A stretch of DNA of 64,000 bases from Pseudomonadales bacterium (GTDB taxonomy: Bacteria > Pseudomonadota > Gammaproteobacteria > Pseudomonadales > Azotimanducaceae): positions 186,001 through 250,000 of the forward strand of contig JAJECH010000018.1 of NCBI GenBank assembly GCA_022822135.1, given 5' to 3'. This document shows positions 1 through 64,000 of the stretch, one piece after another; position 1 is the stretch's first letter, and each line of letters begins with the position of its first letter. The notes under the pieces were generated by a model. The model did not search any database. It was not told the DNA's origin and saw only the letters and a program-made list of their open reading frames with translations. A program made the translations under genes and the position numbers.

Positions 1-240
1 CGGCAGAATGAATAAACCTGCAGCGACGTTATTCAGCAGGTTCGTGTCGTAAGACTGTGAAATCGCACTAAAGACAAAGATCAGCAAAAGAGCTTGCTTG
101 TATACGTTGTCGTTGAACGCGCCGAAGAATTGGGTAATGAATAACGGTAAGAGACGACGCGTTCCGAGTAAACCAAACTGCGTCGTGGGATGCTCGACGG
201 CATCGCCGAATTCAGTCGTTGAGTTAATGGATTGAGTCAC
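1..240 (-). CDS. MFS transporter of the LplT/Aas type, N-terminal part
   Basis: Eighty codons are open from a GTG at 240 to the window edge. After about 25 polar residues comes FFGAFNDNVYKQALL and a first membrane helix. That motif is characteristic of lysophospholipid transporter LplT-type MFS proteins, including those fused to acyltransferase and acyl-ACP synthetase (Aas), which take back and re-acylate lysophospholipids at the inner membrane. Whether this copy is the stand-alone transporter or the fusion cannot be seen because the rest lies outside the window. The GTG start is chosen for lack of an upstream ATG in frame. The family call is fairly safe; the exact substrate is inferred. Confidence 0.75.
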   Translation of the reverse strand, partial: MTQSINSTTEFGDAVEHPTTQFGLLGTRRLLPLFITQFFGAFNDNVYKQALLLIFVFSAISQSYDTNLLNNVAAGLFILP

Positions 241-463
241 TTCGAGTCCGAGTTACGTGTGTCCGTGCCGAGTCGCGCTCGCGCAATGCGCTAGCTTACT
301 TGACGGCGAATGGTTTCGATATTCGCTTGAGATCGCCTTTTTCGCGCCGCTGCAACTTGGTCCCGGCTCATGATGTTGTGTGAGAACTACGAATTCAACC
401 CATTCACGCGTCGGATTTCTACTCCAGTTCCGTATAAACGAGAAAGTAACTTGGAGAACTTGA

Positions 464-970
464 ATGAACGTCAAATCGCTTAGTACGATCGCGTTGACGT
501 GTTTCATTAGCGTGGTAGCACACGGGCAGACGCCAGAAACGCCACTTGTCGCGCCGACACCACCCATCGACCGCGCTGCAGGAATGGCAATCGAGACGAT
601 GCGCTCTGCAATTCAAACGCGCTTTGAACGCTTGGATACAAACGGCGACGGGTTCCTAACAAAGAATGAGTTTCCCGAACGTCGAGGATTCGGAAATCGG
701 AGCCAACGTTCTTCTGGGGATGGCGCACCTCGTGTCCGTGATCAAGCGCGCGCGGGCGACCGACCACGACAGCGTCAGGACCGCATGGCCATTCGATGGC
801 GATCGTTTGAAGAATACGACACCGATAAAGATGGTCAGGTCAGTAAAGAAGAAATGACCGCACCCGTTGATGAGCTAGCAGCGCTGGACTCAAACGGCGA
901 CGGTAGGATCGATCAGACAGAAATGCGAACCATCCGTGAATCCAGAGATGCTGCTAAGCAAGTACCATAA
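464..970 (+). CDS. Secreted EF-hand calcium-binding protein
   Basis: 168 residues with an N-terminal signal peptide (about 1-21, ending VVAHG-Q) and three EF-hand loops: DTNGDGFLTKNE near residue 51, DTDKDGQVSKEE near 126 and DSNGDGRIDQTE near 145. The Asp/Asn/Gly spacing fits Ca2+ ligation, so a periplasmic or exported calcium-binding role is expected. The start has a GGAGA Shine-Dalgarno-like sequence about 8 nt upstream. It lies 77 bp before the ECF sigma factor gene in the same direction and may share its regulon. Low-complexity Arg/Gln-rich sequence separates the first and second EF hands. No enzymatic domain is visible. Confidence 0.85.
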   Translation: MNVKSLSTIALTCFISVVAHGQTPETPLVAPTPPIDRAAGMAIETMRSAIQTRFERLDTNGDGFLTKNEFPERRGFGNRSQRSSGDGAPRVRDQARAGDRPRQRQDRMAIRWRSFEEYDTDKDGQVSKEEMTAPVDELAALDSNGDGRIDQTEMRTIRESRDAAKQVP

Positions 971-1047
971 AGCTCGCAGTAAATCCTATCTGACTGATTT
1001 GGTTAGGCGTGAGTCAATCATGCACGATTCAGTTGATGCCATCTTAG

Positions 1048-1605
1048 ATGGATCGACAACCGTTGAAAGCCGATTCTGACGAGTATCTCATGCGACGAGT
1101 TCAGCAGGGAGACGAATCAGCTTTTTCGATGTTGGTGCAACGTCACACACAGAGCATCCACGCATTTATCTACCGCCTATGTGGAAATCGAGGCGATGCC
1201 GAAGACATCACCCAAGAAACGTTTCTCAGGCTTTGGCAGCGCTCGTCGCAATGGACCCCCGACACCGTTCGATTCACAACGTGGATACATCAAATCGCGC
1301 GAAACCTGTGTATCGATCAGTTTCGTCGAGAACAATCGCTGAAACGAACGTCGAGTCACGAAAACACCGAGTTCGCCGACTCAACGATCGAGTCTATAGA
1401 GGAGGACGCGAAACGACAGGCAATGCGGGACGAGATCGGAACCCTACCCGAACGCCAACGCACCGCTATCGTGCTTTGTCAAGTTCAAGGCTGGACGCAA
1501 CAGGATGCTGCGAAAGTTCTTGATACGAGCGTGGATGGTGTTCAAGCATTGATTGGTCGCGCGCGGCGAACGTTGCGCGCCAGTTTGGTAAAGAACTATG
1601 AATGA
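1048..1605 (+). CDS. ECF-family RNA polymerase sigma factor
   Basis: 185 residues with the two ECF domains. Region 2 spans about 27-90 (motif GDAEDITQETFLRLWQ) and region 4 about 125-180 (LPERQRTAIVLCQVQG, then the helix-turn-helix). It redirects core RNA polymerase to a small regulon. The gene overlaps the next one by 8 bp, so sigma factor and putative anti-sigma are translationally coupled. An in-frame stop lies 3 nt upstream of the chosen ATG, and the next in-frame ATG (codon 15) is a possible alternative. With the following metal-sensor-like gene the layout resembles cnr/ncc-type systems, where release of the sigma factor depends on periplasmic metal. The actual signal is unknown. Confidence 0.92.
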   Translation: MDRQPLKADSDEYLMRRVQQGDESAFSMLVQRHTQSIHAFIYRLCGNRGDAEDITQETFLRLWQRSSQWTPDTVRFTTWIHQIARNLCIDQFRREQSLKRTSSHENTEFADSTIESIEEDAKRQAMRDEIGTLPERQRTAIVLCQVQGWTQQDAAKVLDTSVDGVQALIGRARRTLRASLVKNYE

Positions 1606-2017
1606 ACAGAACTTCGAAGAGTACCTAGACCTTCACGGTAGCGAACTGTCTTCGTGGCCTGAGCACTTGCGTGACGAGGCAAATGAGCTGCTATCGAAGA
1701 GTTCCTCAGTGCAAGCTCTGCTCGACGCACAAGTCGCCGTCGATCAGGTTTTAGCAGATGTGATGATCGTTCCCAAGACCTTTAATCTCGAACAGAAGAT
1801 CATGGCGAGGTTTGCTGCTCAAAAGCAACGCTTCGAGCTTCGAAATTGGAGCGCTTTTCTATGGAAACCGGCATTCGCTGCGACCTGCTCCCTCGCATTT
1901 GGTATTTATCTCGGAGCGGCTAACCAGGAATTACCAGTCGATCTCGCGGAGGATTTGACATACGTAACTTTTTACGACTACGAAGAGTGGTCAGGAGAAG
2001 TGGAAGATGAGTCGTAA
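1598..2017 (+). CDS. Single-pass membrane protein, likely anti-sigma factor
   Basis: 139 residues: a soluble N-terminal part of about 85 residues rich in Glu/Leu/Gln, one hydrophobic segment (about 88-107, AFAATCSLAFGIYLGAA), and a short acidic periplasmic tail. I recognise no named domain. Position gives the role: it overlaps the ECF sigma gene by 8 bp and the next gene by 11 bp, and its topology (cytoplasmic N-terminus, one TM, short exterior tail) is that of anti-sigma factors that hold an ECF sigma at the membrane. No zinc-binding HxxxCxxC motif is present, so it is not a ZAS-type anti-sigma. Confidence 0.65.
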   Translation: MNEQNFEEYLDLHGSELSSWPEHLRDEANELLSKSSSVQALLDAQVAVDQVLADVMIVPKTFNLEQKIMARFAAQKQRFELRNWSAFLWKPAFAATCSLAFGIYLGAANQELPVDLAEDLTYVTFYDYEEWSGEVEDES

Positions 2018-2519
2018 GGCGCTGATCATTGCCTGCGTCATCTCACTCATCGCGAATCTCGGATTCGTGGGCTTTTTCGTTGGTAAGTCGTTTGGTCCGC
2101 ACTTCCATGCCGGACGCGCATCAAATTGGACTGGTGTCCCGATAGAGCGCATTCTGCGTCCGTTAGGACCGGAACGGGTACAGGAATTAGTTCCAATTAC
2201 TGAAGAACATCGAAAACGATACCATCAACATCTAACTGAGCTTCGCAGTGCACAGGTCGAACTCTATCGAGCGACCGTCGAGGAACCGTTCGACGCAGCT
2301 AGGCTTCAAGCTGCTCAGGGCGCATTCAACGAGCTGTTCTTAGCCACGAAGGCTCGTCACGATCGGATGTGGCTTGAGGTCGCGGCTAAATTACAGCCTG
2401 AAGAACGCCGTCGCATCATGCGTAAATCGATGCCTCGTCGTTTCGATGAAAATCGTCAACGTGCGAAGCAACTCGAGCCGCAGGAGAATGCGGACACGGC
2501 GGATACTTCGAGCTACTGA
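2007..2519 (+). CDS. Periplasmic metal-sensor-like protein (CnrX/Spy-CpxP type)
   Basis: 170 residues with an N-terminal signal anchor (about 5-28) followed by a mostly helical, Glu/Arg/Gln-rich domain typical of the Metal_resist/CnrX and Spy/CpxP folds. An LxPEERxxI-type segment (LQPEERRRI, about 130-138) matches the repeated LTPEQ-like motif of these hooked four-helix proteins. His residues cluster near 34-36 and 68-75 and could ligate metal. It overlaps the upstream membrane-protein gene by 11 bp, suggesting a sigma/anti-sigma/sensor operon. The 3' end overlaps the convergent alkyltransferase-regulator gene by 7 bp. Sensor function is inferred from fold and context. Confidence 0.75.
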   Translation: MSRKALIIACVISLIANLGFVGFFVGKSFGPHFHAGRASNWTGVPIERILRPLGPERVQELVPITEEHRKRYHQHLTELRSAQVELYRATVEEPFDAARLQAAQGAFNELFLATKARHDRMWLEVAAKLQPEERRRIMRKSMPRRFDENRQRAKQLEPQENADTADTSSY

Positions 2520-3520
2520 GTATTCTTCAATCGACTCACAACCGGGTCGATACGCGTACGCGGTTTCTCGTTAGCAGTTTTCCATCGGTCTGCAATGGTG
2601 ATCAACCGTGCGACCAACGCCTTGTCGTATCGCGTATCCATTTTGCCTTCGGATTGCAGTTTCGTAACCCGTTCCAGATTTCGTTCAATATCAGCCTCGA
2701 GTGTTGTGTCGGTGGTAGAACCTGTCTCAAGTAGCTGATACAGCTTCAGGCGCATCGCGACATTCGGACCGTCATCTGCGCTATCGACACCTGCTTCAAT
2801 CGAAGGGTCATTAACAGCGGTCACAACCGCGTCGTATAAACCGTTCTTCGAGCCAAAGTGATGATAGATCATCCGTCGATTCACGCCTGCCAGTTCAGCA
2901 ATGTCGTCGATGGTCGTGCCCTTATAGCCACTCTTAGAAAACGCGATCGTTCCGGCACGAAGAATTGCATCTCGGGAGGTGCCCCCTCCTTCGTTTTTCA
3001 GGGTTACACCTTCCAGTTCCAACAGCGACTGTTTGAACGACAACCCCCCAGCATAACCCACCAACCTACCGTTCGCGCCGATGACTCTATGACAAGGTAC
3101 AACAATCGCTAACGGATTTCGGTTGTTCGCCAAACCCACCGCACGTGCGGCTTTGGGGTTTCCAATTCTCTCGGCTAGCTGCCCATACGTCTCGACTGTA
3201 CCATATGGAATCTCTCTCAAAGCATCCCAAATACGTCGCTGGAATTCAGTGCCTTTATCCGCATAGTCAATTGGCGACGTGAATGTGCGAAGAGAACCGG
3301 TAAAGTAACTATTCAGTTCAGATATAACCTCTGTAAACCGCGAGTCATCGTATTCAACCTTCCCACTTGGGTATGCTTGAGGGTTCATGGCGCACTCCTT
3401 AGTTACTATACCCACGTCACTGTCCGAAGGATCGTTGAACACTACGGCGATCAAACCCTTATCCGACGCGAAGAGCGTCAGTGCGCCAAACGGTGCTTGG
3501 TATCTGGTTGCGTATATCAT
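2513..3520 (-). CDS. O6-alkylguanine-DNA alkyltransferase fused to a TetR-family regulator
   Basis: 335 residues in one uninterrupted frame. Residues 1-170 are an Ogt/MGMT-type methyltransferase: FQRRIWDALREIPYGTVETY (93-112) and the active-site PCHRV (142-146, acceptor Cys143), then GYAGG. Residues 183-230 are a TetR helix-turn-helix (TTIDDIAELAGVNRRMIYHH), followed by only about 105 residues, short for a TetR ligand domain. MGMT proteins irreversibly take the alkyl group from O6-alkylguanine. In E. coli Ada the methyltransferase is joined to an AraC-type regulator; here the regulator part is TetR. I infer an alkylation-responsive repressor. It lies divergent to uvrA, and TTAGTTAC repeats lie at its promoter. 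Start ATG 3520. Confidence 0.9.
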   Translation of the reverse strand: MIYATRYQAPFGALTLFASDKGLIAVVFNDPSDSDVGIVTKECAMNPQAYPSGKVEYDDSRFTEVISELNSYFTGSLRTFTSPIDYADKGTEFQRRIWDALREIPYGTVETYGQLAERIGNPKAARAVGLANNRNPLAIVVPCHRVIGANGRLVGYAGGLSFKQSLLELEGVTLKNEGGGTSRDAILRAGTIAFSKSGYKGTTIDDIAELAGVNRRMIYHHFGSKNGLYDAVVTAVNDPSIEAGVDSADDGPNVAMRLKLYQLLETGSTTDTTLEADIERNLERVTKLQSEGKMDTRYDKALVARLITIADRWKTANEKPRTRIDPVVSRLKNTQ

Positions 3521-3530
3521 GCGCCTACTG

Positions 3531-3580
3531 TAATCGATTAGTTACCAGTGCCGTATTGTAGTATATTATTAGTTACTAAA
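3531..3580. promoter_or_regulatory. Candidate operator region between ogt-tetR fusion and uvrA
   Basis: Two direct copies of TTAGTTACYA lie at 3538-3547 and 3569-3578, 31 bp apart or about three helical turns. The second extends to TTAGTTACTAA, a near-perfect inverted repeat (TTAGT-N-ACTAA). The first adjoins the perfect palindrome TAATCGATTA (3531-3540). A third copy (TTAGTTACTA) lies inside the coding region at 3399-3408. TetR proteins bind short palindromes, usually near their own promoter, so these are candidate sites for the fused regulator. The AT-rich stretch is also a plausible promoter. Binding is inferred. Confidence 0.45.
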
Positions 3581-3728
3581 ACATAAATAATCCGGGGAAT
3601 TGGTCAAGTATTGTGATATGGGGTTCCGACCTACCTTACACACCTCTACACAAACAAGAACCTAAACGACCTCTTTCGCCTTGTACCCCTAAGACGCTAT
3701 CATTACCGGTTACGCGTTGAGATCCCAT

Positions 3729-6596
3729 ATGACTTCTAGTCACGATACGATTGCTGTTCGCGGCGCGCGAACCCATAACCTACAGAACATCGACGTTGAC
3801 CTTCCCCGTGACAAACTAATCGTCGTTACGGGTCTCTCTGGGTCAGGAAAATCCTCGCTCGCCTTCGATACGTTATATGCCGAAGGTCAGCGTCGTTATG
3901 TCGAATCACTATCCGCGTATGCACGCCAATTCCTTTCGATGATGGGCAAACCGGACGTCGACCATATTGACGGTCTATCGCCAGCGATTTCGATCGAACA
4001 GAAAGCAACATCGCATAACCCAAGATCAACGGTCGGCACTATCACCGAAATCTACGACTACTTGCGCTTGCTATATGCGCGAGTCGGCGAGCCTCGCTGC
4101 CCTACCCACGGTAACAAGCTCGATGCTCAGACGATCTCCGAGATGGTCGATCACGCGTTGGCGTTCCCGGAAGGTACGCGCGCAATGGTGTTAGCACCGG
4201 TCATCGAAGACCGTAAAGGCGAACATGAGCACGTGTTCGCAGAGCTCGCCGCGGCGGGCTATGTTCGTGCTCGAATTGATGGTATCGTCGTTGAACTCGA
4301 TACGAAACCCAAGCTCCATAAAAATCGCAAGCACACCATCGAGGCCGTGGTCGATCGTTTCGTTATCCGGCCGGAGAACCAGCAACGACTCGCGGAGAGT
4401 TTCGAAACTGCGTTGGAACTTAGCGAAGGTCGTGCGCTGCTCGTTGGAATGGATGATTCCGACACCATTCCAGAGACCGTCTACTCAAATCGCTACGCGT
4501 GCCCAAAGTGCGGCTACTCCATCGTAGAACTTGAACCGCGGATGTTCTCTTTCAACAGTCCACATGGTGCATGTAGCAGCTGTGATGGACTAGGAACTGA
4601 ACAGAGTTTTTCGCCCGATCGCGTGATCGTCGATGCCTCGCTCTCCCTCGCCGAAGGCGCATGTATGGGGTGGAGTCGAAACACAAGGCACTACTTTCAC
4701 CTTTTCCAAAGGCTCAGTGAACATTACGGGTTTGACACGAATCGACCGTGGAGCAGACTGAAAAAAGATCACCAGAACATCATCCTTCATGGATCTGGCG
4801 ACGAGAAGATTGACTTTAGTTTCACACTTCGAAACGGGCGAGTCATCAAGAGAGTCTTCAAGTTCGAAGGTGTGTTGCCCATGCTGAAACGTCGGATGCA
4901 CGAAACAAGCTCCGACGGAATACGCGAACATCTTGCAGCACTCATGTCGAATTCCCCTTGTTCAGAGTGCGGTGGCTCACGCCTTCGCGAAGAATCTCGA
5001 CATGTGTTCATCGATGATCAGAATATCGATCAGATCACATCGTATTCAATCAGCGACGCCCTTGACTATTTCGAGAATCTTGAATTCAAGGGGCAACGCA
5101 AGATCATCAGTGAGAAAATCCTCATCGACATTCGTGCTAGGCTGCGATTTCTCAACGACGTTGGACTGACCTATCTCACCTTAAATCGCAACGCTGGGAC
5201 CTTGTCCGGAGGCGAAGCGCAACGGATTCGCCTAGCGAGTCAGATCGGCGCTGGTCTTGTTGGCGTGCTGTATATCTTGGACGAGCCCTCAATCGGACTC
5301 CACCAACGTGACAACGGTCGACTCCTTCGCACACTTTGCCACTTGCGAGACATCGGAAATACCGTGATCATCGTGGAACACGATGAGGAGGCAATTCACA
5401 CGGCCGATCATATCGTGGATATCGGTCCCGGCGCGGGCGTACATGGCGGATTCATCGTAGCACAAGGAAACATAGAGCAAATCAAACGAAACACGGAATC
5501 TATCACAGGCGACTATCTCGCCGGTCGTCGCGCCATTGAAGTCCCATCGCGACGTACATCGGTTGACAAGAAACGCCTACTCACAGTCACCCAAGCAAGC
5601 GGAAACAATCTCAAGAAAATAGACGTCGAGATTCCCGTCGGTTTGTTTACATGTGTGACCGGTGTATCCGGATCTGGCAAATCCACGCTCGTTAATCAGA
5701 CGCTCTATCCCATCACTGCGCGAGAGCTAAATAAGGCGACGACCCTTGTCGCAAAGGAATACGACGTTTGCACAGGACTTCAGCACCTAGACAAGGTCGT
5801 TGAAATCGATCAAAGCCCGATTGGGAGAACCCCACGATCTAATCCAGCAACGTACACGCAAATGTTCGGCCCCATTCGCGACCTATTCTCGCGTACGCAA
5901 GAGGCTCGTGCTCGCGGCTACAAACCCGGTCGCTTTAGTTTCAACGTGAAAGGCGGCCGATGCGAAGCATGTCGAGGCGATGGTCTGATTAAGGTCGAGA
6001 TGCATTTTCTACCCGACGTCTATGTCCAGTGCGACGTCTGCGAAGGCAAGCGTTACAACCGCGAGACCTTGGAAGTCCGGTATAAAGGGAAAAACATCCA
6101 CGATGTCTTGGATATGGATGTCGAAGAAGCCTCGGAGTTCTTTTCCGCAATCCCTGCCATCCACAAGAAACTGCAAACCCTTCAAGATGTTGGGTTGTCC
6201 TACATTCGTTTGGGGCAGAGTGCAACAACTCTCTCAGGTGGCGAAGCACAGCGCGTCAAGCTGGCGCGTGAACTCTCAAAAACGGATACTGGTAGAACGC
6301 TCTACATCCTGGATGAACCAACCACCGGTTTGCATTTCTACGATATCCAACACCTGCTCGATGTCCTGCAGCGTCTGCGAGATAGGGGCAATACGGTGGT
6401 TGTGATCGAGCACAATTTAGACGTCATCAAAACAGCGGATTGGGTGATCGACCTTGGACCAGAAGGTGGATCTGCGGGTGGCGAAGTCGTAGCAGCAGGT
6501 ACACCCGAACAGCTAACCGCACACGACCAGTCGTATACCGGTCAATTTCTACGGTCTGTCTTAGATCAAGTTGAACTAAACCAAGCCGCGGGTTAA
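3729..6596 (+). CDS. uvrA: UvrA, excinuclease ABC subunit A
   Basis: 956 residues from the ATG at 3729; a TTG four codons earlier is also in frame. This is the DNA-damage recognition ATPase of nucleotide excision repair. It has two ABC modules: Walker [15 protein letters not shown] near the start with [12 protein letters not shown] later, and Walker [14 protein letters not shown] in the second half with [12 protein letters not shown] near the C-terminus. Zinc-finger cysteines are present: CPKC...CSSC, CSEC, and CEAC...CDVC of the second finger. Length matches the family (about 940). It lies divergently beside the alkyltransferase-regulator fusion, so two DNA-repair functions share one intergenic region. 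Confidence 0.98.
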
Positions 6597-6614
6597 CACC
6601 ACGACGTCAACGAT

Positions 6615-7244
6615 TTAGCTCGTTTTATCTTTAGGCTTGTCTTGCTCTTGATCCGTTGCCGACACATCGTCTGACGCGCTCGTATCAGCTACGTCTGTTT
6701 CTGACGATTCGGCTACGTCTTCCGTTTGCTCAGCAGCTGGAGCTTGCGCTTCAGCTTCTTCTACTTCGTCAGTAACTTCTGGCGACTCTTCACTCACCGT
6801 TTCGTCAGTAACGAGCGCGGTTTCATCTTCCTGAACCGCTGAATCAGTCGTTGCTAATGGTTCTGGTTTCTGCTCTACCGTCTGCTCAGGCTGATCCATG
6901 AGTTGCATGTAAGCCACCATCGCGGAGTCGCCTTGACGGTAGCCGGCCTTGAGAATCCGGGTGTATCCGCCAGGACGATCTAAATATCTAGGACCGAGTT
7001 CCGAGAACAGCTTGCCAACTGCGGCCTTGTTGCGAAGTTTCGCAAATGCGCGACGTCTGTTCGCGACCGAGTCCGTCTTGCTTAGCGTAATTAGTGGCTC
7101 TACGAAACGACGCAGTTCCTTAGCTTTGACGACGGTGGTCTTAATCGTTTCGTGTTCGATGAGAGACGCTGACATATTTGAGAGCATCGCTTTCCGATGC
7201 GCTGACGTGCGGTTAAGGTGACGTCCACTTTTCTGATGTCTCAT
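6615..7244 (-). CDS. rplQ: Ribosomal protein L17 with long acidic C-terminal tail
   Basis: The first ~117 residues are a normal L17 ([17 protein letters not shown] start, [15 protein letters not shown] near 92-106), which sits at the exit-tunnel side of the 50S subunit. It continues for about 90 more residues rich in Glu, Asp, Thr, Ser and Ala, ending in a short Lys-containing stretch. The typical gammaproteobacterial protein is about 125-130 residues. No repeat or fold is recognisable in the tail. It is last in the alpha operon, 39 bp after rpoA, and convergent with uvrA with an 18-bp gap. Confidence 0.97.
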
Positions 7245-7283
7245 AGTCGATTACCTATCTACGCCTCGGAATTCGATCCCTTG

Positions 7284-8390
7284 TTAGCCTTGCTTCGCCA
7301 TGTAGCTCGGAACTTCCATGCCGATGTGAAGCCCCATGACAAGTAGCGCGTCCTTGATTTCCTGCAAGGATTTGCGTCCAAGATTCGGCGTCTTCAAGAG
7401 GTCCGACTCTTGCTTGCTAACCAAATCGCCAATCGTCTCGATTCCTTCAGATCGCAACGCGTTCATTGCACGCACGCTGAGTGTAAGGTCTTCGATCGAG
7501 AAGAAAAACTCCCGCGGCACTTCCTCGCTAGCAGTATCTGCCACTGTCGTTGCTGCTGAAGGTAACAACCCTTCGTCAACGAACGCACTTAATTGCTGTT
7601 GAAGGATACTAGCAGCGCGTGTGATGATCTCCTGCGCGTCGATCGTGCCGTTAGTTTCGACTTCTAGAATGAGCTTGTCTAAGTCGGTTCGCTGTTCAAC
7701 ACGAGTACTCTCAACCTGGTAGATCACGCGTTGAATCGGACTATAGCTCGCATCAAGCATTAAGTGACCAGTGGTCACCGTTTCGAAATCGTCGCCCTTA
7801 TCGCTTGCGGGGACGTACCCGCGACCCTTCGTTACCGTCGCTTCGAGGTAAATCTCACCTTTTTCACCGAGCGTGCAGATCAGGTGGTCGGGATTAGCAA
7901 TCTCAACATTCGCGTTCTCTTGGAAATCCTTCGCGGTTACCTTGACTTCCTTTTTGCTTGTACCTTTTGCGTTCAGACGTAACACGGCCGTCGGTTGCGT
8001 GCCATTAAGACGTACACTGACGCCTTTCAGATTCAACAGAATGTCAACGACGTCTTCATAGACACCTTCAACATTCGAGTAGGGTTGCTCAACACCGTCG
8101 ATCTTTACTTCCGTGATCGCACTACCTGGCATAAAGCCAAGAATGATTCGACGGAGTGCATTGCCTACCGTATGCCCCATTCCTCGTTCGAAAGGTTCAA
8201 GAATCACCTTTAGCGCGAGTTTTGGATCCATGCCATCGATCGGCTCAACAACCATAGTGGCAGGTGTTTGCAACGTGCCGACCTGTTGTAGAGCGACTAA
8301 GCCATCTTGCTCTTCTGCCGAAGTAGCCTCTTCAGCTATCGGTGTTTCGTCAGCGCTGCCTGCTTCAAGCTGGGTCGATTCTGCTGTCAT
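7284..8390 (-). CDS. rpoA: RNA polymerase alpha subunit
   Basis: 368 residues. The alpha N-terminal domain contains LEPFERGMGHTVGNALRRI (64-82) used in dimerisation and assembly with beta/beta'. The C-terminal domain near 300-355 (LRSEGIETIGDLVSK, then NLGRKSLQEIKDAL) binds UP elements and regulators. About 36 acidic, Ala/Glu-rich residues precede the place where E. coli alpha begins. The only nearby downstream ATG, codon 46, would leave the domain short and lacks a Shine-Dalgarno sequence, so the extension looks real. Fourth gene of the alpha operon. Confidence 0.97.
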   Translation of the reverse strand: MTAESTQLEAGSADETPIAEEATSAEEQDGLVALQQVGTLQTPATMVVEPIDGMDPKLALKVILEPFERGMGHTVGNALRRIILGFMPGSAITEVKIDGVEQPYSNVEGVYEDVVDILLNLKGVSVRLNGTQPTAVLRLNAKGTSKKEVKVTAKDFQENANVEIANPDHLICTLGEKGEIYLEATVTKGRGYVPASDKGDDFETVTTGHLMLDASYSPIQRVIYQVESTRVEQRTDLDKLILEVETNGTIDAQEIITRAASILQQQLSAFVDEGLLPSAATTVADTASEEVPREFFFSIEDLTLSVRAMNALRSEGIETIGDLVSKQESDLLKTPNLGRKSLQEIKDALLVMGLHIGMEVPSYMAKQG

Positions 8391-8446
8391 TGATGTGATG
8401 GTCCTCTTATGACCAATGGTGAGGGTGAAATGCCGCCTCGTAACGC

Positions 8447-8481
8447 CGACGCGAAGCGCAGCGCTTCAAGCCGGAGCGTCG
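8447..8481 (-). other. Hairpin in the rpsD-rpoA intergenic spacer
   Basis: Read on the minus strand, CGACGC pairs with GCGTCG at the outside and GAAGCGC with GCGCTTC inside, with an 8-nt bulge on one arm. It begins right after the rpsD stop codon. Such a stem could stabilise the upstream mRNA or tune rpoA expression relative to the ribosomal genes. No U-tract follows, so it is not a classical terminator. Confidence 0.4.
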
Positions 8482-9114
8482 TTACTTCGAGTAGTGCTCG
8501 ACGATCAAGTTCTCTTGGATTTCATGGGAAAGTTCTTCCCGATCCGGGTATCGCTTGAAAATGCTCGACTGATGTTCCGTGTCGACGTCTATCCAATCGA
8601 TCGGCGGTCGTTGTTCGGCCAACTGAAGTGCAACCTGGATTCGAACCTGCGCCTTTGCACGGTCCCGAACGGTGACCACGTCGCCTTCACGTACTTGATA
8701 TGACGCAATATTGACGACACTGCCGTTGACTTCAATCGATTTGTGAGACACGAGCTGACGTGATTCGGCACGGGTACTGCCAAATCCAGACCGGTACACG
8801 ACGTTGTCAAGTCGACACTCCAATAATCGTAGCAAATTAGAGCCCGTCGCACCTTTCTGCCGATCGGCCTTCTTGTAGTAATTGCGGAACTGCCGTTCCA
8901 ATACACCGTAGAGCCGCTTTACTTTCTGTTTTTCGCGCAGCTGAATTGCAAAGTCCGATTGGCGACCACGACCTGCATTGCGTCGAATGTTCGGTTCACC
9001 AGGCTTTTTGCCTTCCTTGCACTTATCGCTAAGCGCACGAACGCCACTTTTTAAGAAAAGATCCGTACCTTCCCGCCGTGATAGCTTGAGTTTAGGACCG
9101 AGATACCTTGCCAT
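8482..9114 (-). CDS. rpsD: Ribosomal protein S4
   Basis: 210 residues. The start [20 protein letters not shown] and the S4 RNA-binding domain [25 protein letters not shown] (split here at about 105-130) are typical. S4 nucleates 30S assembly at the 5' domain of 16S rRNA and represses the alpha operon in enterobacteria. No zinc-binding N-terminal cysteines are seen. It lies 12 bp after rpsK. Confidence 0.98.
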
Positions 9115-9126
9115 ATTCGAATTTCC

Positions 9127-9528
9127 TTAGATACGACGACGCTTCGGCGGCCGACATCCATTGTGAGGCAGCGGGGTGACATCTGTGATCGTATTGATCC
9201 GCAGACCTTCCGCGTGCATCGCCCGGACGGCCGATTCGCGTCCCGGTCCCGGACCTTTGACGTACACATCGACGCTTTTCATGTCGAATGTATCCATGAC
9301 CTGTCGTGCCACAAACGACGCCGCTTCTTGCGCGGCAAAGGGTGTGCTCTTACGAGAACCTCGATAGCCCGAGCCACCCGCTGTCTTCCAGCCAAGAGTG
9401 TTGCCTTGGCGATCCGTGATCGTAATGATCGTATTGTTGAACGACGCGTGCACATGCGCCAAGCCGTCTGAAACCGCCCGTCGTTGACGACGTCGGGTTG
9501 ACGTATCGCTTCTATCGCCTCTAGCCAT
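9127..9528 (-). CDS. rpsK: Ribosomal protein S11
   Basis: 133 residues with [19 protein letters not shown] and the C-terminal [10 protein letters not shown] characteristic of S11, a platform protein next to the E-site codon. The N-terminus ([16 protein letters not shown]) is basic, as usual. It follows rpsM after 3 bp. Confidence 0.98.
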
Positions 9529-9531
9529 GTT

Positions 9532-9885
9532 CTAGCCTCTATTCACCTTACGACCGCGACGCGTGCGAGCGTTGGTTTGCGTGCGTTGACCTCGAACAGG
9601 CATCCCTCGACGATGGCGGATACCACGGTAGCAACCTAAATCCATGAGTCGCTTTACGTTCATGTCCTGCTCACGGCGCAAATCTCCTTCCACCGCTAGT
9701 TTGGCAACCTCACCACGCAATAGGTCTAGTTCGGCCTCGCTAAGATCCGAAATCTTGGCATTTGAGTTCACACCGACGTTGTCACAAAGCTGTACCGCCG
9801 TCGTTCGTCCTATGCCGTAAACGTATGTGAGCGCAATTCCCGCGTGTTTCTGATCCGGAATATTGACGCCTGATATTCGTGCCAT
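9532..9885 (-). CDS. rpsM: Ribosomal protein S13
   Basis: 117 residues. [18 protein letters not shown] at the start and [19 protein letters not shown] at the end identify S13, the 30S head protein forming bridges to L5 and contacting P-site tRNA. First r-protein of the alpha operon after rpmJ. Confidence 0.98.
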
Positions 9886-9889
9886 CGTT

Positions 9890-10003
9890 TTAACCCTGCC
9901 GCTGCTTATGCTTCGGATCGTCGCAAATGACGTACAAGACGCCCCGACGTCGCACCACTTTGCAATTTCTGCACATCTTTTTGATGGATGCTCGTACTTT
10001 CAT
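9890..10003 (-). CDS. rpmJ: Ribosomal protein L36 (zinc-ribbon form)
   Basis: A 37-residue gene: start ATG at 10003, stop TAA at 9890-9892. The protein begins [20 protein letters not shown] and ends with [11 protein letters not shown]. Cys11, Cys14, Cys27 and His32 form the usual CCCH zinc ribbon, so this is the zinc-binding paralogue. It lies between secY and rpsM, as in the classical spc/alpha junction. Confidence 0.97.
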
Positions 10004-10021
10004 GAGTGTCCTCGGTACGAC

Positions 10022-11359
10022 TCAGCGTCGCCTATATCCGCGCAAATTCGATTTCTCCATGAGCTTGGCATATTGACTCGATACGAGATGAGCCTGTACC
10101 TGCGACATGAAGTCCATTGAGACCACGACGACGATCAATAATGCGGTGCCACCGAGCTGAAATGTGATGTCAAAAAAGACGATCATGAATTCGGGTAGCA
10201 GACATACGAGTGTCACATATAACGATCCGAAAACCGTTAGCCTCGTGCTGACGTCGTCAATGTAGTTAGTGGTTTGCACCCCCGGCCGAATGCCAGGGAT
10301 GTATGCCCCTTGCCGTTTCAAATTGTCCGCGATATCTTTCGGGTCGAACACGATCGCGGTATAGAAGAAACTGAAAAAGATGATGCCCGCTCCAAACAGC
10401 AGGATGTACAACGGACGGCCTGGACTCAATTCGAGGGCAACGTCTTGCAACCAACCCATGCCGACGCCCTGACCGAACCACTGCGCCATCGACGCCGGTG
10501 CCAACAACAGACTGGACGCAAATATCGCAGGGATCACGCCTGCCATATTGACCTTCAATGGCAAGTGATTCTGCTGTCCTTGAAGCATCCGTCGGCCTTG
10601 TTGTCGCTTCGCATGATTCACTGGAATACGTCGTTGACCGCGTTCAATAAATACCACAAATCCCACAACGACAACGGCGAATAAGCCGACCGCGAGCAAC
10701 GCCACGATATTGGTTGTCCCTTGTCTCGCCGCCTCAAACGCCTGCCCTATTGCAGATGGGAAACCCGACACAATGCCGGCGAAAATTAGCAGCGAAATAC
10801 CATTTCCAACGCCTCGTTCGGTGATTTGTTCACCAAGCCACATCATGAACATTGCCCCGGTCACAAGGGTTGTGATCGAGACAAAGTAGAACCCAAGGCC
10901 AGGGTCAAACGGTAGACCTTGCGCGGCAATTCCACCCGTCATCGCGGTACCTTGTACGAGCGCAATGAGAAGTGTTCCGTACCGAGTGTATTTCGTGATC
11001 TTGCGCCGTCCTGCTTCACCTTCTTTTCGAAGTTGATTTAGCGTCGGGTACATCATGGTTAGCAAGTTCATGATGATGCTTGACGTAATGTAGGGCATGA
11101 CACCCATCGCCAAGATGCTCATGCGCTCGAGTGCACCTCCCGAGAACATGTTGAACAAATCAAGAATTCCCCCTTGATTTGCCGCAAATAAATCCGCCAA
11201 CCGGTCTGGGTTAATCCCCGGTACGGGGATATGCGTTCCAATGCGGTATACAAGCAACGCAAACAACACAAACAGCAGTCGATTGCGTAGTTCGGTTAAG
11301 CCTGTTTGTACGCCAGCCAGTGATGGCGGTGTCGGAGGCGTGGCTGCAGTGGTAACCAT
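10022..11359 (-). CDS. secY: SecY, channel subunit of the Sec translocon
   Basis: 445 residues with ten membrane segments. Recognisable segments include LLFVLFALLVYRIGTHIPVP (TM1), GVMPYITSSIIMNLL (TM2/plug region), and GGTALLIVVVVSMDF near the end. It forms the protein-conducting pore with SecE (encoded at 36.6 kb) and SecG. It follows rplO by 12 bp in the spc operon. Confidence 0.98.
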   Translation of the reverse strand: MVTTAATPPTPPSLAGVQTGLTELRNRLLFVLFALLVYRIGTHIPVPGINPDRLADLFAANQGGILDLFNMFSGGALERMSILAMGVMPYITSSIIMNLLTMMYPTLNQLRKEGEAGRRKITKYTRYGTLLIALVQGTAMTGGIAAQGLPFDPGLGFYFVSITTLVTGAMFMMWLGEQITERGVGNGISLLIFAGIVSGFPSAIGQAFEAARQGTTNIVALLAVGLFAVVVVGFVVFIERGQRRIPVNHAKRQQGRRMLQGQQNHLPLKVNMAGVIPAIFASSLLLAPASMAQWFGQGVGMGWLQDVALELSPGRPLYILLFGAGIIFFSFFYTAIVFDPKDIADNLKRQGAYIPGIRPGVQTTNYIDDVSTRLTVFGSLYVTLVCLLPEFMIVFFDITFQLGGTALLIVVVVSMDFMSQVQAHLVSSQYAKLMEKSNLRGYRRR

Positions 11360-11371
11360 GTGAGCGTGTCG

Positions 11372-11812
11372 CTAAGCCTCGATGGTTCCGCCAGCGGCTT
11401 CGATCGCGGCTTTCGCACCAGCAGACACTTTCAAACCCTTCACCGTCAACGCACGGTCAACTTGGCCGGATAGAAACACGCGTGCGCGTTTCACTTGTCT
11501 CGAAATCACACCAGCCGACACCAACGTCGCTAATGTCACTTCGTCACCCTCAACCGAATTGAGTTCGCCGAGTCGAACTTCTGCAGTCGTTCGGCCTTTG
11601 CGCGACTTAAATCCGTACGTCGGAACCCGCTTCTGAAGCGGCAGCTGTCCACCTTCAAAACCAAGACGCACACCACCACCGGACCGTGAGTTCTGCCCTT
11701 TATTGCCACGGCCGCAGGTGCCACCTTGTCCAGCCGATGCGCCTCGTCCAACCCGCTTGCGCGTTTGCCGACTGCCCTTCGCGGGCGCAATTTCATTTAG
11801 TCGCAGAGCCAC
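11372..11812 (-). CDS. rplO: Ribosomal protein L15
   Basis: 146 residues. The Gly/Arg-rich N-terminus ([19 protein letters not shown]) and [18 protein letters not shown] are L15 hallmarks; the tail threads through 23S rRNA. Position between rpmD and secY is canonical. Confidence 0.98.
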
Positions 11813-11816
11813 TCGT

Positions 11817-12011
11817 CTAAGCCTCGCCTTCTATCTGAACTAGATACTCAACCCGATTGACCATGCCACGAATCGAAGGCGTATCTTCGAGCTCTACCGT
11901 CTGACCGATCCGTCTTAGACCTAAACCACGCACACACGCACGATGCTTTGCCATACGACCAATCGGACTCTTCGTCAATTTGACGACCAGTGTCTTCTTC
12001 TTGCTCGCCAC
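11817..12011 (-). CDS. rpmD: Ribosomal protein L30
   Basis: 64 residues, with [18 protein letters not shown] and [20 protein letters not shown] typical of bacterial L30. It lies 4 bp after rpsE and 4 bp before rplO. Confidence 0.97.
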
Positions 12012-12015
12012 GCCA

Positions 12016-12519
12016 CTAACCTACTACTTGCTCTACGGTCAGGCCACGTTTAGCCGCAATCATCTCTGGCGAGTTGATCTTACGCAAGCCGTTAACGACG
12101 GCGACAACCACGTTAACTGGGTTCGTCGATCCGTAGCACTTTGCGAGCACATCTCGCACGCCAGCGGCTTCAAGTACCGCTCGCATGGTCCCACCGGCGA
12201 TGATGCCGGTTCCTTCTGACGCTGGGCTCATGAATATCTTCGACGCGCCGTGTTTTTCAGTGACGGCGTACCACAAGGTCGTCCCGTTTAGCTCGATGTC
12301 AAACATATTGCGTCGCGCGGCTTCGCCTGATTTTGTAATCGCTGTGGCCAACTCACGTGCTCGCCCATGGCCAAATCCGACACGACCGTTTCCATTGCCA
12401 ACCACGGTGAGCGCCTTATGCGTGACAATTCGTCCGCCCTTAACCGTCTTGTTTACGCGCTTGAAGTCGACTAGCTTTTCAATTAAGCCTTCTTCGCGGC
12501 TTTCTTCGGTATATGCCAT
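12016..12519 (-). CDS. rpsE: Ribosomal protein S5
   Basis: 167 residues: the N-terminal double-stranded-RNA-binding-like domain ([19 protein letters not shown], then [15 protein letters not shown]) and the C-terminal domain with [20 protein letters not shown]5 lies at the mRNA entry side and affects decoding fidelity. It overlaps no neighbour; the gap to rplR is 2 bp. Confidence 0.98.
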
Positions 12520-12521
12520 AG

Positions 12522-12872
12522 CTAGAACACCAACCCTTCTTCTCGAGCCGCCTCCGCGAGACTCTTCACACGACCGTGATACTTGTAACCGGCACGGTCA
12601 AATGCGACTTGCTTGACACCGGCTTCCATTGCTCGTTTTGCGATGAGCGTACCGACCTCTGCTGCCGCAGCTTTGTTGCCAGTCTGGCCTTCCCGTAACG
12701 GAGCTTCTAACGTCGACGCATGCGCGACGATTCTCTCGCCTCCGCCATCGATCACTTGCGCGTACATGTGCTGTGAGGTCCGATGAACGCAAAGTCGCGT
12801 CGTACCTAGTTCACGCGACTTCAGACGAGCCCTTCGGGCTCGGCGTATTCGCGTCGCTGTCTTCCGGTTCAT
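12522..12872 (-). CDS. rplR: Ribosomal protein L18
   Basis: 116 residues. [14 protein letters not shown] and the C-terminal [20 protein letters not shown] are standard L18, which binds 5S rRNA with L5 and L25. Gap to rplF 4 bp. Confidence 0.98.
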
Positions 12873-12876
12873 CGTC

Positions 12877-13410
12877 TTACTTCTTCTTCCCTTCTTTGCG
12901 CCTTACATATTCGTTTTGATACCGCACACCTTTACCCTTATAGGGTTCCGGTGGACGCAAACTGCGAATTTCCGCGGCGACTTGACCAACTTGCTGGCGA
13001 TCAATCCCAGAGATAACGATCGACGTTTGAGTCGGCGTTGTGATCTCAATACCTTCAGGAATAGGGAAATCGATGGGTTGTGAAAATCCCAGCATCAAGT
13101 TTAGGTTGTTTTTCTCAGCCCGTGCGCGATAACCTGTACCTTGAATCTCAAGTTGCTTTTCCCAGAGCTCGGTTACACCATGTACCATGTTGCGCAACAG
13201 TGCTTGATAGGTACCCGCTAATGCGAATTCATTCCGCGCCGTCGTTCGTGGCGTGACCGCTAACTCACCGTTTTCCTGTGAAATGTCAATGCCACTCTTC
13301 ACGTCGATTGACAGCTCACCGTGTTTGCCTTTAACCGTGACCGTCGGCGCGTTGAGTGCAACGTCGACGCCTTCAGGTACAGGTACGGTTCTATTACTCG
13401 ATTTAGCCAT
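12877..13410 (-). CDS. rplF: Ribosomal protein L6
   Basis: 177 residues. Contains [20 protein letters not shown] and the signature [20 protein letters not shown] near the C-terminus. L6 sits at the base of the L7/L12 stalk near the sarcin-ricin loop. Confidence 0.98.
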
Positions 13411-13419
13411 CGTCTAATC

Positions 13420-13815
13420 CTAGAAAACCGTACAGAGAACTTCGCCACCGACCCCGAGGCGTCGAGCGGCTTTCTCTGTGATGACTCCTTGATTGGTTGA
13501 CAAGATGGCTGTGCCTAAACCGCCGCGCACTCTTGGCAAGTCGTCAGTGCCGACATAACGTCGCAAACCAGGACGGCTTGCCCTGTCGATCGATTCGATA
13601 ACTGGGTTACCGTCGTCCAGATATTTGAGCGTAATGGTCAATACTGGTTTGACGTCCTCAGAAGTTTCGTAACTCGCAATGTAGCCTTCTTCCGCCAAAA
13701 CATTGCAGATCGCACGTTTCAGCTTTGAATTTGGCATCCTGACAGTTTTCATACGCACCATTTGTGCATTACGAATTCGTGTCAACATATCTGCTACGGG
13801 ATCTTGCATCGTCAT
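13420..13815 (-). CDS. rpsH: Ribosomal protein S8
   Basis: 131 residues: [18 protein letters not shown] at the start and the conserved [20 protein letters not shown] at the end. S8 organises the 16S central domain and in E. coli represses the spc operon. Confidence 0.98.
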
Positions 13816-13821
13816 GGTGAC

Positions 13822-14127
13822 TTACCAGCTTGCCTTGACCAAACCCGGTACGTCGCCGCGCATCGCTGCTTCGCGTAGCTTGTTGCGACCCAGGCCAAAT
13901 TTCCGATACACACCGCGAGGCCGTCCCGATATCCCACAACGTCGTTGTTGTCGGATCGGATTAGCGTTCCGTGGCAGGCGCTGCAGCGCATGTTGCGCGG
14001 CTAGCCGCGTTTCATAGTCAGCGGAGCGATCGTTCACAATGGCTTTTAACTCACTTCGCCTGTCCGCGTATTTCGCACAGATCTTTGCTCGCTTTACTTC
14101 CCGTGCAAGCATCGATTTCTTGGCCAT
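13822..14127 (-). CDS. rpsN: Ribosomal protein S14 (zinc-independent form)
   Basis: 101 residues. Has the long proteobacterial form with [20 protein letters not shown] and lacks the CxxC...CxxC pairs of the short zinc-binding paralogue. No alternative S14 is visible in the window. Confidence 0.98.
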
Positions 14128-14134
14128 TTGGTTC

Positions 14135-14686
14135 TCAGCTCCTAAATGGAAAACCGAAGGCTTGAAGCAGTGCCAAACCTTCTTCGTCCGATTTTGCGGT
14201 GGTCGTAACCGTGATATTCATCCCTCGAATCCGATCGATTTTGTCGTAGTCGATTTCCGGGAACACGATCTGTTCGGTTAATCCCATCGAAAAATTACCA
14301 CGCCCGTCGAAAGAACGCGGGTTCAGGCCACGAAAATCTCGAATGCGTGGAATGGCGATTCCAATAAGACGCTCCACAAACTCGTACATGCGTGCACGTC
14401 TCAATGTGACCATGCAGCCGACCGTCCAGCCAGCCCTGATCTTGAACGCCGCCTCTGACTTCCGCGCACTGGTCAATTTCGGCTTCTGCCCAGTGATCAG
14501 AGAAAGATCGTCGACCGCCGCGTCAAGTATCTTCTCGTCCACTTTGCCATCAACAATCGCGCCACCAACACCCATGTTCAGCGTCACCTTCGACAAACGC
14601 GGCACCGCCATAACCGACGAATAGCCAAACGCTTCCAACAATTGCGGTCGAATGGCTTCCTGGTACTCGGTCAGTAAATTCGCCAT
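14135..14686 (-). CDS. rplE: Ribosomal protein L5
   Basis: 183 residues with [35 protein letters not shown] and [19 protein letters not shown]5 is the 5S rRNA-binding protein that contacts P-site tRNA and S13. Confidence 0.98.
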
Positions 14687-14688
14687 GC

Positions 14689-15000
14689 CTACACGATCCT
14701 CTCGCCACTCGACTTGAATGCGCGCACCTTCTCGCCGTCCTCTTCGATCAAAGTCACTTTGTCGCGCTTTTGGGTATCGGGGTTATAGATGGCAACGTTT
14801 GAGATGTGTAACGGCGCTTCTTGTTCAAGAATGCCGCTCTGTTCGCCTTCTTGTTGAGCTTTTACGTGGCGTTTGACGAGATTGACACTGCCGACGACCA
14901 CACGGTCGTCGCCAACAAACCGGACGACATAGCCAATTCGTCCCTTATCGCGACCGGCGATCACGATGACCTGGTCGTCAACCCGAATTCGTCGCTTCAT
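14689..15000 (-). CDS. rplX: Ribosomal protein L24
   Basis: 103 residues. The KOW motif ([19 protein letters not shown]) begins near residue 9. L24 is an assembly initiator at the exit tunnel. Start ATG at 15000, 5 bp after rplN. Confidence 0.97.
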
Positions 15001-15005
15001 CGTCG

Positions 15006-15371
15006 CTAGAGAACCTCCGGCGCTAACGACACGATGCGCATGAAATTGCTTGTCCGCAATTCACGGGTCACCGGTCCAAAAATGCGCGTGCCAATCGGTT
15101 CGTCGCCTTGCAGGAGTACCGCCGCGTTTTGGTCGAATTTGATGAGGGACCCATCTGAACGTCGCATGCCCTTGCGCGTCCGCACAACAACAGCATTCAT
15201 GACCTGCCCTTTACGAACTCGACCATTCGGCGTGGCTTCCTTTACGGTTATCTTTATGACGTCGCCAATGCGCGCATAACGTCGGCGCGAACCGCCAAGG
15301 ACCTTAATGCACTTTACCCGACGTGCGCCACTATTGTCCGCGACTTCGAGCATCGTTTCCGCTTGAATCAT
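15006..15371 (-). CDS. rplN: Ribosomal protein L14
   Basis: 121 residues from the ATG at 15371. An in-frame start 11 codons earlier would overlap rpsQ by 26 bp and add residues absent from the family, so the [18 protein letters not shown] start is preferred. [20 protein letters not shown] and the final [12 protein letters not shown] are standard. First gene of the classical spc operon. Confidence 0.95.
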
Positions 15372-15378
15372 GACGACC

Positions 15379-15642
15379 TTATCCTCTCGTTGACTTGACG
15401 TCAATCGATTTCAATTTGAACGACTTCGTCTTGGAAATCGGTCGGCATTCGATCGCACTCACAAGATCGCCGAGACCACATTCGTTGTCTTCATCGTGAA
15501 TATGGAATTTCGACGACTTCTTGATGTACTTACCGTAAATCGGGTGCTTAACGCGACGGTCGACACGAAGTGTGGCGGTTTTATCCGCGCCGATCGAAAC
15601 GACTTCACCACGAATCGTTCGCGGGATCTTGACTTCAGCCAC
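15379..15642 (-). CDS. rpsQ: Ribosomal protein S17
   Basis: 87 residues with [20 protein letters not shown] and [19 protein letters not shown], the S17 OB fold. Overlaps the end of rpmC by 8 bp. Confidence 0.97.
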
Positions 15643-15826
15643 TGGTTTTCTCCCGCATGATGGTTTTAACGCGTGCGATATCGCGTCTGGTCTGCTTCAT
15701 CAGGTGCGATTGGGGAAGCTGGTCCATCGAACGTTTGATACGTTGATTGAAGCTTTCCTTTAAGAGGCGCACGTGCTCTGCCTTGAGTTCATCAAGGCTC
15801 AAGTCCCGTAGCTCTTCAGCCTTCAT
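15635..15826 (-). CDS. rpmC: Ribosomal protein L29
   Basis: 63 residues: [17 protein letters not shown] start and ARVKTIMREK end, a helical hairpin at the tunnel exit that helps dock trigger factor and SRP via L23. Overlaps rpsQ by 8 bp and touches rplP. Confidence 0.97.
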   Translation of the reverse strand: MKAEELRDLSLDELKAEHVRLLKESFNQRIKRSMDQLPQSHLMKQTRRDIARVKTIMREKTSG

Positions 15827-16239
15827 TACGCACCACTCCGACGCACCAGCGCGGTTTTAAACGGCAATTTAGACGACGCTAAGCGAAATGCCTCACGCGC
15901 CGTGTCTTCTGTTACGCCTTCCATTTCGTACAAGACACGTCCAGGTTGGATTTGAGCCACCCAGTACTCAACACTTCCTTTACCTTTACCTTGACGAACT
16001 TCAAGCGGCTTTTTCGTAATCGGTTTGTCTGGAAACACGCGAATCCAGACCTTCCCGCCTCGACGGACATAGCGAGTCATTGCGCGCCGCCCAGCCTCAA
16101 TCTGGCGTGCAGTCAATCGACCTCGCCCAGTGGCTTTCAAACCGTACTCGCCGAACGCGACACGACTACCGCGGAATGCCATGCCCCGGTTTCGACCTTT
16201 TTGTTGTTTTCGGTACTTAGTACGTGTCGGTTGTAACAT
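15826..16239 (-). CDS. rplP: Ribosomal protein L16
   Basis: 137 residues starting [19 protein letters not shown], with [20 protein letters not shown] and [20 protein letters not shown]. Contacts the elbow of A-site tRNA. Confidence 0.98.
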
Positions 16240-16241
16240 CG

Positions 16242-16892
16242 CTACGCAGCCTCGCGCTCGCCATCGCCGATGATTTCGCCTTTAAAGATCCAGACTTTCA
16301 CACCTAACGTTCCGTAGGTCGTCATCGCTTCAACGACGGCGTAGTCAATATCCGCCCGCAATGTGTGGAGTGGCACCCGTCCCTCTGCGAAGGTCTCGGC
16401 GCGCGCAATCTCAACACCGTTCAAACGACCAGCGACTCGCACCTTGATGCCTTCGGCGCCCATTCGGATTGCATTGGTCATTACGCGTCGAACCGCTCGA
16501 CGAAATGCCACGCGCTTCTCCAGTTGCTGTGCAACGTTCTGCGCTGCTAAATATGCGTCAATTTCAGGCTTGCGAATTTCTTCTACATCAAGCTTTACCG
16601 GCTGATTCATCATGACTGACAGTTCAGCACGCAGTTTCTCAATATCAGCACCTTTGGTGCCGATCACCATCCCGGGTCGTGCGCTGTGTATCAGAACGTG
16701 AATGTCACTCCTGGGACGTTTGATCTCAATCCGACTTACGTATGCATCGCGCAGCCGATTCATTAGGTAGTCGCGAACCTCGAGATCATTTAGTAGGTAG
16801 CTTGCATAGTTGCGCTTATCCGCGTACCAGATCGAGGTGTGTTCCTTAATGATCCCAAGGCGCATGCCATTGGGGTTGACTTTCTGACCCAT
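16242..16892 (-). CDS. rpsC: Ribosomal protein S3
   Basis: 216 residues: [14 protein letters not shown] start, KH domain [20 protein letters not shown] and C-terminal [21 protein letters not shown]3 lines the mRNA entry tunnel. Confidence 0.98.
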
Positions 16893-16893
16893 C

Positions 16894-17238
16894 CTATTGC
16901 GCTCCTTGGTTATCGTCGCTCACCGCGAGCGTGATATGGCATGTACGCTTGAATACTCGACCGGTTCGTCCGCGACCATGGAAACGCAAACGTTTAAGCG
17001 TTAATCCTTCGTTCACGTACGCTTCTGAAATCCACAAATCATCGACCGCGGCGTTCTTGTTTTCGGCATTGGCAACCGCAGATTCCAAGAGCCGACTAAC
17101 GTGACGAGCACTCTTCTGAACATCAAAGCGGAGTACGTCTAGCGCCGTCGTTACCGGCATTCCACGAATTTGATCGATCACTAATCGAGCTTTCTGCGGC
17201 GATACCCGCAATCGATTAGCACTTGCTATCGCCTTCAT
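16894..17238 (-). CDS. rplV: Ribosomal protein L22
   Basis: 114 residues, [20 protein letters not shown] near the start, and the hairpin [20 protein letters not shown] that reaches into the exit tunnel (macrolide region); no insertion or deletion is evident there. Confidence 0.98.
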
Positions 17239-17244
17239 AAACGT

Positions 17245-17520
17245 CTACACCCTTACCTTGCGATCGGCCGCATGACCACGAAACGTTCGTGTCGGCGCAA
17301 ACTCTCCGAGCTTGTGACCAACCAGTTCTTCCGTGATGAACACAGGCACGTGAGCGCGTCCGTTGTGGACTTGTATCGTTAATCCAACCATCTGTGGCAC
17401 GATCATCGATCGCCGGGACCACGTTCTTATAGGTCGACGATCGTTTGTCTCCTGCGCACGTTCAACCTTCTTCATCAGATGAAGATCGACGAAAGGTCCT
17501 TTGCGAAGTGAACGAGGCAT
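17245..17520 (-). CDS. rpsS: Ribosomal protein S19
   Basis: 91 residues: [19 protein letters not shown] and [20 protein letters not shown] are diagnostic. 30S head protein partnered with S13. Confidence 0.98.
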
Positions 17521-17523
17521 CTG

Positions 17524-18351
17524 CTACCTCCTTCCTCTTCGACGGACGATGAGATGATTTGTACGTTTATTGCGTCGGGTCTTGAAGCCTTTGGTGGGTT
17601 TACCCGTCGGCGATACTGGATCTCGCCCACCGGACGATTTACCTTCGCCACCTCCGAGCGGATGGTCAACCGGGTTCATTGCCACACCACGAACCGTGGG
17701 ACGAATGCCGCGCCAGCGTTTTGCGCCAGCTTTTCCGAGCGATCGCAAGTTATGCTCGGGATTACTGACTTCCCCTAGCACCGCACGACACTCTGCTAAG
17801 ACTCGTCTCATCTCACCTGAGCGGAGACGTAACGTCGCATAAGTTCCTTCTCGCGCCACCAGCTGTGCTGAGGTTCCAGCGCTCCGAGCCAGTTGCGCTC
17901 CTTTACCAGGCTTAAGTTCAATGCAATGTACAACGCTACCCAACGGTAAATTTCGAAGCGGCATCGCATTACCTACACTAATCGGCGCCGATGACCCAGA
18001 GCGTACCGTAGCGCCGGCTTTTAACCCATCGGGCGCGATGATGTATCGACGCTCACCGTCCTGGTATTTGACGAGCGCTATGTTCGCTGATCGATTCGGA
18101 TCGTATTCCAATCGCTCAACCGTCGCCGGTACGTTGTCTTTCGTGCGTTTGAAGTCAATCTTGCGATAGTGTTGCTTATGAGCACCGCCTCGGTGTCGCG
18201 TCGTAATCCGACCAGCGTTGTTCCGTCCACCTCGACCGTGTTGACTTTCCAACAGCGGTTTGTACGGAGATCCTTTGTGAAGATCTGGATGAACCACCTT
18301 AGTGACAAACCGTCGACCGGGAGAGGTGGGTTTCGTTTGGATAACCGCCAT
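17524..18351 (-). CDS. rplB: Ribosomal protein L2
   Basis: 275 residues; [20 protein letters not shown] near 41-60 and the peptidyl-transferase-proximal [18 protein letters not shown] (with the critical His) near 220-238. Universal 50S protein needed for subunit association. Confidence 0.98.
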
Positions 18352-18656
18352 CAGAATTCCCTCGTAAAGTCGATGTCATCGCCTTCCGCGAGGCGGACAT
18401 ACGCCTTTTTCCACGACTTGAAGCGACTTACACTGCCACGTCTGAGCATACGCGTTTTGACCTTGCCTTTCACGTTGACGGTCGAAACCTTCAGAACGCT
18501 CACATCAAACAGTTTCTCGACCGCGTGTTTGATCTCGTGCTTGGTAGCGTCCTTCAGAACTTTGAACGTATATTGGTTACCTTGATCACCGATATTCGTC
18601 GCCTTTTCCGTCACATGCGGCTCGACAATCACGTGGTACAAACGGTCGTCATTCAC
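18351..18656 (-). CDS. rplW: Ribosomal protein L23
   Basis: 101 residues from a GTG at 18656 whose codon overlaps the rplD stop (GTGA, 4 bp) with GAGGA nine nt upstream. A TTG six codons earlier is open too but would lengthen the overlap to 22 bp. Contains [15 protein letters not shown] and [15 protein letters not shown], as in L23, the docking site for trigger factor. Confidence 0.95.
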
Positions 18657-19258
18657 ACCAATGTTTCCTCGCAACGTCGGATGCCGTCAACGGAAAAAAG
18701 CACATGATCGCACTTCATCAGACTGATTGGATTGAGCTGCGCAACGCTCGTTACTTCGACATGATTTAGATTGCGCGCCGCACGTTCAAGGGATTCGTTA
18801 TTCGCGGCATCAACAATCAACACATTGTTCAATTCAAGCGTCTGGAGCGCTTCAACTAGATTCTTCGTTTTAGCGTCGGGTGTCGGTAATTCGTTAACTG
18901 CGGTAAATCGTTCTTGTCGTAGTAGTTCGGAAAGTAAACAGCGCATTGCACCGCGGTACATCTTTCGATTGAGTTTTACTGCGCGTTTCACCGGTCGGGC
19001 AGCAAAGGTCACGCCGCCACCTTGCCAGATTGGACTATTGCGGGAACCTGCTCGAGCGCGACCTGTTCCTTTTTGGCGCCATGGTTTTGCGCCGCCGCCG
19101 CGAACCTCCGAGCGATTTTTTTGTTTTCGCAACCCAGTATGGCCGCGCCGAATATAGCTCTCGAGGACTTGATGAACGAGCGCTTCTCGGTATTCGCTTC
19201 CGAACACACCGTCACTAATCTCAATGTTCTCTGTGGTGTCGCGAAGCTTTAAGTTCAT
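18653..19258 (-). CDS. rplD: Ribosomal protein L4
   Basis: 201 residues with [20 protein letters not shown] (tunnel loop) and [20 protein letters not shown]. In enterobacteria L4 also represses the S10 operon through a leader hairpin; here terminator-like structures lie around rpsJ. Follows rplC by 2 bp. Confidence 0.98.
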
Positions 19259-19260
19259 GT

Positions 19261-19950
19261 CTAGTTCCGAGATTCCGTGTCACCATGGTCCTTGATCGCA
19301 GGACACACAAACACATCACCGCCTGTTGGACCCGGTACCGCACCCTTAATAAGGATCAGATCGTTCTCCTCGTCGACGGCAACGACCTTCAGGTTTTGGA
19401 CAGTTACTTTCTTATTGCCTAGCTGACCCGCCATTTTCTTGCCCTTGAACACCTTCCCAGGTGTCTGGCACTGACCAACCGACCCGAGCGCACGGTGGGA
19501 GATGGAATTACCGTGAGTCGTGTCTTGCGTAGAGAAATTCCAACGCTTTACAGCACCCGCAAATCCCTTTCCTTTCGATGTACCACGCACGTCCACGGTC
19601 TGCCCCGGCTCGAACTGCGACACCGTCAGTGCACCGCCGACCGCAGGGAGCTCCGCGTCGTCTACACCTTCGGTTCTAAGTTCATAAAGACGCCGACCCG
19701 GCGTGTCGTCTACTTCACCTTCCGCGGACGCAAAACTCGCACGATAGTGTCCGAGTTCCGGTTGACTGAGCCGTTCGGGTTTCTGTGAACCGTAAGCAAC
19801 CTGCAGCGCCGCGTAAGAGTCCGTGTCCGGGTTCTTAACTCTCACTACGCGATTCGGCTTCGCTTCGATTACCGTGACGGGAATAGCACGCCCCGCGTCA
19901 TCGAAGAGACGGGTCATACCTCCTTTTGTACCTACGATTCCGATAGTCAT
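19261..19950 (-). CDS. rplC: Ribosomal protein L3
   Basis: 229 residues: [15 protein letters not shown] start, [20 protein letters not shown] and [20 protein letters not shown]. The Gln in GQCQTPGKV is the site methylated by PrmB in relatives. Preceded by a 127-bp spacer with strong hairpins, unlike the other tightly spaced r-protein genes. Confidence 0.98.
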
Positions 19951-19990
19951 GACGTTCTCTTAGCGTCGCGGATTTCAGTGTCGTGTCGGT

Positions 19991-20028
19991 AAAAAAATCG
20001 GCGCACCGCTCTGAACAGTGAACCGATT
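19991..20028 (-). terminator. Terminator-like hairpin between rpsJ and rplC
   Basis: On the minus strand AATCGG (20028-20023) pairs with CCGATT (20001-19996), with a CAC/GTG inner pairing, and the stem is followed directly by a run of seven U. A second stem, CGCGAGC/GCTCGCG, lies just upstream in the same spacer. Because rplC to rplP downstream must be transcribed, this would act as an attenuator rather than a full stop, or rplC has its own promoter. Confidence 0.5.
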
Positions 20029-20077
20029 CATTTTCGGTCGCGAGCATACAGGACGCTCGCGTCAACCTGAAGTTCGT

Positions 20078-20392
20078 TTAAGTGACGCTTACTTCGATAT
20101 CAACTCCCGCAGCCACATCGTGTTTACTGAGTGCATCCACTGTCTTATCTGTGTAATCAACAATGTCGATCAAGCGCTTATGCGTTCGGATCTCGTATTG
20201 ATCCCTCGCGTCCTTGTCAACATGCGGCGAAATCAACACCGTCCACCGCTCCGTACGAGTTGGCAACGGGATAGGACCAACCAATCTCGCACCCGATCGC
20301 TTGATCGAGTCGACAAGATCAGCCGTTGTTGCATCCAGCAATTTGTGGTCAAATGCCTTCAACTGAATGCGAATATGTTGGTTTGTCGCCAC
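20078..20392 (-). CDS. rpsJ: Ribosomal protein S10 / NusE
   Basis: 104 residues from a GTG start with AAGG seven nt upstream. [15 protein letters not shown] and [20 protein letters not shown] are the S10 signature. S10 also pairs with NusB and NusG in antitermination. It is isolated by a terminator upstream and a terminator-like hairpin downstream, unusual for the first gene of the S10 operon. Confidence 0.97.
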
Positions 20393-20420
20393 GTACCTTC
20401 CAAAGGTTCAATGCACATAC

Positions 20421-20446
20421 ACGCCCCTACCCAAAACTAGGGGCGT
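20421..20446 (-). other. Hairpin in the rpsJ leader
   Basis: ACGCCCCTA (20421-20429) pairs perfectly with TAGGGGCGT (20438-20446) around an 8-nt loop. It lies directly after the tuf terminator and about 30 nt before rpsJ. It could be part of an S10-operon autoregulatory leader. No known consensus is matched, so the role is open. Confidence 0.5.
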
Positions 20447-20480
20447 AAAAAAGGCAGCGAATTTTACTTACGCTGCCTTT
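20447..20480 (-). terminator. Rho-independent terminator of the str operon (after tuf)
   Basis: On the minus strand AAAGGCAGCG pairs with CGCTGCCTTT over 10 bp with an 11-nt loop, followed by six U. It is 14 bp after the tuf stop codon. This is the clearest terminator within the ribosomal block and separates the str genes from rpsJ. Confidence 0.85.
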
Positions 20481-20494
20481 CATTACCGCAACTT

Positions 20495-21694
20495 TTACTC
20501 GATTATTTTGGTGACGATCCCGGACCCTACCGTGCGACCACCTTCGCGGATTGCGAACCGCAAACCTTCGTCCATAGCAATAGGACTGATGAGAGATACT
20601 TCGAATTCAACGTTGTCGCCCGGCATCACCATTGCATCAGGATCTGGCATTTCGACCTTTCCAGTCACGTCAGTGGTCCGGAAATAAAACTGCGGTCGAT
20701 AGTTGGTGAAGAAAGGCGAATGCCGTCCACCTTCTTCCTTCGTCAGCACGTAAACCGATGCCGAGAACTTCGTATGAGGTGTAATCGATCCGGGAACCGC
20801 CAGGACTTGACCGCGTTCGACTTCGTCACGCTTTAAGCCTCTTAGCAACACACCAATGTTCTCGCCGGCACGACCTTCGTCCAGCAATTTGCGGAACATT
20901 TCCACACCGGTACACGTCGTTTTTTGCGTGTCTCGAATGCCGATGACTTCCAGTTCATCGCCCATCTTGACGATGCCACGATCAACGCGCCCGGTCACAA
21001 CCGTACCACGGCCGGAGATCGAGAAGACATCTTCAATCGGCATCATGAATGGTGCATCGATGGGTCGTTCCGGCTCTGGAATGAAATCGTCCAGGGATTG
21101 AATGAGTGCCCGCACGCTCTCAGCGCCATCAGGACCTTCGTCACCTTCAAGTGCTTTCAATGCACTACCGACGATGATCGGCGTATCCTCTTCGAAATCG
21201 TTGTCAACGAGAAGCTCTTGAACACTGATCGTGACCAGCTCGACAAATTCCTCTCGTTCTTCGGGGTCGATTGCATCGACTTTATTGATGTAGACCACGA
21301 TCTTTCGAACGCCAACCTGTCGTGCTAGCACGATGTGTTCGCGCGTCTGAGGCATGGGTCCATCGTCGGCCGACACCACCAAAATCGCACCGTCCATCTG
21401 GGCGGCACCCGTGATCATGTTCTTCACGTAATCAGCGTGACCTGGGCAGTCAACGTGTGCATAGTGGCGCGCCTCACTCTCGTATTCCACGTGAGTCGTC
21501 GCGATCGTAATACCACGTTCTTTCTCTTCCGGTGCATTGTCGATCTCGTCAAATTCTTTGACGTCACCCGAACCGCGGTCAGCCGCGCAAATCTTGGTCA
21601 TTGCGGCTGTTAACGTCGTCTTGCCATGGTCAACGTGACCAATGGTGCCGACATTGATATGCGGCTTGGTACGCTCAAATTTCTCTTTTGCCAT
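20495..21694 (-). CDS. tuf: Elongation factor Tu
   Basis: 399 residues. G1 [22 protein letters not shown] and the NKVD motif are intact; it delivers aminoacyl-tRNA to the ribosome. Last gene of the str operon, 43 bp after fusA, with a strong terminator behind it. It is the only tuf in the window: the usual second copy between tRNA-Thr and tRNA-Trp is missing. Confidence 0.99.
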
Positions 21695-21737
21695 TTTGAA
21701 TTCCTCCGTTAATTGGCAAGACGATTGAGCTGCGTTG

Positions 21738-23828
21738 CTATCGCGCCTTTATTGCTTCGGCGATGGTGTCCGGAACCTCGGCATATTCCGCGAATTCCAT
21801 CGTAAACGTTGCACGTCCTTGTGTTGATGATCTCAGGTCCGTTGCGTAACCAAACATCTCACCGAGTGGGACCTTCGCACGCACAATCTTGCCGGCAAAG
21901 TTCTCGTCCATGCCTTCGATCATGCCGCGCCGTCGATTCAAGTCGCCAACCACCGCGCCCATGTAGTCCTCGGGGGTAACAACCTCTACCGCCATGAGCG
22001 GCTCAAGCAGCACCGGATCGGCTTTCGCTGCGCCATCGCGCAGCGCAGTAGAACCGGCAATTTTAAAAGCGACTTCGCTCGAATCCACGTCGTGATATGA
22101 ACCGTCGAACAATGTGGCTTTCACGTTGATCAACGGGAATCCCGCAATGACGCCGTTGTCCATCTGCTCACGGATACCTCGATCAACCGCCGGGATGTAC
22201 TCTCTCGGAACCGCACCGCCCACAATCTCATCGACGAACTCGTACGTGCCTTCACTATTTTTGAGCGGTTCCAGACGAACGAAAACATGACCGTACTGAC
22301 CTCGACCGCCGGACTGTCGTACGAATTTCGCCTCCGAATCCACGGATTTCCGAATCGTCTCGCGATACGCAACCTGGGGTTTCCCGATATTCGCCTCGAC
22401 GCTGAATTCCCGCTTCATTCGATCGACGATGATGTCTAAGTGCAGTTCGCCCATCCCTGCGATGATGGTCTGACCTGATTCGGCATCTGTAGAGACGCGA
22501 AACGACGGATCTTCTTGCGCTAATTTCGATAGCGCAATGGACATCTTGTCTTGATCAGCGACGGACCGCGGTTCAACGGCGACGTGGATGACCGGTTCAG
22601 GGAATTCCATACGCTCAAGCTGCACGAAATGTCGCTCGTCACAGAACGTGTCGCCTGTCGTCACGTCTTTCAACCCAATCGCCGCGGCGATGTCGCCAGC
22701 GCGGACCTCATCGATCTCGTTGCGATCATTCGAGTGCATTTGCACCATGCGGCCCACTCGTTCACGCTTTTCGCGCACAGAGTTGAAAACTCGATCACCA
22801 GTCTTCAGCACACCCGAGTACACTCGGAAGAACGTGAGGGTGCCGACGTAAGGATCTGTCGCAATCTTGAATGCGAGTGCGGCAAACGGTTCCTCGTCGT
22901 CGGACCGACGCTGGGTCGCTTGACCGTCACGCATGGTCCCTTCGATCGCTTTAACTTCAGTTGGCGCAGGTAAGAAGTCGATCACGGCATCCAACACTGG
23001 TTGAACACCTTTGTTCTTAAACGCTGATCCGCAGAGCGCAGGCACAATCTCATTTGCGATCGTACGTTCGCGCAAACCCGTTTTTATCTCTTCGCTTGTT
23101 AACTCGATACCTTCAAGGTATTTTTCGGTGAGTGCTTCGTTCGCGTCCGCGGCTTCCTCAATCAAGCGCTCCCGCATACCTTCCGCATCAGCTAACAGTT
23201 CTTCTGGAATGTCGGTTCTCGTAACCGAAAGACCTTGATCTTCCTCATTGAAGTACAGCGCCTGCATCTCGATAAGGTCAACAACCCCTTTGAAGTTCTC
23301 TTCCGCTCCGATCGCTAGCTGAACCGGTACAGGTTTTGCGCCAAGGCGGGTTTCGATTTGTTCGACAACGCGCTCAAAATCAGCACCTGCGCGATCCATC
23401 TTGTTGACGAATACGATGCGTGGCACTTCATACCGGTCAGCCTGTCGCCAAACCGTTTCTGATTGAGGTTCGACTCCGGCTGCGCCACAGAACACGACGA
23501 CTGCGCCGTCCAGTACACGCAAACTGCGCTCGACTTCGATGGTGAAATCAACGTGACCAGGCGTGTCGATGATGTTGACGCGATGTTCTTGAAATTGTTG
23601 ATCGGTGCCTCGCCAGAAGCAAGTCGTGGCGGCCGACGTGATGGTGATACCTCGCTCTTGTTCCTGCTCCATCCAATCCATGACCGCCGCCCCATCGTGG
23701 ACTTCGCCAATCTTGTATGAAATGCCAGCATAGAACAGCACGCGTTCTGTGGTCGTGGTCTTGCCTGCGTCAACGTGCGCAACAATACCGATATTTCTGT
23801 AGCGGCCTATGGGCGTGCTACGAGGCAT
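21738..23828 (-). CDS. fusA: Elongation factor G
   Basis: 696 residues; GTPase domain with [28 protein letters not shown] switch [10 protein letters not shown], and [10 protein letters not shown]. It has five-domain EF-G length and drives translocation and, with RRF, recycling. It lies 80 bp after rpsG in the str operon. Confidence 0.99.
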
Positions 23829-23908
23829 CTTTACTCCGAATGAGTTTGTGAGTTTTGGGTGTTAGGGTACGAACGGCGTCAGATGGTCGTATTCGCTGTC
23901 AAGCTCGT

Positions 23909-24385
23909 TCAATACCTGAAATGAGCAAAGGCACGATTGGCCTCAGCCATGCGATGAGTGTCATCCCGTTTCTTGATCGAAGCGGAATTCGCGCTATTTG
24001 CTGCTGCGTCTGCAAGCTCGCTTGCAAGGCGTGCGTCCATCGACTTTTCGCTACGCTTGCGCGCATTCTCTACCAGCCAACGCATCGCTAAAGCTTCTCG
24101 ACGCGAAGGTCGCACTTCGATCGGCACTTGGTACGTTGCGCCACCTACACGACGGGACTTGACCTCCGTCGTCGGCGATACGTTTTCCAAAGCCTTCAGG
24201 AAAATGTCAACTGGGTCGGACTTCTGGCGAGTCTCGATAATCGTTAGCGCTCCGTACACGATCCGCTCAGCGACCGCTTTCTTGCCGCTCTCCATCACAT
24301 GATTGATGAACTTAGCGAGCGTCTCATTGTGATATTTAGGGTCGGGAAGGATGACACGCTTCTCGGCTCGTCGACGTCTTGACAT
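23909..24385 (-). CDS. rpsG: Ribosomal protein S7
   Basis: 158 residues: [17 protein letters not shown] start, [20 protein letters not shown] in the middle. S7 organises the 30S head and can repress the str operon. Gap to rpsL is 9 bp. Confidence 0.98.
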
Positions 24386-24394
24386 GGTCTAACC

Positions 24395-24766
24395 CTATTT
24401 CGGCTTCTTCGAGCCGTACTTGGAACGACCTTGCTTGCGCTCTTCGACGCCCGCGAGGTCGCCTACACCACGAACGGTGTGGTAACGCACACCTGGCAGA
24501 TCTTTCACTCGGCCGCCGCGAATCAGCACGGATGAGTGTTCCTGCAAGTTATGCCCTTCGCCACCTATGTAGGAATTGACTTCGTACCCATTGTTGAGCC
24601 GTACACGACACACCTTGCGCATCGCGGAATTAGGCTTCCGCGGCGTCGTTGTGTACACGCGCATGCATACGCCACGTTTCTGTGGCGCTGCTTCTAGCGC
24701 GGGTACTTTGCTCTTGGTCTGCTTGCGCTTTCGCGGCTTGCGAACCAGCTGATTAATGGTTGCCAA
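24395..24766 (-). CDS. rpsL: Ribosomal protein S12
   Basis: 123 residues: [15 protein letters not shown] and [20 protein letters not shown]. The streptomycin-related Lys43 and Lys88 (VKDLPG) positions are the sensitive residues; the residue before Lys43 is Arg rather than Lys. First gene of the str operon, preceded by a promoter-like sequence at the rpoC end. Confidence 0.98.
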
Positions 24767-24840
24767 GCATCAACTCCAACATCGAAAATGCAGTCTGCAG
24801 CACGCACTCGATTTTCACTCGCCGTGCTACAGGCTGCGCA

Positions 24841-24869
24841 ATTCTAGTGACTGAACTCGTCGGATTCAA
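24841..24869 (-). promoter_or_regulatory. Sigma-70-like promoter of the str operon
   Basis: On the minus strand TTGAAT (24869-24864) and TAGAAT (24846-24841) are separated by exactly 17 bp. The -35 overlaps the rpoC stop codon and the predicted start lies about 70 nt before rpsL. Two matched hexamers at ideal spacing in the only sizeable gap between rpoC and rpsL support a promoter; transcription itself is not shown. Confidence 0.55.
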
Positions 24870-27800
24870 CCCGCGCCACCCGTTTCAAGCGTTTCGAGCT
24901 TCTCTTCCGTTTCGTCCTCAGGCAATCCCTCGCGAATGTGCTCGTCGATGATCTTCCTCGCTTCGCGTTCCTGCTTCATTTTGCGTTGGTGCGCCAAGCC
25001 AGTACCCGCTGGAATCAATCGCCCCACAATCACGTTTTCCTTCAGTCCGCGCAACATGTCCTTGCGACTGTTCACGGCCGCATCCGTCAGGATTTTCGTG
25101 GTCTCCTGGAACGAAGCTGCAGATATAAACGAATCCGTAGCAAGCGAACCACGCGTGATTCCAAGAAGCACCCGATCAAATTGAGCAGGCTCTTTGCCTT
25201 CCTTCGTCAGTTCCTCGTTCGCACTTAGCGCGGACACGTACTCAACACGCTCGCCTTTCACAAAGTCCGAATCTCCTGCGTCCGTGATGTCGACTTTGCG
25301 CAGCATCTGACGAATGATGATCTCGATGTGCTTGTCGTTGAGCAACACCCCTTGGGCTTGAAACACCTCTTGAATGTTGTCTACGATGTACTCGCGCAGT
25401 GCGCCGATTCCACGATAACGCAGGATGTCTTTGGGATCCAACACACCATCGCATACCACGTCGCCTCGTTGAATTTTCTCACCCGGATACACCTCAATCT
25501 GACGTGTTTTCGGGATCAGTTTTTCGTGTGCGACGCCATCCTCGTTGGTAATCACAAGACGGTGTTTCGTCATGGTCTCGGTCCCGAAACTCACGTCACC
25601 AGACGCTTCTGCCAGGATCGCCCCACCTTTACGCTGACGTGCTTCGAAGAGGTCAACGACACGTGGCAGACCGCCGACGATATCTGTCGACATTCGCACC
25701 GCCGTGGTGGGTACAGTCGCTACCGTCGCACCTTCATGCACCTCGTCACCGTCTTTCACGTCAATCGATGCGCCGTCGCTTAACCGGAACGAGTTGATCA
25801 AGTTGGTATCGGTTTTCGCACGCCCTTTGCGATATAGCTTGAGCGTCGGACGAAGCTTTCGCAACTTGCCGGTTTCCTCATCAATGACGTCCGTGCGATC
25901 AGCTTCCTCAATGACGGTTGTCGACTCAATACCAGTCAACTCATCCAATACACGCTCAACACTAGAGCCTTCGACGATGTCTTCGTATACGATGACACCG
26001 TTCTTCTCGCTGATGATCGGATGGCTGTGAACGTCCCATTCAGCAACCGTTTCACGAACTTCAACATGCTCTTGTCTTGCTGCCGATGGCGAAAGTCGTG
26101 CACCATAGGGAACCCGATAACGTTCACGTTCGCGTCCATGCTCATCCGCAATGACGATCTCGGTTGTCCGTGATACTACGATCGCTTGACCATCTTCCAG
26201 CGATAGTAGCCGTGCGCCACGTAATCGCACGGTTCCTGCGCTCTTCACAATGACGCGGTCATCAACCGATGTTCGCGATGCGGCACCGCCCATGTGGAAT
26301 GTTCGCAGCGTCAGCTGGGTACCTGGTTCACCGATACTCTGAGCAGCGATGACACCAACCGATTCGCCCTCGTTCACGAGGTGTCCCCGTGCTAGGTCGC
26401 GACCATAGCAAGCTGCGCACACCCCATAGCGTGTTTCACACGTGATTGGAGACCGAACCCAAATCTCGTCGATATTCTCAATCAGCTCTTCGTGATTTTC
26501 TGAAATCAGTGTATTGGCTTCGATCACAACCTTTTCGGTGACCGGATCAACTACCGGTTGCGAGGTCATTCGTCCAAGCACACGTTCAAATACTGACAGC
26601 GAAACATCGCCTTCTTTCTTGTTGATCAATGCGGTGACTTGCAGACCTTCGGTCGTGCCGCAGTCAGGCTCCGTGATCACCAAATCTTGGGAAATGTCTA
26701 CCAGTCGACGGGTCAGATAACCAGCATTCGCAGTCTTCAGCGCAGTATCGGACAAGCCTTTACGAGCGCCGTGGGTCGAAATGAAGTACTCATTAACGGT
26801 GAGACCTTCACGGAAATTCGCGATGATCGGTGTTTCGATGATCGTACCGTCAGGACGCGATAGGCAACCGCGCATCCCAGCCACCTGCCGAATCTGTTCG
26901 GGGGAACCACGTGCAGACGAGTCACAATATATGAACACGGAGTTGAACGAATGTTGCTGAACGTCCTCGCCATCGCGATCTTGAACCGTGATGGTTTCGA
27001 GACCGTCCATCATGTCTTTCTTGACTTGCGTCTCAGCCGCGGTCCATGCATCTACGATCTTGTTGTAGCGTTCGTTTTCCGACACTAACATCGCCATCGC
27101 TTGCTGCTCGATGGTCTGCACTTCATGCAACGATTCGTCGATGATCTTCGCTTTACTGTCAGGTATGACAAAGTCCTCGATGCAAATCGAACAACCGGAA
27201 ATCGTGGAATAATGAAAGCCGGTATACATCAACTGGTCAGCGAACACGACGGTCTCTTTCAGACCAACACGTCGATAACAGACGTTGACCAAGTTGGAAA
27301 TCGCACCACGGTTGAGCACCTGGTTAACCAAGTCGAAACTCATCGGCGGTGGGAGTAAGTCACGCAGCAATGTACGACCAACCGTCGTATCGACTGTGTG
27401 GGTATACGGGGTGCCGTCAGCTTGGTAATCGTCGATGCGCACTTTGATCTTCGCATGAAGATCCACGACTTTTGACTGATATGCGCGTTGAACTTCCGCC
27501 ACGTCCCGGAAAATCGAACCTTCGCCCGGGACGTTGACCTTTTCCAGGGTCATGTAGTACAACCCTAAGACAACGTCTTGGTTAGGTACGATGATCGGCT
27601 CACCGTTCGCAGGCGAGAGGATGTTGTTAGTTGACATCATCAACGCGCGGCACTCCAACTGCGCTTCAAGCGTCAGCGGAACATGCACGGCCATTTGGTC
27701 GCCGTCAAAATCGGCGTTGAATGCGACGCACACCAGCGGGTGCAATTGAATCGCCTTGCCTTCAATCAGCACCGGTTCAAATGCTTGAACGCTCAATCGG

Positions 27801-29155
27801 TGCAGCGTTGGCGCACGGTTCAGCAATACCGGATGCTCGCGAATCACGTCGTCGAGAATGTCCCACACTTCCGGTGTTTCGTTCTCAACTTGCGTTTTTG
27901 CCTGACGAATGGTCATTTCGGCGGGATTCCGCCGCATGATCTCGCCAAATATGAAAGGCTTGAATAGCTCTAACGCCATCTTCTTCGGCAAGCCGCACTG
28001 ATGCAGCTTGAGCGTCGGACCGACCACGATGACCGAACGACCAGAGTAGTCCACCCGTTTCCCAAGTAGGTTTTGTCGGAATCGTCCTTGCTTACCTTGA
28101 ATCATGGCCGAAAGTGATTTCAGCGGATTCTTGTTTCGTCCTACAACCGCACGACCGCGCCGACCGTTGTCAAGTAACGCATCGATCGACTCCTGCAGCA
28201 TTCGCTTTTCGTTGCGCTGGATGATCTCCGGTGCACTCTGTTCAATGAGTCGATTCAAACGATTGTTGCGATTTATCACGCGACGATAGAGATCGTTCAA
28301 GTCAGATGTCGCAAACTGGCCACCTTCAAGCGGTACCAACGGACGCAATTCCGGTGGTAACACCGGTAACGTCCGCAAGATCATCCAGTTCGGCTTGTTG
28401 TTCGTCTTGATAAACGCCTCGATCAACTTGAGCCGTTTCGTGATTTTCTTGCTCTTTGCCTCTGATCGCGTAGCATCGAGTTCTTCGCGGAGCAACTCAG
28501 CTTCATATTCAAGATCCATATCCTCGAGAATACGCTCGATTGCAGACGCTCCCATCTCCACCTCGAGCGCATCTTCACCGTGCAGATCCTGCGCGGCTTC
28601 AAGTTCCTCTTGAGTAAGAACAGTGCCGATCTTGACATCTTCAGGGACGTCGCTCTCAACGACGATAAAAGAGTCGAAATAGAGCACCCGTTCCAAGTGC
28701 TTTACCGTGATGTCAAGCAACGTAGCGATACGCGAAGGCATTGATTTGAAGAACCAAATGTGGGCGACCGGGCACGCTAATTCGATGTGTCCCATGCGCT
28801 CGCGTCGGACCTTGCTTGTGGTGACTTCAACCCCACACTTCTCGCACACGACACCTTTGTGTTTTTGCCGCTTGTATTTACCGCACAAGCACTCGAAATC
28901 CTTGATGGGTCCAAAGATCTTCGCGCAGAACAAGCCATCACGCTCTGGCTTCAGCGTTCGGTAGTTGATCGTCTCCGGCTTTTTGACCTCGCCGTGCGAC
29001 CAACTGCGGATCATCTCTGGCGACGCCAGACTGATCTGCAGCATGTTGAAGTCGTCTTCACTTTGCGGCGAACGTCCAGGTGGCGGCGCAAACATCGAGC
29101 TAACTCGTGGCCGAGAGAATCCTGGCGCCGTTGGATTGAAGGTAGTTGCAACCAT
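24866..29155 (-). CDS. rpoC: RNA polymerase beta' subunit
   Basis: 1429 residues (E. coli 1407). Contains the N-terminal zinc cysteines ([19 protein letters not shown]), the catalytic Mg-binding [15 protein letters not shown], and the second zinc motif around [15 protein letters not shown]. The N-terminus has about 18 extra Pro/Ser-rich residues compared with E. coli. A good Shine-Dalgarno (AGGAGA, 5 nt) supports this ATG. It follows rpoB by 13 bp. Confidence 0.99.
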
Positions 29156-29168
29156 GACTTTCTCCTAT

Positions 29169-32100
29169 CTAAACGTCCGTACCGAAATCTACGTCTAACG
29201 CCAAAGAGCGGATTTCCTTCCGAATGACGTTAAACGATTCTGGAATGTTCGGCTTCATACCGTAATTACCGTTCACAATGTCCTGATACATTCGGCCACG
29301 TCCTTCGACGTCGTCCGATTTGACAGTCAGCATTTCCTGTAACGCGTAGGCAGCACCGTAGGCTTCAAGCGCCCAAACTTCCATTTCTCCGAAGCGTTGA
29401 CCGCCGAACTGTGCCTTTCCTCCAAGCGGTTGTTGCGTGACCATGCTGTACGAACCTGTCGATCGCGCATGCATCTTGTCATCAACCAAATGATTGAGTT
29501 TCAATAGGTACAAATAACCGAGCGTAACCGGACGGTCAAATGCTTCGCCAGTTCTTCCGTCGTAGAGAGTGGTTTGACCTGAGGTCGGCAATCCCGCAAG
29601 TTCCAACATCGCTTTAATGTCAAATTCACGTGCGCCATCAAAGACTGGCGTTGCAACCGGAATGCCGTTGCGCAGATTTCCTGCAAGCTCAATCACCTCT
29701 TTGTCGTTCAAACTACCTACATCTACGGGTTTGTCACCGACGGTGTTGTACGCTTTTTCTAGATAGGTGCGTACTTCCTCAACAGCTTTGCGCTGATCGA
29801 GCATGCGACCGATCTGTAAACCTATGCCTTTTGCGGCCCATCCGATATGAGCTTCAAGTAGCTGCCCCACGTTCATACGCGAAGGCACACCTAATGGGTT
29901 CAAAACAATGTCCACCGGTTCGCCGTGCTCATCAAATGGCATGTCTTCAACTGGCATGATCACAGAGATAACGCCTTTGTTGCCATGCCTGCCTGCCATC
30001 TTGTCGCCAGCTTGGATGCGACGCTTGGTGGCGATGTACACGTGAACTTCCTTGAGCACACTCGGTCGCAGATCGTCGCCCCGCTCAAGTTTCTTCCGCT
30101 TGTCCTTGATTTCCCGTTCGTGCTTGGTCGCTAAATCATCTAAGTCCGAAGACACGCGATCGAGCACCTTATTGATGTCATCGTCCGCCGTTCGAATGCC
30201 TAGCCACGCATCTTGATCAAGTTCATTCAGGTAAGCGGTTGTTATCGCCTCTCCTTTACTGAGACCCGGTGCGACGGTAGCTTTTAGACCCTTGAGCATC
30301 GTCGCCAAGCGGTCATACTTCGCATTTTTGACGATCTCAAACTGGTCCGCCAGGTCTTTCTTAAAGCTGCTCAGTTCTTCATCGCGAATCGCTTTCGCAC
30401 GGTCGTCCTTCTCTACGTCCTCACGCGTGAAAACCTGTACATCAACCACCGTACCGCTGACACCTTTCGGTAGTCGTAACGATGTGTCTTTGACGTCGGA
30501 TGCTTTTTCTCCAAAGATCGCACGAAGCAGCTTTTCTTCGGGAGTCAGCTGTGTCTCACCTTTGGGCGTGACCTTGCCAACTAGGATGTCATCGCCTTTG
30601 ACTTCCGCGCCAATCGTGACGATGCCGTTTCCGTCCAATTTTGTGAGTGGAGATTCACCAATGCCTGGGATATCAGCAGTGATCTCCTCCGGACCCATTT
30701 TGGTTTCACGGGCGGTGCAGTCGAATTTCTGAATGTGGATCGTCGTAAAGAGATCGTCTTCGACCACTCGCTCAGATACAAGAATCGAGTCTTCGTAGTT
30801 GTAACCATTCCACGGCATGAACGCGACACGAATGTTGTGACCTAGTGCAAGTTCGCCCAAGTCCACCGCAGGACCATCCGCCAAAATGTCACCCGCTTTC
30901 ACTCGGTCATGCAACTTCACCGTTGGTTTTTGGTTAATGCACGTGCTGTTGTTCGAGCGCGTGAACTTCTGGAGCGCGTAGATATCAACATCATCTTCGA
31001 TGACGTCTTTCGATCGTGCTGTTGCACGTACCACAATACGCGTACCGTCCACCATCTCGACGACGCCGTCACGCTTTGCGATCACGCAAACACCGGAGTC
31101 GCGGGCAATCACACGTTCCATACCTGTGCCAACCAATGGCGCTTCTGGCTTGATGTTTGGAACCGCTTGGCGCTGTTGGTTTGAACCCATCAATCCGCGA
31201 TTAGCTTCAACGTGTTCGAGGAATGGGATCAACGCCGACGTGATCGAAACGATTTGTTTCGGTGACACGTCCATATATTGGATGTTTTCCGGCGTTGTCT
31301 GCAAAAACTCCCCGCGGTAACGGCAATTAACTCGAAGTTCCGTCAGCTCGTTATCGTCGTTTAACAGCGCATTTGCTTGCGCGATGTAGAACTGCTCTTC
31401 CGCGATCGACGATAGATATGCCACTTTATTCGTGACCTTACCGTTGCGAACCTCACGATACGGGGTTTCAATGAAGCCATATTCATTGATCTTCGCATAG
31501 GTCGCTAGGCTGTTGATCAAGCCAATATTGCCACCTTCCGGGGTCTCGATCGGGCACACACGGCCGTAGTGCGTTGGGTGAACATCGCGTACTTCGAACC
31601 CTGCGTTTTCTCGATTAAGACCGCCCGGACCCAGAGCCGAGATCTTACGTTTATGCGTAACTTCCGACAGAGGGTTGTTGTGTTCCATGTACTGTGAAAG
31701 TTCATAGGAACCGAAGAACTCATTGATCGCCGCCGCAATAGGTTTGGCGTTAATCATGTCCTGAGGCATAAGACCGTCAGTCTCCGCAATCGCCAGGCGA
31801 TCACGCACGACACGTTGCACACGCATGAGACCAGATCGAAACGCAGTTTCCGCTGTCTCACCAACTGACCTTACACGTCGGTTGCTCAGATTGTCGACGT
31901 CATCTGTCTCTCGTTGACCGTCTCGTGTTTCGACGAGTTTGCGAAGGACCTGCACCAAATCAGCGTGAGACAGCACGCGCGAATTTGGATTTGGTACTTG
32001 TATCTCGATTTCATCAATACCTTGCTCGTGGAGCTCGTCAATTTCTTCAGTACCGACAAAGCGTCCTTTCGGAAACAGTGCCTTACCTTTCTGATCAAGC

Positions 32101-33587
32101 AAATCGGCCGCAAGGACGAGACCGTGGTAATAGTGATCGGCAAATTCGGGTGTTGCAACTCGAACCGTCGTGACCCCGTCCGCGACCAACCGTTCCGCAA
32201 CGGCCAAATCGATTTCCGTCCCCTTCTTAAATAGAACGCGACGTGTCTGCGGGTCTTTGATGCTTTCGTTGAGCACTTGACCGATCAAACACTCATGGTT
32301 ACGCCATTCCAATTGGCGATTGATCTTCATTCGCCCCACAGGCGATAGGTCATAACGTTCGGAATTGAAGAAGGAATTCATGAACAGTTGGGTCGCCGAC
32401 TCCGCACTGACGGGTTCACCTGGACGCATGACGTTGTAGATCTCAACGAGTGAACGAATTCGCCCGTTGTTACGCTCATGGTCTGGTTCGCGTCGGATCG
32501 TATCCGCGATATATGAGCCTTTGTTTAGCTCATTCACATGCAACGTATCCAATACATCAACGCCCGCCTCAATCAATGCATCAACATCTTTCTCGGTGAG
32601 TACATGGTTGCAGTGCAAAAACGCTTCGCCCGTCGAAGCGTCCATGTAACTAGTTGCAGTAACCTGATCTACAAGGTAGCGACGTGGCACTTCAAGTCGC
32701 GTTAACTTTGCGTCCAGCATTCGTTTGACGTGACGTTCAGATATACGATCGCCTTCGTTGACGAGAACGTTGCCATCCGAGTCCTTGATTTCGATGCTCG
32801 AGGTTTCGCCTAACAAACGCTCTGGATACAGGTCGAGGATGATCTTGCCGTTCTTTTGGATTTTGTACGTATTGACGTCATAGAAGATGTTCAGAATATC
32901 TTCATCGCTGAATTCCATGGCACGCAGCAAATGCGTGATATGGATCTTCTTCTTTCGATCGATCCGTACATAGATCAATTCGGTCGTTTCGCGCGGTTCC
33001 ATACCAAATTCGAAATCGACCCATACCCCACGCGCCGGTATCACGCGAGCAGAATAGAGTTTTCTTCCTGACGAATGCACTTTTCCGCCGTCGTCAATAA
33101 AAATCACACCAGGGCTTCGGTGGATCTGCGATACCACAACACGCTCGATCCCGTTTATGACGAACGTACCCGTATCCGTCATCAACGGTACGTTGCCTAG
33201 GTAAACCGTCTGCTCGATGACCTTGCGTGGGTCCGGACTCGTTGGGTCCTTGCTGTTGTCCCAAAACACGAGCTGCAACGTCACGTGAAGAGGCGCACAG
33301 TAGGTCACGCCTCGGACGACGCATTCTTTCACGTCAAATACTGGTTCTTCAAGCTCGTACCCCACATAGTGCAGCGACGCAGCCTGATTGATTGCATTGA
33401 TCGGGAAAACCGAATTAAAGGCGGCTTCCAGGCCGACATCCACCCGTTCCATTTGTGGGGCGTCAGCCTGTAGGAATTTGCTGTATGACTCCGTTTGAAT
33501 CGCCAGCAGGTTGGGGAACTCCAACGGTTCTGCTAACCGACCGAAGTCCTTACGAATCCGTTTCTTTTCTGTGAAGCTATAAGGCAT
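29169..33587 (-). CDS. rpoB: RNA polymerase beta subunit
   Basis: 1472 residues (E. coli 1342). The core is standard, for example [20 protein letters not shown] in the rifamycin region and [20 protein letters not shown] near the C-terminus. An extra segment of about 105 residues (roughly 429-536) lies between the ...[10 protein letters not shown] and ...DIV-like ([11 protein letters not shown]) blocks. Rifamycin-pocket positions differ from E. coli: F514 to Tyr633, D516 to Glu635, Q517 to His636, R529 to Lys648, P567 to Gly686. It is separated from rplL by 111 bp containing a GC-rich inverted repeat. Confidence 0.99.
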
Positions 33588-33620
33588 TCATCGCTCCGTG
33601 TTGACGACGTGCAATGACAA

Positions 33621-33645
33621 GACGTGCGCATGCGCGCACGACGTC
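33621..33645 (-). other. GC-rich inverted repeat in the rplL-rpoB spacer
   Basis: GTGCGCAT/ATGCGCGC-type alternating sequence between GACGT and ACGTC forms a strong hairpin with one arm 2 nt longer. In E. coli this spacer holds a partial terminator and an RNase III site that set the r-protein to polymerase ratio. No U-tract follows here, so a processing or pausing role is more likely than termination. Inference only. Confidence 0.4.
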
Positions 33646-33698
33646 AGTCGCACGTAAGAGGATTTGAATTGAAAAAGCGTGGGAGATTGAGCCGCGAG

Positions 33699-34088
33699 TT
33701 ACTTAAGCTCGACCGTTGCGCCCTCGGCCTCCAAAGTAGCTTTGACTTCTTCGGCTTCTTCCTTCGCTACGCCCTCTCGAACGTTCGCGGGAGCGGATTC
33801 GACAAGCGCTTTGGCTTCCTTGAGACCAAGACCAGTCAACTCGCGGACGGCTTTGATGACCTTAATCTTGTTGTCACCGAAGCTGGCCAGCTCGATATCA
33901 AAGGTTGATTTCTCTTCTTCGGCTTCAGCGCCACCAGCATCGCCAGCACCGGCGGCCGGGGCTGCGACGGCGACTGCGGCGGCGGCTTGTACGCCAAACT
34001 TTTCTTCCATCGCTTCGACAAGCTCGACGATTTCCATAACAGATTTTTCTGCTATAGCATCAATGATTTCTTCGTTGGAAAGACTCAC
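33699..34088 (-). CDS. rplL: Ribosomal protein L7/L12
   Basis: 129 residues: N-terminal dimerisation helices, an Ala/Gly/Pro-rich hinge near 38-55, and the C-terminal factor-binding domain ([20 protein letters not shown]). Multi-copy stalk protein that recruits EF-Tu and EF-G. Lies 38 bp after rplJ. Confidence 0.98.
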
Positions 34089-34126
34089 TGCTTACTCCAA
34101 ATGAGATGAGTTGATGGGATGGGTGG

Positions 34127-34660
34127 TTACGACTCGTCCGTGCTCTTCTGGTCCTTAAGTGCGACCAAAGTACGAACTAGCTTTGAGGGAACGGCTTGTA
34201 AGGTCTGTGCCAGCTTTGTGACCGGCGCTTTCATAACAGACAACAGTTGCGCAAGCGCTTCTTCCTTGGTTGGCAACGAGGCTACTTTCGCGAGGTCCTC
34301 TGCACCATATAACTCGCCATTGAGCGAAAGTGCTTTAACCTCTAGTGCTGGACATTCCCGACCGTAATCACGAAACAGGCGCGCACTCGCGCCAGGATCT
34401 TCATAACTGAAACCAAACATCGTCGGACCGCGCAACACTTCGTCGAGGCATGCGTAGTCGGTCCCTTCAAACGCACGTTTCGCAAGTGTGTTACGAATCA
34501 CGGTCACTTTCACGCCAGAAGCTCGTGCTTGCTTGCGTAGTTCCGTGAGCTCAGCAACCGTCATGCCGCGATAATCAGCGACCACGGTAGCTGTAGCCGC
34601 TTGCGCGACCTCGTGCGCTTCCGTGACGATGGCTTCTTTGCCTGCAAGACTAAGGGGCAT
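34127..34660 (-). CDS. rplJ: Ribosomal protein L10
   Basis: 177 residues, with ATVVADYRGMTVAELTELRK and VTVIRNTLAKRAFEGT. Base of the L7/L12 stalk. Only 2 bp separate it from rplA, so the long autoregulatory rplJ leader known in E. coli is absent at this position. Confidence 0.98.
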   Translation of the reverse strand: MPLSLAGKEAIVTEAHEVAQAATATVVADYRGMTVAELTELRKQARASGVKVTVIRNTLAKRAFEGTDYACLDEVLRGPTMFGFSYEDPGASARLFRDYGRECPALEVKALSLNGELYGAEDLAKVASLPTKEEALAQLLSVMKAPVTKLAQTLQAVPSKLVRTLVALKDQKSTDES

Positions 34661-34662
34661 CG

Positions 34663-35364
34663 TTACGCCGCTCCAATACTTGATTCTTCCACGGAAATGC
34701 CAGGTCCCATGGTTGTGGAAATCGTGACCTTCTTGATGTAGGTTCCTTTGGCTGACGGCGGCTTAGATTTACGTAATTCCGCTATCAACGCTTCCACGTT
34801 CTCCTTAATTTGGATCTCGTTCTGACCAACTTGACCGATTGAACCGTGGATGATGCCCGTCCGATCAGCGCGATACTGCACTTGACCCGATTTGGCATTC
34901 TTCACGGCGTCAGCAACATCTTGCGTAACGGTGCCGCTTTTGGGATTCGGCATCAAGCCACGAGGCCCCAAAATCCTGCCTAGCGAGCCGACGACACGCA
35001 TGCAATCAGGTGCGGCAATCACTACATCGAAATCGAAGTTTCCCGCTTTAACCTGTTCTGCAAGATCGTCAAGCCCGACGACATCCGCGCCTGCTTCTTT
35101 TGCAGCATCTGCGTTCGCACCTTGGGCGAAGACCGCGACTCGGACGTCTTTGCCCGTACCGTGGGGTAGGACGATCGCGCCTCGCACATTCTGATCTGCT
35201 TGGCGAGGGTCCACACCGAGGTTCACGGCTAGATCAACCGACTCTTTGAACTTACCGGTAGGCAACTCACAAAGAATCTTTACGGCTTCGTCGATCGCGT
35301 AGACCTTGCCGACTTCTAAACGTTCTTGTGCAGCTTGTTTGCGCTTCGTTTGTCGTTTACCCAT
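34663..35364 (-). CDS. rplA: Ribosomal protein L1
   Basis: 233 residues; [19 protein letters not shown] near residue 125 is the L1 signature. Forms the L1 stalk and represses its own operon in enterobacteria. Overlaps rplK by 1 nt (TAATG). Confidence 0.98.
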
Positions 35365-35795
35365 TAGAGACCTTCCACTTCAATCCCTGAGCTACGGGCG
35401 GTGCCAGCCAGAGTCTTCACCGCAGCATCCATGTCCGCTGCAGTCAACTCTGCATCCTTGGTCTTCGCAATTTCTTCTAGCTGAGCTCGAGATACCGTTC
35501 CCACTTTCTCCGTGTTCGGTGTACCGCTACCTTTTTCAACGTTTGCGGCGCGCTTGATGAGATAAGCAGCTGGCGGCGATTTCGTGACGAATGAGAAACT
35601 GCGATCCACATATATGGTGATCACGGTAGGAACGGGAACTCCCGGTTCCATGCCTTGAGTCTGCGCGTTAAACGCTTTGCAGAATTCCATAATGTTCAGT
35701 CCGGCTTGACCCAATGCAGGACCTACCGGGGGCGCAGGATTAGCCTGACCAGCCGGTACCTGCATCTTCAGGTAAGAGTCAATCTGTTTAGCCAT
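35364..35795 (-). CDS. rplK: Ribosomal protein L11
   Basis: 143 residues with [20 protein letters not shown] and [15 protein letters not shown]. Forms the GTPase-associated centre with 23S H43/44; target of thiostrepton and partner of RelA. Follows nusG by 53 bp. Confidence 0.98.
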
Positions 35796-35848
35796 ATGTG
35801 GTCAAGCGTTCTAAGTGGATGAACCGATCTGTGTTGATAACCCGGTTA

Positions 35849-36565
35849 TCAACCTTTCTCGACTTGGGAAAAATCCAGTTCGACAGGCGTGGACCTGCCA
35901 AAAATGGTGACAGCAACCACCAGTTGCTGTTTCTTGTAGTTAACTTCCTCGACGGTCCCGCTGAATTCATTAAACGGCCCGTCGATGATGCGAATGAGTT
36001 CGCCTGGCTCAAAAACGGTCTTGGGCGTGACCTTTTCTCCGCCTTGATCGATCCGATCCAAAATAAGCTGAATTTCAGCTTTTGGGAGCGGTGTGGGCTT
36101 GGCAATTGTACCGCCAACGAATCCAGAAATGCGCGTAGTTTTTGTAACTAACTCCCAGGTCGTTTCATCCATCTCCATATTGATGAAGATGTAACCTGGA
36201 TAAAAACGGCGTTCGCTGCGTCGTCGCTTGCCTCCTCGCAGCTCGACGACCTCTTCGCTCGGCACCAAAATCGCACCGAATTTGTCGCTCAATTCCGAGT
36301 ATTTCACACGCTCTTCAAGCGTAGCAGCCGCGCGTTTTTCCTGACCGGCTTGCGCGCTAACAACGTACCACTTCTTGTTAGGGTCGTCTAATACCGCACG
36401 ATCGAATTGCGGTTCCGCCACCACACGCACTTCGGCGGAATCTGCTTCAAGCTCAGAGGCCGTGGTGTCGTCACTCGTGGTAATTGCCTCGTCAGCCGCA
36501 ACTCGATCAACCGTTTGATTCGTCGTGTCGGCCGAGTCACTTGTCGTTATCGGTTCTTTATCCAA
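35849..36565 (-). CDS. nusG: NusG with acidic N-terminal extension
   Basis: 238 residues; E. coli NusG has 181. The NGN domain begins at KKWYVVSAQAGQEKRAA (64-80) and the KOW domain lies near 185-235 (FEPGELIRIIDGPFNEFSG). The first ~57 residues are Thr/Ser/Asp/Glu-rich with no fold that I recognise. NusG couples RNA polymerase to Rho or to S10/ribosome. It overlaps secE by 8 bp, so no shorter start is favoured by spacing. Confidence 0.97.
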   Translation of the reverse strand: MDKEPITTSDSADTTNQTVDRVAADEAITTSDDTTASELEADSAEVRVVAEPQFDRAVLDDPNKKWYVVSAQAGQEKRAAATLEERVKYSELSDKFGAILVPSEEVVELRGGKRRRSERRFYPGYIFINMEMDETTWELVTKTTRISGFVGGTIAKPTPLPKAEIQLILDRIDQGGEKVTPKTVFEPGELIRIIDGPFNEFSGTVEEVNYKKQQLVVAVTIFGRSTPVELDFSQVEKG

Positions 36566-36938
36566 TGGCTTGTTTCACTCCCCATGACAGTGCCGAATCC
36601 AATCCCCACAGGATCAGTGACACGACCAAGATCAATGCGATCACAATTAATGTCGTCTGTAGCGTGACCTCACGGGTGGGCCAAACGACGCGTCGTATCT
36701 CTGCGCGAGATGCATTCGCTAGTTCCCATAGTTGCTTACCGCGCTTTGTTAGGTATAGCAGATAAGCAGCTAAAAGCGCGAGTCCAACCAACACAAGCGC
36801 GCGCAACAGCAATGATGTTTCGCCGAAATACCAATTTCCGACAACACCGGCGATGAGCAATGCGAAAACACCCAACCACTTAACGCGGTCGAGTAAATCA
36901 AAGCCCTCGGTTCTGTCTGTGGTTTTTGTTGTTGCCAC
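36558..36938 (-). CDS. secE: SecE, Sec translocon subunit
   Basis: 126 residues with three membrane segments (about 20-36, 43-62, 95-115) and the amphipathic ELANASRAEIRRVVWPTREV (72-91) before the last helix, as in gammaproteobacterial SecE. It clamps SecY. It lies 37 bp downstream of the tRNA-Trp gene, the conserved arrangement. Confidence 0.96.
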   Translation of the reverse strand: MATTKTTDRTEGFDLLDRVKWLGVFALLIAGVVGNWYFGETSLLLRALVLVGLALLAAYLLYLTKRGKQLWELANASRAEIRRVVWPTREVTLQTTLIVIALILVVSLILWGLDSALSWGVKQAIG

Positions 36939-36974
36939 TTTTTCTTTCAGTCGCGGTTCAGTTGAGTTGAGAGT

Positions 36975-37050
36975 TGGCAGGCCAGGAGGGTCTCGAACCC
37001 CCGACCTAGGGTTTTGGAGACCCTCGCTCTGCCAACTGAGCTACTGGCCT
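36975..37050 (-). tRNA. tRNA-Trp (CCA)
   Basis: 76 nt including encoded CCA. Acceptor AGGCCAG pairs with CTGGCCT, the anticodon loop is CTCCAAA with CCA, and the T arm is GGGGG-TTCGAGA-CCCTC. Last tRNA before secE. Confidence 0.97.
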
Positions 37051-37149
37051 TCACTCTCATTTGCTAAATTGTTCCATCATGTGCCATCGGCGAGCTTTCA
37101 ATGCGCACCAGTTTCCCGGCGCTGATTTGAGCAGCGTTTTCAAGGCGGA

Positions 37150-37225
<76 letters not shown>

Positions 37226-37263
37226 CCTGTTACGTTCTGTGACATGACCCACCACTCGCATAC

Positions 37264-37337
37264 TGGTGCGGGTAGCGGGAATCGAACCCGCGCCATCAGC
37301 TTGGAAGGCTGAGGTTCTGCCACTGAACAATACCCGC
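37264..37337 (-). tRNA. tRNA-Gly (TCC)
   Basis: 74 nt with encoded CCA. Acceptor GCGGGTA/TACCCGC, anticodon stem CAGCC/GGCTG with loop TTCCAA holding TCC. Confidence 0.97.
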
Positions 37338-37374
37338 CACGTCCGGCTCAACCTAACAAGCCCACGATCTTGAT

Positions 37375-37459
37375 TGGTGGAGGGGGTAGGATTCGAACCT
37401 ACGAAGGCTGAGCCGTCAGATTTACAGTCTGGTCCCTTTGGCCGCTCGGGAACCCCTCC
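37375..37459 (-). tRNA. tRNA-Tyr (GTA)
   Basis: 85 nt with a long variable arm and encoded CCA. Acceptor GGAGGGG/CCCCTCC, anticodon loop CTGTAAA with GTA. Confidence 0.97.
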
Positions 37460-37550
37460 TGCACGTGCAAATGTAGGCGGGACATTTTCGTTATCCGACC
37501 CCTCGATGTCAAACGTTCCCATCTCAAAGCACGTAATCCTAGAACGAATA

Positions 37551-37626
37551 TGGTGCCGCCACAAGGAATTGAACCCTGGACCTTCTCATTACAAGTGAGC
37601 TGCTCTACCGGCTGAGCTATGGCGGC
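37551..37626 (-). tRNA. tRNA-Thr (TGT)
   Basis: 76 nt with encoded CCA. Acceptor GCCGCCA pairs with TGGCGGC, anticodon loop CTTGTAA with TGT. First of the five-tRNA cluster, same order (Thr-Tyr-Gly-Thr) as in E. coli. Confidence 0.97.
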
Positions 37627-37672
37627 GTAATATGCACTTACGCACATGGGTCGGACGAACTGCGAGCGCGGA

Positions 37673-37678
37673 ATTCTA
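37673..37678 (-). promoter_or_regulatory. Possible -10 of the tRNA operon promoter
   Basis: TAGAAT on the minus strand, followed by a GC-rich stretch (TCCGCGCTCGC) of the kind seen in stringently controlled stable-RNA promoters, about 45 nt before tRNA-Thr. No convincing -35 hexamer is found upstream, so this is tentative. Confidence 0.35.
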
Positions 37679-37717
37679 AGATTTTCCGGTTGACTCGTTG
37701 ACCTTTTTTAAGCGACC

Positions 37718-38452
37718 TCATGTGCGTAGCAACGCACTTTTTGCTTTCTCCAGGTCAACCTCAGCATCAGGAAAATGCGGGTCCATCTCGGTCAGTCGAT
37801 TGACAACAATCTCAGCTATCGCTAAACGGGCGAATCGTTTCTGATCAGCCGGAATCACGAACCACGGCGCATCACTCGTTGATGTTGCCGCAATCGCTTT
37901 CTCATACGCAATTTGGTAGTCATCCCAATGCAGTCGTTCACGAACATCGCTAATCTCGAATTTCCAGTTCTTTTCGGGATCATCGAGTCGTTCAACCAGT
38001 CGCTTGAGTTGCTCTTTTTTTGATACATGCAGAAAAAACTTGAGTATCGCTGTGTGCCCTTGTCGCGTTAAGTGCCGTTCGAAGCTCCGGATATCTTCAA
38101 ACCGGTCCTGCCAGAACGACTCGTTGGCAGCCGAAACCTCGAATCCACGCAACTTTAAAAGTGTCGGGTGAACGCGAGTGACAACAACCTCTTCGTAATG
38201 AGATCGGTTATGAACGCCAATGCGACCTTGTGAAGGGAGGTCACGCCAATGACGCTGGAAGTAGGACTGTTCTAAATCTTCCTGCGTCGGTACGCCGTAC
38301 GCATGAACATGAACACCTGCTGGATTTAAGCCGGTCGTCACGTGTCGGATCGTGCTGTCCTTCCCAGAGGCATCCATGCCCTGAAAGATCAGCAGTAATG
38401 AACGCGAACTCTCAGCAAAGAGTCGGTGTTGAAGCTCAGCGAATCGAGTCAC
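37718..38452 (-). CDS. PPK2-family polyphosphate kinase
   Basis: 244 residues from the GTG at 38452. Walker A is FQGMDASGKDSTIRHV, the lid/second motif HNRSHYEEVVVTRVH, then DRFEDIRSFERHLTRQGHT. PPK2 enzymes transfer phosphate between polyphosphate and nucleotides in the cytoplasm. The annotated start is doubtful. The same frame is open for about 45 codons upstream, up to a TAG at 38594-38596, and encodes residues that match the usual PPK2 N-terminus (FIVKPDERFSLSK, then an alternating Lys/Glu helix leading into ELQHRLFAE). That stretch has no ATG, GTG or TTG, so translation may begin at ATC 38584 (AGGA 7 nt upstream), ATA or ATT. Whether ADP or AMP is the acceptor cannot be told. Confidence 0.88.
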   Translation of the reverse strand: MTRFAELQHRLFAESSRSLLLIFQGMDASGKDSTIRHVTTGLNPAGVHVHAYGVPTQEDLEQSYFQRHWRDLPSQGRIGVHNRSHYEEVVVTRVHPTLLKLRGFEVSAANESFWQDRFEDIRSFERHLTRQGHTAILKFFLHVSKKEQLKRLVERLDDPEKNWKFEISDVRERLHWDDYQIAYEKAIAATSTSDAPWFVIPADQKRFARLAIAEIVVNRLTEMDPHFPDAEVDLEKAKSALLRT

Positions 38453-38684
38453 GCACTCCTTTAGTTTCTTCTGTGCATCAGGTTTATTATGCGTAAAGCC
38501 AAGTTGCCGAGTCGGTCGCTTGCTTAACGAAAAACGCTCATCCGGTTTGACGATGAACTGATCTGGTTGTGTAATCTGAGTGATCGTTATGTCCTAACGG
38601 CTGCCTAAACACGAACACCGTGTCGAATGAACTAGGCTAATTAAAAAGATGTTTTCCGAACCCCGTCGCGTGAAACTAAGACAC

Positions 38685-40067
38685 CTAGCTGATCATGTAG
38701 CCCAACGGTGACTCTGTAGAACTCGGCGAATAGAAGTTTCGCACGTTCGGGAGTACTCGATCCAAATCACTTGGCGCAACGCCGAACCACAAGGCTAGTT
38801 CCGCGAAATACTCCTCGGTGCTCGTGGTTGGCATGAATACGCCACGTCCTGTATCCATCGGGTGGTTTTGGTGGAGCGTCGGATACGTGCCATACATCGT
38901 GCCGCCATTAACCGCACCTCCCATTACTAGGTGATGCCCACCCCAACCATGATCAGAACCTTTGCCATTCGATGTCAACGTACGACCAAAGTCAGAAATG
39001 GTGAAGGTCGTTACTTTATCGTACACCCCAATTTCGCGAAGTGCATCGCGGAAACGGCTCATCGCGTAACTAACGTATGGGAACATGCGCGCTTGATTGT
39101 TCAGCACCTCATCATGATGGTCCCAGCCACCGATCTGAACAAAAAACGTCTGACGAGTCGCACCCAGAAGTTCGCGCACCGAGATCACACGAACGATCTG
39201 GCGCATCGCGGTTGAGAGTCGTTGATCGATGAAGATAGTTTGAAGTTCTGGCGCTTGACGAATCGCCTCGACAAAAGTCTTCGCGTTATTGATTGCTTTT
39301 CGCATTCTGACAGCGTACTCGTTGCGGAGCAAGTTATCGTGCTCCACGCTAAACACGTCGTCGATCATCTGCTTACGCTTACCACTGTAGCCGCCGTCAT
39401 CCGCATATGACCAAATGGTCTGTGCGCCGTCGCCAGTCGGGTGGATGTTGTACGGTACAGCGCGTTCGCCGCTCTGGAACACGTTAGTCCCGTTGAGCGA
39501 TATGTTCATCGAAATGCCATTCGCTAACTCAGGCCCCTGCAGGTCGGCGACGCGTCCCGCCCACCCTTGGGTTGCGCTACGACTGTAGCTGACAGCAGTC
39601 TGCCATTGCATCTGCTGATCCGAGTGCGAATAGAGCCCAATCGGAACCCGGGCTCGCCCTTCCTGTAGGGCTGCGGGATCGATGGGCTCAAGCAATGTAC
39701 CGACATTGTTAACGACCGCGACCTCACCTTCGCGATAGAGTTGCTCAATATCCGCCATACCCGGGTGCAACCCATACGTGCGCCCTTCTTTGTTTTCTGG
39801 AAGCGGCAGTAGGTCCTCTCGCGGTAACGCAAGATCAGTTCGGAAATTGCGGTACTCGTCATACTGATCTTGATCGTGTGGCACCAGCATGTTGAAAGAG
39901 TCATTACCACCCGCCAACATGATGCAAACCAGTGCCTTGTAGTCACCCCCATGATGGTGTGCCGCCGCTTGCCGGGCGAACCCGAGTGAGAGCATCGTGC
40001 TCGTGGACGTCGCGGCAGCCACTCCAAGTCCACACGAATGTGTCAGAAAGGTTCTACGCGTTGCCAC
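38685..40067 (-). CDS. DUF1501 family exported protein
   Basis: 460 residues beginning with a twin-arginine-like signal (TRRTFLTHS plus hydrophobic stretch), then CIMLAGGNDSFNMLVPHD and, toward the C-terminus, TISDFGRTLTSNGKGSDHGW, typical of DUF1501, a sulfatase/alkaline-phosphatase-fold family. Likely periplasmic or secreted. It starts 2 bp after the DUF1800 gene ends, forming the usual pair. Biochemical role of the pair is not established. Confidence 0.9.
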   Translation of the reverse strand: MATRRTFLTHSCGLGVAAATSTSTMLSLGFARQAAAHHHGGDYKALVCIMLAGGNDSFNMLVPHDQDQYDEYRNFRTDLALPREDLLPLPENKEGRTYGLHPGMADIEQLYREGEVAVVNNVGTLLEPIDPAALQEGRARVPIGLYSHSDQQMQWQTAVSYSRSATQGWAGRVADLQGPELANGISMNISLNGTNVFQSGERAVPYNIHPTGDGAQTIWSYADDGGYSGKRKQMIDDVFSVEHDNLLRNEYAVRMRKAINNAKTFVEAIRQAPELQTIFIDQRLSTAMRQIVRVISVRELLGATRQTFFVQIGGWDHHDEVLNNQARMFPYVSYAMSRFRDALREIGVYDKVTTFTISDFGRTLTSNGKGSDHGWGGHHLVMGGAVNGGTMYGTYPTLHQNHPMDTGRGVFMPTTSTEEYFAELALWFGVAPSDLDRVLPNVRNFYSPSSTESPLGYMIS

Positions 40068-40069
40068 AG

Positions 40070-41827
40070 CTAACCCTCCACTACATAGTTCGGCGACATC
40101 GCGAACAAGTAAATCGCATGGCGTGCGCGATCTAGATCGTTGTCGCCTACGCTCTCAATACCCAACTTGATTCGCAGCCGTGTTGCATCATCGAGACGAC
40201 CAGCCGTCATCACGAGGTCCAGACGGTCAATCAACGCGTCAACATCGTCTGCGAGTTCCACGTAATCGTCGATATTGATCTGAGTCGGTTTGAACGGTTC
40301 ACTAGGCGAGAATAGCCTCGCATCATGAAACAGTCCCAAATCCATCAGATTGACCATGTTGATCACCGTGGTCGCCGTCGTGATCTGCAATTCCGGCGCA
40401 ACGAGATTGTTCTCGGCTAGTGCACCAGCCGGCGAATGAAACGGCGAATAGAAGTTGAACACACTCGGGGCATTCAACGGATGCTGTTGCCCGTGATAGT
40501 TCATCGTATAGCCGTTGTTGTAGAACAAGCCGTCCTCACACTCGGCATTGAACTGACGCGCTAACGCCGTCAGCCGTAGGACCGGCTCACGCATCTTTCC
40601 GGCAGTCCGCGGAATCGACGGGTTTGTGACTTCAGGATCGAGCAGAATAGCCTTAATCACGGCCTTCATGTCGCCTCGAACACCGGAAGTTACACCATTG
40701 AAAGCGTTAGTAACCCGTTGGATGTACGCTGGCGAAGGGTTCGAAGTCGTCATACGCTGGATGAGTTGGCGGCCGATGAATGGCCCAACATTAGGATGGT
40801 TAAACAAGCTGTCGATGGCCATCTCGATGTCTTCCATACCTGATTGACCATCAGGAACCACCACTCCTTCTAACAAGTGCTTCGGACCAGGTGAATGCTG
40901 GTTCTCAAACATCTGCATCGGTTCACGAAAATACGGACGCCATCTACCAAACCAAGCATTTGGACCACTATAGGACAACCCGGTGAAGATCTTGGCGTAT
41001 TCGCGAATGTCCTCACTGTCATAGGTCGGAATCAGATTACCGTCAGCGTCACGCTTATGGGTGGCGTCGTCATTTAGCTCAAAAAGCCCAATACTGAACA
41101 ACTGCATCACTTCACGCGCGAAGTTTTCGTCTGGAAATATGTTGTTTTCGGGATCGGCTTTGCGGTTATTTACGTGACTTAGATAAATACCCATGGCCGG
41201 ATGTAAAGCCACGTCGAGTAATAAATCTCGGAAGTTTCCGGTTGAACCCTCAAGCAACACATCCATATAGCTCGTGAGCGCAGGAGGATTGTCGCGCAAA
41301 ATATCGATGTCGGAAACTACAAATATCTGACTTAATGCATAGGCGACTCGTTGTTGAACCTGATCCGGCGCGGTCATGGCACGATTCCACCATGTACCCC
41401 GCCAAAACGTGATCGTCAGCAAGATACCGTCATCAGCAGGCTTGAATTCCCCTGCGTCGCGTCTCCGAACCAACTCATCCGCAAATTCAAGATGGGATGT
41501 GGGTTCTAACTCCAGTTGCTCATCCAACCACGCCTCATGTCCGGTTTCGGCAATGGTGACAATGCCTTCGTACGGCATCCCAAACGTCGCTCTACTAGCA
41601 AACGCAGATGCTGCTTCTAATTCGGCGTTAGTTGGACCGGGTGGCGGAGGAGGTGGCGCAGGTGGTCCCGTAGGCGTAATCGGCGCAGGTGGCGAGACGC
41701 TCGTTGACGAGCCTCCACCTCCGCAGGACACGATGAATAAGCTGATGCTTAGACAGCTTAAAAGACACCCCGCGACTCTGAACGACATCGCGAAATCTCG
41801 GTTTTTCGTATACCGAGTATACATCAA
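40070..41827 (-). CDS. DUF1800 family lipoprotein
   Basis: 585 residues as drawn; a start at the Met14 (MSFRVAGCLL) is more likely because a signal peptide follows and ends in FIVSC, a lipobox-like site. A Pro/Thr-rich linker leads into the DUF1800 region: AFASRATFGMPYEGI, NFAREVMQLFSIGLFELN and GRQLIQRMTTSNPSPAYI. Probably an outer-membrane or periplasmic lipoprotein co-expressed with the DUF1501 gene. Confidence 0.88.
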   Translation of the reverse strand: MMYTRYTKNRDFAMSFRVAGCLLSCLSISLFIVSCGGGGSSTSVSPPAPITPTGPPAPPPPPPGPTNAELEAASAFASRATFGMPYEGIVTIAETGHEAWLDEQLELEPTSHLEFADELVRRRDAGEFKPADDGILLTITFWRGTWWNRAMTAPDQVQQRVAYALSQIFVVSDIDILRDNPPALTSYMDVLLEGSTGNFRDLLLDVALHPAMGIYLSHVNNRKADPENNIFPDENFAREVMQLFSIGLFELNDDATHKRDADGNLIPTYDSEDIREYAKIFTGLSYSGPNAWFGRWRPYFREPMQMFENQHSPGPKHLLEGVVVPDGQSGMEDIEMAIDSLFNHPNVGPFIGRQLIQRMTTSNPSPAYIQRVTNAFNGVTSGVRGDMKAVIKAILLDPEVTNPSIPRTAGKMREPVLRLTALARQFNAECEDGLFYNNGYTMNYHGQQHPLNAPSVFNFYSPFHSPAGALAENNLVAPELQITTATTVINMVNLMDLGLFHDARLFSPSEPFKPTQINIDDYVELADDVDALIDRLDLVMTAGRLDDATRLRIKLGIESVGDNDLDRARHAIYLFAMSPNYVVEG

Positions 41828-42013
41828 CTTCCGGCGAATTTGAAGCTCGGCAAATCGTTACCAAGCTCAGTGCGCTTCCGCGAATTAGCTAATCCAAATT
41901 CGTGGCAATCAAGCGTCGCCGCGCTACTCATAAATCGAGATTGACTCGAGAAGGAATTGCCATTACTTACCGGGTCCTTAGTGTCATATCTAGAAGCCGA
42001 AAATCCTTGCTCG

Positions 42014-43060
42014 CTAGCTTGGCTTACGCGCTACAAAGCAATACAGCGTTGTAAATACACCTTCCTTTCCACCATTTACGTATGCGTCAGCTGTCCGATC
42101 CATAAAGCGCAATACTCTATGAGAATCACGTGGGAACAACGCTATCAATTCAGAAAGACGCACAACCCACAAAATCGCTGCGCGACCCATCGGCGTTCGG
42201 CGGAAGAAATTCCCTATCGAGCCGTATCGACTCTCCATTGGCCCATACCACCGTGTACTGGGGTCTTCTGTATCGGCAAGATCATTTGCCTCTAGGACTT
42301 CGAAGCCGACCGCCTCAAGTGCGTCATTCACGTCACTAAATGTCGCGATATCGTGAAGCGCAATCCCGCGCATCAATTCCTGCTTCAGCCACTCATGACG
42401 AGCGTTAGCAGGGTCGAAAGAATTAGTTAAGCACATTTCCTGACCCCATAAACGAGCGCCAGGCTTTAACACGCGAAAAATCTCGGCAAATGCACGTCGC
42501 TTGTCTTGTGCGTGACACGTGGACTCGATCGCATATCCTGCGTCAAACGTATTCTCATCCAGTGTTCTCATGTTCATGAAATCACATTTCACGTATTCCG
42601 CGAGATGGTCTAGTCCAGCATCTACGTTCTTCAACTTCGCTTGAGATAGTTGGTACTCATTGTTATTAATGCAATAAACCTTGGCGTTGGTTTCACGCGC
42701 CACACGGCGCATGGGTCCACCCACACCACAACCAACATCGATCACTTTCATGGAGTCTCTCAACTCAAGCTTCTTAATCATTAGACGTTCGTGACGTATG
42801 ACCGCATCTTCCAATGTCTCATCTTTTCTCAACGGAGCGAAATGAAGGCAATCCCCCCAACCGTATTCCATGAGTTCATGGCACAAGTCGTAATAGATGT
42901 TGACGATCTCGGAGTGATCGTAGGACACATCAGCGTTTACGTCACTTGAGCGTCCATCGATCTCGCTTTCAAGACTCGCGAGTCGGTTGTCAACCGACCA
43001 CTTCTTATACGCACTGCGCATTCGACGAGACATACTTAAGAATTTGAAATCGCGCGACAT
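42014..43060 (-). CDS. Sterol 24-C-methyltransferase-like SAM-dependent methyltransferase
   Basis: 348 residues from the ATG at 43060; a TTG 12 codons earlier is possible but lacks a ribosome site. Motifs of the Erg6/SMT family appear in order: YGWGDCLHFAP (66-76), SAM-binding IDVGCGVGGP (107-116), INNNEYQLSQAK (131-142), AIESTCHAQDKR (177-188), and a C-terminal region (FFRRTPMGRAAIL then GGKEGVFTTLYCFVARKP) matching the sterol-methyltransferase C-terminal domain. SMTs methylate C-24 of the sterol side chain in fungi, plants and some bacteria. No squalene epoxidase or oxidosqualene cyclase is in the window, so the substrate could be an acquired sterol or another triterpenoid. It is a monocistronic gene with about 630 bp upstream. 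Confidence 0.85.
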   Translation of the reverse strand: MSRDFKFLSMSRRMRSAYKKWSVDNRLASLESEIDGRSSDVNADVSYDHSEIVNIYYDLCHELMEYGWGDCLHFAPLRKDETLEDAVIRHERLMIKKLELRDSMKVIDVGCGVGGPMRRVARETNAKVYCINNNEYQLSQAKLKNVDAGLDHLAEYVKCDFMNMRTLDENTFDAGYAIESTCHAQDKRRAFAEIFRVLKPGARLWGQEMCLTNSFDPANARHEWLKQELMRGIALHDIATFSDVNDALEAVGFEVLEANDLADTEDPSTRWYGPMESRYGSIGNFFRRTPMGRAAILWVVRLSELIALFPRDSHRVLRFMDRTADAYVNGGKEGVFTTLYCFVARKPS

Positions 43061-43689
43061 TTGCCTCACTCGAAACTGGTCGTACTCAAATGACAAAAAG
43101 GTCAGAGACGACCGACTAAAACTAACTAACGCAAATGGATTTTAGCAGCGCCAAAGTGAGATACCTAGGACCCTCTAAATTGCTATGGTAGCTGACCAAA
43201 GTCTGGCGACATTTGCGAAAGCGATAGAAACGAGGTTACTGTGACGTGCTTTTCGCCTTTGTAGCGTATGCGCACGAACCGAAAAGCACTGCTTTGATGG
43301 CTGATTTCTCTCCGTTAGGCAAGAATCACGATCGGTTAAAACGTGCGCTTAGTCCCTTCAGCGACTTCAGCAACTTGATTCAACTCGGCGTACAACGACA
43401 TGATTAGCTTGATCTCGAGTACATTCTTAACGAAATTTGTGTCATGCTGAAATTTACCTGCATTGCGCTTGCATTAACCGAGGAAACCTCACCCGTTCAT
43501 TGGATTACTAAAACCATTCGCGATAGTTAATTAACGATTGAACGACTGAGTCTATTCAGACCTGTTATTTCATTCACATTTCTGTAGAACGTTATCTTCA
43601 CGACTGTCTCGACGTTCGAAGCTCAGGAAAGACCCTTGTACTATGGCATGAACATTTAGAAACTATGTATAGTTCGAGTAGGAGATCCC
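43061..43689. other. Intergenic region between the SMT-like gene and the RND operon
   Basis: About 630 bp with divergent genes on both sides. I find no tRNA, terminator or convincing small gene. It probably carries promoters for both neighbours. AGGAG at 43680-43684 is the ribosome site of the membrane-fusion gene. Confidence 0.5.
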
Positions 43690-44808
43690 GTGAGACTCGG
43701 TATGTTTAACCTTTCGTCTGACTTAGCATGGCGAGCGACAGCCACTGCAACCGTGTTTGGTCTGGCTTTGATCTGGCTACTATCCGGCGTGCTAGCTGCC
43801 GACGAAACGCAAATTCAGCCCAGTCTCGCTCAGCTGAACGACGCAGCCGACGAACGAGCGAACGCCCGAGCGCCAGTCAAAGTGCGTGCACGGCGCAGTG
43901 TTGCGGCGGAAAAAGCGCGAGTATTGGCACTCAATGGCAGGACCGAAGTTAAGTACGTTGCGTCTGTGCAATCGGAAACGACCGGTCAAGTCGTTAAGCG
44001 CAATGTCGACGACGGCGCAACGGTTAACAGAGGCGATCCAATCTGCACGGTTGAAGTCAATGACCGCGATGCACGAGTGACGGCGGCAAATGACGCCGTG
44101 ACACTAGCGCGACTTGAACACGAAGGAGCGCTAAGGCTACGCGAGAACGACTATCAACGTGAATCCGAGGTAGTCGCGGCGAAAGCAAACCTCAGTGCGA
44201 TGCAGCATGCATTGGTGTTAGCCGAAGAAGCACTTGCCAATACGGTCGTTCGTGCACCGGTCTCCGGTTTCGTCGAACGTGTTCACGCCACGGTCGGCGA
44301 TTTTTTTGTCCCAGGTTCTCCATGTGCGACCATCCTTGATCTCGACCCCATTTATGCTGTTGTTCACGTTCCTGAACAGTTTGTAGATCAAATCGCCCTA
44401 GGAACCGTTGTTAACGCATCACTTGCGACCGGGCGTAGCGCAACTGGCGAAGTTTCATTCGTTGGAAAACAGGCTGCTAGCAGCTCTCGCACGTTCCGAG
44501 TCGAGATTGCATTGCCGAATAAGCAGTACGAAATCAGGTCCGGCGTGACTGCGGAGGTCGGATTGCCATTGAAGACCCACTTAGCACATCAGGTGTCGTC
44601 CGCATTGTTAGTGCTAGGCGACACTGGTACGCTTGGAATCCACACAGTCAATAACTCCGTGGTCGAATTTCATGAGGTAGACATTGTTACCGAGGACGGC
44701 GACGGGACTTGGGTGGGCGGTTTGCCGATGGAGGTTGTCATCATCACAGTGGGGCAAGATCTTGTTTCACCCGGTCAGCGTGTTGATGTTCAGTGGGTTT
44801 CCGGATGA
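43690..44808 (+). CDS. RND efflux periplasmic adaptor (HlyD/MFP family)
   Basis: 372 residues from a GTG with a good AGGAG. One N-terminal membrane/signal segment (about 15-36), a lipoyl half-motif (VASVQSETTGQVVKRNVDDG), a coiled-coil hairpin (about 130-190), the second lipoyl half (TVVRAPVSGFVERVHATVGD) and a beta-barrel/membrane-proximal end. It links an RND pump to an outer-membrane channel. No channel gene is in the neighbourhood. It is followed 47 bp later by the RND permease, so the two form an operon. Confidence 0.93.
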   Translation: MRLGMFNLSSDLAWRATATATVFGLALIWLLSGVLAADETQIQPSLAQLNDAADERANARAPVKVRARRSVAAEKARVLALNGRTEVKYVASVQSETTGQVVKRNVDDGATVNRGDPICTVEVNDRDARVTAANDAVTLARLEHEGALRLRENDYQRESEVVAAKANLSAMQHALVLAEEALANTVVRAPVSGFVERVHATVGDFFVPGSPCATILDLDPIYAVVHVPEQFVDQIALGTVVNASLATGRSATGEVSFVGKQAASSSRTFRVEIALPNKQYEIRSGVTAEVGLPLKTHLAHQVSSALLVLGDTGTLGIHTVNNSVVEFHEVDIVTEDGDGTWVGGLPMEVVIITVGQDLVSPGQRVDVQWVSG

Positions 44809-44855
44809 TCTCAGTGAGCTCACGTATTCAAATTGCTCTGGTAAACCGCGCATAA

Positions 44856-47800
44856 ATGAAAGACAAACTCATTGAGATCGCAATGGGGCGGAAACGCTCC
44901 ATGATTTTGATCATGGTCGGCATCGTGATATTCGGTGTAGTGGCACGCTTGTCGATCCCTACCGAGAGCGAACCACGCGTAGAAATACCCTACTTCGTGA
45001 TCACCGTCGTACATGAAGGCATTTCGCCGGAAGATGCAACGCGGTTACTCATACGACCCATCGAGCTTGAACTGAAGGCACTCGACAACGTCAAAGAGAT
45101 TACGGGGACGGGGGCTGAGCATATGGCTTTCATATCCGTCGAATTCGACGCGTCGATGGATATCGATGTCGCAATGGCTGACGTACGCGAAGCAGTCGAT
45201 CGCGCCAAACCAGAACTACCGATTACGGCTGAGGAACCGGTTGTCACCGAGACAGCAAGCACCGATTTCCCAATCGTTCAAATTAACTTGGTCAGTGAAA
45301 AAGCGTCAGAGCGACTTGTACTTGATACGGCACGAGCTCTTCGCGACCGTATCGAGACCATACCTGGCATTCGTTCGGTGGTGATCCAAGGTCATCGAGA
45401 CGAAGTGCTCGAAATCACAGTTGAACCTGCTCGCTTACTCGCGAATGGGATTACGGTAGAGCAATTGATCGTCGCGCTCACACGCAACAATCAACTGATA
45501 CCGGCGGGTTCTTTGGATTCCGGTAAAGGCAGCATTGCACTCAAAATCCCCAGCGTCGTCGAGGAAGCCGGCGATCTCGTCGATCTACCACTCTTTACCG
45601 ACGGCGAAACCGTAGTCACGCTAGGTGATGTCGCAACAGTTCGACGTACGTTCAAAGATCGGACCCACTACGTTCGTGCAAACGGCAAACAGGCCGTTTC
45701 GCTGTTCCCGTATCGACAGGTAGGTGCTAATTCAATCGACACGACGAGAGCGATACGCGAAGTAATTGACGATCTCCAACCCACCATGCCTGAGAACATC
45801 GAGCTGTTCATCACGCGCGATGCTTCGGCGTTCGACATGCAGCAGGTAACTGAGTTAGAAGGGAATATCGTTACCGCACTATTCCTAGTACTCGCTGTTG
45901 TGCTGCCGTCAATCGGTCTGCGCAGTAGTGTCATCGTGGCGTTTTCGATACCCGTCTCGTTCCTGTTTGCGCTTGTCTTTTTGTGGTTGTTTGGTCACTC
46001 GTTCAACTTCATGGTGATGTTCGGGATGCTGATGGCGCTCGGTATGTTGATCGATGGCGCCATCATCGTAACTGAGGATGCGGAACGTCGAATGGAGGCA
46101 GGCGCTTCTGGCGAACGCGGTTATTCGGAAGCCGCTCGGCGCATGTTCGCGCCTGTTACCGCGTCGACCGCGACTACCCTAGCTGCGTTCCTACCGTTGT
46201 TATTCTGGCCTGGCGTTCCCGGCGAATACATGCGTTATTTACCACTTACAGTGCTCGCCGTATTAATCGGATCTCTCGTCTATACGTTGATTTTCGTCCC
46301 GAGCCTCGGTGCCACACTTTCAAAACACATCGTTGAACGCGAGGTGAAATCGCGAACAGCAAGTCCGTGGGATCGCGACGTTAATCAGCTAACGGGATTT
46401 TCTCAATGGTACGCGAAGTTAATTTCGTCTGCAGCGCGCCATACATTCTTCACGCTGGTCGCTACCGTACTCGTAGTTTACGGAATCTTTTCTCTCTACA
46501 ACGTCAGAGATCTCGGGGTCATATTCTTCAATGAGAACGACCCCGTGTACTCGCAGGCTTTTGTGCGTGCAAGAGGGAACTTGAACATCGAGGAAGCACA
46601 CGCTCTCGTCAGAGAGGTCGAACGGGCTATCGTCGAAACTGATGGCGTGAAAGAGTTAAGTACGTTCATTAGTAGCGGCTTCGAACGCGGAGAAGGTCAG
46701 CGTCAGACCTATCGTGGCGGTTCCGCTGCGGACGTCATCGGAACCATATGGGTAGAGCTTCACGAAGCGAACCAACGCACACGAAATGGCATTGAAATTG
46801 GTGACGAGATTCGTGCGAAAGCTGCCGATATAGGCGGCATCATCGTGGATCTAAAGCCATTTGAAGGTCAGCTTCTCGCAGGTAAACCTATCTTCATTCA
46901 ATTTTCGGCTCGGGAGCGTGAAAAACTCGCGCCGATCGTTGAAACCGTACGGGAATACCTTGTTAATGACGTTAATGGCTTAAGGAATCTCGAAGACACG
47001 CTCCCACTCCCTGGTTTCGAATGGCAATTGGACGTGGACCGCGCAAAAGCCGCCTTGTTTGGGGTTGATGTAACCACGGTCGGACTCGCTGCACAACTGA
47101 TCACCGACGGTGCGAAGCTAGGCGAATACCGTCCAAACGACGCCGACGAGGCTCTCGACATACGCCTTCGATTTTCGGCCTCAAGTCGCAGTATTGATCA
47201 ACTTGATGAATTACAGATCGCGACGAATGAGGGTTTAGTGCCTATTTCAAACTTCGTGACACGGCGAGCGGTAAAGCGTCAAGATGCGATTCAGCGCCGC
47301 GACCAGCGTGACATTCACGTCATACAAGCGGACGTGGTCCCCGGCGTACTAGCGGATGCAAAAATAAGCGAAATCCAGGCATGGCTTGACGAACAGTCAT
47401 TTGATTCTTCGGTTGACATACGCTTCCGAGGCACAGCAGAAGACCAGGCCGAGTCGATTGACTTCGTGGCGAAGGCGTTTTCGTTTGCGTTACTCTTGAT
47501 GTTCGTCTTGCTGGTAACGCAGTACAACAGCATCTACCAATCGTTCGTGACGATATTTGCGATTGTTCTATCGACTGCCGGTGTGTTTCTCGGTTTGGTA
47601 ATTACGAATTCGCCATTTAGTGCGATCTTGAGCGGCGTAGGGATCATTGCTTTGGCAGGTATCGTCGTAAACAACAGCATCGTGCTGATAGATACCTTCA
47701 ATCAAGGTCGCAAGGAACACCCAGAGTTCGATCTAGTGCGCTTGGTGACATTGACAGGTTTGCAGAGATTACGTCCAGTCATCCTGACCACCGTGACCAC

Positions 47801-48074
47801 CATGATCGGTCTTCTACCGCTCGCAAGTCATCAGTCTATTGACTTCATCAATCGAACCTGGACAAGTGGCGGCAATCTCTCGACTTATTGGGTACCACTC
47901 GCCCAAGCCATCGCGTTTGGTTTGTCCTTCGCGACCATTCTCACATTAGTGGTCACACCGGCATTGCTCATTCTGCCGGTTGCCGCAGTGGATACAGCTT
48001 CTAAATGGCTCGTACGCCTGCGTCGAATCCTACCGTGGGGTAACCCCTCGCGCAGCGAAATATTCCCTGACTAG
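44856..48074 (+). CDS. RND family inner-membrane transporter
   Basis: 1072 residues with 12 predicted membrane segments and two large periplasmic loops; TM1 follows residue ~15 and TM4 contains LMALGMLIDGAIIVTEDAER with acidic residues for proton relay. The second half has GVGIIALAGIVVNNSIVLID. It most resembles drug/hydrophobe exporters of the HAE1/AcrB type. Substrate is unknown; given the SMT-like and P450-Rieske genes at either side, lipid or sterol export is one possibility and drug efflux another. Confidence 0.94.
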   Translation: MKDKLIEIAMGRKRSMILIMVGIVIFGVVARLSIPTESEPRVEIPYFVITVVHEGISPEDATRLLIRPIELELKALDNVKEITGTGAEHMAFISVEFDASMDIDVAMADVREAVDRAKPELPITAEEPVVTETASTDFPIVQINLVSEKASERLVLDTARALRDRIETIPGIRSVVIQGHRDEVLEITVEPARLLANGITVEQLIVALTRNNQLIPAGSLDSGKGSIALKIPSVVEEAGDLVDLPLFTDGETVVTLGDVATVRRTFKDRTHYVRANGKQAVSLFPYRQVGANSIDTTRAIREVIDDLQPTMPENIELFITRDASAFDMQQVTELEGNIVTALFLVLAVVLPSIGLRSSVIVAFSIPVSFLFALVFLWLFGHSFNFMVMFGMLMALGMLIDGAIIVTEDAERRMEAGASGERGYSEAARRMFAPVTASTATTLAAFLPLLFWPGVPGEYMRYLPLTVLAVLIGSLVYTLIFVPSLGATLSKHIVEREVKSRTASPWDRDVNQLTGFSQWYAKLISSAARHTFFTLVATVLVVYGIFSLYNVRDLGVIFFNENDPVYSQAFVRARGNLNIEEAHALVREVERAIVETDGVKELSTFISSGFERGEGQRQTYRGGSAADVIGTIWVELHEANQRTRNGIEIGDEIRAKAADIGGIIVDLKPFEGQLLAGKPIFIQFSAREREKLAPIVETVREYLVNDVNGLRNLEDTLPLPGFEWQLDVDRAKAALFGVDVTTVGLAAQLITDGAKLGEYRPNDADEALDIRLRFSASSRSIDQLDELQIATNEGLVPISNFVTRRAVKRQDAIQRRDQRDIHVIQADVVPGVLADAKISEIQAWLDEQSFDSSVDIRFRGTAEDQAESIDFVAKAFSFALLLMFVLLVTQYNSIYQSFVTIFAIVLSTAGVFLGLVITNSPFSAILSGVGIIALAGIVVNNSIVLIDTFNQGRKEHPEFDLVRLVTLTGLQRLRPVILTTVTTMIGLLPLASHQSIDFINRTWTSGGNLSTYWVPLAQAIAFGLSFATILTLVVTPALLILPVAAVDTASKWLVRLRRILPWGNPSRSEIFPD

Positions 48075-48139
48075 CTGCTCATGCTGCGTATTGAGTGAGT
48101 CATAGGCAGCTAATGATCCGAATCTGGATCTAAGCTCAG

Positions 48140-50200
48140 TTAAGCTACCGTAGGTAACGGCTTGCGAAGGCTTTTCACCCTGAATTTGAAACGCTTGTCA
48201 GGACTGAATTTGGGCAATGGGCTCAACTTCAGCTGATAGTCTTTTGGCACGATCTCAAGATCGCAATGATGCGCGACTAACAAGAGATTCGCTACCAAGA
48301 TCAGTTCGGTGAATCGCGAGCCTAGGCACGTATGGGTCCCTAAGCCGAAAGGATAGAAAGCGCCCCGTTTTCGATGCTCCTCTCGTTCCGGTCCAAACCG
48401 GTCCGGATCGAATTGGTCCGCGTTTTCAAAGTGTTCGTCTAAGTACTGAGTCGCCGTGAAAGCAACTAAAACATTACTCCGCGCAGGGACGAGGTAATCA
48501 TCGACCTCAAATTCGTTCATCGCCTTCCTGTTATGGACTGGAATAACAGGATGAAGGCGCATCACCTCCATAAGGAAACGATGCGTGAAATCGATGCGAT
48601 CCATCGTGACTTCATCTTTCGTCGGGTCCCCACCTTCGAACAGTGCATCAGCTTCAGCGATGATCTTCTCGTGAAAGTCAGGGTGTTTCAGCATTTCGTA
48701 CAGTGCGAAACTCATCTGGCTTCCCAGATAGTGCCCTGCGATTAAAGTTGCGAGGAACGCAAACTCGAGATCAGTTTCAGGCAGAAACTGAGGATCCGAT
48801 TTATGAAGCGTCAACAGATCATCGACAAAATCGCGAGGCTTACCCGCGCGTTCCTCTGATGTATGGCTTTCATGAATTTGACGATAAACTTCAATTACGT
48901 CGCTTAAGTACCGTTTCATACGCGGTGTCTTGAGCATGAATTTCGGCAACACATGCATCACGTGAATCTTCAAAGCACGGAATTCATACTTCAACAGACC
49001 GTCGAGTACGCTAATCGGCGGGTCGATACTCGTTGTGAGCTGAGCAATCTGACAACCGGTAAACCGCTGACACTCCATCTCAACAGGTAGCGCCTTACCG
49101 TCTTGCCACATTCCGATGCGCTCCCGACCAATTCGGAACAAATCATCCAGCCGATCCTCCACCGCAGCTCTCGCGGTACCCGCTCGATAGATCTTGCGCA
49201 TTCGAAAATGGTCAGCACCATCCATGCTCGCGATCGATCTTGCAGTACCCCATGCTGTTTGAAAATCTTCAAGATAATCGCGGGTTCTTAAATAAAGCCT
49301 ACCGCGGCGAGCCACCCACTGGTTCATGTCTGCGCCAGCCAACACAACTGAACCTTTTCCAGATAAACCGAGACGGAACACGGGACCGTACTCTTCGTGC
49401 ATCTCCGAGATAAATCGGACAAGGTCCTTCTTTCTTAGCGATTTCGATTTCAGGTAGGAGCTCAGTTTGATTTGCGGTACCGGGAGGCGCTTCGGACGCG
49501 TCGGTTGAGACGAGGCAGGGTCTGAATCTCCCACAGCGGACCTGATTGCCTGCCCAAACAAATCCATGCTCGCGAGCAGTTGAATTCGTTCCTGTGCCAT
49601 CTCAAATTCGTCAGCATCAAGCATCGACCGGAAACCGTCGCACACCAATAGCAGACCAATGAGCGTAACATCGTGTGGGTCCGGTATTTCTTCGTCAAAT
49701 AGCGCGCGGCGGATACGTGCCTTAACTTCCTCCTGCTGTTCTAGCCCAGGACCGACATATTGACCCGTACGCAAGACCTTATTGCTCAGTTGCCAATAGC
49801 CTCCGGTATCGTGTACAAGAATCCCCATATTGACGAGTCGCTGTAACACAAATTCGATAAATACATCCGCATTTGGCGCGAAGTACTCAACCCAATATTG
49901 AGTCGTACGAGGGATAGGTTCGTACGAGATGATTTCAAGCGCAGGATCAAGAATCGCGTCACCGATGGGAGCGGCGTCCAAGACATGAAGATGATCTAAG
50001 TCAGCGTCAATGCGGTTCCTGAACGACAAATCAAGAATGACTGCTCCCGCAAATCCGCACCACATCCGCCAATCGGAAGTCGGTGCCGCGACGAACCCGA
50101 GATCGTCCTTCAACATTAACAGAACCAATTCTTCAGCTATCGTAAGCCGATGAAACTCGGAGGATTCTTTCGGTTCTGCCTCAAGTACTTCGTCTGTCAT
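48140..50200 (-). CDS. Cytochrome P450 with N-terminal GPP34 (GOLPH3-like) domain
   Basis: 686 residues from the ATG at 50200, which overlaps the Rieske gene stop (ATGA); a TTG 10 codons earlier is an alternative. Residues ~18-225 match the GPP34/GOLPH3 fold: LTIAEELVLLMLKDDLGF, GFAGAVILDLSFRNRID, DAAPIGDAILDPALE and RIRRALFDEEIPDPHDV align in order with human GOLPH3, a PI4P-binding Golgi protein. Residues ~240-680 are a P450: I-helix IAGHYLGS (487-494), K-helix EVMR (545-548), and the heme loop YPFGLGTHTCLGSRF with Cys625. The I-helix lacks the usual Thr; AGHxxxS recalls CYP51. I infer membrane-lipid recruitment of a monooxygenase. The fusion is in one frame and coupled to a Rieske oxygenase. 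Confidence 0.9.
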   Translation of the reverse strand: MTDEVLEAEPKESSEFHRLTIAEELVLLMLKDDLGFVAAPTSDWRMWCGFAGAVILDLSFRNRIDADLDHLHVLDAAPIGDAILDPALEIISYEPIPRTTQYWVEYFAPNADVFIEFVLQRLVNMGILVHDTGGYWQLSNKVLRTGQYVGPGLEQQEEVKARIRRALFDEEIPDPHDVTLIGLLLVCDGFRSMLDADEFEMAQERIQLLASMDLFGQAIRSAVGDSDPASSQPTRPKRLPVPQIKLSSYLKSKSLRKKDLVRFISEMHEEYGPVFRLGLSGKGSVVLAGADMNQWVARRGRLYLRTRDYLEDFQTAWGTARSIASMDGADHFRMRKIYRAGTARAAVEDRLDDLFRIGRERIGMWQDGKALPVEMECQRFTGCQIAQLTTSIDPPISVLDGLLKYEFRALKIHVMHVLPKFMLKTPRMKRYLSDVIEVYRQIHESHTSEERAGKPRDFVDDLLTLHKSDPQFLPETDLEFAFLATLIAGHYLGSQMSFALYEMLKHPDFHEKIIAEADALFEGGDPTKDEVTMDRIDFTHRFLMEVMRLHPVIPVHNRKAMNEFEVDDYLVPARSNVLVAFTATQYLDEHFENADQFDPDRFGPEREEHRKRGAFYPFGLGTHTCLGSRFTELILVANLLLVAHHCDLEIVPKDYQLKLSPLPKFSPDKRFKFRVKSLRKPLPTVA

Positions 50201-51219
50201 GTCACAATCTGTCGATAAAACTGTTCGCAATATCTACGGTATAGCGATACGTCACGATCCAATGCGGAATATGCTGGTCGCGAACGATAGTTCTGTTTGC
50301 GCCAAATCACGGTATCTTTCAAAACGTCCAACTTAAGTTCTCTTGCGATCAACTGTGAAGCCAGCTTTAACGCTACTGACCTGATCACGCTCTTCAGCCA
50401 CCACCAATTCGGCAAGTCTCGTATATCCGCTATCAACCACATATCGATCAACTCACCATCGACGGGAGTCGATAACACCCATTGACGTATCGAAATCCCA
50501 CTCGCCGATGAAATTTCCACTGACGAAATGCCGAGCCCCCAAACACCGATCGAAATGTCGACTTTTAGCTTGACGCTTCGTAGTCCAAACGTCAACATGT
50601 TTCTCGTGAATGAATACGACGAGAACAAAAATGGTCCCGCCACTTCGGTTTCTCGGAGTTGCTCAATTTGAGCGTATCCATGGACATGCCCCAGGTGGTT
50701 GACGTCGACTGAATTTTCACTCGTTGTTTGAGGGTGCGCTCTAAATTGCATGCGTCTTATAGCACGTGCGGAGTGATCACTCGCGAACACGGGGGTTTGC
50801 CAACGTGGTTTTTCGGTGTCTCGACCGAAGTATGCGAATATCAGACCACATGTTTCCGTAACCGCGAATCGCTTCAATCGCGCTGATCGCGGCGGTTTGA
50901 CATCACGTGCCCATACGCACTTCCCACTTACGTCATATTCGAAACCGTGGAACGGACAAACCAAGTTACCGTTCTTTAACTTACCACCACCACTAGGACC
51001 TAGATATGAACCAAGGTGAGGACATGTTGCATCAGCGACGCACACGTCGCCATTTGAGTCGCGCCAATACACGATGGATCGGCCGAGCCACTTGCGTTCT
51101 TTCAATTCACCGCATGCAAGTTCACGACTCTCCGCCACCACGTACCAGGCTTCAGGGAACGGATCGAGTACGTCTTGCGCCAACGGTTCATGATGAACCA
51201 ATTCCACTTTGCCTTCCAT
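50197..51219 (-). CDS. Rieske non-heme iron oxygenase (cholesterol 7-desaturase/KshA-like)
   Basis: 340 residues from the ATG at 51219 with GGAGA upstream; a TTG seven codons earlier is weaker. The Rieske centre is Cys66-x-His68 and Cys88-x2-His91 (CPHLGSYLGP...CPFHGFEYD). The mononuclear iron site is ENSVDVNHLGHVHG with Asp172, His175 and His180, the spacing used by KshA and by the Neverland/DAF-36 cholesterol 7-desaturases. The C-terminal half (ISSVEISSASGISIRQWVLS, DMWLIADIRDLPN) is also of that family. The protein is expected to need a reductase partner, not seen here. It is translationally coupled to the GPP34-P450. Confidence 0.88.
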   Translation of the reverse strand: MEGKVELVHHEPLAQDVLDPFPEAWYVVAESRELACGELKERKWLGRSIVYWRDSNGDVCVADATCPHLGSYLGPSGGGKLKNGNLVCPFHGFEYDVSGKCVWARDVKPPRSARLKRFAVTETCGLIFAYFGRDTEKPRWQTPVFASDHSARAIRRMQFRAHPQTTSENSVDVNHLGHVHGYAQIEQLRETEVAGPFLFSSYSFTRNMLTFGLRSVKLKVDISIGVWGLGISSVEISSASGISIRQWVLSTPVDGELIDMWLIADIRDLPNWWWLKSVIRSVALKLASQLIARELKLDVLKDTVIWRKQNYRSRPAYSALDRDVSLYRRYCEQFYRQIVT

Positions 51220-51404
51220 GGCTTCTCCGCGCTTAATCAAGCCGCTTCACATGCGATCTTGCACTGCCTGATGACGCAAATGCGACAATACCATCTCGCA
51301 ATCTCTTTGTTGCAATCCAATATATTGGACTCGCGTCCAACCTATTAATTTTGGCTCTTTTTAGCACATTTCGAACGTGATTGCTAATTATGACCCTCGC
51401 TGAG

Positions 51405-52337
51405 CTACTTCAGGGTCGATATTCTTAGGCTCAGTTCGCCTCCAATCGCACGCTCGATTCCAGTATTCGTTTGGATTAGATAGCCACCTTCATGATCAAT
51501 TCCAATCCCAGTTCCGGTGATTGGGGGCTCCACACCAGTCAACACGATCTGTCGATCTCTTAGAAGATCGCGCCGCTCCCACGATTCCTTAAACGCCTCA
51601 AATCCAGATGCTTCAAACCGTCGAATCGTCGAATGAATGCCATTAATCAGCTCCGCAACTAGGAAATTGCGTGAACATGAATCGACATGATCAACGATTC
51701 GAGTCGCCTGATAGGATCCAGTCACGTCCACCCCCGGCGCATCGTTTACATTAATCCCGATCCCTACAACCAAAGTCGCAGGACGCTGGGCGGCCGCTAG
51801 CTCAATCAAGATCCCTCCGACCTTCCGTTGTCCAATCAGTACATCGTTGGGCCATTTCAGTGACACATTCTCGATCCCTAGTTCATCAAGTACTGCCGCA
51901 GTTTGCGAACCTACCGCAAGACTAATCGCACCAAGCTCTGCCGTCGGTCGGTCGATCGTGATACCAATACTCAATGCGATGTTTTTTCCGAAGGGTGATA
52001 CCCACTGTCGACCACGACGACCCCGTCCTCCGGTTTGTACCTCTGCGGTTCGAACCCAACCGTCAATGTCTCCACTGCGCGAGAGCTCCAGCAAGTCGGT
52101 GTTGGTGCTCTCTGTACATGTCAAGACGTCAAGTCGTCGCAACCACGCTTGTGTGGACTCATCTAACTTCGTTTGGATCGTTGCTTCCCTTAGGAACTCC
52201 TGCTGTTCGAGAGACAGCACTCCGTTTGTGGCTTCAATGCCGAAATCGGCTAGCTGAGCCATTACAGATGCATCGACACTGGTCTGGTCTAGTCGCTTCC
52301 CACCTACAAGCGCGACCAACACCTCTTCCAGATCCAT
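51405..52337 (-). CDS. birA: Biotin-protein ligase lacking a complete helix-turn-helix
   Basis: 310 residues. Ligase core: CTESTNTDLLELS, GRGRRGR (104-110, biotin/ATP loop), SLKWPNDVLIGQRKVGGILI and the C-terminal domain. It attaches biotin to carboxylase carrier proteins. The N-terminal ~55 residues align with the E. coli BirA DNA-binding domain only at its edges (LVALVGG... GIEATNGVLSL); the middle recognition helices seem to be deleted, so operator binding is doubtful. Divergent from the PhyH gene with 128 bp between. Confidence 0.93.
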   Translation of the reverse strand: MDLEEVLVALVGGKRLDQTSVDASVMAQLADFGIEATNGVLSLEQQEFLREATIQTKLDESTQAWLRRLDVLTCTESTNTDLLELSRSGDIDGWVRTAEVQTGGRGRRGRQWVSPFGKNIALSIGITIDRPTAELGAISLAVGSQTAAVLDELGIENVSLKWPNDVLIGQRKVGGILIELAAAQRPATLVVGIGINVNDAPGVDVTGSYQATRIVDHVDSCSRNFLVAELINGIHSTIRRFEASGFEAFKESWERRDLLRDRQIVLTGVEPPITGTGIGIDHEGGYLIQTNTGIERAIGGELSLRISTLK

Positions 52338-52465
52338 CTTAACTTGCCTCCTTGACTCACCAACTCGTTCGCGTGAGGAATTTCCTCAACGAATCCCATC
52401 GCTACACTTAGAGTCCATTAGACGCGTCTTGCGTCGTCAGTTCGTATTTTCTGACAGGTGCTCAT

Positions 52466-53395
52466 ATGGAATTTGGCAAATTCAAATCAACCGACGCGCT
52501 CAACAAGACTTTTAATCGAGTGAAGTCGCTTGGGCTTGAAACGAACATTTACGAACTCGACACCTACGGGTTCACGGTCGTGCCACCCGACAAAGTGGCA
52601 GACAAAGCGTTTTTTGAGCGTATTCGTGAGACCGTACTTCGTCTCTGCAAAGAGCGCACTGGATTCAATTTCTCTCTTGACAGCAACGGCGACTTCGGAG
52701 AGTACAAAGCCCAGCCACAAACTGATGGTCAATTCCTTTTGTTTTACCTTTTAATGGCAGATCGTGTCTTTGAAGAATGGGTGATGAATCCTACGTTGTA
52801 CGCTCTCATCGACTATTTAATGCGCGGTCAGCAGCAACTATCCAGCCTGACCTCATTCGTCAAATGGAAAGGCGACCGCGATACATTGGGCTTGCATAGC
52901 GATTCACCGCCTGATCGTGACGGCCATCTTCCGGCATGCTCGGACGTCGCTAATGCGGCGTACTGTCTCACTGATTACACGCTAGACAACGGTGCGATTG
53001 CGATGGTACCCGGAAGTCACCTCTACTGTCGACAACCCGGCGCCGGTGAAGGCGAAAAGCGCGCTGTACCTGTCGAAGCCGAAGCTGGTTCTTTGATCGC
53101 GTGGCATGGCAATACGTGGCATGGTGCATTCCCAAAGAAAACGGACGGTCTCCGCTTGAACGTGACCAGCTACCACTGCCATCGACGGCTTAAGACGCAA
53201 GAAGCGTACCAATGGCGCGTCACGCAGGAGATGCTCGACCGCAATCCGACAGAATTTGCTCGACTAGTCGGCGCAGACGACCATATGGGCTGGGACGAAA
53301 ACGGTCCAGACTACACTCGTGGCGTTAAGTATTTGCCTGACGAAGCTAAAAAACGTCTCGCACGTCTAGCAAACCGCAAGAAGAAAGCGGCATAA
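52466..53395 (+). CDS. Phytanoyl-CoA dioxygenase (PhyH) family oxygenase
   Basis: 309 residues. The Fe(II)/2-oxoglutarate facial triad is His144-x-Asp146 (GLHSDSPPD) and His219 (GNTWHG), with Arg230 for 2-oxoglutarate. Length and motif spacing fit PhyH enzymes that hydroxylate branched-chain or secondary-metabolite substrates. It is followed after 47 bp by a double-hotdog dehydratase, likely an operon. Confidence 0.88.
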   Translation: MEFGKFKSTDALNKTFNRVKSLGLETNIYELDTYGFTVVPPDKVADKAFFERIRETVLRLCKERTGFNFSLDSNGDFGEYKAQPQTDGQFLLFYLLMADRVFEEWVMNPTLYALIDYLMRGQQQLSSLTSFVKWKGDRDTLGLHSDSPPDRDGHLPACSDVANAAYCLTDYTLDNGAIAMVPGSHLYCRQPGAGEGEKRAVPVEAEAGSLIAWHGNTWHGAFPKKTDGLRLNVTSYHCHRRLKTQEAYQWRVTQEMLDRNPTEFARLVGADDHMGWDENGPDYTRGVKYLPDEAKKRLARLANRKKKAA

Positions 53396-53442
53396 ACGCG
53401 TCTCTGTCACATCTTTGAAATACGAGGGAGGGGGGCTGATCA

Positions 53443-54528
53443 ATGTCTGAGTCAAACTTGATTACGACACTTGATGAGTTTCAAGTTGAATATCGAAAGG
53501 GCATCGGCGCGGTTCTACCGCATCGTCCCTCTAAACAAGCGACGGTTGACAATCTAAGGCGCTACTCTGATGGCGTCGGAGACTATAACCCTCTGTTTAG
53601 GTCACCTGATTACGCCGCGACCAGTCGCTACGAGGAACTTGTCGCGGCACCGACATTCTTGTACGCGGTTACGCTCGGTGTTGTCGCCGGCGAGACTGGT
53701 GCCATCAATCGAGCGCGTGTAAGTACGCAATATCTACCTGTGAACTACGCTGGCGCGGAGATTGACTTCATTCGTCCAATCTGGCGCGACGACACGATCA
53801 CCGCGACTGAAACAGTCGGCGAGACCATGCGCAAGACGAGTTCACGAATCGGACCGATTAACTTCAACACGGGTCATGTCGAGTTCACCAATCAACGCAA
53901 GGAAGTGGTCGCCACGATCAAGACCCTCATGGCTCGCTATCAAAACACCGGCGGAACGCTGGAATATAACCGCGAGGCGAAAGAACCAACTCAGCGCACT
54001 ATCGTGCCGGCCGACCCGCTAGTCTTTGAGCGACAGCGCCAAGGTAAGGAAGCACTGCATTGGGAAGATGTCGTAGAGGGCGACGCGCTCGAGCCTTTGC
54101 AGAAGGGCACCTATTCCGTAACTGAACTGTTTCTGTTCACGCATGGCGTATTAGGCACTGGACGTAGTACCCGTGCGGCGCTCGCTGCGGAAGGCTCAAC
54201 TGATCTAGGTGGCGGTGGCCGGTTTGATGAAGAACACGCCCAAAAACGGCGCAATATGCCAGGGCAGTTTGATTTCGGGCCGCAACGGGTGTGTTGGTTA
54301 GCTCAGGCCGCAACCGATTGGATGGGTGACTACGGCACGCTGAAGAAACTCCACGCGTCTATTCGGCATCCTAATATCGTTGGCGATACGAATACGGTTG
54401 TCGGAAAGGTAACAAAAAAGTACGTTGAGGACAACGACCATCTTGTCGAGCTATCCATCGAAAATCAGAATCAATCAGGCTTAGCGACAGCGTATGCGAC
54501 CGCGGTTATCAGTCTGCCAACACGTTAG
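53443..54528 (+). CDS. FAS1-like/MaoC-type double-hotdog dehydratase
   Basis: 361 residues with two hotdog halves. The first has NLRRYSDGVGDYNPLFRSPD and PTFLYAVTLGVVAGE, the second HWEDVVEGDALEPLQKGTYS and HPNIVGDTNTVVGKVTKKYV. Such proteins hydrate or dehydrate enoyl-CoA. A GGAGG-like sequence precedes the ATG. Operon with the PhyH gene suggests a chain-shortening or modification pathway for acyl-CoAs; the exact substrate is unknown. Confidence 0.87.
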   Translation: MSESNLITTLDEFQVEYRKGIGAVLPHRPSKQATVDNLRRYSDGVGDYNPLFRSPDYAATSRYEELVAAPTFLYAVTLGVVAGETGAINRARVSTQYLPVNYAGAEIDFIRPIWRDDTITATETVGETMRKTSSRIGPINFNTGHVEFTNQRKEVVATIKTLMARYQNTGGTLEYNREAKEPTQRTIVPADPLVFERQRQGKEALHWEDVVEGDALEPLQKGTYSVTELFLFTHGVLGTGRSTRAALAAEGSTDLGGGGRFDEEHAQKRRNMPGQFDFGPQRVCWLAQAATDWMGDYGTLKKLHASIRHPNIVGDTNTVVGKVTKKYVEDNDHLVELSIENQNQSGLATAYATAVISLPTR

Positions 54529-54811
54529 CACATAGTTCCGTATCGAACTCACGTTTGTCATGCAATCGCCAGGCAAGCGACTAGCAGATCCATCGTACCT
54601 CTCTGGTTGCAGTCTCGACCTAGGAAGGGCGTACGCGCTGTACCTACCTCGCTAGGTTAGGATTGCCGAAACGATCCAACGCTCTATTCATAGCTTAGAT
54701 CGCTGACGATCATGACGACTGAATTCACGGAGCTGACCTTCTCAGCCACGTGTAAAACAAGGTTATCCCAATTCCGGCTACTATCATCCGATTTCGCTTC
54801 GAACACTACCG

Positions 54812-57520
54812 ATGCGCAATCCGGAAGATCGGTTGATGTCTCCCCACCCTAAGAAAACTCCATTGAAAGGCGAGCCTCTAGCACTGCCATTAGTGAACGA
54901 CGTGCCGAACGAGCTCATCGGTGGTAAAGCACGCTCGCTAAGTCGCCTGTCGTCAGCGGGTTTTGCGGTGCCTGAGGGTTACGTGCTAACCACACACGCT
55001 TATCGAAAGTTCGTAGCTCAGCATGAATTCCATCAGCAATTGCAGGAAGCTTCGTTACCTGACATACGGACGGGCAAACTGACCTTTGAGTTTGCAGCTA
55101 CGCGAGTTGAAGCGCTTTTCGAGACCTTTGACATCAGCGGCGAAATTCGTGGACTCATTAGCCAGATTCATAACGAACTCAACACCGGTGATTTTCCTCT
55201 CGCGGTTCGTTCATCAGCCACTTTAGAGGATCAACCGGAGTACTCGTTCGCAGGTCAGCACGCCTCGTTCATGGGGATACGGACGCTTGAAAGCACAGTG
55301 TCGGCGGTTCGAAACTGCTGGGCATCTCTTTGGTCTGAGCGCGCGCTCAGTTACCGACATCGGATCGGCATCGGTCACGCCGGATTCTCGATGGCAGTCG
55401 TGATTCAGCAAATGGTCTCGCCAACGGTAGCTGGAATCCTGTTCACAGCAAATCCCCTAACGGGCAAGCGTGACGAAATCGTCGTAAACGCTAGCTATGG
55501 TCACGGCGAACTGATAGTGAATGGTTCGATAGAGCCAGACGAGTTCATTCTGGACCGCGAAACACGATCCATCAAATCAACACACGTCGGTACGAAAGCA
55601 ACTCGACACGGCGCGAGCCAGGTTGAAGGTGTCCGAGCTCACCCAGTCGACCCGAAGCTCGCGGCACGCGCCTGCCTATCGACCACAGAGTTATCCACGC
55701 TCGCGGAACAAGCCGTTGCAATCCAGGACCTTTTCGGCGGTATGCCGCAAGATATCGAATGGGGCTTGGTCAACGATGAGCTGTGGTTGCTTCAATCACG
55801 GCCGATTACAAACCTACCAGCCGAACCGCTCGAAAATGTGCGGTGGGATCCTCCAGAACCTGGTGCATATCTACAGCGTTCTCAGTGGGTCGAGCATGTA
55901 CCCGATCCTGTTTGTTCATTGTTCGAAGACCTGCATATGCGACGGTCGCTGCAAGAAGCATGGGGACGCAATCTCACACGTAGAGGGAATCACGACTTCG
56001 AGGACACGCAACCTCCAGCTAGTTTCTGTCTGACCACGGCGGTTAACGGTTTCGCCTATCGACAGGTCGGCGAGCCGCCTCGCACCGGACTTCCTAGAAG
56101 CAATAAAAAACGTCGTGCATCTCGCTATCAGCGCTACGTATCCATGTTGCGCATGTACCTCACCTTTGTGCCGACGTGGCGTTGGATTACGCTTCCACGA
56201 TATTTAAAGCAAATCCGAGTTTGGCGGAAACTTGATGTACACAGAGCTTCAATCGAACAGCTCTGGAAAGGCATCCGTTCCTTATCGCAAGCAGATGCGG
56301 CCTATTGGTTCAACAAAGGTGTGTGGAACGCATTCGCTTTAAGTCGCGGTACCGAAGCTCAGCTACAGAACTTTCTGCAGAATGAAGGGAAAGACCAATT
56401 CACTAGCGGTCAATTTCTCAGTGGTCTAAAGTCACCCGCATTTGATAGTCAAGTAGAACTCTATGACATCGCTGTTTTGATTCGAAAAAACGAACGGCTT
56501 CTTCGCGAAATAAGCCGTTCGCCGCCTACCCAATTACTCGATATTCTGGATTCAAGCTCGGAAGGGAGCAACGTTCGAGAAGCGCTTGATGCCTATTTAG
56601 TGAAATTCGGTCACCAACTGCGGACACTTGATTTCGGGGAGCCTTTCGAAGCAGAAAATCCTATCAGCACGCTTCGTAGCCTACACACTTTTCTACTAAG
56701 ACCCGAACTAAATCCAGTTGAGCGTCGTCGGCAACTCCTACAACAACAAAGAGAAGCACGTCGCACCGCATCTAAGTGCTTTAGAGGCATTCCAAAAATT
56801 AAGTTTTGGTGGCGCATGTGGGTCGCTAGGCGTTATTACCCATATCGGGAAGCAGGAATGTTTCATTTGGGTCGCGCATGGACCGTACTCCGTCCATTCG
56901 CGCTCGAATTAGGTCAGCGATTAGACGAAGCAGGATCTTTGAGCAGTGCGAACGATATCTTCTACCTTACCACGGACGAGCTCGGACGTGCGATACGTAG
57001 TGTCGTTAGCGTAGCTCGGTTACCAGCTGCACATCGCCAAAAACACTATCCAACGGGCGCAGGATTACCTGAATTAGCGAAACGAGCGCACGAACGACGC
57101 ATTCTGCAAGAACGCCGCAGAAGTCTGAGACCACCGTTCTTGATCCCCGGTCCGCCGCCGTGGGCACCACTGGAATCAACAGAACAGCATCAGAGTTCGA
57201 GTAACGTACTGAATGGATCGTCCGTCAGTCCAGGTCGCGTTCGTGGCAAAGCCTGCGTAATCAGGTCACTCGACGACTTCTCCGCCTTGCAATCGGGGTC
57301 GATCCTCGTTTGCCCGACGACAACACCTGCTTGGACGCCGTTGTTTCCCCAAATCGTGGGGCTTGTGACTGATATTGGCGGTATTCTCGCTCACGGTTCA
57401 ATCGTCGCGCGAGAGTTCGGAATTCCTGCCGTGTTGGGGCTTGGAAACGCGACAGAGATGATTCAAGACGGGCAGTTAATTACCGTAGACGGCGAAGCCG
57501 GAACGGTTGAACTGAGTTGA
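54812..57520 (+). CDS. Rifampin-phosphotransferase-like PEP/ATP-utilising enzyme
   Basis: 902 residues. N-terminal ATP-grasp (PPDK N) domain: GGKARSLSRLSSAGFAVPEG near 34 and VRSSATLEDQPEYSFAGQH near 130. A large mostly helical middle domain follows (about 330-770). The C-terminal mobile domain has TTPAWTPLF and GGILAHGSIVAREFGIPAV with catalytic His861. The order ATP-grasp, middle, His at the end, without a PEP/pyruvate barrel, is that of rifampin phosphotransferase (RPH), not PEP synthase. RPH transfers the beta phosphate of ATP to rifamycin. Similar architecture also occurs in enzymes of unknown substrate. Confidence 0.85.
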   Translation: MRNPEDRLMSPHPKKTPLKGEPLALPLVNDVPNELIGGKARSLSRLSSAGFAVPEGYVLTTHAYRKFVAQHEFHQQLQEASLPDIRTGKLTFEFAATRVEALFETFDISGEIRGLISQIHNELNTGDFPLAVRSSATLEDQPEYSFAGQHASFMGIRTLESTVSAVRNCWASLWSERALSYRHRIGIGHAGFSMAVVIQQMVSPTVAGILFTANPLTGKRDEIVVNASYGHGELIVNGSIEPDEFILDRETRSIKSTHVGTKATRHGASQVEGVRAHPVDPKLAARACLSTTELSTLAEQAVAIQDLFGGMPQDIEWGLVNDELWLLQSRPITNLPAEPLENVRWDPPEPGAYLQRSQWVEHVPDPVCSLFEDLHMRRSLQEAWGRNLTRRGNHDFEDTQPPASFCLTTAVNGFAYRQVGEPPRTGLPRSNKKRRASRYQRYVSMLRMYLTFVPTWRWITLPRYLKQIRVWRKLDVHRASIEQLWKGIRSLSQADAAYWFNKGVWNAFALSRGTEAQLQNFLQNEGKDQFTSGQFLSGLKSPAFDSQVELYDIAVLIRKNERLLREISRSPPTQLLDILDSSSEGSNVREALDAYLVKFGHQLRTLDFGEPFEAENPISTLRSLHTFLLRPELNPVERRRQLLQQQREARRTASKCFRGIPKIKFWWRMWVARRYYPYREAGMFHLGRAWTVLRPFALELGQRLDEAGSLSSANDIFYLTTDELGRAIRSVVSVARLPAAHRQKHYPTGAGLPELAKRAHERRILQERRRSLRPPFLIPGPPPWAPLESTEQHQSSSNVLNGSSVSPGRVRGKACVIRSLDDFSALQSGSILVCPTTTPAWTPLFPQIVGLVTDIGGILAHGSIVAREFGIPAVLGLGNATEMIQDGQLITVDGEAGTVELS

Positions 57521-57606
57521 CTCACTGAAAGTTCTAATCAAGTGCTCTAACGGTGTTTACTTAGTTCGCAGATGAGATTAGGTGGACTGCCCCCATAGCG
57601 CTACGT

Positions 57607-58926
57607 TCAGTACCCGACGCGCTCACGTTCCAGTTTCTTCTCGCTTCGTTTAGCTCCGCGAGCGGCGTCAATCTTCTGCTTCATTCGGTAGATCCACAGA
57701 TCGTCCCGGTCGCCATCCTCAACGGGTTCGTCTAATGCACGTATACGCTTGTATTCACCACGCTCCATGGCCAGACGGGTCGCGACGGTTGTCTTAGGTC
57801 CCGAGTATGTCCCAATCTCGATGAGACCGGAAGAGTAATAACCCATGCGCTGAAGAAGCTTTTCTGATGCGTTTTCCAGTACTTCTGGATCGATCGAAAG
57901 CTGCCAGTTTTCCTGTTGTCTTAACCACGGTTTGACGTTCGAATTCGTCATGATGTAGCGCCACTCATCCGTGTGATTGACGCCGGTACCATGTAATAGA
58001 CGACCATCCATCAACATTACCGTGCCGCCTTTCGCTTCAACGTTAACTGCGGGTGGTAATGGACCTACTTCCTCGCCAGGTTTGGTGTTCGAAACGATGC
58101 GATGACTCGTAGGGATCACCAGTGTGCCGCCATTGACTTCGCTGACATCCTGCATGATGTAGACCGTGTTAACCAAGATTGGCGCATGAGGTGTTTGGAT
58201 CGGATGGATTGCGCCGGAATCTTGATGCAGGTTCTGCGGATAGCTACCAGGACGAGCGATATTTGACGCGAATGAATATGCGTAGTGCCCTTGACCGAGC
58301 AGTTCTTTATTTAGCTGTTCAATCATCGGTCCGCCTTGCACCCATTCGGGATCGAACTCAATGCACTTGGCGAAGCACTCGCCCTTATTGACGAGCGTCC
58401 ACATGATGTGAAAGTGCGGTGTCATGTCCGCTAAGCCACAAGCGCGTTCCGCCGCCGCCTGCCTCTCCAGCCGATCACGCATGTATGAGCACTGGTATTC
58501 GCTCATCCCGTCTTCGATCAGGCAGAAGCCGTATTTCTGCAAATCACGTCGTGCTTTGTTAATGTCCTTCGTCTCACACGGTAGATCGTTGAATTGCTTC
58601 CAATAGTTGTGCTTACGAGGGACCGTTGTATCGTAGTATGGGGTACCGTTTAAACCCCCGCCTTCTGCACTTCGACCTTCTTCGAAGAGAGGGCACTTGA
58701 ATGGCTCAGTTAAGGAGCCATCCGGTCGAGTCGCACGTACGCCATTCCCGCCTACCGGTGGTTTCAGCCAAGGGTTGTTCTTGTGCATCGAACGAAACGG
58801 CTCGCCTGAGCGAAACCATTTAGCGTCCTGTAACTGGGCATCCTCTGGCGATAGCGCTTCGACGTTCTCAGGTAAGAACTCCGGAGGGATGTGACCATTC
58901 GCGTGGGAGCGGGGTTGGGAGGCCAT
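57607..58926 (-). CDS. PhyH-family Fe(II)/2-oxoglutarate dioxygenase
   Basis: 439 residues. His234-x-Asp236 (NLHQDSGAIHP), His312 (RLLHGTGVNH) and Arg323 make the iron/2-oxoglutarate site. A ~110-residue N-terminal part, Pro/Gly-rich, has no recognised domain. Distinct from the 52.5-kb paralogue (little similarity outside the triad). Monocistronic. Substrate unknown. Confidence 0.85.
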   Translation of the reverse strand: MASQPRSHANGHIPPEFLPENVEALSPEDAQLQDAKWFRSGEPFRSMHKNNPWLKPPVGGNGVRATRPDGSLTEPFKCPLFEEGRSAEGGGLNGTPYYDTTVPRKHNYWKQFNDLPCETKDINKARRDLQKYGFCLIEDGMSEYQCSYMRDRLERQAAAERACGLADMTPHFHIMWTLVNKGECFAKCIEFDPEWVQGGPMIEQLNKELLGQGHYAYSFASNIARPGSYPQNLHQDSGAIHPIQTPHAPILVNTVYIMQDVSEVNGGTLVIPTSHRIVSNTKPGEEVGPLPPAVNVEAKGGTVMLMDGRLLHGTGVNHTDEWRYIMTNSNVKPWLRQQENWQLSIDPEVLENASEKLLQRMGYYSSGLIEIGTYSGPKTTVATRLAMERGEYKRIRALDEPVEDGDRDDLWIYRMKQKIDAARGAKRSEKKLERERVGY

Positions 58927-59236
58927 TTACTGGTGGTTATCTACGTGACGACCGATTATAAAACTGGTTTTTGATGTGCCTGTCCTAGGAAATCCAGTTT
59001 AAGTCCCTTACGAATGGTGCGTTCTCCATCGAGTCTCTATAACGATTTCTGTATCTAACTCTTGCTCAGATCTTTCATTTCACCGTAACAACAGACGAAC
59101 CGTGACCGCAGACATCTTTACGACACAACTTGACGTTTCAAGCTTGAGAATACGAGGGACTTTGCCCATGCGGGAGAGGGATTAACTCCTATTTAGCCTG
59201 TAAATCAATAACCAATGAACGTCGATGGAGACCGTT
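58927..59236. other. Intergenic region before the ARPP-1 gene
   Basis: 310 bp between divergent genes. I see no RNA gene or reading frame. It ends in GGAGA (59227-59231), the ribosome site of the next gene. Confidence 0.5.
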
Positions 59237-60238
59237 ATGAATAGCACTTTACCTACTTTCCTTCACACTCTCCGTGTGGGTGATCCACAGTCGAGCGGCA
59301 ACCTCTCGCTCGTGCCCGTCTTTCACGAGAAATACATCGAACCCGACTACATTACGCTTGAAGAAGGCCTTAACGCCAAGCTTCTCGAAGTACAAGAACT
59401 TGAAGAAGGTGCGAGCGTAAACAACATTCTGCTACGAAACAAATCGGACCAACTCGCTTTGCTATTCGAAGGCGAGGAATTCCTAGGCGCACAACAGAAC
59501 CGTATTCTGAACGTGTCAATTCTTGCTTCAGCAAACAGCAAACAGGTACTACCTGTTTCATGCGTTGAAGCCGGTCGCTGGCATCACGAGCACGACGACC
59601 CGAACGAGCAACGTTTCAAAGTCGCTAATCGGATGCACTACGCGCGGGGTCGCGCGTTGGAAAACAGCGCGGTCTCGATGAATCTGGATGCGCAAGAGAC
59701 ATACCGAGGCGACCAATCGAGAGTTTGGCGTGATATTGAACAAAAGTCAGATCGACTTAAAGCGCAATCTCCAACCGCTGCGTCGGATGCCATGTACGTT
59801 GCGACTGAGACTTCGATCAATGATTACGTGAGCGCATTCACACACGCACCGTCGCAAGTTGGTTCGATTTTCGTTATCAATGGCGAAGTAGCGGGACTCG
59901 AGATCTATGCGAGTGCCAAAACACACAAACAGCTGCTTCCAAGACTGATCCGTAGTTACGCACTGGACGCGATCGACGCCAATAGTCAGAGTGAAAACGG
60001 CGAAGACGCGCCAAGCAAATCTGACACCGCTCGCATCTGTAAAACAGCTGAGGCTTTCGTTAAACGACTCGAAAACTCATGGATCAAACAGTTCGATGGG
60101 CTGTGCTTAGGTCAGAACATTCGTTTCAAGGACAACCGTATTACCGGCGGTGCGTTGGTACATCTCGATCGGACACTTCATTTATGCGCATTCGCGACGA
60201 AAGAATCCAGTGATGAACCGATCGAGCTGTGCGATTAA
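59237..60238 (+). CDS. ARPP-1 (DUF6569) domain protein
   Basis: 333 residues from the ATG at 59237, chosen because GGAGA lies 5 nt upstream; an ATG four codons earlier overlaps that site. YITLEEGLNAKLLEVQELEE, NKSDQLALLFEGEEFLGAQQ and RILNVSILASANS are typical of the ARG and Rhodanese-Phosphatase-superfamily-associated (ARPP-1) domain. No signal peptide or membrane helix, so cytoplasmic. Function in the family is not defined. Confidence 0.8.
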   Translation: MNSTLPTFLHTLRVGDPQSSGNLSLVPVFHEKYIEPDYITLEEGLNAKLLEVQELEEGASVNNILLRNKSDQLALLFEGEEFLGAQQNRILNVSILASANSKQVLPVSCVEAGRWHHEHDDPNEQRFKVANRMHYARGRALENSAVSMNLDAQETYRGDQSRVWRDIEQKSDRLKAQSPTAASDAMYVATETSINDYVSAFTHAPSQVGSIFVINGEVAGLEIYASAKTHKQLLPRLIRSYALDAIDANSQSENGEDAPSKSDTARICKTAEAFVKRLENSWIKQFDGLCLGQNIRFKDNRITGGALVHLDRTLHLCAFATKESSDEPIELCD

Positions 60239-60312
60239 TTCTCACGTATTCTTCGAGAACAGGTGTCACGGAAGCAACTGTTCGCTAATTGGCAAGCGTC
60301 GTCCTCAAGACC

Positions 60313-60346
60313 AAAAAAACAAGCGCCGACAGTATCGGCGCTTGTT
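60313..60346 (-). terminator. Rho-independent terminator of the TonB receptor gene
   Basis: A 12-bp stem (AACAAGCGCCGA / TCGGCGCTTGTT, 5-nt loop) followed on the minus strand by a run of U (the plus-strand A7 at 60313-60319). It lies 65 bp beyond the receptor stop. The plus-strand side has only a weak U stretch, so it serves mainly the minus strand but may also end the ARPP-1 transcript. Confidence 0.85.
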
Positions 60347-60410
60347 AAATGTCTAAGCGATTCGAAGGTCGCCACTTCTTCTCCACAGTGGCGACCCCCA
60401 CTAATACGTG

Positions 60411-63341
60411 TCAGAATCGATAACGAAGTTCCGCGCCCCAATAGCGCCAACCGGACACAAACGGATCGTCAACGATCACGAACACTTCTTCGCCTGTCTC
60501 AGCATCTTCCCATTCAAAATCTACGTATTCAAACAGCTCGATTTCTTGATCATTGAAGACGTTATGACCAAATACGGCTACCGACCAATCTTGGCTGGCT
60601 GACGTCCATGTCAGATTCAAGTCAACGCGGTTGTAAGAATCAGCCTTCTCCATTGGGTTGTTCGATACATACGCATCGAACTCACCACGCCACGAATATA
60701 CCCCGAGGATGGCAAGATTTGACCCACCGTCGAATGGGATGGTGTATTCAGTCGACAGATTCCACTTCGTTCGAGGGTTGTTGGGAAGTTTGTTCCCGGA
60801 GAGACTACCACCGGAAATGTACTCATACTGTGCATCTGGCGAGATGTCTTCATTTCCAGTCCATTCGTATTCCGGTAGTACATAGGGATCAAGCACTTCG
60901 CCGTTATTCAAGGCATAGAACCCGAACAACGTCAGATTCTCGACCATTGGCACGTCCCATGCGAATTCAAAGTCTATCCCGTTGATTCGAACATCACCGT
61001 AATTGATATTTGGCTCGCCCGCACACTCCCAAGGATCGTCCGGGCACAGTGTGATCGCCGCGTTGGCGATGTAGTTGTCGTAGTTGTAGTAATAGGCGGA
61101 CGTCATCAGGCGCAGACCTTGGTCGGGCAGGCGCACCTTCAAGCCTGCCTCCCACGTCAGGAGTTCCTCAGGATCAAAGTGCAAAAAAGGAAGGAAATCG
61201 TCCGCGGCCGCTGGAATCGCGTTGGTGCCACCCGAACGGTAACCAGACGCGACGCGTCCGAAGATGAACACGTTATCGGTCGGCGTGAATTCCAAATCGA
61301 AATTGAAGACGGTTGAACCGTATTCAAGCACGGTTGGTTCGTTGCGCAACACCTGCAACCACCGCGGCGCATCCACATCATTCAGCTCGTAAAACTGATC
61401 CCAGAGACATTCCTCTAAGCTGATTTCCTCATCGTCGAGGAATGCTTGATCGTTGCAATCACCGCGATCATCGCCCGTCACCAGTGACCCGATGTCGGCG
61501 CTCGTTGCGAAGGGGTTGAATCGAGTGGTCAAAATCCCTGCGTTACTGAGGTGCACGAATTCATAACTTGGTTTTTCGTCGTCGATGGTACGCAACCCTA
61601 TGGATGCGCTCAAATTGTCACTTACTTGCCATGCCAATTCGCCGAAGATCGAAAACTGTTCCTGACTGATTGCTTGCCTTCCAGCCCAACCCACGCTGTT
61701 AAGACCACCAATCCCACCCGAATGGCCGTCTTTGTCGACACATATCAGATAACCGGGAATCCATCCCGGCAGATTATCTTCGGAATGGGGTTCTGCTGAC
61801 GAAATCTGAAATACTGACGCGCCTTGCCGTTCGTCTAAATTCGTTTGGCCGAACTGCTCCATGAGAATGTCATCGCACGAACCAGACGGAAATGTAGCGC
61901 CGAGATCTGGTGCGCCGCCCACTGCGTGCAACGCACGCAAATCGTCGAGCGTTGACGTATAGAACGCCGCGTTTTCATAGTGTTTTTGGTCGAACCGGAC
62001 GACACTGGATGCATTCAATGTGAAAAGCCCCAAGCGCATGTCGACGGTGTCACTGAAAGACCCAGTCAGTGTCAACTCGTGCTGGTCAATGTCGTAATGA
62101 CCACCCCCTGTAGAAACGCGATCGCGAAACGGCCCCCCATTGTCATCGGCTTTCGGCCACACACTTGGATCGTCTGGATCCATGAAGCCCGGTTCACCCG
62201 TGCGGTCGGTTAAGTCGCGATCGCGATGTCGAGTGTCGCTGTATCGGGAGGCACCCGTCTGATAGCGTAGTCCGAACGTATCCGAGAGCGCCCACTCGAA
62301 GGTGAGGACGAAATTGCTTGACTCTACCGAGTGGGTATTGTCGCGGTTCATTTGAACGGCGCCGTCTTCGGTCGGAATCTTTGCATCCCAGCCATAAAAG
62401 GAAGTCATTCGACGCACGCCACTACCGCTCACACCGTCATTGACGTGGGTTGGAAAGACCAATCCGGCTGGTAGCACACCAGGAGGAAATTGACCTGGTA
62501 CATTTCGCCCCATGAGGCGGTCGGATTCATACATGCCGGCCAACAAATTCAGATTCCACGTTTCACCACGCCATTCGAGTTGTGGCGAAATGGTCCAGTT
62601 GTCGACACTGTCTAGTCCCGCACCCGTGCATGAACCCACGTCACAAATGTCCGTCAGGTCAGTCCGACCCAAATTACGTTGTTGTCCATCGCGGTGATTC
62701 GAATGAGCCGTTATCCGGAAAGCAAGTGAATCGCCAAGTCCAAAGGCTTCGACCGGACCGGTGTAAGCCAATCCGAATCTGCGATTCGCGGAGGTTCCCA
62801 ATTCAGAAAGGAACTCACCGCTAGCTTCCCACTCAGGGCGTTTGCGCACATAGTTAATCGTGCCGCCGACGCCATTGCGACCGTAAATGGTGTTTTGTGG
62901 TCCGCGCAAGACCTCAATCCGATCGATATCAAAACCGTCGGTATCGATACCTGCCGTACGACCAGCCATCGCAGCAAGACCAGACTGATATACCGCCACC
63001 GCAGATTCGTTCAGATGCGCGGTAGCGAACGTTGTGCCGACCCCACGCATGGTAAATAGATTGTTGGTAGCGTGAGTCTGGACTTCGAGACCTGGCGTCA
63101 TCAACGCTAGGTCGTTCACGTTTTCGATCTTCAGTTTTTCAATTTTGAACGAGTCGAATGCCGTAATTGCGAGTGGCACCGTCATTTCGGACTCTTCGCG
63201 CTTTTCAGCCGTAACTACGACTTCCTCAATAATCGAGCGGGTTTCTTGCTCAGGTTCGTCTTGTGCGTATGCGGCATTGACACCTAACAATGTAAATGCA
63301 GCTGCAGCCGTATAGCCAAGTAAACGATGGAACATCATCAT
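60411..63341 (-). CDS. TonB-dependent outer-membrane receptor
   Basis: 976 residues from the ATG at 63341 (GGGGA five nt upstream); an earlier in-frame start at 63437 would put 32 residues before the signal peptide. Signal peptide ends AYA-Q, then EEVVVTAEKREE (TonB-box region). The plug domain contains VNDLALMTPGLEVQTHATNN and GFDIDRIEVLRGPQNTIYGR, and the 22-stranded barrel ends ELRYRF with C-terminal Phe. This type imports siderophores, glycans or other large nutrients; the substrate is not evident. It lies between 5S rRNA and a strong terminator. Confidence 0.95.
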   Translation of the reverse strand: MMMFHRLLGYTAAAAFTLLGVNAAYAQDEPEQETRSIIEEVVVTAEKREESEMTVPLAITAFDSFKIEKLKIENVNDLALMTPGLEVQTHATNNLFTMRGVGTTFATAHLNESAVAVYQSGLAAMAGRTAGIDTDGFDIDRIEVLRGPQNTIYGRNGVGGTINYVRKRPEWEASGEFLSELGTSANRRFGLAYTGPVEAFGLGDSLAFRITAHSNHRDGQQRNLGRTDLTDICDVGSCTGAGLDSVDNWTISPQLEWRGETWNLNLLAGMYESDRLMGRNVPGQFPPGVLPAGLVFPTHVNDGVSGSGVRRMTSFYGWDAKIPTEDGAVQMNRDNTHSVESSNFVLTFEWALSDTFGLRYQTGASRYSDTRHRDRDLTDRTGEPGFMDPDDPSVWPKADDNGGPFRDRVSTGGGHYDIDQHELTLTGSFSDTVDMRLGLFTLNASSVVRFDQKHYENAAFYTSTLDDLRALHAVGGAPDLGATFPSGSCDDILMEQFGQTNLDERQGASVFQISSAEPHSEDNLPGWIPGYLICVDKDGHSGGIGGLNSVGWAGRQAISQEQFSIFGELAWQVSDNLSASIGLRTIDDEKPSYEFVHLSNAGILTTRFNPFATSADIGSLVTGDDRGDCNDQAFLDDEEISLEECLWDQFYELNDVDAPRWLQVLRNEPTVLEYGSTVFNFDLEFTPTDNVFIFGRVASGYRSGGTNAIPAAADDFLPFLHFDPEELLTWEAGLKVRLPDQGLRLMTSAYYYNYDNYIANAAITLCPDDPWECAGEPNINYGDVRINGIDFEFAWDVPMVENLTLFGFYALNNGEVLDPYVLPEYEWTGNEDISPDAQYEYISGGSLSGNKLPNNPRTKWNLSTEYTIPFDGGSNLAILGVYSWRGEFDAYVSNNPMEKADSYNRVDLNLTWTSASQDWSVAVFGHNVFNDQEIELFEYVDFEWEDAETGEEVFVIVDDPFVSGWRYWGAELRYRF

Positions 63342-63447
63342 CACTGTCCCCAAAAACTTGAAACGGAGAAGTGAGACATTCGTGTACTGTCTCACTTCAT
63401 GTAAAGAAATATACGGATTTTGAATTCGCTTACCCAAAGCGCCGTAA

Positions 63448-63477
63448 AACCCAACTCAGGATGACCTACCTGGGGTT
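63448..63477 (-). terminator. Terminator of the rRNA operon
   Basis: On the minus strand AACCC pairs with GGGTT and, inside, CAGG with CCTG, followed by UUUU, 11-40 nt after the 5S rRNA. The 5S end is itself followed by five U. It would separate the rrn operon from the TonB receptor gene, though the receptor promoter must then lie close by. Confidence 0.5.
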
Positions 63478-63487
63478 CTTAAAAAGA

Positions 63488-63603
63488 CCTGACAACGACC
63501 TACTCACACATGGAGAGACCCCACACTACCATCGGCGCTGAGCCGTTTCACTGCTGAGTTCGGAATGGGTTCAGGTGGTACCAACTCGTTATGATCGTCA
63601 GGT
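63488..63603 (-). rRNA. rrf: 5S ribosomal RNA
   Basis: About 116 nt. Terminal stem ACCTGAC/GTCAGGT. Conserved interior CCATTCCGAACTCAGCAGTG and GCGCCGATGGTAGTGTGGGG match bacterial 5S rRNA. Downstream of the 23S 3' end on the minus strand. Ends may be off by a few bases. Confidence 0.95.
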
Positions 63604-63693
63604 CAAAGAGCAGGAATCAAGTGATTCATTCTAAATACGCAAATCGAAATGCCATGTCTGACAGAATATCCGGATGGATGAACACCCGGTTAT

Positions 63694-63797
63694 ATGGTCA
63701 AGCCGCACGGGCAATTAGTACGAGTTAGCTCAACGCCTTGCAGAACCTACACATCCCACATCTCAACCTTGTACACTACAAGGACCCTACAGAAATC
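63694..63797 (-). rRNA. rrl: 23S ribosomal RNA, 3' end (partial)
   Basis: Read on the minus strand, the last ~105 nt follow proteobacterial 23S rRNA: the hairpin CCTTGTA-GTG-TACAAGG, GGGATGTGTAGG, GGCGTTGAGCTAAC and GTACTAATTGCCCGTGCGGC, then the 23S 3' terminus. The span aligns without gaps to helices 99-101 of a typical gammaproteobacterium as I recall it. Beyond 63797 the sequence stops looking like 23S: the universally conserved sarcin-ricin sequence AGTACGAGAGGACC expected near 63950 and the GCATCTAAG block are missing. Confidence 0.8.
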
Positions 63798-63809
63798 TTG
63801 AACTTCCTC

Positions 63810-63847
63810 GATTCATCTGGTTCGCGATTTGGCGAATCTCTTGAATC
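63810..63847. other. Stable hairpin next to the 23S 3' fragment
   Basis: GATTCA/TGAATC closing stem, a 5x5 internal loop, a TTCGC/GCGAA inner stem and a 6-nt loop. It lies just upstream (in transcription sense) of the recognisable 23S end. It could be part of a diverged rRNA, of an intervening sequence, or of a spacer. Confidence 0.5.
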
Positions 63848-63894
63848 ACACCGTGAGTGGGCGATATCGGAGTCAGTTCAGGATGCTTGACGCG

Positions 63895-64000
63895 CTAACC
63901 GTCGAACGGGTGTTGCCGGAGAAATCTGTAAATTTCGGCGGAAACGGCACGTGCCTCTTCGTAGCTTATATAAGGGACGCTCGCCGTGAATTTCAGCAAG
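63895..64000 (-). CDS. Possible 3' end of an unidentified reading frame at the window edge
   Basis: Thirty-four codons are open from the window edge to a TAG at 63895-63897, ending SYEEARAVSAEIYRFLRQHP followed by FDG. It has an ordinary helical-protein composition. It lies where the 23S rRNA interior is expected, so it could be an intron or intervening-sequence ORF, or a chance reading frame. No family is recognised. Confidence 0.2.
   Translation of the reverse strand, partial: LLKFTASVPYISYEEARAVSAEIYRFLRQHPFDG

What the first reader, a model, noticed from the sequence alone, without database searches (positions are those of the whole stretch)
48140..50200. GOLPH3-like (GPP34) domain fused to a cytochrome P450
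Seen: one frame of 686 codons whose first ~210 residues match GPP34/GOLPH3 blocks in order and whose last ~440 residues carry all main P450 motifs. Known: eukaryotic GOLPH3/Vps74 binds PI4P at the Golgi; GPP34 proteins also exist in bacteria, mostly actinobacteria, with unclear roles. I do not know of a described GPP34-P450 protein. Inference: the GPP34 domain tethers the monooxygenase to an anionic or sterol-rich membrane, presenting a lipid substrate.
Basis: partly seen in the sequence, partly recalled or inferred. Interest (0 to 1): 0.85.

Follow-up and report, generated by a model that had tools for sequence, protein, structure and literature searches.

The report
Sterol-linked GOLPH3–P450 fusion in sponge symbionts
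A bacterial enzyme that joins a Golgi-type membrane-binding domain to an unusual cytochrome P450 is shared between distantly related bacteria, many of them living in sponges, and often sits beside genes that modify and probably export sterols.

Summary
In detail: one 686-codon gene (48140-50200, minus strand) encodes GPP34 (93 bits) plus cytochrome P450 (157 bits). It is no assembly error. All 18 held genomes of the genus carry it, and so do 79 named loci (76 unbroken) labelled with seven phyla, many of them sponge-symbiont MAGs. The fused GPP34 domains form one side of a branch: one fusion, then horizontal spread.

In 206 genomes of the family, SMT occurs in 36 of 46 with the fusion and 2 of 160 without. 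Twenty genomes have fusion and SMT but no cyclase hit, suggesting imported sterol.

Two surprises: the P450 I-helix acid is Tyr in 78 of 78 readable copies, the next Thr mostly Leu; and GOLPH3's PI4P-binding arginines are absent.

Best reading: a membrane-tethered, chemically atypical P450 that tailors sterols, often with a Rieske enzyme, SMT and exporter. Substrate, reaction and membrane binding are inferred; structure prediction never finished. Sterol clusters in sponge bacteria are published; my searches found no paper on this fusion.

The parts
48140..50200 (-). GPP34-cytochrome P450 fusion gene, 686 codons from ATG 50200
49529..50140 (-). GPP34 (GOLPH3-like) domain, about residues 21-224
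   Evidence: Pfam PF05719 93 bits; GOLPH3 profile match
48188..49429 (-). cytochrome P450 domain, about residues 258-671
   Evidence: Pfam PF00067 156.7 bits; extent from matches to solved P450s
48719..48739 (-). I-helix motif AGHYLGS (residues 488-494): Tyr491 replaces the acid/His, Leu492 replaces the Thr
48557..48568 (-). ExxR motif (E545-R548)
48320..48349 (-). haem-binding FGLGTHTCLG with Cys625
   Evidence: Cys in 77 of 80 rows; the other 3 are the interrupted copies L119, L129, L141
50197..51240 (-). Rieske non-haem iron oxygenase of the KshA_C type; its stop overlaps the fusion's ATG (ATGA)
   Evidence: Pfam Rieske 67 bits and KshA_C 49 bits; CxH...CxxH and DxxH...H present
42014..43096 (-). 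sterol C-24 methyltransferase homologue (Sterol_MT_C)
   Evidence: Pfam PF08498 52.9 bits; SAM motif VIDVGCGVG
43690..44808 (+). RND periplasmic adaptor (HlyD/MFP)
   Evidence: Pfam and NCBIfam RND_mfp 124.5 bits
44856..48074 (+). RND inner-membrane pump (ACR_tran), convergent with the fusion gene
   Evidence: Pfam 496.7 bits

Best explanation
The gene encodes a soluble haem-thiolate P450 docked to the inner membrane by an N-terminal GPP34 domain. It oxidatively tailors (or rearranges) a sterol: one made in the cell where a sterol cluster is present, or taken from the host where it is not. In the window it overlaps, and is probably co-transcribed with, a KshA-type Rieske oxygenase; in many members a sterol C-24 methyltransferase is also linked; the product is probably moved out by the linked tripartite RND pump (diderms) or MMPL transporter (Chloroflexota, Actinomycetota). 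Shown: the fusion, one origin with cross-phylum spread, the recurrent linkage, the altered I-helix, the loss of the PI4P-site arginines. Inferred: sterol as substrate, membrane docking, co-transcription, the reaction, export.
For: Domains and motifs. ATGA overlap with a Rieske oxygenase that keeps its metal-binding motifs. Neighbours of 79 named loci labelled with seven phyla: Rieske 39, SMT 26, RND 47, MFP 36, OMF 24, MMPL 7; SMT or Rieske 51; any exporter part 61; the background is 2 Rieske genes of this kind above 200 bits in the 3.75-Mb own genome. Family of 206 genomes: SMT in 36 of 46 with the fusion, 2 of 160 without (p 1.2e-28; by genus 4 of 6 against 0 of 31, p 2.3e-4); 22 of the 36 have both within 10 kb; OSC-type cyclase (sorted from SHC-type by me, by score) 17 of 46 against 0 of 160. 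In G005, G009 and G011 the fusion-SMT pair lies beside SQE/OSC and a second P450, in G005 and G011 also a second SMT. In Binatota records a homologue of the L057 oxidoreductase (labelled SdmB by me) is near the fusion in L072, L075 and L129, of its SdmA-like Rieske in L075 and L129, and SQE-OSC in L129. The own genome has a separate P450 with AGQHT beside ERG24 and SQE-OSC, so this P450 probably does another job.
Against: 28 of 79 loci have neither SMT nor Rieske nearby, and 6 of 79 none of the listed genes (many contigs are short). 9 of 46 genomes with the fusion have neither SMT nor OSC. The best NCBIfam names for the P450 are sesquiterpene oxidases, far below cut-off, and the best single PDB hit of the window protein is an uncharacterised P450, 7wzl, just ahead of the CYP51s. 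The Rieske's nearest solved relatives are SxtDIOX and SxtT. RND pumps are common (recalled) and two separate pump clusters occur. Genomes in one family are not independent. No search for a ferredoxin or reductase partner was made. No structure and no biochemistry.
Confidence: 0.6

Rival explanations
1. Same architecture, but the substrate is another hydrophobic host or bacterial lipid (terpenoid, polyketide, fatty acid or glycolipid), and linkage to SMT and Rieske reflects a general lipid-tailoring island.
For: Weak best hits of the P450 to terpene oxidases; 28 of 79 loci without SMT or Rieske; a KshA_C Rieske alone does not prove a steroid.
Against: SMT is by family a sterol enzyme and co-occurs with the fusion far above chance; OSC-type cyclases occur only in genomes with the fusion within this family; CYP51s lead the solved relatives of the family profile.
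Confidence: 0.22
2. A catabolic module: P450 and KshA-type Rieske begin breakdown of host sterols for carbon.
For: KshA_C similarity; genomes with the fusion but no cyclase hit.
Against: SMT, a biosynthetic methyltransferase, and efflux pumps are neighbours. Steroid-ring degradation genes were not searched for.
Confidence: 0.1
3. The P450 half is no longer an oxygenase: a haem lyase, isomerase or sterol-binding scaffold, as suggested by the Tyr-Leu I-helix, with the Rieske enzyme doing the oxidation.
For: Tyr491 in 78 of 78 readable rows, Thr at 492 in only 13 of 79; three paralogues and the P450-only relative L063 keep AG-L-E/D-T (the other P450-only relative, L062, gave no clear motif).
Against: Cys, ExxR and haem loop are kept; some P450s without the Thr still oxygenate with substrate help (recalled, e.g. 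P450eryF).
Confidence: 0.25
4. GPP34 is a protein-docking domain that recruits the P450 to the pump or the Rieske/SMT enzymes rather than to lipid.
For: PI4P arginines lost, R171 position acidic; eukaryotic GOLPH3 binds enzyme tails as well as lipid (passages of PMC13408441).
Against: Hairpin region with conserved Phe/Tyr-Trp kept.
Confidence: 0.3

Closest known systems
GOLPH3/Vps74 (GPP34, PF05719)
   Same: Fold family by HMM over the whole domain; hairpin stretch aligned with a conserved aromatic pair
   Different: PI4P-site R90 and R171 not kept and no Arg/Lys seen at R174; fused to an enzyme; bacterial
CYP51 sterol 14-demethylases (incl. the CYP51-ferredoxin fusion of Methylococcus, recalled)
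   Same: Top solved relatives of the family profile; sterol gene context
   Different: I-helix His/acid-Thr replaced by Tyr-Leu in most copies; the genome has a separate CYP51-like gene in its msb-type cluster; N-terminal GPP34
msb cluster of a Melophlus sponge gammaproteobacterium (PMC7074536) and Ircinia clusters of steroid genes (PMC9531527)
   Same: G000 contig C26 (L057) has the msb genes apart from the SMT: NAD(P) oxidoreductase, Rieske, ERG24-type reductase, P450, epoxidase-cyclase protein; horizontal transfer among many phyla is reported for the Ircinia clusters
   Different: The passages seen name no GPP34 domain and no second P450; the module here is separate, with its own Rieske and SMT, and also occurs without a cyclase
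Bacterial SMTs of sponge symbionts (PMC10070321)
   Same: Same enzyme class, sponge symbionts, sterol clusters with sdmA/sdmB
   Different: That paper's main text has no P450 or Rieske; SMT here is linked to the fusion
BstA sterol transporter (RND/MMPL, PMC10942540)
   Same: RND-superfamily pump next to sterol genes
   Different: Here AcrB-type with MFP and OMF in Proteobacteria/Acidobacteriota; MMPL only in Chloroflexota, Actinomycetota and one unassigned record; transport untested

Membership tests
GPP34 / GOLPH3 | Full-length PF05719 match above the curated cut-off | tested here: met
   93.0 bits against 29.1, profile 1-199 of 201; GOLPH3 in PDB E 1.4e-13
GPP34 / GOLPH3 | PI4P-binding W81, R90, R171, R174 | tested here: not met
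   Residues from passages of PMC13408441; of 79 readable rows the R90 position is Ala 68, Val 10, Ile 1 and the R171 position Asp/Glu 77, Ser 2; at the R174 position the residues listed (76 of 80 rows) include no Arg or Lys. W81 alignment ambiguous
GPP34 / GOLPH3 | Membrane-inserting beta-hairpin (190-201) | tested here: inconclusive
   Aligned stretch kept, Phe/Tyr 79 and Trp 75 of 79; insertion not tested
GPP34 / GOLPH3 | Predicted structure like GOLPH3 | not tested
   AlphaFold job unfinished
cytochrome P450 | PF00067 match, axial Cys, ExxR, PERF-type motif | tested here: met
cytochrome P450 (canonical monooxygenase) | I-helix acid/alcohol pair (A/G)Gx(D/E/H)T (recalled) | tested here: not met
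   Tyr at the acid position 78 of 78 readable; at the next position Leu 53, Thr 13 of 79; alignment to CYP51
CYP51 | CYP51-type AG(H/Q)HT I-helix | tested here: not met
   AGHYLGS here; AGHHTSS in the solved CYP51; a separate P450 with AGQHT lies beside SQE-OSC and ERG24, itself called CYP51-like from context only
CYP51 | Sterol C-14 demethylation | not testable with these tools
   no biochemistry
KshA-type Rieske oxygenase (neighbour) | Rieske + KshA_C domains, 2Fe-2S and mononuclear iron ligands | tested here: met
   not the NCBIfam SdmA equivalog (42.8 bits against 600)
Sterol methyltransferase (neighbour) | Sterol_MT_C above cut-off plus SAM fold | tested here: met
   52.9 bits against 21.7; activity not testable here

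The most novel reading that the evidence does not exclude
A previously undescribed, horizontally shared sterol-modification-and-export module typical of sponge symbionts: a GPP34-anchored P450 with a non-canonical Tyr I-helix carries out a new sterol reaction (not ordinary acid/Thr-assisted hydroxylation) on bacterial or host sterols, and the product is delivered to the sponge, helping to explain the unusual sterols of demosponges.
Probability: 0.3. Interest if true: 0.95.

Novelty: new variant of a known kind. Interest (0 to 1): 0.8.

Why it matters
It gives a bacterial GPP34 domain a concrete, testable job (holding an enzyme at the membrane). It exposes a P450 family whose O2-activation residues are replaced. 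It adds an unrecognised, transferable tailoring/export step to sterol metabolism of sponge symbionts, where the bacterial share in unusual sponge sterols, used as molecular fossils of early animals, is disputed (PMC10070321, PMC9531527). That 20 genomes of one family carry fusion and SMT without a cyclase hit suggests bacteria reworking host sterols, which isotope feeding could test directly.

Tried and rejected
Assembly or frameshift artefact: rejected. CYP51 orthologue: not supported (I-helix; a separate CYP51-like gene). PI4P recognition as in GOLPH3: not supported. Hopanoid substrate: in G000 the only cyclase-domain hit is the SQE-OSC protein; the strong SHC-type hits (over 400 bits) lie in genera without the fusion (g5, g49). 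SQE-OSC fusion as a new finding: dropped, an epoxidase-cyclase protein is described for the msb cluster (passage). Gene carried on known plasmids: 403 plasmid records match, none over 80% of the query; the ten listed cover the P450 only. Literature: 'GPP34 + cytochrome P450' (3 papers, insect work), 'GPP34 + bacteria' (25 of 49 listed, mostly the insecticidal name Gpp34; one Streptomyces paper, PMC12402492, not opened), 'GOLPH3/bacterial homolog/Vps74/PI4P/prokaryot' (15 of 36 listed), 'Golgi phosphoprotein 3 + cytochrome P450 + Actinobacteria' (none), 'sponge symbiont/P450/sterol/Rieske' (20 of 146 listed) and a sponge sterol search showed no description of the fusion; only open PMC papers were searched and most listed papers were not opened. 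The search (three Candidatus names of MAGs) found nothing. Latescibacterota records L073 and L121 (4-6 kb contigs nested among Binatota/Acidobacteriota copies) look mis-binned and were left out of the phylum count. Sponge origin: one jk18 bin is named in the text of PMC9531527, the other jk18 bins (18 of 79 in all) go by prefix; one title says lac_sponge; COS/RHO/APA (21) fit host names in PMC8163846 by initials only; the rest is recalled or unknown, so exclusivity to sponges is not shown. Only the best 79 of 345 relatives were kept.

Full report
OBSERVATION. The gene lies on the minus strand, 48140-50200, 686 codons from ATG; its start overlaps the stop of the upstream Rieske gene as ATGA. 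Pfam finds GPP34 (93.0 bits, nearly the whole profile) and P450 (156.7 bits), both far above cut-off. The fusion is old and selected: all 18 held genomes of the genus have it full length, the other 17 at 37-87% identity to the window copy, and so do G023 and G029 of other genera. Three genus members (G003, G007, G014) also hold a second copy, 31-33% identical. Against L066, L067 and L069 dN is 0.055-0.132 in the two domains, with dS of 2 or more or saturated.

SPREAD. The genome-contig scan found 345 relatives and kept the best 79. They match both domains at 40-88% identity (best segment) and their records are labelled Pseudomonadota, Acidobacteriota, Chloroflexota, Actinomycetota, Binatota, Rhodothermota and Gemmatimonadota (the last one record only), besides two doubtful Latescibacterota and one unassigned; seven are Tree-of-Life-style records, among them a 5.1-Mb Terriglobia and a 3.4-Mb Dehalococcoidia chromosome (L120, L137). 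76 of 79 are uninterrupted through both domains. On a quick tree (SH-aLRT support only, 4 copies left out) the phylum label changes at least 9 times with the Latescibacterota and unassigned rows dropped, and Acidobacteriota copies lie in separate places among gammaproteobacterial ones, so horizontal transfer is the simplest account. The GPP34 domains of 34 P450-fused proteins form one side of a branch against 19 others not fused to a P450 (two of these rows are the same protein; support 94/84, 97% of bootstrap trees): one fusion event. Of 398 genomes drawn evenly from the window's phylum, only the window's own has the full fusion at E 1e-60; one other has a P450 alone. In plasmids no record covers 80% of the query. 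Sponge origin: a jk18 bin is named as an Ircinia bin in PMC9531527 (passage) and 18 loci share that prefix; one title says sponge; 21 more carry prefixes that fit host species of PMC8163846 (passages: the prefixes themselves are not in that text). Exclusivity to sponges is not shown.

NEIGHBOURHOOD. In the window the fusion overlaps a Rieske oxygenase with both metal-binding motifs, faces a convergent RND pump with its adaptor, and lies about 5 kb from a sterol C-24 methyltransferase (SMT). Among the 79 loci, within at most 10 kb and often truncated contigs: Rieske 39, SMT 26, RND 47, adaptor 36, outer-membrane factor 24, a FAD amine-oxidase-fold protein 16, MMPL transporter 7 (4 of 6 Chloroflexota, 2 of 4 Actinomycetota, 1 unassigned). 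51 have SMT or Rieske, 61 some exporter part, 6 none of these. On the tree SMT and Rieske change at least 14 and 22 times, so the association was rebuilt or lost often rather than inherited once; truncated contigs inflate those counts. The own genome has two Rieske genes of this kind above 200 bits, so I put chance proximity at about 1%.

STEROL LINK. Of 206 genomes of the family, 46 carry the fusion by my reading (G067, G212, G217 and G219 only truncated or split over contigs). SMT occurs in 36 of these 46 and in 2 of the other 160 (64 and 71% complete), p 1.2e-28; by genus 4 of 6 against 0 of 31, p 2.3e-4; the SMT search rings in 0 of 14 control genomes. 22 of the 36 have fusion and SMT within 10 kb, eight of them within 200 bases. 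Oxidosqualene-cyclase-type proteins (told from SHC-type by me, by score) occur in 17 of 46 and 0 of 160. The own genome holds a de novo cluster elsewhere (L057: epimerase-type oxidoreductase, SdmA-like Rieske at 399 bits against a cut-off of 600, ERG24-type reductase, P450 with AGQHT, epoxidase-cyclase protein), the published msb set apart from its SMT (PMC7074536, passages). In G005, G009 and G011 the fusion-SMT pair lies beside SQE/OSC and a second P450, in two of them also a second SMT. Twenty genomes have fusion and SMT but no cyclase hit, 17 of them at least 90% complete and at most 5% contaminated: unless the gene was missed in binning, these would have to use sterol from outside. This is why I place the P450 in sterol tailoring, not core synthesis. 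Against it, 9 of the 46 have neither SMT nor OSC.

THE P450. The family profile's top three solved relatives are CYP51; for the window protein alone a putative P450 (7wzl) comes first and CYP51s follow. The haem Cys and ExxR are kept. The I-helix is not canonical: where CYP51 has A-G-H-H-T, this family has A-[GSA]-x-Y-[L/T/V/M/C/A]. Tyr is in 78 of 78 readable rows; the following residue is Leu in 53 and Thr in 13 of 79. The three second-copy paralogues and the P450-only relative L063 keep A-G-L-E/D-T (L062 gave no clear motif), so the change probably arose within the fused family. The acid/Thr pair helps split O2 in most P450s (recalled), so either the substrate supplies the missing hydroxyl or the chemistry differs. 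I do not know which.

THE GPP34 DOMAIN. GOLPH3 uses W81, R90, R171, R174 for PI4P and a 190-201 hairpin for insertion (passages of PMC13408441). In the profile alignment R90 is Ala in 68, Val in 10 and Ile in 1 of 79 readable rows; R171 is Asp or Glu in 77; the R174 position shows no Arg or Lys among the residues listed (76 of 80 rows); the hairpin stretch keeps Phe/Tyr in 79 and Trp in 75. So a membrane-facing role is plausible, GOLPH3-type PI4P recognition is not.

WHAT IS KNOWN AND NEW. Sterol gene clusters with horizontal transfer in sponge bacteria (PMC9531527: abstract and passages), functional bacterial SMTs (PMC10070321: abstract, section 7, passages), the epoxidase-cyclase protein (PMC7074536: passages) and an RND/MMPL sterol transporter in Methylococcus (PMC10942540: passages) are published. 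I found no description of a GPP34-P450 protein in the searches named under Tried and rejected; only open PMC papers were covered and most listed papers were not opened. I therefore rate it a new variant of a known kind: a P450 fusion with a new partner domain, a changed active-site motif and a new gene neighbourhood.

LIMITS. No structure was obtained (job unfinished). Redox partners and steroid-degradation genes were not searched for. Family-level counts are not phylogenetically independent; loci are the best 79 of 345; neighbour calls rest on mechanical ORFs and BLAST at 1e-8 (1e-12 for clusters). Substrate, reaction and export are inferences.

Noticed in passing
L057:7878-11231 (G000 contig C26): Squalene epoxidase and oxidosqualene cyclase in one 1117-aa frame inside an msb-type sterol cluster; an epoxidase-cyclase protein is already described for a Melophlus symbiont (PMC7074536, passage).
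   Followed up: yes
L054:9177-11210, L055:8875-10878, L056:9579-11609: Second GPP34-P450 copies in G014, G007 and G003 keep the canonical AGLET I-helix; the neighbours scanned in L054 and L055 are unrelated to sterols: a sister group with possibly ordinary P450 chemistry.
   Followed up: partly
L060:8965-10635: In G023 a 556-aa protein has GPP34 at its C-terminal end (residues 342-542) behind about 340 residues without any Pfam match at E 1e-4.
   Followed up: no
L130:12059-13507, L115:20547-21905 and 14 other loci: A FAD amine-oxidase-fold protein lies near the fusion (median distance 92 bases) in 16 of 79 loci, in none of 45 Gammaproteobacteria; a further module member of unknown role.
   Followed up: partly
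L140:12223-14700: The MMPL transporter beside the fusion in an unassigned record (family also in Chloroflexota/Actinomycetota) also matches Pfam Sterol-sensing (66.6 bits) and Patched.
   Followed up: partly
L079, L080, L099, L122, L134; G060 contig C38: A second fusion-family gene in the same locus, in some cases next door.
   Followed up: no
G000:C33:9977-10639 (L059): All 18 genus members also carry a GPP34 protein without P450 (G012 only a partial one); in G000 it lies beside a metallo-beta-lactamase-fold and an HgmA-like gene; its role is unknown.
   Followed up: partly
L073, L121: Short contigs labelled Latescibacterota carry copies nearly identical to Binatota or close to Acidobacteriota ones: likely mis-binning.
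   Followed up: partly
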